Shown: positions 1-34,164 of the stretch, piece after piece
Numbering within the stretch: the first letter of the stretch is position 1
Layout of the letters: every line of letters begins with the position of its first letter
NCBI RefSeq assembly: GCF_010550675.1
Contig: NZ_JAAGOA010000039.1
Span: 1-34,164 of the forward strand
DNA from: Phytoactinopolyspora halotolerans
GTDB taxonomy: Bacteria > Actinomycetota > Actinomycetes > Jiangellales > Jiangellaceae
Reading direction: 5' to 3'
DNA length: 34,164 nt
The notes under the pieces: generated by a model
Databases searched by the model: none
What the model was told of the DNA's origin: nothing
Seen by the model: only the letters and a program-made list of their open reading frames with translations
Program-made: the position numbers and the translations under genes

Positions 1-405
1 ACCGGATGCGCTGTATGCGCTGGTCAACCTGGCGCCGCAGACACCAGCACAGATCCCGGCACTGCCACTATCAACGCCGAACAGCGGGTCGAATATGAAG
101 ATCACGATCTACGGCTGGAGTACTAGCCGTACGGATCAACGGGCATCGGAACACTGCACTGCCGGAATATTTGTTTGCCCGGTTTTGTCCGGGTCCTATG
201 CGTGCGACGTTGGACTGGAGGAACGGTACGCAACGTGCCATGGCACGCCGGGCGCCTGTGCATGGCACGCCGAGCGACTGCTGGGCGGGGCGGAATGTCC
301 GACATGTGGAGCCCTCCAGCGTGCCATGGGTCGTGGCCGCCGCCCCGGGAGCCGGACAACGGCCACGCCACGGCCGCACCGAGAAGTCACCGTTCAGCTA
401 CAGCA
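1..405. other. Window edge and non-coding stretch with a palindromic element
   Basis: No convincing complete gene. Frame 1 is open from base 1 to a TAG at 124-126 and frame 2 is also open, so the first 126 bases could be the 3' end of a gene entering from the left. Codon bias does not separate the two frames and neither product was recognised. Bases 237-329 are dominated by CATGGCACGCC-type arms of a palindromic repeat, annotated separately. Confidence 0.4.
261..329. repeat. 69-bp palindrome-ended repeat, copy A
   Basis: The element starts CATGGCACGC and ends GCGTGCCATG, a perfect 10-base terminal inverted repeat, and carries ATGTCCGACAT, a near-palindrome, near its middle. A copy of exactly the same length with about 9 differences lies at 32954-33022. 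An extra arm copy lies just upstream (about 237-250). Both copies are intergenic. No transposase is attached, so it resembles a small non-autonomous or REP-like element. Confidence 0.7.
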
Positions 406-723
406 TCACCGGCTACTCTCAGCCGCGGCCTCCTGCTCCGCAATCAGCCGGGTAAGCGTGAACGGGCGCTCGAGCACCTCATCAAGCACGCCCGCGACGC
501 GCGTGAAGTGCGGAGTCTCAAAGTGCCGATCGAGCGCGGCCTGATCCGTCCACTGCTCGATGATGATCATCTGGCTCGGATCAGCGGCGTCGACGAAGGG
601 CCGATACGCCAGGCACCCGTCCTCGGCCAGCGACGGCTCGACCATCGCGGTGAGCTCACGGACCAGACGGTCGCTCTCCCCTCGTTTCGCCTTGAACTCG
701 GCGATGAGCGTGAATTCACTCAT
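406..723 (-). CDS. Antibiotic biosynthesis monooxygenase (ABM) domain protein
   Basis: A 105-residue protein of the dimeric alpha/beta-barrel ABM fold, the size of a single-domain member. It opens MSEFTLIAEFKAKRGES, the usual first strand and helix, and has a later strand (SQMIIIEQW) followed by the helix around ALDRHFETPHFTR, as in quinol or aromatic-substrate monooxygenases. The start is the ATG ending at 723, because AAGGAGG lies six bases upstream; the longer open frame to 831 lacks such a site. It follows a second ABM gene (869-1174) in the same direction with a 145-base gap, so the two may be co-transcribed. The substrate cannot be inferred. Confidence 0.85.
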   Translation of the reverse strand: MSEFTLIAEFKAKRGESDRLVRELTAMVEPSLAEDGCLAYRPFVDAADPSQMIIIEQWTDQAALDRHFETPHFTRVAGVLDEVLERPFTLTRLIAEQEAAAESSR

Positions 724-868
724 AAGCATCCTCCTTATGTATATGGAGTTCGGATGTGCCATGCGTCGCGCTTTTGTCCCGGCCCGTCGCGGCCCGTCGC
801 GACTCGTCGCCGACGGAGGCGCCGGGCTCACGACGCTGCCGGGCAGCAGATGTGACGTGCGTCGTTGA

Positions 869-1174
869 TCAGGCCCGCACCGAGTCCTCGATGCGATTCC
901 CCTTGATCAGCCACGTCGGGCCGTCGGCGAATTCCTCGATGATCTCGAAGAAGCGGGCGAAATGCGGGCCTTTCACATGGACATCGAAGGCGTCGGCGTC
1001 CTCGTACGCTTCATTCAGGTAGAAACGGTTCGCCTGTTCGGCGTCTTCGATCAGTTCGAACCGCACGGTGCCGGGCTCGTCCTTCGCCGAGTTCCGGCCG
1101 TCCTCGAGCGCCGCCGCGATGAATTCTTCACGCCGTTCCGAGGGCACGTCAAAGTAGACTGCGATGTGGTACAC
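869..1174 (-). CDS. Antibiotic biosynthesis monooxygenase (ABM) domain protein
   Basis: A 101-residue ABM-fold protein starting (GTG)YHIAVYFDVPSERR, with the typical strand FYLNEAYEDADAFDVH and the helix containing GPHFARFFEII. The GTG at 1174 is chosen because AGGAG lies eight bases upstream; an ATG at 1225 would overlap the divergent regulator. It is probably the first gene of a pair with 406-723. Small ABM proteins act as cofactor-free oxygenases or as quinol-modifying enzymes. Two different ABM proteins beside one regulator suggests a small redox or aromatic-stress unit, but that is inference. Confidence 0.85.
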   Translation of the reverse strand: MYHIAVYFDVPSERREEFIAAALEDGRNSAKDEPGTVRFELIEDAEQANRFYLNEAYEDADAFDVHVKGPHFARFFEIIEEFADGPTWLIKGNRIEDSVRA

Positions 1175-1208
1175 GCGAGTGACTCCTATGGATCTTGAGG
1201 TTTGATCT

Positions 1209-2087
1209 GTGACCGCTTCCAGCATCGATCGGGACGATCACCGGAAAAAGAGCCGAGAACTTCCTGGGACCGGCGGTACCACCTTTCCGACGGTAGCGCT
1301 GGAGCGCCGAACCGAGCTCGCCGACTTTCTCACCCGGCGACGCGCGGCCCTCCGCCCGACCGACGTCGGCCTGGCCGAGCCGGAGTCGACCCGACGACGA
1401 CGGACGCCTGGCCTGCGCCGCGAAGAGGTGGCCATGCTGGCCGGCGTCAGCGTCGACTGGTACATCCGCCTCGAACAGGGGCGTGCCGAACGTCCGTCGT
1501 CGTCGGTCCTCGATGCCTTGAGCAGGGCGCTCAGGCTGACCGCCGACGAGCGCGCGCACCTGTATGCGCTGGCCAGAGCCGAACGTCCACCGCTCTCCGC
1601 GGCACCGAGAGAGACGCCGGATGCCAGCCTGCAGCGGACCCTCACCGCGCTACCCGACGACGTTCCAGCCATGGTGCTCGGGCGGAAGTGGGACGTGCTG
1701 GCGTCGAACCATGCGCTGCACGAGCTGCTCGTGCCGTTCGACCAGTACCCGGCAGGCAGCCGGAATCTGGTCGAGCTCACATTCCTCGACCCGGCGCTGC
1801 GAGACCGCTACGTCGACTGGGCCGACGTCGCATCAGAGACCGTCGCGAACTTCCGCGCCTCGGTCGCTCGCCACCTCGAGCTGCCCGACGTGCAGCAACT
1901 GGTGCATGCGTTGAGCACGCGCAGCCCGGACTTCGCGGCCCGGTGGGCCGACCATCAGGTCCGCGAGAAGTCCAGCGGCACCAAGCGCATCCGGCGCGAC
2001 ACCGGCCACGCCGTCGTCTATCAGTACGACACACTGCTCTCACCTGCGAATCCAGACCAGCGACTGGTCACCTACGCCGCCGCCTAG
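1209..2087 (+). CDS. XRE-type helix-turn-helix regulator with MmyB-like ligand domain
   Basis: A 292-residue regulator. Residues about 35-115 form an XRE helix-turn-helix (RREEVAMLAGVSVDWYIRLE, then the conserved SSSVLDALSRALRLT). The remainder matches the MmyB-like sensor region common in actinobacterial regulators (PAMVLGRKWDVLASNHAL; final VYQYDTLLSPANPDQRLVTY). The GTG at 1209 has a weak TGAGG site nine bases upstream, and no better in-frame start is seen before the HTH. Only 34 bases separate it from the divergent ABM gene, so it probably controls that unit and itself. The ligand is unknown. Confidence 0.9.
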   Translation: MTASSIDRDDHRKKSRELPGTGGTTFPTVALERRTELADFLTRRRAALRPTDVGLAEPESTRRRRTPGLRREEVAMLAGVSVDWYIRLEQGRAERPSSSVLDALSRALRLTADERAHLYALARAERPPLSAAPRETPDASLQRTLTALPDDVPAMVLGRKWDVLASNHALHELLVPFDQYPAGSRNLVELTFLDPALRDRYVDWADVASETVANFRASVARHLELPDVQQLVHALSTRSPDFAARWADHQVREKSSGTKRIRRDTGHAVVYQYDTLLSPANPDQRLVTYAAA

Positions 2088-2134
2088 AAGTGCCCCACGG
2101 AGATCGCAGCCGATCGAGGTGGCGTGGTCTGTGA

Positions 2135-3337
2135 TCACGTCAGGACGTCCGTCGTCGGCTGCGCAACCGCACGCCGTCCGCCCGCCCACATGAGGAGCGC
2201 GCACAGGGCGAAGGCCGCCCCGAGAATCGCCGATCCCGTCCACCCGGCGATGGAGTACACCGTCGTGGTGACGGTTGCGCCAAGGGCGGAGCCTAGCGAG
2301 TAGAAGAGCATATAACCGCCGACGACGCTGCTCGTCCGACGCGCGTACGCTGCGGTGAGCAAGTGCTGGTTGCTGACGTGCACCGCCTGGACTGCGAAAT
2401 CGAGGACGATGACACCGACGACGACCATCCACAGCGACCACGTCGCCTGTCCGGTCGCCAACCACGACGCCGCCAGCAGCAGGAGCGCGCCCCGCGTGAC
2501 GCGTTCGGCGCGACCGGCGTCGGCCCATCGCCCCGCTCGTGCCGCGCCCAGAGCACCGGCAAGCCCGGCGATTCCGAAGAGGCCGATCTGCGCAGTGCCC
2601 AGGTGCCACGGTTCGGCGGCAAGCGGTAGCGCCAGCCCGCTCCACAGCGTGCCGAAGGAGGCGAACAGGAAGAACGCGATCAGCCCGCGCGAGAGGAACA
2701 GGCGCTCGCGAAGGAGGTGGCCGAGCGACGCCAGCACCTCACCGTAGGTCGCATGTACGCGCCGACGGTCGGCCGGCAGCAACTTGACGACGAAGAGCGT
2801 GAGCACGACGAGGAGCGCGGCGAGTGCTGCGTAGATGCTTCGCCATCCCCAGAGCGCGGCGAGGCTTCCGGCCACCACGCGCGCTCCGAGAATGCCGATG
2901 ATGACGCCGGAGGTGACGACTCCGATCGTGCGGCCCCGATCGGTCGGGGCCGCGAGGTCGGCGGCGAAGGCGACGGTGGTCTGGACGACGACCGCGAACA
3001 GACCGGCGACGGCGAGCCCTACCAGCAGGAGCCCGAGTCGGCTTGCCGCCGCTGCCACAACCATGCCGGCTGCGGCGACGAGCAAGTGGCCCGCGATGAG
3101 CATGCGCCGATCCAGCAGGTCTCCCAGCGGCACGAGGAAGACCAGGCCGATCAGGTAGCCGGCCTGTCCTACCGCCACGATCAATCCCAGTCCGGCTTCC
3201 GGCACACCCAGGTCGCGGCCGATCTGGGCGGCCACCGGCTGCGCGACATAGATCGTCGCGACGGCGACCGCACAGATCGTTGCGAGCAGCAGCCTTCGGC
3301 CGAATGTGAGACTCACCGACACCCCAATCAGTAGCAT
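2135..3337 (-). CDS. MFS transporter, DHA1-like drug exporter
   Basis: A 400-residue membrane protein with about 12 hydrophobic segments, the normal size for the major facilitator superfamily. After the second segment it has the loop motif GDLLDRR (motif A-like G-D-R/K), with another such loop at GRWADAGRAERVTR. The ATG at 3337 opens MLLIGVSVSLTFGRRLLL directly before segment 1. The open frame upstream to 3535 runs through the promoter of the divergent HxlR gene and is rejected. Pairing of an MFS exporter with a divergent HxlR regulator is a common efflux arrangement. The substrate is not predictable. Confidence 0.9.
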   Translation of the reverse strand: MLLIGVSVSLTFGRRLLLATICAVAVATIYVAQPVAAQIGRDLGVPEAGLGLIVAVGQAGYLIGLVFLVPLGDLLDRRMLIAGHLLVAAAGMVVAAAASRLGLLLVGLAVAGLFAVVVQTTVAFAADLAAPTDRGRTIGVVTSGVIIGILGARVVAGSLAALWGWRSIYAALAALLVVLTLFVVKLLPADRRRVHATYGEVLASLGHLLRERLFLSRGLIAFFLFASFGTLWSGLALPLAAEPWHLGTAQIGLFGIAGLAGALGAARAGRWADAGRAERVTRGALLLLAASWLATGQATWSLWMVVVGVIVLDFAVQAVHVSNQHLLTAAYARRTSSVVGGYMLFYSLGSALGATVTTTVYSIAGWTGSAILGAAFALCALLMWAGGRRAVAQPTTDVLT

Positions 3338-3338
3338 T

Positions 3339-3367
3339 TTGCAACTGACCTGACCGTACGGCAGAAT
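3339..3367 (+). promoter_or_regulatory. Promoter of the HxlR gene
   Basis: TTGCAA (-35, 3339-3344) and CAGAAT (-10, 3362-3367) are separated by 17 bases, 32 bases before the ATG at 3399. The -35 touches the start of the divergent MFS gene, so a repressor bound here could affect both genes. Confidence 0.5.
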
Positions 3368-3398
3368 GGTTTCAATCCGCAACTCCTCAGGAGGGGTG

Positions 3399-3854
3399 AT
3401 GACCGCGGCCGCTCCCATCGGTGACGTGAACTGGACCGACTCCACATGCCCCGTCGCGCGCACGCTCGACCTGGTCGGAGACAAGTGGAGTCTGCTGATC
3501 GTCCGCGACGCCATGGACGGTGCGCGATCATTCACCGATTTTCAGCACCGCACCGGGATCGCGCGCAATATCCTCACCGACCGCCTCCGGCGCTTGGTGG
3601 AACGCGGCATCCTCGAACGACAAACCGCGCCATCGGGACGTCGACAGGTCTACGCACTCACCGACGCGGGACGTGACCTTTTCACCGTCATCGTGGCGAT
3701 GCGCCAATGGGGCGAACGGCATGCGTTCGCCCCACACGAGGCGCACTCTGTTCTCGTCAGCGAAAGTGGAGTCCCGCTTGCCCGGCTACGTCCCACCGAC
3801 GTCGACGGCGCCACCGCTACCGTCGATACGACCGCTGTCCTTCGAGGGGGGTAG
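3399..3854 (+). CDS. HxlR-family winged-helix transcriptional regulator
   Basis: A 151-residue protein with the family hallmarks: CPVARTLDLVGDKWSLLIVRD near the N terminus (Cys plus the G-K-W core), the recognition region RTGIARNILTDRLRRLVERG, and the wing RRQVYALTDAGRDL. The start is the ATG at 3399, after AGGAGGGGTG; the earlier in-frame ATG at 3366 lies inside the predicted -10 box. The C-terminal 45 residues are variable. It is divergent from the MFS exporter and probably represses or senses for it. The N-terminal Cys resembles redox- or electrophile-sensing HxlR members, but one Cys is not proof. Confidence 0.92.
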   Translation: MTAAAPIGDVNWTDSTCPVARTLDLVGDKWSLLIVRDAMDGARSFTDFQHRTGIARNILTDRLRRLVERGILERQTAPSGRRQVYALTDAGRDLFTVIVAMRQWGERHAFAPHEAHSVLVSESGVPLARLRPTDVDGATATVDTTAVLRGG

Positions 3855-4004
3855 ACCGGATGCCCGGTAGCGCCGGCCGCGTCCTCTTCGCGCTGCTCGA
3901 TCGACACGCCATCTTCGCCGCCAGGCGAGTCGCTGCCTCAGCGCACCCGCGGGAGTTCTCCGCCTCGATGAGGAGTCGCCGGGCGCGGATGGCAGGCTTC
4001 TCCC

Positions 4005-4595
4005 ATGACGCGTACTGATCCGAAGGCGGACCTGCACCGATACCTGCAGGTAGCCCGCGAAGCGCTGCTGTGGAAACTCGAGGGACTGTCGGAATACGAC
4101 GTCCGACGCCCGCTGACGCCGACGGGCACCAACCTGCTGGGCCTGGTGAAGCACCTCGCCGGTGTCGAGTCCGGCTATTTCGGCCATGTCTTCGACCGGC
4201 CATTTCCCGAACCGCTGCCCTGGATGGACGACGACGCCGAACCCAATGCCGACATGTGGGCCGCCGCCACCGAGTCGCGCGAGCAGATCGTCGCGCTGTA
4301 CCACCGGGTGTGGGAACACGCCGACGCCACGATCGCCGACCTCCCCCTCGACGCGATCGGCAGCGTGCCGTGGTGGCCGGAGGACCGTCGGGAGGTGACG
4401 TTGCACCGCGTTCTGATCCACGTCATCGCCGAGACCAACCGCCACGCCGGCCACGCCGACATCGTCCGCGAGCTCATCGACGGAGCCGCCGGGATGCGCC
4501 AGGGCAACGAGAACATGCCGGCGGGAGACGAGGCGTGGTGGGACAGCTACCGCGACCGCCTCGAACGCGTCGCGCAGGAAGCCGGCCGGCCCTAG
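4005..4595 (+). CDS. DinB-family (DUF664-type) protein
   Basis: A 196-residue four-helix-bundle protein of the DinB/DUF664 type. Likely metal-ligand histidines are His50 (GLVKHLAGVE) and His147/His150 (ETNRHAGHADI), in the usual places of the family's three-His site. Many actinobacterial members are mycothiol-dependent transferases, but the sequence gives no direct support for a substrate. No good ribosome-binding site precedes the ATG. The gene stands alone, convergent with the methyltransferase gene 28 bases away. The upstream gap 3855-4004 holds nothing recognisable. Confidence 0.88.
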   Translation: MTRTDPKADLHRYLQVAREALLWKLEGLSEYDVRRPLTPTGTNLLGLVKHLAGVESGYFGHVFDRPFPEPLPWMDDDAEPNADMWAAATESREQIVALYHRVWEHADATIADLPLDAIGSVPWWPEDRREVTLHRVLIHVIAETNRHAGHADIVRELIDGAAGMRQGNENMPAGDEAWWDSYRDRLERVAQEAGRP

Positions 4596-4623
4596 GCACA
4601 GCCCACTGTTCCGGTACGCGAGC

Positions 4624-5262
4624 CTACGTGCGTCGGGCGGCGCGTACGACGACGTCGTGGAGCGAGACGGCGTGGCCCCCAGGGCCCGCGAGCGTACGCG
4701 TGGCCTCCTCGGCGGTGACGACCTTCCATACGGCGTCGTCCAGGCGTGCGGTGATGGCAGCCGCGGTGACCGACGCCTCAGCGGGCGGATGGGGCCCATG
4801 GCCGGGCTCGGGAGCGTGGGCGTGTAGGTGCCCGACGATCAGCAGGGTGCCGCCGGGCGCCACCCATGCGGCGATGCGGTCGTAGAACTCCAGCTGCGGC
4901 ATCGCCGGGTGCGCGTAGTGCGTGGTGACCAGGTCAAACCGCGTATCCGGATTCCAGGCGCTCAAGTCCGCCTCGATCCACTGGACGCGATCGCCGACCC
5001 CGTCGGCCGCTGCACGCTGAGCAGCGCGAGCCAGCGCCTGAGCCGAGATGTCGACGGCCGTGACCTGCCAGCCACTCGAGGCGAGCCAGATCGCCTCCGC
5101 ACCCGCGCCGCATCCCGCATCCAGCGCCGTGCCCGGCAGCAGCTCCCCCGTCTCCCGCGCCAGGTACGGGTTGGGCGGGTTGCCGCTCATCGATCCCGGG
5201 CCGTCGGTGTCGCGCCGCTGCCAGTGCTCGTCCCAGTAGTCCTTGTCGAACGCGTGCGTCAT
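4624..5262 (-). CDS. Class I SAM-dependent methyltransferase
   Basis: A 212-residue Rossmann-fold methyltransferase. Motif I is ALDAGCGAGAEAIWLA, followed by the acidic end of strand 2 (VTAVDIS), the motif II region (VQWIEADLSAW) and the post-motif DLVTTHYAH. The start ATG at 5262 is preceded by GGAAGGACGACGAG. The N-terminal DKDYWDEHWQRRDTDG with NPYLARET is typical of actinobacterial thiopurine- or tellurite-type small-molecule methyltransferases. It is divergent from an XRE-cupin regulator with which it shares a TTGCCG operator, so it is probably its target. The acceptor is unknown. Confidence 0.9.
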   Translation of the reverse strand: MTHAFDKDYWDEHWQRRDTDGPGSMSGNPPNPYLARETGELLPGTALDAGCGAGAEAIWLASSGWQVTAVDISAQALARAAQRAAADGVGDRVQWIEADLSAWNPDTRFDLVTTHYAHPAMPQLEFYDRIAAWVAPGGTLLIVGHLHAHAPEPGHGPHPPAEASVTAAAITARLDDAVWKVVTAEEATRTLAGPGGHAVSLHDVVVRAARRT

Positions 5263-5322
5263 CTCGTCGTCCTTCCGTTGGTGTTGCCGGCTCCCGTGAT
5301 AGTGACGAGCCCGACGACGAAT

Positions 5323-5348
5323 CGGCAAAGTCTGTTGCCGAATGGCAA
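5323..5348. promoter_or_regulatory. Putative XRE-cupin operator between methyltransferase and regulator
   Basis: CGGCAA (5323-5328), six bases, then TTGCCG (5335-5340) make a perfect dyad. TGGCAA follows at 5343-5348 and another half-site TTGCCG lies at 5284-5289. Read on the minus strand, the left half-site also serves as a -35 (TTGCCG), 18 bases from CACTAT, for the methyltransferase gene. A regulator bound here would cover both promoters. Confidence 0.5.
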
Positions 5349-5357
5349 ACTGGGCAC

Positions 5358-5963
5358 ATGGAGGACGCAATCGACCGCACGCTCGATGCCGTCGGATCGC
5401 GGCTGAAGCGGCTACGACAGCAACGCGAGATCACCCTGACCGACCTCGCCGAAGAGACGGGCATCTCCACCAGCACTCTCTCCCGCCTCGAGGCCGGTCT
5501 GCGGCGCCCCACGCTCGAGCAGCTCCTGCCGCTCGCCCGGGCCTATGGGGTGACCTTGGACGAACTCGTCGACGCACCGCCCACCGGCAACCCCCGCATC
5601 CACCTGCGCCCGATCACCTACAGCGACGGATCCACCGTCCTGCCGTTGACCCGTAGGCCCGGCGGCATTCAGGCCTACAAGTTCGTCCTACCGGCAGGCC
5701 ACGACGACGCTGAGCCCGACCTGCGTACCCATGAGGGCTACGACTGGGCCTACGTCCTCAACGGCACGCTGCGCCTGGTCCTCGGCGAGCATGACCTTCT
5801 CCTCAAACCCGGCGAGGCTGCGGAGTTCGACACTCGCACCCCGCACTGGTTCGGAGCCACCAGCGCCGGCCCCGTCGAGTTCCTGAGCCTCATCGGACGC
5901 CAAGGCGAACGCGCACATCTCCGCGCAGCGCCGAAAAGCCGCCTTCGCTACCAGGAGAGCTAG
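5358..5963 (+). CDS. XRE-family regulator with C-terminal cupin domain
   Basis: 201 residues. The N-terminal XRE helix-turn-helix spans about 10-67 (LKRLRQQREITLTDLAEETG, then STSTLSRLEAGLRRPTLEQL). The C-terminal cupin (about 85-190) has HEGYDWAYVLNGTLRLVLGE for motif 1 and KPGEAAEFDTRTPHWFGA for motif 2. This two-domain design is a standard small-molecule-sensing repressor or activator. It is divergent from the methyltransferase gene, with a TTGCCG dyad between them, so it likely controls that gene and itself. CAAACT lies six bases before the ATG, so the transcript may be leaderless. Confidence 0.92.
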   Translation: MEDAIDRTLDAVGSRLKRLRQQREITLTDLAEETGISTSTLSRLEAGLRRPTLEQLLPLARAYGVTLDELVDAPPTGNPRIHLRPITYSDGSTVLPLTRRPGGIQAYKFVLPAGHDDAEPDLRTHEGYDWAYVLNGTLRLVLGEHDLLLKPGEAAEFDTRTPHWFGATSAGPVEFLSLIGRQGERAHLRAAPKSRLRYQES

Positions 5964-6380
5964 GGGTTGCCGGGCCTGCATTCCTCACGACATGCGCGTG
6001 GGACAGTCGGGCGCTGGGAGCGTCGGCTTGCCGTACCGGGAAGCCCTGTCATCACCACGAATCTGGGCGTTCGTCCGTCGTCGGTCATCCATCGCACTTC
6101 CGCGTGCCTGCCGTTCTACGTCTTACGCGTTCGATACAGGAGCACAAAGATCGATCATGAGATTCCCTGGGCCCTGGAAGATGGCGCTACCCTTCTTGCT
6201 CCGAGGCCATGGCGCGTACGTGGACCGTACGACTCGGCGCACAACTTCTCAACGCTGATCTGTGACCTACGGAGCGTCGGCATGGCGACTGCGGTGTCCT
6301 GTGGGAGCAGAGGTCGAGTACGCACGGCAGGCTCTCGATATGACAAGTCCAGATGCGAAGCGACGACGATAACGTCTCGC
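5964..6380. other. 417-bp intergenic stretch, nothing recognised
   Basis: Lies between the converging ends of the cupin regulator and the VOC gene. Short open frames exist on both strands but have poor codon bias and no family resemblance. GC falls slightly. No terminator-like palindrome stands out. It may be decayed coding DNA. Confidence 0.4.
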
Positions 6381-7070
6381 CTACTCCGCATCGACTGGTG
6401 CGGCAACGCGCCCCACGCCCAGACCCCTGCCGCTGCGCGCTGTCTCGACGAACGCGATCGCGTTGCCGTCCGGGTCGCGCACGATGAAGTCGGTGCCGCC
6501 CCACGCTTGTTTGGTCAGCTTCTGCACGATCTCGGCGCCAGCGGCCCGATACTCCCTGTAAAGTTCGCGTACGTTCGGCGTATCTACGAACGCCATGATG
6601 AGCCCTTCTCGTTCCGCGGCACCGGCCGCGAACACCGGCTCGTGTACGAACTTCAGGTGCAAGGTCGCGCCGTCGCGCGACACCGATCCGTAGAACGGCG
6701 GGTTGCCGTGCAAGAAGTCGATCCGGAAGCCGAGCTGGTCCCGATAGAAAGTGGCCGAGGCATCGACGTCGGCGACGTACAGCACCGGTTTGGCACTCGC
6801 GACTGCCGTGTCCTGAGTCTCCGGCTGCTCGCTGGTGGGCAGGCCCGCTTCCGTGCTCGCCTTGAGTTCGGCCCAGCTGGCGCAGCCCGCTTCGAGGGCG
6901 ATGATCTCTTGGGCTTCGGTGAGGGGAAACTTCAGCGCGAGTGTTTCGCGGTCGGACAACGTGCGATAGCGCGCGAGCTGTCGGATGCGACCGCCAATCG
7001 AGAAGTTCCCTTCGCGGTGCCAGCGAACGAGCAGTTTCGCCTGCTTCTTGTAGGTTTCGAGTTTGGGCAT
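6381..7070 (-). CDS. VOC (glyoxalase/bleomycin-resistance-like) protein with N-terminal helical domain
   Basis: 229 residues from the ATG at 7070. Residues 1-70 form a helical extension (MPKLETYKKQAKLLVRWHRE, then YRTLSDRETLALKFPLTEAQ) of a type seen before VOC or other domains in related proteins. Residues about 90-215 are a VOC domain (KPVLYVADVDASATFYRDQL, then GTDFIVRDPDGNAIAFVE). VOC proteins include glyoxalases, dioxygenases and drug-binding proteins, so the function is open. The open frame upstream of 7070 is rejected because it has a different codon pattern. GGGAG precedes the chosen ATG. A 376-codon open frame on the other strand is a shadow. Confidence 0.85.
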   Translation of the reverse strand: MPKLETYKKQAKLLVRWHREGNFSIGGRIRQLARYRTLSDRETLALKFPLTEAQEIIALEAGCASWAELKASTEAGLPTSEQPETQDTAVASAKPVLYVADVDASATFYRDQLGFRIDFLHGNPPFYGSVSRDGATLHLKFVHEPVFAAGAAEREGLIMAFVDTPNVRELYREYRAAGAEIVQKLTKQAWGGTDFIVRDPDGNAIAFVETARSGRGLGVGRVAAPVDAE

Positions 7071-7393
7071 GGCGCTCCCTCTTCGGTCTTGAAGTAGGTG
7101 GGCCTTGCCCTTTCGGCTTGCTGCGCCGCTGCGCCCTACGACCGGGTCTGAACCCGCGCCTGCGACGTTGAGATTACCACAGCGAATTGGCCCCCGACCG
7201 CGTGAGCGCCGTCCTTTCCCCGGTTCCGCGGACCGCGCCGCGCTGTCGGTGGCGGCATCGAGTTCGGCCATCTCGGTTCCCGATCACATCACCCACCACC
7301 ACCGCAGGAGCAGCACATGGAGGAGCAGCATCAGCTCCGAAGACGGGCTGCCCTTGTGGTACTCGCCCGGACTGAACGCATGTCGCCCGCCCC
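7071..7393. other. Intergenic region upstream of divergent VOC and toxin-antitoxin genes
   Basis: No gene supported. It should hold the VOC promoter, but no convincing -35/-10 pair was seen for it. The right edge leads into the AT-richer promoter of the mntA-like gene. Confidence 0.35.
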
Positions 7394-7430
7394 TGGAGCC
7401 TATATCTACAATCCGCTATAGTCGAGTGCG
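7394..7430 (+). promoter_or_regulatory. Leaderless promoter and possible operator of the HEPN/MNT operon
   Basis: TATAGT (7417-7422) is followed by seven bases and the GTG start at 7430, so transcription probably begins at or next to the start codon. A weak -35 (TGGAGC, 7394-7399) is 17 bases upstream. CTATA (7400-7404) and TATAG (7417-7421) form an inverted repeat overlapping the -10, a plausible binding site for the HTH domain of the first gene. Confidence 0.55.
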
Positions 7431-7951
7431 TGGACACCGTTCATTACGCCGGGACGATACTTCGCGAGGCTCGCAGGAGGGCCAACTTGTCTCAAATGGA
7501 GTTGGCTCGTCGGGCCGGCGTGACGCAGAGCGTGGTGAGCGCCTACGAATCCGGACAGCGCCAGCCGGCGTTGCCAACCCTCGCGCGGCTGATCGAAGCC
7601 ACGGGCCACGACATCGACCTGGTTCTACGTCCCCGCGAAGCGCCACTGCACCAATCATCTGGCCCCTTGGCCAGCAAGGTTCATGCGCACCGCGCTGAAC
7701 TACGAAAGGCGGCGGCGAAGTACGGGGCGTCGAACTTACGTCTCTTCGGCAGCGTGGCACGAGGTGAGGAGTCTGAGAGCAGCGACGTTGACCTGCTCGC
7801 TGATTTCTCCCCGGGCACCAGCCTGTTCACCCTGGCCAGACTGCGACGAGACCTCGAAGCCATCCTCGACGCACCCGTCGACATCGTGCCGGCTAGCGAT
7901 CTGAAACCAGGTGTGCGGGCAGACGTCGAGCGGGACTTGGTCCTCCTATGA
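7430..7951 (+). CDS. MntA-like nucleotidyltransferase antitoxin fused to an XRE DNA-binding domain
   Basis: 173 residues. Residues about 7-62 are an XRE helix-turn-helix (LREARRRANLSQMELARRAG, then TQSVVSAYESGQRQP). Residues about 83-173 are a minimal nucleotidyltransferase domain: GS at 107-108, then Asp119 and Asp121 in SSDVDLLADF, with Asp151 (VDIV) as the likely third carboxylate. MntA antitoxins neutralise HepT by adding AMP to a tyrosine of the toxin. The stop codon overlaps the toxin start by four bases (ATGA), so the pair is translationally coupled. The added HTH suggests direct autoregulation. The leaderless start is supported by TATAGT seven bases upstream. Confidence 0.92.
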   Translation: MDTVHYAGTILREARRRANLSQMELARRAGVTQSVVSAYESGQRQPALPTLARLIEATGHDIDLVLRPREAPLHQSSGPLASKVHAHRAELRKAAAKYGASNLRLFGSVARGEESESSDVDLLADFSPGTSLFTLARLRRDLEAILDAPVDIVPASDLKPGVRADVERDLVLL

Positions 7952-8283
7952 CTCGCCGCGACCAGCAACGCCTGTACGACATCACAACGGCCATCGACAC
8001 CATCCGCCAGCATGTGAACAGAGGCGACCTCAGCGACGGATTGATCTTCGACGCTGTACGTGTACGGCTCATCGAAATAGGTGAGGCAGTCAAGGCACTA
8101 CCGAACGACTTGCTCGAACACGAACCCGGGGTTCCCTGGTCTGAGGTCGCGGGAATGCGCGATCGCCTAGCCCATCATTACTTCGACACGTCACACGCCA
8201 TCCTTCAAGCGACAGTGGAACACGATCTACCCGAACTCGAGCAAGCCGTGCAGCGGCTCCAGGCCCACGTCGACGATGACTAG
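7948..8283 (+). CDS. hepT: HepT-like HEPN ribonuclease toxin
   Basis: A 111-residue helical HEPN protein, the normal size for HepT. The catalytic RX4HXY motif is intact: Arg71, His76 and Tyr78 within MRDRLAHHYFD. HepT toxins are HEPN RNases, and the tyrosine of this motif is the known site of AMPylation by MntA, so both halves of the system look functional. The helix around LIEIGEAVKALP and the later PWSEVAGMRD are also typical. It overlaps the antitoxin gene by four bases. Downstream lies the first copy of the dispersed hairpin repeat, which may act as terminator. Confidence 0.93.
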   Translation: MTRRDQQRLYDITTAIDTIRQHVNRGDLSDGLIFDAVRVRLIEIGEAVKALPNDLLEHEPGVPWSEVAGMRDRLAHHYFDTSHAILQATVEHDLPELEQAVQRLQAHVDDD

Positions 8284-8290
8284 GACAGTC

Positions 8291-8445
8291 GCGCTGTCGA
8301 CGCACGACCTTTCGGTGGGCATGTCCGGAGTTGACCGCGCACGACGCACCAGGCACTGCCGGCGACGGAACGAAGTTGCGGTCGCGATCACGACCGCGAT
8401 GCATGCCTGTTGACGAGCATCACCTCGGGTGTTTGCAGAGTGCGA
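8291..8445. repeat. 155-bp duplicated element, copy 1 (contains hairpin repeat 1)
   Basis: Matches 11372-11526 over exactly the same length with about 18 differences by hand alignment (about 88% identity). It runs from just after the hepT stop into the last 26 bases of the convergent XRE-cupin gene, so it includes that gene's final codons (VALCKHPR and stop). Confidence 0.8.
8368..8406 (+). repeat. Dispersed hairpin repeat, copy 1
   Basis: The stem GCGGTCG/CGACCGC spans 8378-8397 around a six-base CGATCA loop, with flanks GAACGAAG before and ATGCATGC after. It lies between convergent genes. Relative to the GTGGTCG/CGACCAC form, the second stem pair has changed on both sides (T-A to C-G), so pairing is kept. 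Confidence 0.75.
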
Positions 8446-9007
8446 CGAGGTAGCGGCAGGGCTTCGGCGTCGAGTTGATGAACGTGCGCGACGCCGGGTC
8501 ACCGAGCTGGAGACAATCGCCGGGACCGAGGTGGTGGACATCGTCGTCTTCATGGAGTTCAAGATGCCCCTCGAGCATCCACAGCTGCCGATGGATGGAC
8601 GCGTGCGTGTCGGCGATCATGGCGAGGTGCGTCCCCGGCGGCAGCTCCACCTCAACCAACTCCAGCGGGCCGTTGCCCGGCGGCGACACCGCACGTCGCC
8701 GGTAGCCGCTGTCGGGATCGCTCCACACCGGCTGCTCATCCGCACGAGCCAGACGACGGCCGTTGCCCTCGGCGTGCGCGATGAGCTCAGACAGCGTGAG
8801 CTCCAGCGCGGCAGCCAGCCTCGCCAGCAGTGCCGCCGTAGGTTGCACGTCGCCGCGCTCGATCTTGCCGATCATCGCCCTCGAGACGCCGGAACGTTCG
8901 GCCAGCACGCTCACCGACAGGCCGCGCGCCGTCCGCGTGTGATGGACCGTCGCCGCAAGCCGTGTGTTGAGATCGTCGTCACTCACGCTTGTCACTATAG
9001 CGTCCAT
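8420..9007 (-). CDS. XRE-family regulator with cupin-like domain
   Basis: 195 residues from the ATG at 9007. An N-terminal helix-turn-helix (about 20-75: HTRTARGLSVSVLAERSG, then RAMIGKIERGDVQPTAALLA) is followed by a cupin-like domain (about 110-190: LVEVELPPGTHLAMIADTHA, then LWMLEGHLELHEDDD). Two in-frame leaderless starts are possible: ATG 9007 and GTG 8986, each exactly seven bases after a TATAGT. It is divergent from a GNAT acetyltransferase 19 bases away, and the arrangement suggests that it controls that gene. The last codons lie inside a duplicated 155-bp element. Confidence 0.9.
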   Translation of the reverse strand: MDAIVTSVSDDDLNTRLAATVHHTRTARGLSVSVLAERSGVSRAMIGKIERGDVQPTAALLARLAAALELTLSELIAHAEGNGRRLARADEQPVWSDPDSGYRRRAVSPPGNGPLELVEVELPPGTHLAMIADTHASIHRQLWMLEGHLELHEDDDVHHLGPGDCLQLGDPASRTFINSTPKPCRYLVALCKHPR

Positions 9008-9020
9008 TATGGCTACTATA
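8994..9020. promoter_or_regulatory. Overlapping divergent leaderless promoters
   Basis: On the minus strand TATAGT occurs at 9020-9015 (seven bases before ATG 9007) and again at 8999-8994 (seven bases before GTG 8986). On the plus strand TACTAT (9014-9019) is seven bases before the GNAT ATG at 9027. The opposed -10 boxes use nearly the same bases, so only one direction can be opened at a time. Confidence 0.6.
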
Positions 9021-9026
9021 TGAGCC

Positions 9027-9566
9027 ATGATGGACCTGGTGATCCGCGATGCCACCGAGGACGACGCAGCGGCCTGCGCGGCGATCTATGCACCATATGT
9101 GACCGACACGGCGATCAGCTTCGAGCTCGAGCCGCCGACCGCCGACGAGATGGCCGAGCGCATCACCGCCGCCAACAAGGATCACGCCTGGCTCGTGGCC
9201 GAGGACGCCGGCCGCACCATCGGCTATGCGTACGCCACGACCTTCTCCGCGCGCGCCGCGTACCGGTGGTCCTGCACGACGAGCATTTACCTCGAACTCG
9301 GCCGTCACCGCAAGGGCGTCGGCCGCACGTTGTACCAGGCGCTACTGGATCGACTGACGGATCTGGGCTATCGGCAGGCCCTGGCCGGTATGACCCTCCC
9401 CAACGACGCCAGCGCCGGACTCCACCGCGCCCTCGGCTTCGAGCCTGTCGGAACCTACCGCCAGGTCGGTTGGAAGTACGGCCAGTGGCGCGACGTCGCC
9501 TGGACCCAGAAGACCCTCCCCACCACCGACGGCCCGCCACGACCCACCAACGGGACCGTTGTTTGA
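9027..9566 (+). CDS. GNAT acetyltransferase, phosphinothricin-acetyltransferase type
   Basis: 179 residues, the usual size of the Pat/Bar-like branch. It opens MMDLVIRDATEDDAAACAAI and has YAPYVTDTAISFELEPP, characteristic of this branch. The acetyl-CoA loop is RHRKGVGRTLYQAL, and the C-terminal LHRALGFEPVGTYRQVGWKYG is the conserved end. Members acetylate phosphinothricin, methionine sulfone or similar amino-acid analogues; the true substrate here is not known. Probably leaderless and controlled by the divergent XRE-cupin regulator. Confidence 0.92.
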   Translation: MMDLVIRDATEDDAAACAAIYAPYVTDTAISFELEPPTADEMAERITAANKDHAWLVAEDAGRTIGYAYATTFSARAAYRWSCTTSIYLELGRHRKGVGRTLYQALLDRLTDLGYRQALAGMTLPNDASAGLHRALGFEPVGTYRQVGWKYGQWRDVAWTQKTLPTTDGPPRPTNGTVV

Positions 9567-9770
9567 CCTTTCGATCCACGACCGCGGGCTGTCACCAGTG
9601 CGATTGATCTTCTCGAACGCGCGCTTCTTGGGGCATCTGGCCTCTCCGTCACACATCACGGCGATCCATTAGTCTCCAGCCACACGAGAAGAGGCATCGG
9701 ACCGGCACTGTGGCGAGATATGGGTGAGCACGAGCTGACGAGCCCGGGCGGCCATCCGTACACTATGCCC

Positions 9771-10943
9771 ATGCCGTCCGGGGCGATCGACAGGTTCCTC
9801 GGCCGCTGGTCTGTCTCCGGCCGGGCGATCGACGTTGTCCGTCGCGGCGACGAGGTCATCGTCACCATCTTGGGCATACCCGAGGAGTTCTCCCCGCGCC
9901 TCGTCCACGATGCCGCAGACCCCGCGGCAGGGATCCTCCGGGGCGGCCACCTCGACGGCACCACAATCCGCGTGCTCGACGACGACGGTACGGACAGACT
10001 GATCGTTGGCGACGTTCTCAGCTTCCCGCGCTGGAACGACGACTCCCCCGTATCACCGGTCATGACGCACCTGATGCCTCCACCGGATGTGGATCCAGCG
10101 ACCGAAGCCTCGTATCGGGCGATGCTGCACGACACCCTCTCCGCGAACGGTGCCGTCGTCGAGCCCGTCGCCGGCATCGACGTCGGTGCCTGGGTCCACT
10201 GGCTCACGCAGCAAGACACGGTCCTGTTCCACGGGTCGCAGAACGGAGACATCGAGGCGCTGGCACCTCGGCGCACGTCGTACGAGATCAACAACCAGGC
10301 CGGGCGAGGCAACCTGGCGGCCGTATATGCGACACACGCAGGTCTCTGGGCGATGTGGTTCTCCATCATCGATCGAAGCAGGGTGCGCGGATCGATCCGC
10401 AGCGGCGCCGAGGAGCACGTCCGGCCAGACGGCGTTCGCTTGCCTGCGTACTACTTCTCGCTCAACCATCGCCAACTTGCCGACCCACCGTTGAGCGACG
10501 GCTGGCTCTACCTGCTACCCCGGGACACGTTCGAGCGGCAACCCCTGTTCCCCGGCGGCTCGCCCTCACCCGAGTGGTGCAGCCGGCACACGGTACGTCC
10601 GCTGGCCCGCATTCCCATCCGGCCGCATGACTTCCCGTTGCTGGACCGCATCGGCGGCCACGACGACAGCGAGCTCCTCCGGTATCACGAACTGGTCGAC
10701 GTGATACGCGAGAACACCGAGCACGCAACGGCCACGTCTGACGGCGTGGTGCTGCGGCTCGTATGGAGTCCGACGCTCGCGGATATCATCGACGAATACA
10801 TGGTGCTCAGCCGCGCGATGATGCCCGACATCTCGCGCACGCTCCAGCACGACGGGCAAGACTCGGCATACCTGCATCTGCAGACCACGCCGGAACTGGC
10901 CGTCATGCTGCACAACAGCTTCCACGACCTTATGGCCGGATGA
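9771..10943 (+). CDS. Uncharacterised two-domain protein
   Basis: About 390 residues. I do not recognise a named family. The N-terminal part (to about residue 85) is strand-rich and starts with FLGRWSVSG, resembling a small lipocalin-like barrel with its G-x-W motif. From about 145 onward a second domain begins VLFHGSQNGDIEALAPRR, followed by AVYATHAGLWAMWFSIIDR, a pattern reminiscent of ADP-ribosyltransferase-like folds, though no full catalytic set is visible. The start is uncertain: TACACT lies six bases before ATG 9771, with a -35-like CTGACG 18 bases further up, while in-frame ATGs at 9720 and 9765 are alternatives. Codon bias supports the whole frame. Confidence 0.75.
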   Translation: MPSGAIDRFLGRWSVSGRAIDVVRRGDEVIVTILGIPEEFSPRLVHDAADPAAGILRGGHLDGTTIRVLDDDGTDRLIVGDVLSFPRWNDDSPVSPVMTHLMPPPDVDPATEASYRAMLHDTLSANGAVVEPVAGIDVGAWVHWLTQQDTVLFHGSQNGDIEALAPRRTSYEINNQAGRGNLAAVYATHAGLWAMWFSIIDRSRVRGSIRSGAEEHVRPDGVRLPAYYFSLNHRQLADPPLSDGWLYLLPRDTFERQPLFPGGSPSPEWCSRHTVRPLARIPIRPHDFPLLDRIGGHDDSELLRYHELVDVIRENTEHATATSDGVVLRLVWSPTLADIIDEYMVLSRAMMPDISRTLQHDGQDSAYLHLQTTPELAVMLHNSFHDLMAG

Positions 10944-11101
10944 TTCGCCACAGCCCGCCCGACCCCGAAGCCGGCTTTATCACGCTCATGCCGACGACCG
11001 GACGATCGTCTCCGATGCGCCGATGGATCTGGGGAATCACCTTGGGAAGCCGAAATCGCCACGTCGCGCCCGGTCATTCTTTCCACTAAGAAACGATCCA
11101 T

Positions 11102-11341
11102 GAGGCCGACTATCGTGTCCGCCGGGCCGGGGCCGACGAGCAGCTCACTCCGTCGTCGAGTTCGCGCCTGATCGACGTCAATCTCGACCCGCCGTTTCCG
11201 AACGGCGGTCGGTTCCGCGCGGTTCAGATGCTTGCCGACTCGGCGTTCGTCGACCGTTTCCAGCCGCGCGTCGTATCGACGTCTTGGGCCGTCGCGTGGG
11301 TGGCGGCTGGTCGACGCGCAGCCTACGTCACGGATGAATAG
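11102..11341 (+). pseudogene. Inositol monophosphatase family remnant
   Basis: An 80-codon frame with good coding bias and no start. It reads SRLIDVNLDPPFPN, then FRAVQMLADSAFVDRF, then VVSTSWAVAWVAAGRRAAYV, strongly resembling the middle-to-late region of actinobacterial inositol-monophosphatase-type proteins. It ends at TAG exactly where family members continue with a T-D-G-x-x-R-D-S-V-like stretch. The upstream catalytic D-P-I/L-D-G-T region and the C-terminal part are missing, so this is a decayed fragment. Confidence 0.7.
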
Positions 11342-11371
11342 GGCTGCCGTCGCGCCGCCGCCGCTGCCCTT

Positions 11372-11526
11372 GCGCTGTCTACGCACGACCTTCAGTGGGC
11401 GTGTCCGGAGTCGACCACGTACGACACACCATGCACTGCAGGTGACGGAACGACGTTGCGGTCACGATCACGACCGCGATGCATGCTCGTTGACGAGCGT
11501 CACCTCGTGTGTGTGCAGAGTGCGAT
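11372..11526. repeat. 155-bp duplicated element, copy 2 (contains hairpin repeat 2)
   Basis: Second copy of 8291-8445. On the minus strand its right end reads IALCTHTR then stop, matching the last residues (VALCKHPR, stop) of the XRE-cupin gene at copy 1, with an in-frame stop just before. It therefore carries a piece of a paralogous gene end. It lies 30 bases after the inositol-monophosphatase remnant. Confidence 0.8.
11449..11488 (+). repeat. Dispersed hairpin repeat, copy 2
   Basis: The stem GCGGTCA/CGACCGC spans 11459-11478 with one mispair; flanks are GAACGACG and ATGCATGCTCG. Embedded in the 155-bp element, between convergent genes. Confidence 0.75.
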
Positions 11527-11645
11527 AAATCACCTCGCCTCGCTGGACAGCTCCGGTTGAAAGCCAATCCACCCCGAGCGCGCACCTCGCTCACTCGTAC
11601 GCGCGCCTACGCTTAGGGCGTCTGTCTGCAGCGAACGGTTCAGAT

Positions 11646-12719
11646 CTAGCCCAGCAAGTCCAGGCAAAGCTCGAGCCCTAGCAAACCCAGGCAGGGCGAC
11701 TCGGGTTCGGGCTCTGGCTCCGGTGATGGTTCAGGCGAAGGCTCCGGCTCAGGCTCCGGCGAAGGCTCCGGTTCCGGTTCAGGCGAAGGCTCCGGCTCCG
11801 GATCTGGGTCAGGCTCCGGCTCCGGATCAGGCGAAGGCTCCGGTTCCTGCTCTTCTGGTTCCCGTTCAGGCGACTCCGGCCCTGGCGGCCGCTTGCGCGT
11901 ATCGTCCTGGTCCTCTGGTGATGTCCGTTCCTGTTCCGGCGCGTTCAAGCCCGGGTCCGGCGACGTCGTTCCACCGGACGTCTCGTCGTCGGACGCTCCA
12001 GTCGGGACGCCGGCGGATGCCCCACCAGACGTGGCCGACGACGACCGGGCGACATCTTGAGTGGGAGCGTCTCCGGGCGCGTCCTCAGGATCGGAACCGC
12101 CATCCGGTATAGGCACGCCTTCAGAAGCGCGCATGCCTTCAGCAGCGGGCGCGACTCCGGCGATGGCCGCCGACGGATCACCCGGAAACGCGATCCCGAG
12201 AGCCGCTTCGTTCCCTGGCTGTGAAGGCAGCAGAGAAGCAGACCCGGTCACAACCATCGGCAGCGCGATAACAGCAGCAAAGCGCATGATCCTGGACGGA
12301 CTGTGCGCAGGTACCCACCTCCTGACCAGCGCAGGCATCACGGCTGCAATCGAGCGCCCAGCGACCCCATTGCCAGAGGCCACATTTCCGGCGGCCGCTA
12401 TGCCCGCGGCGTCCGCCTCGGCGATGGAAGGCCCGTCCGCCGGTGCCGGGACATCGGGAACCTCCGGCAGCGACGCTCCGGACATCGCCACAACGGTCTC
12501 ATCGGGCGCGAAGCGATGGACCGTCCGGTACCCGCTGGGATAGACCGTGGCCACCGTCAGGGCATGTTCGCTGTCTCGCGCCCGGTCCATCAACACACGG
12601 ATGACGGCGACGTTGGTCGTGGCTTCTACGACTGGGTCAGGACTATCTCCGATGAAGAGGGTGACGGCTCCTGCGTCGTCGACCTCGATTCTGGCGTCTG
12701 TCGCATAGTTCTCGGTCAC
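11646..12719 (-). CDS. Single-pass membrane protein with long Pro/Glu-rich tail, unknown function
   Basis: 357 residues from the GTG at 12719. Residues 1-80 form a small globular domain ([19 protein letters not shown], then [16 protein letters not shown]). Residues 80-140 are an Ala/Pro-rich linker. One membrane segment lies at about 144-163 ([17 protein letters not shown]). The remaining ~190 residues are disordered and acidic, ending in P-E/P-D repeats (about 11700-11880 in DNA), then a hydrophobic tail [14 protein letters not shown] with Cys residues. The topology suggests a cytoplasmic N-domain with an exported wall-spanning tail. The longer frame to 12827 has no better start. No family recognised. 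Confidence 0.75.
11700..11880. repeat. Imperfect short-period repeats encoding Pro/Glu tail
   Basis: Repeated GGCTCCGG and GGTTCAGGCGAAG-like units, in steps of 6 and 18 bases, encode the EPEPSPEP-type tail of the membrane protein gene on the minus strand. Such tracts change length easily by slippage. Confidence 0.75.
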
Positions 12720-12933
12720 AGCTGCCCCCCGCGAGCTGTTGACTACGTTGTTCTTGCAACCAAGCGGACGATATGCGACTTTCGTACCGTTGTACACCCC
12801 TTTGGCAAGCCCTCTCGCCGCGATCATCAGGCCGCCGACCTATCCGATCCTGCAATGCGGTTCGACGATCGCGAGGGCAGCTCCGCCGGAGGGCCCCGGT
12901 ACGCCAAGATGCGGCGCGCGACGCTCCGCGAAC

Positions 12934-12970
12934 GAACGACATCGTGGTCGCGATCACGACCACGATTCAT
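12934..12970 (+). repeat. Dispersed hairpin repeat, copy 3
   Basis: The stem GTGGTCG/CGACCAC spans 12944-12963, extended by ATC/GAT to ten pairs; flanks are GAACGACATC and CGATTCAT. This is the best match to the consensus. Confidence 0.8.
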
Positions 12971-13091
12971 TTCCCTTCGCTGCGGCAGGCGACGGCTACC
13001 CACTTCCTGCACGAGCATCACCGGCTCAGCCGTGTCATGACCGTGGTTTGCAGGATCGGCAACCGCGGACTACGCGCCGTTTCGACGCCAT

Positions 13092-13126
13092 CATGAGGTG
13101 TACGTTTCAGGCATGAGGTGTACGTT
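13092..13126 (+). repeat. Two direct repeats with 20-bp period
   Basis: CATGAGGTGTACGTT occurs at 13092-13106 and 13112-13126. A 20-base period puts both copies on nearly the same helix face, as in tandem regulator sites. It lies 62 bases before the small gene at 13188. Confidence 0.6.
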
Positions 13127-13187
13127 CGGGCCTCCTGCGCACGAGTGACAACTTCCGCGCTGTGGCAGGGAGAAATGGCCTTCTTTG

Positions 13188-13448
13188 ATGCGGATTACGG
13201 GATGGGGCTTCGCATCGGAATCGGAGACAGTCTGCCTGAGCGACGGTCGCACCCTGCTACGTATCCAGGCGCGACGCGACGGTCGGCTGCGCGCCGAGAC
13301 GCGGTTCGCCCTGGGTCATCACGTCGCCCTGACCGTGCGCTGCAGCACGTGGTGGGACTGGCACTTCGGCCACCGAGAGGGCCTGCCCGCCCTCGCCGAC
13401 CACGTCCGCGCCGCCGTATCCCGAGCCCACCCGCACCGTGCGTCGTAG
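13188..13448 (+). CDS. Small hypothetical protein
   Basis: 86 residues with strong third-position GC bias, so probably real. It reads MRITGWGFASESETVCLSDG, then RLRAETRFALGHHVALTVR, then WWDWHFGHREGLPALADHVR. No family recognised. The mixture of strands and one final helix, with a Trp/His-rich segment (STWWDWHFGH), suggests a compact alpha/beta fold. The ATG at 13188 follows a TTG; no clear ribosome-binding site is present. An overlapping frame beginning with ATG 13175 has worse codon bias and is rejected. Confidence 0.6.
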   Translation: MRITGWGFASESETVCLSDGRTLLRIQARRDGRLRAETRFALGHHVALTVRCSTWWDWHFGHREGLPALADHVRAAVSRAHPHRAS

Positions 13449-13505
13449 CGGCGAAGACAGGCGTCGGGGCACACGAAATCAGCGGAAGTCAACCCGAGGG
13501 ACACC

Positions 13506-13877
13506 TCACCCCTTCAGGACCGCCCACGCAAGTATCTTGTCGAGCCGGCGGATGTCCACCTTCTTGTCGAGCTTCACCTTGATGTGGCCCGCCCGAGTCC
13601 ACAGTTCCAGCTCCGCGTTGACGTCGAACAGCTTGCCCGCATTCTCCGACGACCACATATTGATCGAGCTGTACGGAAGTGAGTAGATCTCGACCTTCTT
13701 GCCGGTCATGCCCTGGGCGTCCCGGACGATGAGCCGCTTGGTCGTGAAGACCGCGCTGTCGCGGAACGTCTTGTATGCGGCAACGGCCTGCTCGCCGTCG
13801 ATGAGCAATTCGTTGACGTCATCGGGAATCGGAATCTCCTGGACCAAGGTCCACGACGTGATGGCTGCGGTCTCCAC
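13506..13877 (-). CDS. Bacterial PH-domain protein (YvbH/bPH-like)
   Basis: 123 residues from the GTG at 13877, chosen because AAGGAG lies seven to eight bases upstream. The sequence EQAVAAYKTFRDSAVFTTKR, then LIVRDAQGMTGKKVEIYSLP, then YSSINMWSSENAGKL, is the standard bacterial pleckstrin-homology pattern, with a C-terminal helix DIRRLDKILAWAVLKG. Such proteins form ring-like oligomers; their role is mostly unknown. No operon partner: neighbours on either side are transcribed from the other strand. Confidence 0.88.
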   Translation of the reverse strand: METAAITSWTLVQEIPIPDDVNELLIDGEQAVAAYKTFRDSAVFTTKRLIVRDAQGMTGKKVEIYSLPYSSINMWSSENAGKLFDVNAELELWTRAGHIKVKLDKKVDIRRLDKILAWAVLKG

Positions 13878-14013
13878 GAACTCTCTCCTTCGACGACGGT
13901 TCAACCAGAGCGCACGTGCTCCGGTGGCGCTTGGACGACCCTCATCGTGCCTCAGACCCTCGACACATCTCCCCTGGCGATCCCGACCGGCGCCAACCGT
14001 GGACGGCGCGAGC

Positions 14014-14050
14014 GAACGACACTGCGGTCGCGATCACGACCACGATGCAC
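14014..14050 (+). repeat. Dispersed hairpin repeat, copy 4
   Basis: The stem GCGGTCG/CGACCAC (14024-14043) has one mispair; flanks are GAACGACACT and GATGCAC. It lies about 40 bases upstream of the UPF0158 start. About 70 bases downstream of the hairpin also resemble the flank of copy 3. Confidence 0.75.
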
Positions 14051-14087
14051 TTCCTTCGTCATGGCAGGCACCGGCTACGGTGGTCGC

Positions 14088-14567
14088 ATGCACGAGCTGA
14101 ATCGCTATGACCTGGGCGAGATCGCCACGGCGCTGCAGGATCAGACCTACGACGAACACCGGTGGCTGATCAACCCTGAGACCGGGGAGATCGTGTTCTG
14201 GACCTCTGATACCGGCATCGATGGCGAGAACCCTGTCGACCTCGACGAGCTGGACGAGCTGGACCTCATCGGCATCGACCCGTTGCCTTCGTACATCTGG
14301 TACCAGGACATGGTCGACTTCACCGAACAGGTCAGCGACGAACAGGCGCAGCGCAGGCTGGTTCGCGCCCTCGACGGCAACGGCGCCTTCCGGAGATTCA
14401 GACGCGAACTGCACGAGGAGTATCCGCACCTGCTGGACGCCTGGCACGCGTTCCGCGACGGCCGGGCAGAACGTCGAGCCGTCGAGTGGCTCGCCGACAA
14501 CTCACTCATCGCCGAAGAAGCGGCTACCCGCTTCCTGCACGAGCATCCCGACCCCGCCGTGCCATAA
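14088..14567 (+). CDS. UPF0158 family protein
   Basis: 159 residues, single-domain. Family features: IATALQDQTYDEHRWLINPE, then TGEIVFW; a central LPSYIWYQDMVDFTEQVSD; then the RALDGNGAFRRFRRELHEEY segment, and ADNSLIAEEAATRFLHEH at the end. The biochemical function of the family is unknown. The start ATG 14088 is chosen over upstream frames because the region before it is the hairpin repeat. Hairpin copies 4 and 5 bracket the gene in the same orientation. Confidence 0.88.
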   Translation: MHELNRYDLGEIATALQDQTYDEHRWLINPETGEIVFWTSDTGIDGENPVDLDELDELDLIGIDPLPSYIWYQDMVDFTEQVSDEQAQRRLVRALDGNGAFRRFRRELHEEYPHLLDAWHAFRDGRAERRAVEWLADNSLIAEEAATRFLHEHPDPAVP

Positions 14568-14580
14568 CCCATCCGCAAGC

Positions 14581-14618
14581 GAACGACATTGCGGTCGCGA
14601 TCACGACCGCACTGTATG
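14581..14618 (+). repeat. Dispersed hairpin repeat, copy 5
   Basis: The stem GCGGTCG/CGACCGC spans 14591-14610 (paired T-A to C-G change again); the left flank is GAACGACATT. The convergent protease gene ends inside it: its last codons and stop (14601-14603) come from the repeat. It separates two convergent genes and is a likely bidirectional terminator. Confidence 0.8.
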
Positions 14619-17600
14619 TCGTTTACCGCGATCGCGCCCACCGGCCGCGAGGGTCGCTGCGCCGCCGACGATGAGCGCCATGCCGGCCAGTGCCCACCAC
14701 CAGGCGTCCGCGCCGGTGTCCGGCAGCTTCGGCGGCGCCCCCGGCGGCTCGGTCGGCTGCGGCTCGCTCGTGGGTTCCGGCTCAGGCGTCGGGCTCGGTT
14801 CCGGCGTCGGAGTCGGCTCGAGCGTCGGAGTCGGAGTCGGCTCGGGTGGCTCGGTAGGCTCGGGCTCGGGCTTTACAGTGAGGTAGGCCCGCTCGATCAC
14901 CTGCTCCAGCGTGTTGCCGTCCCCATCGGTCAGGTTCACCCGCAGCGAGACGCTGCCCGGCTCGTCGGGATGGTCGACGACGAACCGCTCCCCGTCGACG
15001 ATCTCCACCGGCTGCCACGTGCCGCCTTCGTCGAACGAGACGTCGACGGTCAACTCCTCGACGTTGCCCTCGCCGGCCCCCTCGACGACGAACGGCACTC
15101 TCAGCTCCTCCCCCGCCGGCGTCGTGCTCCTGGGCGACAACTCGGGCGTGAAGCGCACTACCGACAGAGGCAACTCCTGGATGTCTTCCTCGCTGGATGC
15201 CTCGGCGTCGAAGCCCCACGTCACCTGGACCCGGTTGCTGACCGTTGACACCTCGCGCGGCCGGGACACGTCGGTACTCAGCTCGAACCGTCCCGCGTCC
15301 GTCGGCGCCGGCCCCAGGTACACCTCCTCGAAAAATCCGTCCAGCGGCCCGTCGATCGCCGCGATCTCGTCACCGTTGAAGCGCAGCGTGCTCCGCGCGT
15401 CGTTGTAGCGGGAGTACCCAGGATTACCAGAGCCGTCGCCGAACGTCGGCACCATCGCCCACACATGCTCGCCCCACCGGAACGCTCCGGGCTCAGACAG
15501 CGGATGCGGCTTACTCAGGGTAGGCCCGAACACGCCGACGTTGTACGTCCTCTCCAGCGTCTCGCCGGCCGAGTATTCGCGCGGCACCGACTGGACGAGC
15601 GTGTCCCCGTCGTACCCGCCGTCCTCTTCGAACTGTGTCGCACCGAAGGACCAGAGGAAGCCGTCGCCGAGGACGAGGTTCTCGGCTTCAGCCGGCAATT
15701 CCAGATCCCATGGGAAGGTCCAGTAGGAGTACGCGTCTTCGTGCATCCAGCCCGTGATGGCCCCGCCCATCCGCTCGGAGGTATGTCCCACCACGGAGTC
15801 GATCACCGCGAAGTCATTCCTCGACGGTGCCTGGCGCATCCCGGCCAGAAGCGTTCCGGTGCCGCGCCAGCCCGCGTGATACCACTCCGGGGAATCGTTC
15901 GAAGGTGGCGAATCACTCGAAGCTCCGGTATTCCACACGCCGAGAAGCTCCGCGGATAGCTGATCATCTGACAACACCGGGCCGAGATCGGCGATGGCGA
16001 TGTCGTTCGGCCCCGTGAAGAAGGGAGTGAATACTTCGAGGCTCGTGGTTTCGGTTTCCACGGTGTACGAATAGAAGCTCCAAGCAGGTTCGGCGTCGGA
16101 GTTTGGCATAGAGATGTCGAACGGTTCGGCCTTACGCGCGTCCAGCACGATCTCGGTGTCGCCGGTGAGGTCGAACATCGGGTTGAGGAGAAGCGTGTAC
16201 CGCTCCCCACCGCCGCCGAAGTAGTCGCCGGTCAGGTTGTATGTGCCTTCCGGCACCCGCAGGGTGGTGCTGCCGTGCTCCTCCGGGAACGCGAACTCCC
16301 ACAACTCCGAGTCCAGCCCGATCAGGTCGGCAGCCGCTTCCGTCGTGGGCCGGCCGTCCGGGTCCAGGAACGTCAGAGTCAGGTCGTACCACGGAGCCTG
16401 TTTCCAGACGCCGACCGCCGTGCTCACCGTCGTATCCGTCTCCGCGTCGGCGGCCGTGACAGTGCCACCGATGACGCCGTGTGGACCTTCCACGCGGGTG
16501 TCGACGGTGACCGTCACGCCGGCCTCACCGCCGGCCGGGACCGTCACCTCGGTCGTGTCCAGCGTGAACATGCCCTCCGGTGCAGGTTTGCCGTCCAGCC
16601 CGTACGCGGAGACGGACAGGTCGAGTTCGACCGGCTCGTCGCCCGCATTGCGGTAGGTCAGCTCTTGCGTCGCCGGTTCCTGCTCGTGCGGGTATTCGTG
16701 GATCCCGAAGTCCACGGCCGCGGGCGTCGTCGTCACGGTCTGCTCGACGGCGCGGGCGACGTCGACCCGGCCTGCCCCTTGTGCGTACGACGAGACTTCG
16801 CCTGGCGTAGCCGACGCCGCCAAGACCGCTTTGATCTGTTCCCCGTCCCAGTCCGGATGCTGCTGCGCCAGGATCGCGGCCGCCCCCGCGACGTGCGGCG
16901 TCGCCATCGACGTGCCGTCATACGCGATGTATGAGCCGCTTCCCTCGCTCTGCACCGCCCGGGCCGCGGTGATCTCCACCCCGGGTGCAGTGACGTCGGG
17001 TTTGAGTGAGCCGTCAGCCGCGGCGCCCCGCGCGGAGAACTCCGCGATGACGTCGCGTTTGTCCACGGCGCCCACGGTGAGCGCTGACGGGGCCGAACCC
17101 GGGCTGTCGACGCTGTGCGCGTAGGGGCCGAAATTGCCGGCGGCCACGACGAACAGCGTTCCCGTCTGCTCCGACAGGTACTCGATCGCCTGCTCCACCG
17201 GGTCAACGTCGGGGGTGTCCTCGCCGCCCAGGCTCAGGTTGACGACGTCGGCACCCTGGTCGACCGCCCACTGCATCGCCGCGACAATGTCCGACTCGTT
17301 CCCCCAGCCCTCGTCGTCGAGGACCTTGCCGTTGAGTAGCTGTGCGCCGGGTGCGACACCGCGGTAGCGCTCGCCGTTTCCCGCCGCGATCGACGCCACG
17401 TGTGTTCCGTGACCGAACCTATCCACCGTGTCTCTCGCGTCCGAGAAGTTCCTGGCCGCGGCGACCCGGCCGGTCAAGTCCGGGTGCGTGTCGTCGATGC
17501 CGGTATCCAGGATCGCGATGGTGGTGCCGGAGCCGTCCAGGCCGGCATCCCACGCGGTGGGCGCACCGATCTGCGGCACGCTGGTGTCCAGCGACGCTCG

Positions 17601-18245
17601 CACGACGCCGTCGAGCCACACCTTCTCGATGCCCGGTGCGAGCGTCCGCGCCGCCGTACCGTCGGCGCGGCCGTTGTCGTCGCCGTCGTCGTCGCTGCCG
17701 TCGTGGTCGGTGATGTCGTCCCAGAACGCGGATGCCTCGTCGCGCTCCACCTCGACCGCGGTCGAGCTCGCACTCGGCAGCCGGTCGGCCACGTCGGCCC
17801 CGGCCGCCGCCGCGACCGTGCGTTCCCCACCCGCATCGGCATGGGTCACGATCACCGGCAGATCGTCCCGGCGCTCGTCGTCGTAGCCGGACTCGACCAG
17901 CTCCGACACGTCGAACAGCCGCCGGTCCAGTTCGCCACGGGCCAGCATCATCCGGGCGTCGGCCGGCACCACCCACGTCTGTTCCTCCACCGTGCGGGTG
18001 GTGAACGACATGTGCTCCCGGCCCGCTGCCGGGCGGACCGTGCGAACCTTCCCGTCCGCGTCCAGGACGACGCGGTCGCCGGTGATCAGCGTCACCGTCG
18101 TGGCCGGGCCGGCGACGACGCCCGCGCCGTCCGTGCCCGTTGCCGGCGCCGAGGCCGCGGTACCCACCATCATCGACGCGGCGGCGCTTACAGCAAGAAG
18201 GGCGGTCACCGCACCGGCGACCGCCCGCCCACACCCTGTTTTCAC
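14601..18245 (-). CDS. Secreted S8 (subtilisin-family) serine peptidase with LPXTG cell-wall anchor
   Basis: 1214 residues from the GTG at 18245 (AGGGG seven bases upstream; an ATG five codons earlier is the alternative). Signal peptide at 1-33 (AVTALLAVSAAASMMVG). A prodomain follows, with an Asp-rich insert (DDITDHDGSDDDGDDNG, about residues 176-192). Catalytic domain about 210-495: Asp247 (AILDTGIDDTHPDL), His279 (GHGTHVASIAAG), oxyanion Asn371 (VVAAGNFGP), Ser446 (DGTSMATPHVAGAA). About 600 residues of strand-rich C-terminal domains follow, then a Pro/Thr/Glu wall-spanning linker, LPDTG (1174-1178), a membrane helix and a basic tail. A sortase should anchor it to the wall; none is encoded here. 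Transcribed alone. Confidence 0.95.
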   Translation of the reverse strand: MKTGCGRAVAGAVTALLAVSAAASMMVGTAASAPATGTDGAGVVAGPATTVTLITGDRVVLDADGKVRTVRPAAGREHMSFTTRTVEEQTWVVPADARMMLARGELDRRLFDVSELVESGYDDERRDDLPVIVTHADAGGERTVAAAAGADVADRLPSASSTAVEVERDEASAFWDDITDHDGSDDDGDDNGRADGTAARTLAPGIEKVWLDGVVRASLDTSVPQIGAPTAWDAGLDGSGTTIAILDTGIDDTHPDLTGRVAAARNFSDARDTVDRFGHGTHVASIAAGNGERYRGVAPGAQLLNGKVLDDEGWGNESDIVAAMQWAVDQGADVVNLSLGGEDTPDVDPVEQAIEYLSEQTGTLFVVAAGNFGPYAHSVDSPGSAPSALTVGAVDKRDVIAEFSARGAAADGSLKPDVTAPGVEITAARAVQSEGSGSYIAYDGTSMATPHVAGAAAILAQQHPDWDGEQIKAVLAASATPGEVSSYAQGAGRVDVARAVEQTVTTTPAAVDFGIHEYPHEQEPATQELTYRNAGDEPVELDLSVSAYGLDGKPAPEGMFTLDTTEVTVPAGGEAGVTVTVDTRVEGPHGVIGGTVTAADAETDTTVSTAVGVWKQAPWYDLTLTFLDPDGRPTTEAAADLIGLDSELWEFAFPEEHGSTTLRVPEGTYNLTGDYFGGGGERYTLLLNPMFDLTGDTEIVLDARKAEPFDISMPNSDAEPAWSFYSYTVETETTSLEVFTPFFTGPNDIAIADLGPVLSDDQLSAELLGVWNTGASSDSPPSNDSPEWYHAGWRGTGTLLAGMRQAPSRNDFAVIDSVVGHTSERMGGAITGWMHEDAYSYWTFPWDLELPAEAENLVLGDGFLWSFGATQFEEDGGYDGDTLVQSVPREYSAGETLERTYNVGVFGPTLSKPHPLSEPGAFRWGEHVWAMVPTFGDGSGNPGYSRYNDARSTLRFNGDEIAAIDGPLDGFFEEVYLGPAPTDAGRFELSTDVSRPREVSTVSNRVQVTWGFDAEASSEEDIQELPLSVVRFTPELSPRSTTPAGEELRVPFVVEGAGEGNVEELTVDVSFDEGGTWQPVEIVDGERFVVDHPDEPGSVSLRVNLTDGDGNTLEQVIERAYLTVKPEPEPTEPPEPTPTPTLEPTPTPEPSPTPEPEPTSEPQPTEPPGAPPKLPDTGADAWWWALAGMALIVGGAATLAAGGRDRGKRHTVRS

Positions 18246-18488
18246 GTTGTCCCCTCGCATTCAGCGAGGCCGCGTGCCGCCCCTCGACACGTCGTGGCCC
18301 CCGCCCACCCGCCGCGCGCACGCCAAGCCCCCTGCGTACGCGGCTACGTAGACAGAAGTAACCTAGCCGTACCGGCGGCCGGAAACCATACCCGTGAGCG
18401 AAACGAAGACATCGTGGTCGTCACCACGACCACAATGCATGCTCGTACGGCAGCCGACCGGAACGCTGAAGCCATCTGTCCCCGGAGG
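18246..18488. other. Protease upstream region
   Basis: 243 bases between the protease start and the end of the VOC gene. It holds hairpin repeat 6 and presumably the protease promoter, but no clear -35/-10 pair was seen. Confidence 0.4.
18398..18443 (+). repeat. Dispersed hairpin repeat, copy 6
   Basis: GTGGTCGT/ACGACCAC spans 18414-18433, an eight-pair stem with a CACC loop; flanks are GAACGA-like plus CATC, and AATGCATGCTCGT. It lies 3' of the VOC gene and upstream of the protease gene, so it may terminate VOC transcription. Confidence 0.75.
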
Positions 18489-18875
18489 CTATGCACCGCT
18501 GCCGTAGGGACGGGTGATGATCTCCAGGTTGTGGCCGTTCGGGTCGTCGAAGTAGGCGCCGCGGCCGCCGTCGTTGTGGTTGATCTCGCCGGGGCGGCGG
18601 TGTGCCGGGTCGGCGAAGTAGGTGATGCCGGCGCGCTGGATCCGGGCGAAGATCTCGTCGAACTCCGACTCGGAGACGAGGAACGCGTAATGCTGTGCGA
18701 CGATCTCATCGTCGTCGCTGTCCATGAAGTCCAACGTCACGCCGTTGCTGGTCTCCACCGGAAGGAACGGACCGAACGGCGCGCCGACCTGCAGGCCGAG
18801 GATACCCGCCACAAACTCGGCGGACTCCTTCTTGTCCCGCGACTTCACGATCGTGTGGTTCAGCTCGATCGCCAT
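18489..18875 (-). CDS. VOC (glyoxalase-like) protein
   Basis: 128 residues. Two beta-alpha-beta-beta-beta modules: IELNHTIVKSRDKKESAEFV (first strand and helix, His ligand) and the second module starting EIVAQHYAFLVSESEFDEIF. The end GAYFDDPNGHNLEIITRPYG carries the His/Glu positions typical of metal-binding VOC members. Start ATG 18875 with GGAGGAG seven bases upstream. Probably a dioxygenase- or lyase-like enzyme; substrate unknown. A perfect dyad about 110 bases upstream (18984-19000) may be its operator. Confidence 0.9.
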   Translation of the reverse strand: MAIELNHTIVKSRDKKESAEFVAGILGLQVGAPFGPFLPVETSNGVTLDFMDSDDDEIVAQHYAFLVSESEFDEIFARIQRAGITYFADPAHRRPGEINHNDGGRGAYFDDPNGHNLEIITRPYGSGA

Positions 18876-18983
18876 CAAAGCACTCCTCCAAGTCCTCCGC
18901 CCGTCCAGGTGCCCGCTTCTGCCAAGCTACGCGGACCTGCCTCCGGAGGAAACGGTACAAGTGCGAACATCTCGATCCGCGAC

Positions 18984-19000
18984 ATGGACCAATGGTCCAT
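18984..19000. promoter_or_regulatory. Perfect dyad, possible operator
   Basis: ATGGACC and GGTCCAT are separated by three bases: a perfect 7+7 inverted repeat upstream of the VOC gene. The size suits a dimeric TetR- or MarR-type repressor. No dedicated regulator gene is adjacent. Confidence 0.4.
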
Positions 19001-19060
19001 TTGGCCCTGACATGCACGAACGTCCAACGCTCAGCCTGTGGGCGTGGTGGCCGTGAACGC

Positions 19061-19094
19061 GAAAGATCGTGTGGTGATCACCACACGATCTCTC
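19061..19094. terminator. Strong hairpin at the stop codon of the MmcQ/YjbR gene
   Basis: Bases 19064-19091 are a perfect 28-base palindrome (half-site AGATCGTGTGGTGA), extended by two more pairs across one mismatch. It overlaps the TGA stop of the minus-strand gene. No T-run follows. It may be a distant relative of the dispersed hairpin repeats. Confidence 0.65.
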
Positions 19095-19527
19095 ACGACG
19101 GCTGAGCCGGCGGATGATCCTTGAGCCATTGCTGCGCACGGCGCTTCGACGCGCGCGACAGCCACGCATCCTGTACGAGCTCGGCGAGCTCCCGCAGCGT
19201 GAGTTCGCCGATGCGGCTCGCGCGCAACAGCACCGACCGGTGACCGTAGAAATGCGGCGTCGTGAAGTACGGCGTGGCTTCGTCTTGGACCAGCGCCTGC
19301 TTGTCGTCCTCGGACGCCACCCAGAAGACGATCACATCCTGGTACCGCTCCCCCGTCTCCGGATCGACCGCGTCCGGCCGTGGGTTGCGGAAGAAGATGA
19401 ACGACTTCTGCCCGACCTGGTAGACCGGGTTGTCGCCGGTTCCGTGATCGACCGTGACGTGCGGCATGGCCATGGCCAGGTCATGCACATCCTCGACGCG
19501 TGCGGGCCGATCTGCGTCGACGGTCAT
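19093..19527 (-). CDS. MmcQ/YjbR family protein
   Basis: 144 residues. Family signature: VHDLAMAMPHVTVDHG near the start, a central VYQVGQKSFIFFRNP and DVIVFWVASEDDKQALVQDE, then FYGHRSVLLRASRIG and ELAELVQDAWLSRASKRRAQ. The fold resembles MmcQ/YjbR CyaY-like DNA-binding proteins, but the function is not established. The ATG at 19527 is six bases after TACGAT, suggesting a leaderless transcript. Confidence 0.9.
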   Translation of the reverse strand: MTVDADRPARVEDVHDLAMAMPHVTVDHGTGDNPVYQVGQKSFIFFRNPRPDAVDPETGERYQDVIVFWVASEDDKQALVQDEATPYFTTPHFYGHRSVLLRASRIGELTLRELAELVQDAWLSRASKRRAQQWLKDHPPAQPS

Positions 19528-19570
19528 GCCCACATCGTAGGCGAGCCACCCGACGACGGAAACAGATCGG

Positions 19571-20152
19571 TCAACGGCGTACCCGATAGCGCAGGTGAAG
19601 CACCCGGTTGCTCTGAATCACCACGTCAGGGTCCTCCAACAGGTGCTGCGCGTCGACCGACCCGAAGTAGCGCTTTCCGGACCCGAACACGACGGGCACG
19701 ACGTCCATACGCACCTCGTCGACCAGACCCGCGGCAAGCACCTGGCCGCCGACGTCGCCAGCGGCGACCTCGACCGTGCGGTCACCCGCAAGCTCCTGTG
19801 CCTTGGCCACGGCTGCCTCCACGCCGTCGACGAAGTGAAACGGCGCCTCGGGATCCCAGCCGTCGGGCTCCGGCCGGTGCGTCACGACGACCACGTGATC
19901 GACGCCGGCGGGAGGCTTCCCGCCCCAGCCGTCCGTCATATCGAAGACGTGGCGGCCGACGATCAGCGCCCCGATCTGGTCCCAGTACGGCCGGGTGTAG
20001 TCGTAGGACGTCTGCGACACCTTCAACTCGCCGCTCTCGTCCAACGGGACGTCACCGCTGGTCAACCAGTCGAACAGCGGTCCGGGCTGGTCATTCTCGT
20101 CGGCGACGAAGCCGTCCACCGACACCGTGGCATACATCACTACTTTGCCCAT
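19571..20152 (-). CDS. Dihydrofolate-reductase-like (RibD C-terminal domain) reductase
   Basis: 193 residues, single RibD_C/DHFR-fold domain. It opens GKVVMYATVSVDGFVADEND (first strand plus substrate loop), has IGALIVGRHVFDMTDGWGG (the conserved G-R-x-x-F/Y), and VEVAAGDVGGQVLAAGLVDE for the NADPH-binding strand and glycine turn. The ATG at 20152 follows AGAGGAGACCCC. It is the last gene of a likely three-gene set (broken HxlR, AraC, reductase) with a 64-base gap to the AraC gene. The substrate is unlikely to be dihydrofolate. Confidence 0.9.
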   Translation of the reverse strand: MGKVVMYATVSVDGFVADENDQPGPLFDWLTSGDVPLDESGELKVSQTSYDYTRPYWDQIGALIVGRHVFDMTDGWGGKPPAGVDHVVVVTHRPEPDGWDPEAPFHFVDGVEAAVAKAQELAGDRTVEVAAGDVGGQVLAAGLVDEVRMDVVPVVFGSGKRYFGSVDAQHLLEDPDVVIQSNRVLHLRYRVRR

Positions 20153-20216
20153 GGGGTCTCCTCTGCTTTGGGTGCCCCAAGATTAGAGTCTCGTCGGCTG
20201 TCGCTCTTGTAAGAAA

Positions 20217-21095
20217 TCAATCGGCCGGCAGCGGCCAGCTGGCCAGGATGTGGCCGGGGTGGTCGCGCAGGAACCGCCGCCGGACTTCGGCGTACCGGGT
20301 CGGCGTGAGCCCGGTGAACTCCCGGAACTCGTGGCCGAAGTGGGCCTGGTCGAAGTAGCCTGCGCCATCGGCGACGTCGGCCCAGTCGATCGGTTCGGCG
20401 AAGTTGATCGCGAACACGGTGGCGCTGAAGCGGTAGGTGCGGGCCAGCCGCTTCGGCGTGACGCCGACGAGCTGTTTGAACCGCTGCGCCAGATGAGTGC
20501 TGCTCACACCGGCTGCCATCCTCAAGTCGCCGATCGCCACCGCGCCGTGAGTCGCCGCGATGACGCTGCTCGTGTGGCGGACCAGCCCCAGGCCGGCCGT
20601 CTCGCGCAGCCGTCGCCTAAGCTCCTCCTCGAGCAGAGTCAGCATCTCGTGCGGTCCGTCCGCCGTGGCCAGCCGGTCCTGCAGCTCAGCAACGGCGGGC
20701 CGGCCCCAAACCTGCTCCACCGTCACCGGCCGGTCACATAGCTCGGCCGCGGGCATCGGCAGGAACGGCGCCAGCCCCCACGGCTTGAAGTGCACACCGA
20801 CGGACCGAGTCTGGGGTGGGTAGTCGAAGTCCCACGCGCGGGTGGGCATGGTCACCACGCAGCCGTCGGCGTACTCGGCCGTCTCGATGTCGGTGCCGGC
20901 GCGGATGCGGAACGGCGCCCCGAGATTGACCACGAGCAGCGCCGACGGCGTGGGCGGTAGCGTCAGCCGGGCGTACGGCGACGTACCCTCTAGGCAGTAA
21001 AGGTCGTCGATCAGTCCGTCCAGCGGCGGTCGCGGCACTCTGGAGACGTACTCCACGCGTACAGCATCGCGGACGCCCGCCGGCGTGTAAACCAC
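20217..21095 (-). CDS. AraC-family transcriptional regulator
   Basis: About 292 residues. The N-terminal part (LIDDLYCLEGTSPYARLTLP, then RSVGVHFKPWGLAPFLPMPA) is the DUF6597/cupin-like sensor seen in many actinobacterial AraC proteins. The C-terminal domain carries both HTH units: AIGDLRMAAGVSSTHLAQRF and DVADGAGYFDQAHFGHEFRE, followed by FTGLTPTRY. The GTG at 21095 lacks a clear ribosome-binding site; a GTG nearer VEYVSRV is possible. It begins 24 bases after the stop of the frameshifted HxlR gene, so translation may depend on that transcript. Confidence 0.9.
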   Translation of the reverse strand: MVYTPAGVRDAVRVEYVSRVPRPPLDGLIDDLYCLEGTSPYARLTLPPTPSALLVVNLGAPFRIRAGTDIETAEYADGCVVTMPTRAWDFDYPPQTRSVGVHFKPWGLAPFLPMPAAELCDRPVTVEQVWGRPAVAELQDRLATADGPHEMLTLLEEELRRRLRETAGLGLVRHTSSVIAATHGAVAIGDLRMAAGVSSTHLAQRFKQLVGVTPKRLARTYRFSATVFAINFAEPIDWADVADGAGYFDQAHFGHEFREFTGLTPTRYAEVRRRFLRDHPGHILASWPLPAD

Positions 21096-21119
21096 ATCGT
21101 AGGCGGCCCCGGCATCGGC

Positions 21120-21507
21120 CTAGCGTTCCGACGGCTGCTGCTCGTCGTACAGCTGTCGGCTTCGATCGATGTCGGGATTGTGCTCGACCGCCCACTCGGC
21201 CAGCCGCACGGCGGGGTCGATCAGCGTGCGGCCGACGTCGGTGAGCTCGTACTCCACCCGGGGCGGCACCTCGGCATACGTGGTCCTGGAGACGAGTCCG
21301 TCGCGCTCGAGGTTCCGCACGGTCAAGGTCAGCATCCGCTGCGAGATGCCGGGAATGCGTTGCTGCAGCTCGGTGAAGCGCATGCGCTGGTCGTGCAGCG
21401 TCGCGATCACCAGGAGGGTCCATTTGTTGCCGATCCGCTCCAGGAGCCGGCGGATCGCCTGGCCGCCGTCCGCCGCGGATCAGGCAGGCCTTTTCGTATC
21501 GCGACAT
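21120..21507 (-). pseudogene. Frameshifted HxlR-family regulator
   Basis: The ATG at 21507 has AGGAG eight bases upstream and starts MSRYEKACLIR as expected for HxlR proteins. The frame then breaks near 21471-21477 in a GGCGGACGGCGG run. One extra G there shifts the protein. In the next frame it continues GQAIRRLLERIGNKWTLLVI, then MRFTELQQRIPGISQRMLTL, and ends normally. The span is 388 bases; removing one base gives 129 codons. Either a true single-base insertion or a sequencing error. It normally would control the divergent doxX gene. Confidence 0.85.
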
Positions 21508-21528
21508 GGACACGCTCCTGTCGGTAAC

Positions 21529-21595
21529 GCACACGCGTGTGCCTTTTGTACCGCCTCCAATAGTCACTCATCATGTTCTTGCTTACAAGTCGTAA
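21529..21595. promoter_or_regulatory. Regulatory region between HxlR-type gene and doxX
   Basis: GCACACGCGTGTGC (21529-21542) is a perfect 14-base palindrome. TTAC-AAGTC-GTAA (21583-21595) is a second dyad 20 bases before the doxX start, and AATAGT (21559-21564) with ACTATT (21595-21600) form a wider inverted pair. Either dyad could be the HxlR operator. Confidence 0.45.
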
Positions 21596-21615
21596 CTATT
21601 GAGAGAGAAGGCGTT

Positions 21616-21978
21616 ATGGAGATCGGCTACTGGATCGTCGCGGCACTGCTGGGAGCTTTCTTCCTCTATGCGGGCGGGAAGAAGGTCATCCAGAGCCAGG
21701 AGCAACTGGCGCCGATGATGGCTTGGGTCGACACGATCCCGATGTGGCTGGTCCGCTGCATCGGCGCCGTGGAGGTGCTCGGCGTCCTCGGCCTGATCCT
21801 GCCGCCTCTGACCGGCATCGCACCCGCGCTGGCCGTGGTGGCGGCCATCGGTTTCGTCGTCCTGCAGGTCCTGGCGACCACCCTGCATCTGTACCGTGGC
21901 GAGGTGAGGGAGACCGGGCTCAACGTCACGCTGATCGCCGTCGCGGCTGTCGCGGCATGGCTGGCCACCGCCTGGTGA
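21616..21978 (+). CDS. DoxX-family membrane protein
   Basis: 120 residues with four hydrophobic segments: WIVAALLGAFFLYAGGKKV, then MWLVRCIGAVEVLGVLGLIL, then ALAVVAAIGFVVLQVLA, and LIAVAAVAAWLATAW. The first segment with its A-G-G-K-K turn is the DoxX signature. The ATG follows GAGAGAGAAGGCGTT. DoxX proteins act in membrane redox processes linked to thiosulfate or quinones in some organisms; the role here is unknown. The pairing with a divergent HxlR gene is common. Confidence 0.9.
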   Translation: MEIGYWIVAALLGAFFLYAGGKKVIQSQEQLAPMMAWVDTIPMWLVRCIGAVEVLGVLGLILPPLTGIAPALAVVAAIGFVVLQVLATTLHLYRGEVRETGLNVTLIAVAAVAAWLATAW

Positions 21979-21980
21979 CG

Positions 21981-22082
21981 TCAGGAGACGGGTGCGTAAG
22001 CGCGGAGGAACGCGTCGACGCCGTCGTCGATGATCGCCAGGATCTCCGGAGCGGTGGCCGCGTCCGCGTAGACCGGTGTCAT
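21981..22082 (-). pseudogene. C-terminal remnant, TetR-like
   Basis: A 33-codon frame reading TPVYADAATAPEILAIIDDG, then VDAFLRAYAPVS and stop, like the last helix of actinobacterial TetR regulators. The frame stays open a few codons further upstream and runs into hairpin repeat 8 at 22101. No DNA-binding domain is present. The TetR assignment is tentative. Confidence 0.45.
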
Positions 22083-22100
22083 CGGCGACTCCGCATCACC

Positions 22101-22145
22101 AGAACGAGCATGCATTCCGGCTGTTCCCGCGACCACAACGCATTT
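22101..22145 (-). repeat. Dispersed hairpin repeat, copy 8 (inverted)
   Basis: Minus-strand reading: GTTGTGGTCGCGGGAACAGC, then CGGAATGCATGCTCGTTCT. Closest to copy 7, which shares the divergent right half (CAGCCG...AATGCATGCTC). The right stem arm has been lost in both, so these two form a sub-family. Confidence 0.6.
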
Positions 22146-22201
22146 CAGTCGACGCGAGAGATGGGTCGGAATGTCTCCCGCCGTGGCGCCGTTGCATGAT
22201 C

Positions 22202-23116
22202 ATGAAAGCTGCACGGATCACCCAGTACGGCGGCCCCGATGTCATCCGCCTCGAAGATGTGCCGACGCCGTCCCCGGATGCCGGTCAGGTTCTGCTGAAA
22301 GTCGCCGCCACGAGCTTCAATCCCGCAGACATCGGCGACCGGTCAGGCGCCTACCGCCGGGTCCGGCTTCCATTCGTCATCGGCTTCGACGTCGCCGGAA
22401 CCGTCCATGCGGTGGGACCGGGGGTGACCGCCTTCTCTCCGGGTGACACGCTCATCGCCCGGCTGGACGGCGGTGGCGCCTCGGCCGAGTATGCCGTCGC
22501 CGACGCCGGGCTCGTGGCGAGGGCACCCGCCACCATCCCGCTCACCGACGCGGCCGCGATTCCGTTGGCCGGGCTCACCGCGTGGCAGGCGATCCACGAG
22601 CATGCGCGGCTCTCCAAGGGGCAGCGGATTCTGATCAACGGGGCCGGCGGTGGCGTCGGAGGTTATGCCATTCAGCTCGCCACACACGCAGGTGCCTACG
22701 TGATCGCCACCGCGAGCGCCCGGAGCGCCGACGAGGTGCGCGCGCACGGTGCCGACGAGGTGATCGATTACACCACCACGCCCGTCGCTGACGCCCTATC
22801 CCAGGACGTCGATGTGTTGCTGAACCTCGTCCCGTTGTCTCACGAGGACGGACGGAGCCTTGCCGGTCTCGTTCGCGAAGGCGGAAGGATCGTATCCATC
22901 ACGAGCGAGATCGAGGTCTCGCCAGCCTCCGGCGTGACGTCGCTGCGGTTTGTCGCGCAGAACGAGCCGAAACACCTGGACGAACTCGTAAAGCTGGTCG
23001 ACAGCGGTGACCTCACCATCGACATCAGCGAACGACTCCCGCTCTCCGAACTCGCCGACGTCCACCGGCGCAGCGAACGAGGCGACATCCGTGGCAAGGT
23101 GATCCTGATTCCTTGA
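22202..23116 (+). CDS. NADPH-dependent quinone oxidoreductase-like (MDR family)
   Basis: 304 residues, zinc-independent medium-chain reductase. It opens MKAARITQYGGPDVIRLEDV with the catalytic-domain signature (SFNPADIGDRSGAYR, FVIGFDVAGTVHAVGPGV), and the nucleotide fold starts ILINGAGGGVGGYAIQLATH. ATG 22202 is preferred over 22196 because family members begin M-K-A; neither has a strong ribosome-binding site. The gene is separate from doxX by 223 bases holding a TetR-like remnant and hairpin 8. Likely reduces quinones or enones with NADPH. Confidence 0.93.
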   Translation: MKAARITQYGGPDVIRLEDVPTPSPDAGQVLLKVAATSFNPADIGDRSGAYRRVRLPFVIGFDVAGTVHAVGPGVTAFSPGDTLIARLDGGGASAEYAVADAGLVARAPATIPLTDAAAIPLAGLTAWQAIHEHARLSKGQRILINGAGGGVGGYAIQLATHAGAYVIATASARSADEVRAHGADEVIDYTTTPVADALSQDVDVLLNLVPLSHEDGRSLAGLVREGGRIVSITSEIEVSPASGVTSLRFVAQNEPKHLDELVKLVDSGDLTIDISERLPLSELADVHRRSERGDIRGKVILIP

Positions 23117-23172
23117 CCGCCGCGTGCGTGGTGGGCTCGCCGATGACGCACGTCAAGGCGAGCTCCGAGACG

Positions 23173-23186
23173 CGACCGCGTGGTCG
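23173..23186. terminator. Small hairpin between convergent genes
   Basis: CGACC-GCGT-GGTCG, five pairs with a four-base loop, about midway between the reductase and SDR stops. Short and without T-run, so only a weak candidate. Confidence 0.3.
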
Positions 23187-23208
23187 GTCGTGCTACCGAT
23201 CCGTCACC

Positions 23209-23928
23209 TCAGACGATCAGGCCGCCGGTGGCACGGATGTTCTGTCCAGTGATCCACTGGCTGTCCGGTCCGGCGAGGAACGCCACAACGTCGGCGACGT
23301 CGCTTGGCTTTCCGAGCCGTTGCAGGGCGGCGAACCCCGCCATCTGTGTATGCGCCTCCGGCGGGTTGGTCTCCCGGAACAGGTCGGTGTCGGTGGCGCC
23401 CGGAGAGACCGCGTTGACCGTGATGCCCCGGGGCCCGAACTCGCGGGCGGCGACGGCGGTGAACTGCTCGACCGCGGCCTTGCTCGCGCAGTACAGGCTG
23501 TGGCCAGGCACGGGAATCACCGTGTTCAACGTGGAGATGTTGATGATCCTCCCGTGATCTCGCAGCAGCGAAGCGGCCCGCTGCATGGCCAGCAGCGGGT
23601 ACTTGGCGTTGACCGTCATGACCCGGTCGAAGTAGTCGGCGGTCACCTCCGTCACGGGTGCACGCGGGTTGATCGATGCGTTGTTCACCAGGATGTCGAG
23701 GCCGTCACGTACCGGTTCGAAGAGGGCGTCGAGGGTGGCGACGTCTTCCTGGTCGGCGCGTACGGCGGTGACCCGATCCAGTTGCGCGACGAGCTCGTCG
23801 GCCGCCGGCTTGTTGTCTTTGAAGCTGAACACCACGGTGGCGCCGTCGCGCGCGAGTCGCTCCACAATGGCGCGCCCTATCCCGCGCGAACCGCCCGTGA
23901 CCACGGCCGTCTTTCCGTTCAGAAGCAT
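23209..23928 (-). CDS. Short-chain dehydrogenase/reductase (SDR)
   Basis: 239 residues, classical SDR. Cofactor motif TGGSRGIG (11-18), NNAS after strand 4, catalytic Ser (NISTLNTVIP region) and YCASK, then VNAVSPGATDTDL. The end ITGQNIRATGGLIV is normal. The N-terminal extension in the longer open frame is rejected; MLLNGKTAVVTGG is the expected start. It starts 10 bases after the stop of the AraC gene, so the two are co-transcribed and the AraC protein probably controls it. Substrate unknown. Confidence 0.95.
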   Translation of the reverse strand: MLLNGKTAVVTGGSRGIGRAIVERLARDGATVVFSFKDNKPAADELVAQLDRVTAVRADQEDVATLDALFEPVRDGLDILVNNASINPRAPVTEVTADYFDRVMTVNAKYPLLAMQRAASLLRDHGRIINISTLNTVIPVPGHSLYCASKAAVEQFTAVAAREFGPRGITVNAVSPGATDTDLFRETNPPEAHTQMAGFAALQRLGKPSDVADVVAFLAGPDSQWITGQNIRATGGLIV

Positions 23929-23938
23929 GATCCAGACA

Positions 23939-24742
23939 CTAACGACGGGCATCCGCGCTGTCTTGAACGAATGCGAACAACTCGGCAGGGGTGAGGCCGG
24001 ACATCGCGCGTACCTCCCGGTTGAAGTGCGACTGGTCGGCGTATCCGTACTCGACGGCGCGTGCAAACCCGGCGTCCTGCCCGCTGAGCATGTGCACCGC
24101 GCGCTGGAATCGGGCGATCCGGGCCACGGACTTCGGCGACATCCCGATGTGCCGCTGGAACGCGAGTTGAAGTCCGCGCGGGCTCACACCCAGCTCCGCT
24201 GCCAGGCCCCCGATGCTGGTCCAGCTGGTCGGATCCTGCAGGCGCCACCAGGCATGCATCAGCCACCCATCCGTGGCCTTGCCGGGCTGCAGCCACCTGG
24301 TCAGCTGATCCTCAAGGAGCGCGAACCGACCGGGCCAGTCGGGTACCTCGCCGAGCCGGCCGATCAGCTCGTCGGCGCCTGCTCCTCCTGCCGCACTGAA
24401 GGGGATGGATCGACCGACCAGTTCGCTGGCTGGAAGGCCCAGCAGCGCCGACACGCCTGCGGGCGTCAGGCCGACCGCGACGCCGTGCCGCCAGACGGCC
24501 CGCTCGTACACCGCCGGAGCAATGCGCGGGCCGGTCACCAGTGCGTGCGCGCTGTCAAGGTCGACAATGAGCGTGGTGACGGTCAGCGGAAGGAGGCGCC
24601 GCCGAGCGTAGCCGTCCCCATCCGCGCGGAAGCCCGCGTATCCTGCGACATACGGACGCAGCGACGGACGCGGACGGCCGGTCGCGGCGTCGGCACAGTG
24701 GAACCCGTCCTCCGCCAGCAGCGAATGGTACTGAGGAAGCAC
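23939..24742 (-). CDS. AraC-family transcriptional regulator
   Basis: About 267 residues. N-terminal sensor region (TVTTLIVDLDSAHALVTGPR, then VGLTPAGVSALLGLPASEL) of the AraC type with the RYxP-like loop, then a C-terminal two-HTH domain: SIGGLAAELGVSPRGLQLAF and ARAVEYGYADQSHFNREVRA, then MSGLTPAEL. The GTG at 24742 is tentative; GGAG lies very close (two bases). An upstream open frame to 24841 overlaps hairpin repeat 7 and is rejected. It forms an operon with the SDR gene. Confidence 0.88.
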   Translation of the reverse strand: MLPQYHSLLAEDGFHCADAATGRPRPSLRPYVAGYAGFRADGDGYARRRLLPLTVTTLIVDLDSAHALVTGPRIAPAVYERAVWRHGVAVGLTPAGVSALLGLPASELVGRSIPFSAAGGAGADELIGRLGEVPDWPGRFALLEDQLTRWLQPGKATDGWLMHAWWRLQDPTSWTSIGGLAAELGVSPRGLQLAFQRHIGMSPKSVARIARFQRAVHMLSGQDAGFARAVEYGYADQSHFNREVRAMSGLTPAELFAFVQDSADARR

Positions 24743-24804
24743 ATCTCCATCATGCCGTTCACCGGCCGGAAGGCACACCCACGCAAGGTGGCGTCGCCGG
24801 TAGT

Positions 24805-24846
24805 GAACGACATCGTGGTCGTCCCGGCAGCCGCAATGCATGCTCC
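24805..24846 (+). repeat. Dispersed hairpin repeat, copy 7
   Basis: GAACGACATCGTGGTCG and AATGCATGCTC are conserved, but the right arm is altered (CAGCCGC), so the stem is poor. Upstream of the AraC-SDR operon. Confidence 0.65.
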
Positions 24847-24896
24847 TTCTTGCGGTGCGAGAACCTCGGCATGACTCTGGCGTGAACGATCGCCGG

Positions 24897-24939
24897 GCCC
24901 CGTCGTGAAGACGACGCCGAGCCCCGTCGTGAAGACGAC
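24897..24939 (+). repeat. Tandem pair of small hairpins
   Basis: GCCCCGTCGTGAAGACGAC occurs at 24897-24915 and exactly again at 24921-24939 (24-base period). Each copy contains GTCGT-GAAG-ACGAC, a five-pair stem with a GAAG tetraloop. Confidence 0.7.
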
Positions 24940-25224
24940 TTTGGTGGGACCTGACGCCACAAACTCGCCTTCATCACATCGACACCGGCGAATGAGCCGC
25001 TCGTTGCTCCGCAGGCGAACGCCCGTTGCTCCGGCGGCGGGGGTGAACTGCCGGGATTGCCCGAGTTTGTGCGACGCCCGGACGGCCAAGCCGGCACGAC
25101 GCCGGGACAACCGAACCGACCGGTCGCCCGGGACTGGCCCAGGCGACCCGCCGGCGTTCGCGTCCTCTTCTCAACGCTGTGTCGTCACCACCGGACCGGC
25201 CGAGGTCACGTCCGCGCAACAGGG

Positions 25225-25264
25225 CCGCGTCGGGTCAGCAGGCCGCCGGTGGCCCAGATGTCCT
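25225..25264 (-). pseudogene. SDR C-terminal remnant
   Basis: Minus strand reads RQDIWATGGLLTRRG, close to the C-terminus of the SDR at 23209 (GQNIRATGGLIV). The match stops where the inverted repeat begins at 25273. Too short for certainty. Confidence 0.4.
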
Positions 25265-25272
25265 GCCTGACG

Positions 25273-25332
25273 CCCCATGATCATGAACACTTACCCGTGT
25301 TAAATGAACGGGAAGTGTTCATGATCATGGGG
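25273..25332. terminator. 20-base perfect inverted repeat, likely terminator of the GH3 gene
   Basis: The arm CCCCATGATCATGAACACTT (25273-25292) and its exact complement (25313-25332) enclose a 20-base spacer that itself pairs (CCCGT with ACGGG). It lies 40 bases past the GH3 stop. No T-run. Its perfection suggests a recent or mobile palindrome. Confidence 0.7.
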
Positions 25333-25371
25333 TTGGGGGGGTTGGAGGTTGGGGGGCGGTTGTGGGTGGGG
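25329..25371 (+). other. G-run tract with quadruplex potential
   Basis: Five runs of three or more G in 43 bases (25329-25332, 25335-25341, 25351-25356, 25364-25366, 25368-25371) directly after the GH3 stop codon on the complementary strand. The GH3 mRNA would carry the C-rich version; the plus strand could fold as a G-quadruplex. Confidence 0.6.
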
Positions 25372-28300
25372 TTACTTGAGGGAGAAGGTCGCTAAGCGCA
25401 CGTCGCCGTCGAAGACGAGGTGCACATCGCGCCGGCCGTCGACACCAGACAGGTCGGCGTTGACCGTCGTGTACTCGTAGACGCCACCAGTGCTCGGAAC
25501 CGTCGCCGTGCCGGCCAGCGGCCCGGTCGGCGAGTCGAGCCGGATCTCGATCGATCCCGCCTCGTCGCCGCCGTTGGCCACGCGCGCCCGGAACGTCGAC
25601 GCCCGCCGGCCGAGCTTGGCGTCGGAGAACTCGATCCACGCCCCGTCGCCGCCCTGGACCGCGGTGCCGCGCTCCTTGCTCTCGTCGACCAGTTCCACAC
25701 CGGAGTAGTCGTCGAAATTCTCCGCCCGCGTCGACTTGACCAGGTTGCGCGGCGGGATCGTCTCACCGTTCACCCGCACCGTCGTCTCTGCCCGGATGTC
25801 GTCCGCCGACGCGCCGACCCGCAGGTCATAGTCGGACTTCTCGACTACCCACTTCTCCCGGGTGACGTCCCAATGCGCCAGGTCAGACGCCTGCACCGTG
25901 AACTCGACCGTCTCCGTCTCCCCCGCATCCAGCGACACCCGCTCGAACGCGCGCAACTGCTGCCGCGCCACCGTGTCCCGGGATGTCCGCTGATGCGAGT
26001 AGAGCTGCACCACTTCGTCGCCGGCACGCTCGCCGGTGTTGGTGACGTCGACCCTGACCCGGATCTTGCCGTCGCCGCCGACGGACTTCCCGTTCGTCTT
26101 CAGGTCCGAGTACTCGAAGGTGCTGTAGGACAGGCCGTGCCCGAACGAGTACAGCGGCTCGCCGTCGTAATACATGTACGTCCAGCCGCTATTGATGATG
26201 TCGTAGTCGAAGATGCTCGGCAGGTCGTCGACACCGTCGTACCAGGTCTGGGTCAGCCGGCCGGCGGGGTTGGTGTCGCCGAAGACGGCGGAGGCGATGG
26301 CGTTTCCGGTCTCCGAGCCCGCGTGCGTCGTCCACAACAGGGTGTCCGGCTGCTCATCGAACGTCGCCGGGTAGCTCGTCTCCAGCACGACGACGGTGTC
26401 CGGATTGGCCGCTGTCACCGCCTCGACCAACTCCTGCTGGCTGCCGCCGAGCTCGAGCGTCTCCCGGTCATGGTTCTCTCGCCCGTAGACGAACGGCTGG
26501 CTGCCGACGACGACGACGGCCGCGTCGGCGTCCGAGGCAGCGGCCACCGCCGCGTCGACGCCGCTGTCCACGACCTCCTTCTCGAACCGCGCCGCGTCGG
26601 CCTTCAGGCCGGTACCGACGGCGCCGTCCTCGGAGACCGTGACGTAGTGCTCGGGGAATCCCCACCAGCTCTCGTTCGTCTCGTAGCCGACGTACTGGAT
26701 CAGGTACGTCCCGTCGTCCTGCTCCTCCAGCCGGAACTGCTGCTGGACGAACCAGCCGCTGGGCTCTTCCGAGCTGGTGTTGTAGGGCCCGAAGGCGCCG
26801 GTCAGATACGTGCCCGTGTCAGCGTTGCGTAGCGTCGCCACGTCGGCCATCCACTCGTTGATGTCCCACTGCGACGCGGGCGTCGGCTCGCTGTCCGACG
26901 CGATGACCTGGTCTCCGGGAGCCGTGCCCGTGGCGGTCAGGTACCTGCCGGTGGCGGTGTCCTTGAACGCCACCCGGTCCAGGCCCTCGACGCCGCTGAC
27001 GTCGGCGTCGCCGCCCAGCCGTTCGGTGATGCCGTCCAGCGGCGTCACCTCGTACGGCATCGCGCCGCCGTACCAGTCGCTGTACAGCTCGTCGTGCAGC
27101 GGACCGATGACGGCGATGCTCGAGGTCTCGTCTGCGTCCAGCGGCAGCGTACCGTCGGCGTTGTCCAGCAGCACCAGCGCTTCCTCGGCCGTCTGACGGT
27201 TCAGCTCCCGGTGCTCCGGCCGGTCGAGGACGTCGGCGGTGATGTCCGCGTACGGCCCGCCGTCGGGGTCGAAGTGGCCAAGCCGGAACCGGATGGAGAG
27301 CACGTGCCGCACCGAGTCGTCGATGTCGGCGACGGTCAGGTAGCCCTTGTCCAGCGCGGACTTCAGGAAGCCGATGGTCGCTCCCGGGTTGTTCTCGTCG
27401 ACGGTGAAGCCGTCGAGCCCGGCCTTGATCGCAGCCGCGTACGCCTCGTCGTGCTCATCGAAGTAGCCCTGCGCCTCCACCAGCGCCCGCGGTGCCCAGG
27501 CGTCGCTGACGTTGTAGAGGTCCTTGTCCGTCCAGGAGCGCACGACTTCGTCGATGTCCGGGTCGACGTGTGTCGGCCGGCCGTTGACCAGGTTGTACGA
27601 CGCCATGATGCCGGTCGCCGCGTCTTCGGAGATGGCCGTCTTGAACGCGGCCTGGGCCCACTCGTGCTTCACCCGCGGCGTCAGGTTCGACGACGACAGG
27701 TTGCGGTCGTCCTCGTTGCCATAGCCGTAGAAGTGCTTCAGCACCGGCGCGACCTTCAGGTACTCCGGGTCGTCGCCGGACAGGCCGCTGCCGTACGCGG
27801 TGGAGATGGCGCCGATGAGCAGCGGGTCTTCCGAGTAGCCCTCCTCGTTGCGGCCCCAGCGGGGATCGCGGAGCGGGTCGACGACGGGCGCCCACACCTG
27901 CAGGCCCCAGTAGTCGGGGTTGATCGAGTTATAGCCGCGCAGTTCGTCGCCGACTACCGAGCCCACGTCGGAGATCAGGTCCGGGTTCCACGTACTGGCC
28001 AACCCGATGGCCTGCGGGAACACTGTGGCGTCGGTAGCCAGCACCTGGTTCCAGTTGTCGTCGCGCTTGTTGGACCAGGCCACGCCGTGCAGCGCCTCGG
28101 TGCCGGCCTTGAAGTACGGGATCCCCAGGCGCGGGATCGGCTCCTGGGACTGATGCAGCAACGACAGCTTCTCGTCCAGCGTCAGCCGGCCGAGCAGGTC
28201 GTCGATCCGCTCGTCCAGCGGCCGGTCAGGGTTGCGGAACGGGTAGTCCTCGTCCTGCGCGCTGGCCGTGGGCACCAGCATGAGGCCGGCCGCCAGCAGC

Positions 28301-28404
28301 GGGACGGCGAGCAGGGCGAGGATCTTGATCGGTCGTGGTGGGCGGCGCGTGGGTGATCCTGCGCGCCGCTTCCATCGAAGTGACAGGGGTCTCATCGGCT
28401 TCAC
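25372..28404 (-). CDS. Secreted GH3 glycoside hydrolase (beta-glucosidase/xylosidase type) with CBM6-like module
   Basis: 1010 residues from the GTG at 28404 (GGAGAGGATC upstream). Signal peptide at 1-50, ending TASAQ. GH3 N-terminal domain about 60-380, with KHFYGYGNEDDRN and the nucleophile Asp301 in YNVSDAWAP. GH3 C-terminal domain about 405-770, interrupted at about 475-610 by a beta-rich insert (FKDTATGRYLTATG, then ADTGTYLTGAFGP) with fascin-/trefoil-like repeats where PA14 is more usual. Fibronectin-III-like domain about 780-870. C-terminal CBM6-like module about 890-1010 (AENFDDYSGV to DVRLATFSLK). Export plus binding modules point to attack on plant polysaccharide ends. Divergent LacI gene with operators between. 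Confidence 0.95.
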   Translation of the reverse strand: MKPMRPLSLRWKRRAGSPTRRPPRPIKILALLAVPLLAAGLMLVPTASAQDEDYPFRNPDRPLDERIDDLLGRLTLDEKLSLLHQSQEPIPRLGIPYFKAGTEALHGVAWSNKRDDNWNQVLATDATVFPQAIGLASTWNPDLISDVGSVVGDELRGYNSINPDYWGLQVWAPVVDPLRDPRWGRNEEGYSEDPLLIGAISTAYGSGLSGDDPEYLKVAPVLKHFYGYGNEDDRNLSSSNLTPRVKHEWAQAAFKTAISEDAATGIMASYNLVNGRPTHVDPDIDEVVRSWTDKDLYNVSDAWAPRALVEAQGYFDEHDEAYAAAIKAGLDGFTVDENNPGATIGFLKSALDKGYLTVADIDDSVRHVLSIRFRLGHFDPDGGPYADITADVLDRPEHRELNRQTAEEALVLLDNADGTLPLDADETSSIAVIGPLHDELYSDWYGGAMPYEVTPLDGITERLGGDADVSGVEGLDRVAFKDTATGRYLTATGTAPGDQVIASDSEPTPASQWDINEWMADVATLRNADTGTYLTGAFGPYNTSSEEPSGWFVQQQFRLEEQDDGTYLIQYVGYETNESWWGFPEHYVTVSEDGAVGTGLKADAARFEKEVVDSGVDAAVAAASDADAAVVVVGSQPFVYGRENHDRETLELGGSQQELVEAVTAANPDTVVVLETSYPATFDEQPDTLLWTTHAGSETGNAIASAVFGDTNPAGRLTQTWYDGVDDLPSIFDYDIINSGWTYMYYDGEPLYSFGHGLSYSTFEYSDLKTNGKSVGGDGKIRVRVDVTNTGERAGDEVVQLYSHQRTSRDTVARQQLRAFERVSLDAGETETVEFTVQASDLAHWDVTREKWVVEKSDYDLRVGASADDIRAETTVRVNGETIPPRNLVKSTRAENFDDYSGVELVDESKERGTAVQGGDGAWIEFSDAKLGRRASTFRARVANGGDEAGSIEIRLDSPTGPLAGTATVPSTGGVYEYTTVNADLSGVDGRRDVHLVFDGDVRLATFSLK

Positions 28405-28796
28405 GATCCTCTCCGTCGAGGTCGCCGGCCTCCCGCTGTGTGCGGTGGCCGGAACGGACGAACGTATCGAAGCGCTTCGACAGAGCACTGGAGCGCTCCC
28501 AGTCGAAGCGCTTCGACTGTGGCACACGCAGCGCATCAGGTCAAGGATTGACTCCGTACGCGCAAGACGGTACGAATGACGACCGCCCAGGGGTGGTACA
28601 CAACGTCGCCCAAGGGTGACACGTAACGTCGACCGCCCGGGGTCGCGGACCGCCCCGCTGGTAGCCATCGTCAATCCGCGGCGCGCGGAGATCGGGTGCC
28701 TATACTGTCACCGCCGATACGGCGCAACACGCCAACACGTGAACATTCGAAACCTTTCGGATGAAGGTCTCGATCACACCCGCAGGATGGTCGCCC
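28405..28796. other. GH3-LacI intergenic control region
   Basis: Besides the operators, TATACT (28701-28706) is a possible -10 for the LacI gene (start 28797), without a clear -35. CGAAA-CC-TTTCG (28748-28759) is a dyad close to the LacI start and a candidate autoregulatory site. 28585-28645 has partial direct repeats of CGACCGCCC and GGGGT. Confidence 0.5.
28467..28518. promoter_or_regulatory. LacI-type operators upstream of the GH3 gene
   Basis: TCGAAGCGCTTCGA occurs at 28467-28480 and again at 28503-28516; the second extends to the perfect 18-base palindrome AGTCGAAGCGCTTCGACT (28501-28518). Centres are 36 bases apart. Between them TGGAGCGCTCCCA (28489-28501) is one G short of the known CebR box TGGGAGCGCTCCCA. 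The CG centre is typical of LacI-family sites. Confidence 0.8.
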
Positions 28797-29825
28797 GTGC
28801 CACCACGAATGATCGACGTCGCCCGTCGGGCGAACGTTGCGCTGAGCACGGTCTCCTACGCGATCAACGGCCAGCGTGCGGTGTCCGAGGAGACCAGGCG
28901 CCGCATCCGGCAAGCCATGGACGAACTGGGCTACCAACCCAATGCGCTGGCCAGAGGCCTGGCGAGCAAGCACACCAACATCCTGGCGCTACTATTCCCC
29001 ACACCGGAACGCGGTTTGGGCGTGACCGAGATGGAGTTCGTCGTCGGCGCCGCCGACGCCGCCCGGGAGCACGGCTATCACCTCGTGCTCTCCCCCAGTG
29101 AGCTGCGCAACGTCCGCGACCTCGAGCAGCTGACCGGCCAGGGCCTGATCGACGGCGCGCTGGTGATGGAGGTCCGGATCGACGACGACCGGGTACAGCT
29201 GCTCGAACAGGCCGGCGTCCCGTTCAGCATGATCGGCCGCACCAGCGATCCCGGACGGATCGACTACGCCGACATCGACTTCGAGCAGACCACACGAGAC
29301 GCCGTCGGACACCTGGTCGAACTGGGACACCGCTGCATCGGTTTTCTGAACCACTCACCGTCGGCGTTCTCCGTCGGCTACGGTCCGACGGTGCGCGCCT
29401 CTGAAGGCTTCCGGCGTGCCGCCGCGACCGCCGACGTCGTCCACGTCGAGCGGCTGTGCGGTGATAACGCCGCCGCCGGCCAGGCCGCATTCCACGAAAT
29501 GCGCGCGGCGCAGCCGGACATCACCGCGCTGATCGTGATGAACGAGCGGGCCATCGTCGGCGTCATGGACGCCCTGGACGAGATCGGGTGGCGGGTGCCC
29601 GACGACCTGTCCATCGTGTCGATGGTCTCGTCGACGCGCGTCACCGAGATGATGCGGCCGAAGCTGACCACCTTAGAGCCGCCGAGCACCCAACTCGGGC
29701 GCCTGGGGATCCAGATGCTCCTGGATCAGATCGACGGCGGCGCCGGCGAGCGGGCGCCGGTGCAGGAGTTGTTGCCCTGCCGGCTGGTGATCGGCGCCAG
29801 CTCGGGACCGCCGCCCGCCCGCTGA
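28797..29825 (+). CDS. LacI-family transcriptional regulator of the GH3 gene
   Basis: 342 residues from the GTG at 28797 (AGGA nine bases upstream); an ATG at 28761 in frame lacks a site. The HTH is MIDVARRANVALSTVSYAIN, followed by the hinge helix YQPNALARGLASK. The periplasmic-binding-like sensor runs from ILALLFPTPERGLGVTEMEF to the C-terminus (LEPPSTQLGRLGIQML is the typical end). It is divergent from the GH3 gene and is the obvious binder of the TCGAAGCGCTTCGA palindromes, repressing GH3 until a sugar ligand arrives. The downstream lipoprotein and Tat genes may belong to the same regulon. Confidence 0.94.
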   Translation: MPPRMIDVARRANVALSTVSYAINGQRAVSEETRRRIRQAMDELGYQPNALARGLASKHTNILALLFPTPERGLGVTEMEFVVGAADAAREHGYHLVLSPSELRNVRDLEQLTGQGLIDGALVMEVRIDDDRVQLLEQAGVPFSMIGRTSDPGRIDYADIDFEQTTRDAVGHLVELGHRCIGFLNHSPSAFSVGYGPTVRASEGFRRAAATADVVHVERLCGDNAAAGQAAFHEMRAAQPDITALIVMNERAIVGVMDALDEIGWRVPDDLSIVSMVSSTRVTEMMRPKLTTLEPPSTQLGRLGIQMLLDQIDGGAGERAPVQELLPCRLVIGASSGPPPAR

Positions 29826-29868
29826 CGTCGCGTGTCAACCATGTCAGCCGGAACGGCGTCGAAGATGC

Positions 29869-30723
29869 ATGGACATACGACGTCGCCGGATCCTCGCCGC
29901 TATCGCCCTCACCAGCGCCGCGCTGCTCACCGTGGCCGCCTGCGGTGAGGAGGCGCCGCAGGTCAGCACCAGCACCGACGGATCCGGTGGCGACGACACG
30001 CCGCCACCGGCTCAGGACGCCGACCGCCCCGGCCAAGCGGCCGCCGACAGCCCTTCCGCTGATGACCTCGTCGCCACGTGCGGTGGCATCCGGTTCGACG
30101 AGCTGCCCGCCGACCCGTCGTCGTTCCCGCCGCTCGGCGACGACCAGGCCGACGACATCGATCTCACCATCGCCGAGGGCGAGGCGGAATTCTTCGACAT
30201 CCACGATTGGTACGTCGCCAGTGAGAGCGACGACGAGCTCAGCCTCTTCGGAATCCCCCACGACCCGGTCCCGGAGGGCCCGCCGTATGCGAGCGCAAGC
30301 TTCGACCGCGAGGGCGACAGCTGGGTGCCGAGCAGCTGGGGCCAATGCCGGGTGAGCATCGACGCCGCCGGCTGGGGCAACGCGCACTTCGTCCTGGATC
30401 CGGATGTAGAACCGGACCCGGAAGCCGAGCGGATCGCGGTTCAGGCGTGGGAGGTGGACTGTGCCGGCGGGCAGGTGCCGGAGGGCCGCGAGGTCCGGCC
30501 CGTCGTCCTCAGCGAGGACGAGACCACGGTGGAGATCGTCATCCTGGTCGAGCCGGTCACCGGCGACGCAACGTGTCCCAGCAACCCGAGCTTTCCACTC
30601 GAGATCGAGCTCGGGGCACCCCTGGGCGATCGGGCCGTCGTCGACGCGAGCGTCGATCCCGCGCTGGAGCGTCCGTGGCCCCCGACGGAATCGAGCCAGA
30701 TGTCCAACGGCATGGACGAGTGA
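29869..30723 (+). CDS. Secreted lipoprotein, unknown function
   Basis: 284 residues. Basic N-terminus and hydrophobic stretch (RRRRILAAIALTSAALL), then the lipobox TVAAC with lipidated Cys25. A Ser/Asp/Pro-rich linker (about 30-70) precedes a globular domain with paired Cys (ATCGGIRF, WGQCRVS, VDCAGG, DATCPSN). The four Cys could form two disulfides. The ATG at 29869 is 43 bases after the LacI stop, so an operon is possible. A partner role in carbohydrate binding is only inferred from context. Confidence 0.8.
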   Translation: MDIRRRRILAAIALTSAALLTVAACGEEAPQVSTSTDGSGGDDTPPPAQDADRPGQAAADSPSADDLVATCGGIRFDELPADPSSFPPLGDDQADDIDLTIAEGEAEFFDIHDWYVASESDDELSLFGIPHDPVPEGPPYASASFDREGDSWVPSSWGQCRVSIDAAGWGNAHFVLDPDVEPDPEAERIAVQAWEVDCAGGQVPEGREVRPVVLSEDETTVEIVILVEPVTGDATCPSNPSFPLEIELGAPLGDRAVVDASVDPALERPWPPTESSQMSNGMDE

Positions 30724-30945
30724 CGGTGGCCTCCGCCCTGCCTCGCCTTCGGGGACGGCGACGCTCTATGTGTGGCCGTGGGACGAGCATACGTGCACTC
30801 GGGAATGTTCCACGAGGACGTGCTCGGCGCGATCTCCGCCAAGTACGACGGCTGGAACGCCGCCGCGGAAATCGAGCCGTACGGCCCACGGGTCATGCTC
30901 GAAATCCCGGTCGACCGCTGGTTGTTGAAGGGCGCCGCGCAATAG
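30724..30945 (+). pseudogene. C-terminal remnant of a pyridoxamine-phosphate-oxidase-fold protein
   Basis: 74 codons with strong coding bias, in the same frame as the lipoprotein and directly after its TGA. It reads FGDGDALCVAVGRAYVHSGM, then HEDVLGAISAKYDGWNAAAE, then GPRVMLEIPVDRWLLKG. This is the typical end of F420-dependent or FMN PPOX-fold proteins (K-Y-x-G-W, then L-L-E-I-P-V-x-R-W-L). The N-terminal two thirds are missing. A GTG at 30772 could start a 57-residue peptide, but a functional protein is unlikely. Confidence 0.65.
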
Positions 30946-30995
30946 GGATCATGACTGCTCAGGTGTCCACCATGTCATGACGCGTCGACGAACCC

Positions 30996-31024
30996 TTGAC
31001 ACCACCCGCGGCCGAAGCGATCAT
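30996..31024 (+). promoter_or_regulatory. Possible promoter of the Tat-exported protein gene
   Basis: TTGACA (30996-31001) is a consensus -35; the -10 (GATCAT, 31019-31024, 17-base spacer) is poor. It would start transcription about 60 bases before the ATG. Confidence 0.35.
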
Positions 31025-31088
31025 GAACGGACCTTGGAAAGCGGTTTCTCTCACCGAAGCGCGCAGCGTGGCGCAAAGGAGCAGGCCG

Positions 31089-32924
31089 ATGGAACCCAAC
31101 GGCATGGACCGACGGAATTTCCTCAGAACCGCCTCGGCGGGTCTGATCGCCATCCCGTCGGCTCTGACATGGATGGCCGGAGCGGCGTCGCCGTCCACGA
31201 GGTCCAGCGTCGCACTCACTGACGACGGCGAGGTCGACGAACCCGCCCTCTCTGTGCTGGTCAACGCCGCGGATGAGATCGGGAGCGGCGCGTTGAGGTC
31301 GGACGTCGGCGCCGGCTCGCCGCGCTCGCAGGCTCGCACGATCCGTCGCCTCGTCGCGCCGTTCGTCTCTCCGCGCTCACAGCACCACCACAGCGGCGCC
31401 TTCGTCGACTCCATCCTCGAGCGGCTGCGCGTGCTGGAGCGTCAGCAGCACGACAACGGCACCTTCACGATCGGCAATATCCAGTCCCCACCCGATACCG
31501 GATTCCTCATCGAGGACCTCGGCGTCATGGTCTCCCTGCTCCGCGTCGACGACCACCCACGTCGCCGCGCGCTGGCACAACCCATCGAGCGGATGATGCG
31601 GCGCGCCGGATCCGGTCTGGTGAACGGCGGCGTGCACACGCCGAACCATCGATGGAAGATCGTCTCGGCGCTGGCCCGCATCAACGACGTCCGCCCTGAC
31701 GCCGCGTACGTGCAGCGCATCGATGACTGGCTGGCCGAAGGCATCGATCAGTTCCCGGACGCCATGTACAGCGAGCGCAGCCCCACGTACGCCGCGGAGG
31801 TCACCAATCTGTCGTTGCTGGCGGCCGCCTGGGTTCTCGACCGCCCGGAGTTGCTCGACGGCGTCCGCCGCAACCTGGAGATGTATCTGTATCTCACCGA
31901 GGAGAACGGCGAGGTGGAGGCGATCCACTCCCGGCGGCAGGATCAGGACCATCGGCTCAAATACGTCCGCGACTTCTACCTGCAGTATCGGGAGTTCGCC
32001 CTGCGCGACCACGACGGCCGGTTCACCGCCGTCGTCAAGGGGATCGAGCAACGCGACGCCGGGCATCTCGGCGACGCGTTCGCCAACGTGCTGGAACGCC
32101 CCGAGCTGATCGCCGTGCTCCCCGAACCGTCGGAGCTGCCCACCGACTATGCCGAGTTCTTCCCCAGCGCACAACTCGCCCGCGTCCGCCGCGGAACCAC
32201 GTCGGCGTCCGTCTTCGGCGGCACGGACTGGTACCACGACGGCGAGCAGACGCACCTGTTCAACCGCATCGGTTCCGGCATCTCCACCAACCCGACGTTC
32301 CTGAAGCTGCGTCGTGGTGAGGCGGTCCTCGAAGCGGTGCGCATGTCACCGGTCTTCTTCAGCATGGGTCACTTCCGCAGCAACGGGCTGGAGGTCGTCG
32401 ACGACGGCGTCTACCGCCTGCACAACGAGCTCGCCATCCCCTATGCGCTGCCGCTGCCCGACGAGCACCGCCGCGAGGACGGCGACTACCGGCACACCAA
32501 CTCGATCGACGGGCGCTACTTCTCCAAGCTCGACTTCCCCAACCGCCCGCACCATTTCGTCACGCTGCGATCCCAGGTGCTGGTCACCGAGGTCACCGGC
32601 GGTTTCGATCTCGACTTCACCGTCGATGAGACCGACGATGTCAACGTGACCATCGAGTTGTCCTTCCGCTCCGGCGGTGAGCTCACCGGGGTCGAATCCT
32701 TGGACGACGACGGCGCGTACCGGCTGCTCGGTGGCCACGGGTCGTACCGGGTGGGCGATGACGTGATCACCTTCGGTCCCGGCAACGACACCGGCGTGGT
32801 CGATATGGCCTCGGGTGAGCAGTACAGCGTGCACAACGGAAACCTGCCCCCGCTCAGCGACACCCGCGTCTACATCACCGGTGTCACGCCCTTCGAGCAC
32901 CGGCTCGAGATCCGCTTCGAGTAG
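31089..32924 (+). CDS. Tat-exported protein, possible polysaccharide lyase or hydrolase
   Basis: 611 residues. The ATG at 31089 has AAGGAG seven bases upstream. The Tat signal is MDRRNFLRTASAGLIAIPSA (RR at 8-9) with AGAAS near the cleavage site. Residues about 60-330 are helix-rich with repeating Asn/His/Tyr/Arg positions (GVHTPNHRWKIVSALARIND, SRRQDQDHRLKYVRDFYLQY), like an alpha/alpha-toroid. Residues about 340-611 are strand-rich (VFGGTDWYHDGEQTHLFNRI, then NGLEVVDDGVYRLHNELAIP). This two-part build matches heparinase- or hyaluronate-lyase-like enzymes, but I cannot name a family. It sits with the GH3-LacI locus. Confidence 0.75.
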   Translation: MEPNGMDRRNFLRTASAGLIAIPSALTWMAGAASPSTRSSVALTDDGEVDEPALSVLVNAADEIGSGALRSDVGAGSPRSQARTIRRLVAPFVSPRSQHHHSGAFVDSILERLRVLERQQHDNGTFTIGNIQSPPDTGFLIEDLGVMVSLLRVDDHPRRRALAQPIERMMRRAGSGLVNGGVHTPNHRWKIVSALARINDVRPDAAYVQRIDDWLAEGIDQFPDAMYSERSPTYAAEVTNLSLLAAAWVLDRPELLDGVRRNLEMYLYLTEENGEVEAIHSRRQDQDHRLKYVRDFYLQYREFALRDHDGRFTAVVKGIEQRDAGHLGDAFANVLERPELIAVLPEPSELPTDYAEFFPSAQLARVRRGTTSASVFGGTDWYHDGEQTHLFNRIGSGISTNPTFLKLRRGEAVLEAVRMSPVFFSMGHFRSNGLEVVDDGVYRLHNELAIPYALPLPDEHRREDGDYRHTNSIDGRYFSKLDFPNRPHHFVTLRSQVLVTEVTGGFDLDFTVDETDDVNVTIELSFRSGGELTGVESLDDDGAYRLLGGHGSYRVGDDVITFGPGNDTGVVDMASGEQYSVHNGNLPPLSDTRVYITGVTPFEHRLEIRFE

Positions 32925-32953
32925 ACCTACCGGCGCGTTGGACCAGCCGCGTT

Positions 32954-33022
32954 CATGGCACGTCGAGGGACTACTGAGCGGGGTGAAATGTCCGACATGT
33001 GGAGGCCCCCGGCGTGCCATGG
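32954..33022. repeat. 69-bp palindrome-ended repeat, copy B
   Basis: Same length as 261-329 with about 9 differences. The ends are CATGGCACG and CGTGCCATG and the centre ATGTCCGACAT is conserved. It lies between the Tat-exported protein gene and the convergent APH gene. Confidence 0.7.
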
Positions 33023-33109
33023 CACCGCAACAGGTTTCCCGACGAACCCAGCAGGGCACCGGCTGGATCGTTGACGTCACCGCCGATCTGCTGCAGTGGC
33101 GGCAATCGC

Positions 33110-34036
33110 TCAGGTCCGAACGTCGCGCATGAGCGTCTGAACGCGTACCGTCAATGTCTCGACAACGCCAGACAGCCGCTCAGGAGCGCGCCAGCGGACG
33201 AAATCCGCCAATTCGACGGCGACGAGTGCGAAGCAACGCGCGAGCACTCCGGTACCGGCCACCTGCGCACCGGCGGCCCGGATGAACTCCCACCCAGCAG
33301 GATCAACGTCATCTTCGGTCAGGAGCGTCGCGTAGTCGTAGACGCGGGTACCGCTACCCAGGGCCTCGATATCGATGACGGCGGCCACCTGCGCGGACCG
33401 GAACAGCACGTTGCCCAGCCGGAAGTCGCCGTGCACCAGGTCCCCCGTCGGCAGCTCGACGTCACCGAAAGCCGCCACGAGCGCGTCAACCGAGGCCACG
33501 AAACGCGACCCAGCGGTACATGCTTGGGCTATCGCGTACCGCGCATCGTCCCACCCACCCGCCAACTGGCCCTGAACATATTGCGACCAGCAGCGCCCCG
33601 GATCGACGTCGAGACTGTCGTGTCGCTCTATCACCCCGGTGAGCGTCTCTGCGACCTCCAGGGTAAGCCTCGTGTTCTTGCGCCCCGGCACGTACTCCTG
33701 AATGTGGTACGCCAGTCCGGACCCGGCCACACCTCGGGCAACCCATGCTGGTGTGGGATAGCCGGCCTCTCTGGCCAGCTCAACCGCCCTAGCTCCACGG
33801 ATGATCTGCGACGCCCATGCCCGATCAGGAGACCACTTGAACACGCCGATCTCGTGCTGCTCCTCGTCCGCGCGAACGAGCCAGGTCCCCGATTGAAAAC
33901 CGCCGCTCAGCCGGCGCACCAAGCGGAATCGTGTGCCATGAAGGGTGTTGGCCCAGGCCAAGATCCGGCGCGCGGTCGCGGTGTCCGTTCGATCCACGTT
34001 GCCACCGCGTGGGTCAGGAACGTCGGCGGACGTCAT
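33110..34036 (-). CDS. APH-family phosphotransferase
   Basis: 308 residues, kinase-like fold of aminoglycoside/choline kinases. The N-lobe starts RILAWANTLHGTRFRLVRRL. The catalytic loop is LVHGDFRLGNVLF (H-G-D-x4-N) and the metal-binding motif is VIDIEALGSGTRVYDYATLL (D-x-E form). The adenine-side hinge is around AYHIQEYVPGR. APH-fold proteins include antibiotic, sugar and macrolide kinases; resistance cannot be concluded from sequence. The ATG at 34036 is only 8 bases from the left end of an IS5-like element, so its own promoter is probably displaced. Confidence 0.9.
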   Translation of the reverse strand: MTSADVPDPRGGNVDRTDTATARRILAWANTLHGTRFRLVRRLSGGFQSGTWLVRADEEQHEIGVFKWSPDRAWASQIIRGARAVELAREAGYPTPAWVARGVAGSGLAYHIQEYVPGRKNTRLTLEVAETLTGVIERHDSLDVDPGRCWSQYVQGQLAGGWDDARYAIAQACTAGSRFVASVDALVAAFGDVELPTGDLVHGDFRLGNVLFRSAQVAAVIDIEALGSGTRVYDYATLLTEDDVDPAGWEFIRAAGAQVAGTGVLARCFALVAVELADFVRWRAPERLSGVVETLTVRVQTLMRDVRT

Positions 34037-34044
34037 GGCGACTA

Positions 34045-34164
34045 GGGCGTGTCTCCCAATTCTTTCGTTTGGTGTGGTTGATCATGGATGAGTGCTCAGA
34101 ACTGGTGTGATTTCGGATGAGTTGTGGGAGTTGATCGAGCCGGAGCTGCCATCCCACGTGGGTC
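34045..34164 (+). mobile_element. Left end of an IS5-like insertion sequence
   Basis: GGGCGTGTCTCCCAATTCTT at 34045 looks like a terminal inverted repeat of an IS5-family element (preceded by CTA, a possible target duplication), followed about 60 bases later by the transposase start. The element runs off the window. Confidence 0.75.
34107..34164 (+). CDS. IS5-family transposase, N-terminal fragment at the window edge
   Basis: GTG at 34107 starts (V)ISDELWELIEPELPSHVG, the characteristic opening of actinobacterial IS5-type transposases (helical DUF4096-like domain). An in-frame GTG at 34092 is an alternative start. Only 19 codons are visible, so whether the transposase is intact is unknown. 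Confidence 0.75.
   Translation, partial: MISDELWELIEPELPSHVG

Follow-up and report, generated by a model that had tools for sequence, protein, structure and literature searches.

The window analysed here is the whole of contig C33 (34,164 bases), which belongs to a 7.3-Mb genome of 65 contigs (G000). At about 14 kb it carries an intact UPF0158 gene with one copy of a hairpin repeat upstream (copy 4, at 14007) and another downstream in the same orientation (copy 5, at 14574), as a sequence-only reading of this DNA had described. A further hairpin (copy 3) lies at 12927; all three are real, all are on the plus strand, and they belong to one family. Copy 3 is followed by a short stretch resembling the two ends of the UPF0158 gene, which the sequence-only reading took either for a former second gene copy collapsed to its ends or for a cassette of hairpin, gene and hairpin. 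The features are collected in Table 1.

Table 1. Features of the window around the UPF0158 gene and the relic (positions counted from the first base of the window)
Feature	Position	Strand	Basis or remark
12-base perfect inverted repeat enclosing the relic, left arm	12844..12855	+	12-mer count
Hairpin repeat copy 3, with which the relic opens	12927..12979	+	covariance model 69.6 bits; DNA fold z -3.1 (+), -4.4 (-)
Relic of the UPF0158 5′ flank	12980..12992	+	24-nt in-register comparison with copy 4
CGGCTAC, the one copy remaining at the putative deletion junction	12993..12999	+	sequence, alignments
Relic of the UPF0158 3′ end, including the stop, with one inserted base	13000..13041	+	42/49 columns over 12993-13041; E 1.9e-8
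12-base perfect inverted repeat enclosing the relic, right arm	13048..13059	-	12-mer count
bPH_1 (bacterial PH domain) gene between the relic and the intact gene	13506..13904	-	PF08000, E 2.1e-36
Hairpin repeat copy 4, stem decayed, ahead of the intact gene	14007..14058	+	61.5 bits
CGGCTAC, putative left deletion repeat of the intact gene, overlapping the -10 box	14072..14078	+	sequence
Leaderless -10 box TACGGT	14076..14081	+	6 nt ahead of ATG
Intact UPF0158 gene	14088..14567	+	159 aa; PF03682 37.6 bits
CGGCTAC, putative right deletion repeat close to the gene 3′ end	14521..14527	+	sequence
Hairpin repeat copy 5, past the 3′ end of the gene	14574..14625	+	67.9 bits
S8 peptidase gene, convergent with UPF0158	14601-18260	-	ORF ends at 14601, in hairpin 5

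The UPF0158 gene, its promoter and its neighbourhood

The product of the intact gene clearly belongs to UPF0158, scoring 37.6 bits with PF03682 against a Pfam gathering cut-off of 21.1. It is 50-79% identical to the proteins of 23 relatives and has no features unusual for the family. No second UPF0158 gene was found in the genome, where 11 of 11 candidates were scored. The predicted structure of the protein (pLDDT 90.6) would indicate neither a new fold nor a function, with a best VIA Z of 3.9 and no PDB match with E <= 0.001 when the model was searched with Foldseek. In the literature, the name UPF0158 occurs in a Chlamydia mutagenesis study.

The position of the -10 box was compared across 24 promoter loci, consisting of the window, the congener G002 and 22 of 32 loci from other genera. 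TANNNT stands exactly 6 nt ahead of the start codon in 20 of the 24, and at about 10 nt or less in 21, where shuffles expect 1.2; the background rate of TANNNT is 66 in 7,826 windows. Ten loci had initially been excluded from this count, nine with a match that does not start at residue 1 and one with a TTG start, and five of these show the same arrangement, which brings the overall figure to 25 of 34. According to PMC3160421, boxes of the TANNNT type mark leaderless genes, which are frequent in actinobacteria, and the leaderless promoter of the window gene is common to its relatives in other genera.

Decay of UPF0158 is common. By our own reading, the gene is broken by frameshift, truncation or internal deletion in 6 of the 32 loci from other genera (L032, L033, L034, L035, L037 and L039), and 2 more of the 32 are without a recognisable UPF0158 N-terminus. 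One of the broken loci, L039 from Actinomadura alba, has an internal deletion of its own, in which the middle of the gene is gone while the promoter box and the 3′ half are kept. The congener G002 has a frameshifted UPF0158 gene together with a 3′ fragment, and a 16/18 match to the UPF0158 promoter, which may be fortuitous, lies about 100 nt upstream of its gene (equalled by 2 of 1000 shuffles).

The 3′ fragment in G002 lies on contig C5 (L081 9755-10651) after a tRNA-like sequence, again by our own reading (ARAGORN calls no tRNA there), and parts of this stretch are read as N. It adjoins a piece that is also found on contig C39 about 6 kb from UPF0158, and the common stretch stops about 20 nt before the C39 hairpin.

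Among the UPF0158 loci no conserved neighbour gene was recognised, and several of the neighbour clusters proved to be antisense readings. Plasmid records gave six partial UPF0158 matches with identity below 60%, and phage records gave no UPF0158 match. In the window, the S8 peptidase gene, of the LPXTG type, runs into hairpin 5 and takes its final codons and stop codon from the hairpin's part at 14601-14625; the orthologue in G003 has its own tail (by eye). The gene order on C5 of G002 is DinB, hairpin, SPEP-repeat gene, GNAT, HAD, inositol-monophosphatase-like gene and VOC (names by translation reading), and between its SPEP and VOC genes the window has instead the relic, the bPH gene, UPF0158 and the S8 peptidase.

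Three other features of the window were noted. A 219-base piece at 11116-11334, a further gene fragment, is 91% identical to part of the inositol-monophosphatase-like gene, which G002 carries complete (C5:88.4-89.2 kb); the piece lies about 107 bases from a hairpin. Another repeat of 72 bases, with inverted arms, is found near both contig ends (258-329 and 32951-33022, 86% identical). Two genes at 7430-8283, one for an HTH-nucleotidyltransferase and one HepT-like, resemble a type VII (HEPN/MNT) toxin-antitoxin pair, with both under the curated cut-offs.

The hairpin repeat family

The hairpins were counted with a covariance model built on 29 copies, with E <= 0.001, in a genus set of G000 and its congeners G001-G004. 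There are at least 59 hairpin places in G000, at least 22 in G002 and at least 1 in G003, of which the weakest may be chance matches, and none at that threshold in G001 and G004 among the 150 candidates scored in each genome. Counts given from here on use 81 of these 82 places, with G002:C2:410237 left out. Across 22 genomes of the order, the hairpin was found only in G000 and G002 at E <= 1e-6. Seven hairpins lie on contig C33, and when 59 were placed at random there were at most five per 34 kb in 99.9% of trials. Of the 81 copies, 65 are intergenic, 14 lie within ORFs and 2 are at ORF edges, as judged with a crude gene caller.

Copies 3 and 5 form good folds as single-stranded DNA (z -3.1 to -4.4), whereas copy 4 does no better in this respect than its shuffles (z +0.42 and -0.18). 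By eye, some copies, including C31:14778, C10:72925, C23:437223 and C12:451889 of G000, are near-symmetric palindromes of two like arms, and many others combine two different arm types. Copies 1 and 2 of the window (8291-8445 and 11372-11525) have about 155 bp in common at 88% identity. Between them lies a 3-kb block that contains two genes, one XRE-cupin-like and one for an acetyltransferase of the ArsN1 type (210.6 bits against a cut-off of 210).

Two possible functions of the hairpins were considered and rejected. For a terminator role, the 65 intergenic copies divide between convergent, tandem and divergent spaces as 22/33/10, which is about what the lengths of these spaces give (27%/53%/19%, with the crude gene caller). 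For a conserved RNA structure, the covariation score was matched by 64 of 500 shuffles and the percentage paired by 33 of 500. The hairpins in 11300-14800 have no Rfam match.

Hairpins that lie close together are co-oriented, in 16 of 16 cases for neighbours 200-5000 bases apart and in 22 of 24 up to 20 kb. This count excludes 12 copies with strand scores 10 bits or less apart, and the co-oriented pairs are not all independent because some are orthologous or locally duplicated. The hairpins are best called a dispersed, REP-like palindromic family, found in three of the five genus genomes, and the oddity that remains is their co-oriented clustering. Our literature searches found no paper on this repeat among those listed.

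The relic at 12927-13041

The match from which the sequence-only reading set out, 12993-13019 against 14521-14547, is correct in its coordinates and in its count of 26/27. The order that it proposed, with copy 3 followed by sequence like the 5′ flank and then by the gene 3′ end, is borne out as well, in that the front of the relic (12927-12999) agrees with 14007-14078 in 60 of 73 columns. The 3′ match extends beyond the 27 bases, so that 12993-13041 agrees with 14521-14568 in 42 of 49 columns including the stop, and this piece carries one inserted base relative to the gene. Both gene ends make up the relic, correctly ordered and oriented, and they meet at one CGGCTAC. When the product of deleting 14079-14527 from the intact copy was predicted, it agreed with 12927-13041 in 95 of 115 columns. 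The intact gene has CGGCTAC at either end of the stretch missing from the relic, and the relic has it once, at the junction, which is the signature expected of a deletion between short direct repeats.

Because the front of the relic is mostly hairpin, we tested the flank beyond the hairpin separately. The 24 nt at 12976-12999, which run through CGGCTAC, match copy 4 in register at 18 of 24 positions with a one-base shift allowed. When the same flank was compared with 80 other hairpin copies, copy 4 was the best, with the next at 15/24, a mean of 10.3 and an sd of 1.9. Taken alone, the stretch between hairpin and junction agrees in 11 of 18 columns, and its unanchored comparison gave a score of 22, tied with an unrelated copy. 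The homology ends at the left hairpin edge and just past the stop, and outside these limits the best of seven registers gave 18/50 and 16/50. The relic has a hairpin on the left only; the right-hand one is absent.

A blastn search of 12880-13110 against the 7.3-Mb genome gave E 1.9e-8 for the 3′ part, and among the 20 matches listed (best 40 of 75 candidates scored) there was no third genomic place for it. The 27-base match was thus not seen to be a common motif of the genome, the finding that had been named as a refutation, since only the gene and the relic were among the matches listed. A transposon with the 12-base inverted ends that enclose the relic was considered and rejected: the 12-mer occurs three times in the genome and two of these are the pair itself, so there is no family.

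We conclude, with a probability of roughly 0.8, that 12927-13041 is the relic of a second copy of a unit made up of hairpin repeat, leaderless promoter and UPF0158, collapsed by one deletion, and that the hairpins do not form a cassette. Of the two earlier proposals the first, that a second gene copy was reduced to its ends, is well supported by the order of the ends, the junction heptamer, the decay of frame and promoter and the lack of a third genomic place among the matches listed. A full second copy at 13 kb, for which a search of relatives had been suggested, was not found, nor was any genome with an intact second UPF0158 copy at the relic's place.

The events may have run as follows. An ancestral duplication, or a second acquisition, would have started from the left edge of the hairpin and included the whole gene, and the two copies would then have diverged to the present ~17%. 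Next, slipped replication or single-strand annealing at the two CGGCTAC copies would have removed 449 nt in a single deletion, which the adjacent hairpin, on a single-stranded template, may have helped. Because the left heptamer overlaps the promoter, this deletion would have taken the right half of the -10 box together with almost all of the coding sequence. The element that the left CGGCTAC overlaps is a conserved one for UPF0158, as the -10 box keeps its place in 25 of 34 loci. The remnant, without -10 box and frame, would since have drifted as non-coding DNA. In this single case the sound hairpin (copy 3) stands beside the lost gene and the decayed one (copy 4) beside the gene that was kept.

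Besides the lack of a genome with an intact second copy and the shortness of the flank between hairpin and junction, two observations speak against a duplicated and collapsed unit. No homology flanks it, so the duplication step itself is unseen, and the hairpin of copy 3 is 84.6% identical to an unlinked copy, C15:70646, and slightly less so, 82.7%, to copy 4, both ungapped over 52 columns.

To the right of the hairpin at G000:C15:70641-70745 (L084 10642-10746), the copy most like copy 3, lies sequence that resembles the 3′ end of UPF0158. The score of this flank against the gene 3′ end is 31. The next right flank among the 81 copies scores 22, the best left-flank control, leaving aside the gene, scores 26, and 0 of 2000 shuffles reached 31; the pairwise score of the flank to the relic is 29, only 13th of 3240 pairs with ties included. 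Perhaps this place is a second, older relic.

Cassettes, mobile blocks and known repeat systems

A cassette is expected to have the repeat on both sides, to recur as a unit and to show the same repeats around the gene elsewhere. The second of the earlier proposals, the hairpin-gene-hairpin cassette, did not survive: the relic is without a right hairpin, the hairpins are dispersed (at least 59), UPF0158 loci of other genera are without hairpins and only one UPF0158 gene was found. The suggested search of relatives for hairpin-UPF0158-hairpin units came out negative, in that the best of three matches to the hairpin model over the 32 loci from other genera (364,850 bases) was L009, with E 0.077. 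A looser hairpin pattern, allowing up to 3 mismatches, gave two matches in these loci, one of which (L029) is a palindrome without the outer arms and is not among the three covariance-model matches. In G002, UPF0158 lies at C39:3253 and the sole hairpin found on that contig lies at 10061, more than 6 kb off.

Another explanation, which we consider unlikely, is that the unit is a mobile or duplicable module, where hairpins in the same orientation recombine, excise or duplicate a hairpin-gene unit and rejoin it at another hairpin, and where the relic represents a module of this kind that later lost its interior. This would fit the start of the duplicated stretch at a hairpin edge and the end of its homology about 5 nt short of the next hairpin, as well as the uniform orientation of close hairpins, the ~155 bp that copies 1 and 2 have in common around a 3-kb block, and the duplicated stretch in G002 that also stops just before a hairpin. 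By our own reading, six window hairpins lie in gaps between blocks with differing G002 partners, a weak point because roughly two thirds of the stretch consists of such gaps. Against a module, there is no hairpin to the right of the relic. The bracketing hairpins 4 and 5 have 79% identity (top 4.3% among 2,346 pairs) and are less alike than copies 3 and 4 (83%) or copies 1 and 2 (90%). The distance of UPF0158 from the nearest detected hairpin in G002 and the lack of any hairpin better than E 0.077 in the other genera also argue against a module, as does the lack of a Y1 transposase and of an integron integrase over the cut-off in five genomes. In a MITE test, four partly syntenic places were aligned and no clean empty site was seen, with flanks that are too diverged. 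It is likewise improbable that these palindromes, so far found only in the genus, act as recombination joints at which blocks with one to three genes, each headed by a co-oriented hairpin, are copied, relocated and trimmed; if they did, UPF0158 and the relic would be two states of one block in an integron-like shuffling without integron integrase.

That an independent hairpin landed by chance beside a short UPF0158 3′-end fragment, copied there alone, is very unlikely. The flank between hairpin and junction is short enough to allow it, and the unanchored score tied with an unrelated copy leans the same way; the in-register comparison, where copy 4 leads all others, speaks against it, as does the distance from hairpin to CGGCTAC, which is equal within one base in relic and gene, with the junction falling exactly on the common heptamer. 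To take the 27-base match for a widespread motif with no tie to the gene, or for an error of assembly, is hardly credible, despite the weak look-alike to the right of hairpin C15:70646, a 31-base match in G004 and short matches with E 0.02 or worse in 522 kb of G000, because the genome matches listed for the 3′ part (best 40 of 75 candidates scored) are only the gene and the relic, and because ~17% divergence argues against a false duplicate of the same reads. The match in G004, at C7, has no other gene sequence around it and was taken as chance.

Collapse of a second copy by one deletion thus remains the preferred reading, and the relic beside REP-like repeats is a case of ordinary genome decay that is unusually readable. 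It gives a base-level example of accessory gene loss, in which one slip between 7-base repeats would have removed promoter and coding sequence and left a scar of 115 bases. The analysis also uncovers a REP-like palindromic family in an actinobacterial genus, clustered and co-oriented, with no mobiliser identified. If its hairpins did serve as rearrangement joints, they would make a simple gene-shuffling system.

The hairpins resemble REPs of the GTAG and CGTC superfamilies, as described in PMC3733652, in being short palindromes with many copies that are mostly intergenic and restricted to a lineage. They differ in having no consistent tag, since of 69 copies 2 have GTAG/CTAC close to the stem ends and 17 have CGTC/GACG there, on either strand. 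We call them REP-like because the defining GTAG/CGTC tags of the described superfamilies are absent. The same source describes CGTC REPs as having no known dedicated transposase and as forming mostly head-to-head dimers (PMC3733652), whereas hairpin neighbours here have the same orientation; its main text does not contain the words actinobacteria, Streptomyces or Mycobacterium. A REP system driven by a RAYT was rejected, with Y1_Tnp (PF01797) in 0 of 5 genus genomes and in 5 of 14 control genomes. An integron was rejected as well: TIGR02249 IntI matches were over the cut-off in 0 of 5 genomes and below it in 5 of 5, and with 0 of 14 controls over the cut-off this search has no positive control. 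Integron cassettes are likewise genes bounded by structured repeats in the same orientation, but here there is no IntI over the cut-off, the genes have mixed orientations and the relic is without a right-hand repeat.

A close parallel to our preferred reading lies in deletions that occur between short direct repeats in the vicinity of palindromes. Archaeal polymerases have been shown in vitro to slip on a single-stranded template with a hairpin and short direct repeats (PMC4134008). The relic likewise has one 7-base repeat at its junction and a hairpin close by, and differs in being a fossil event, whose mechanism we infer from its product.
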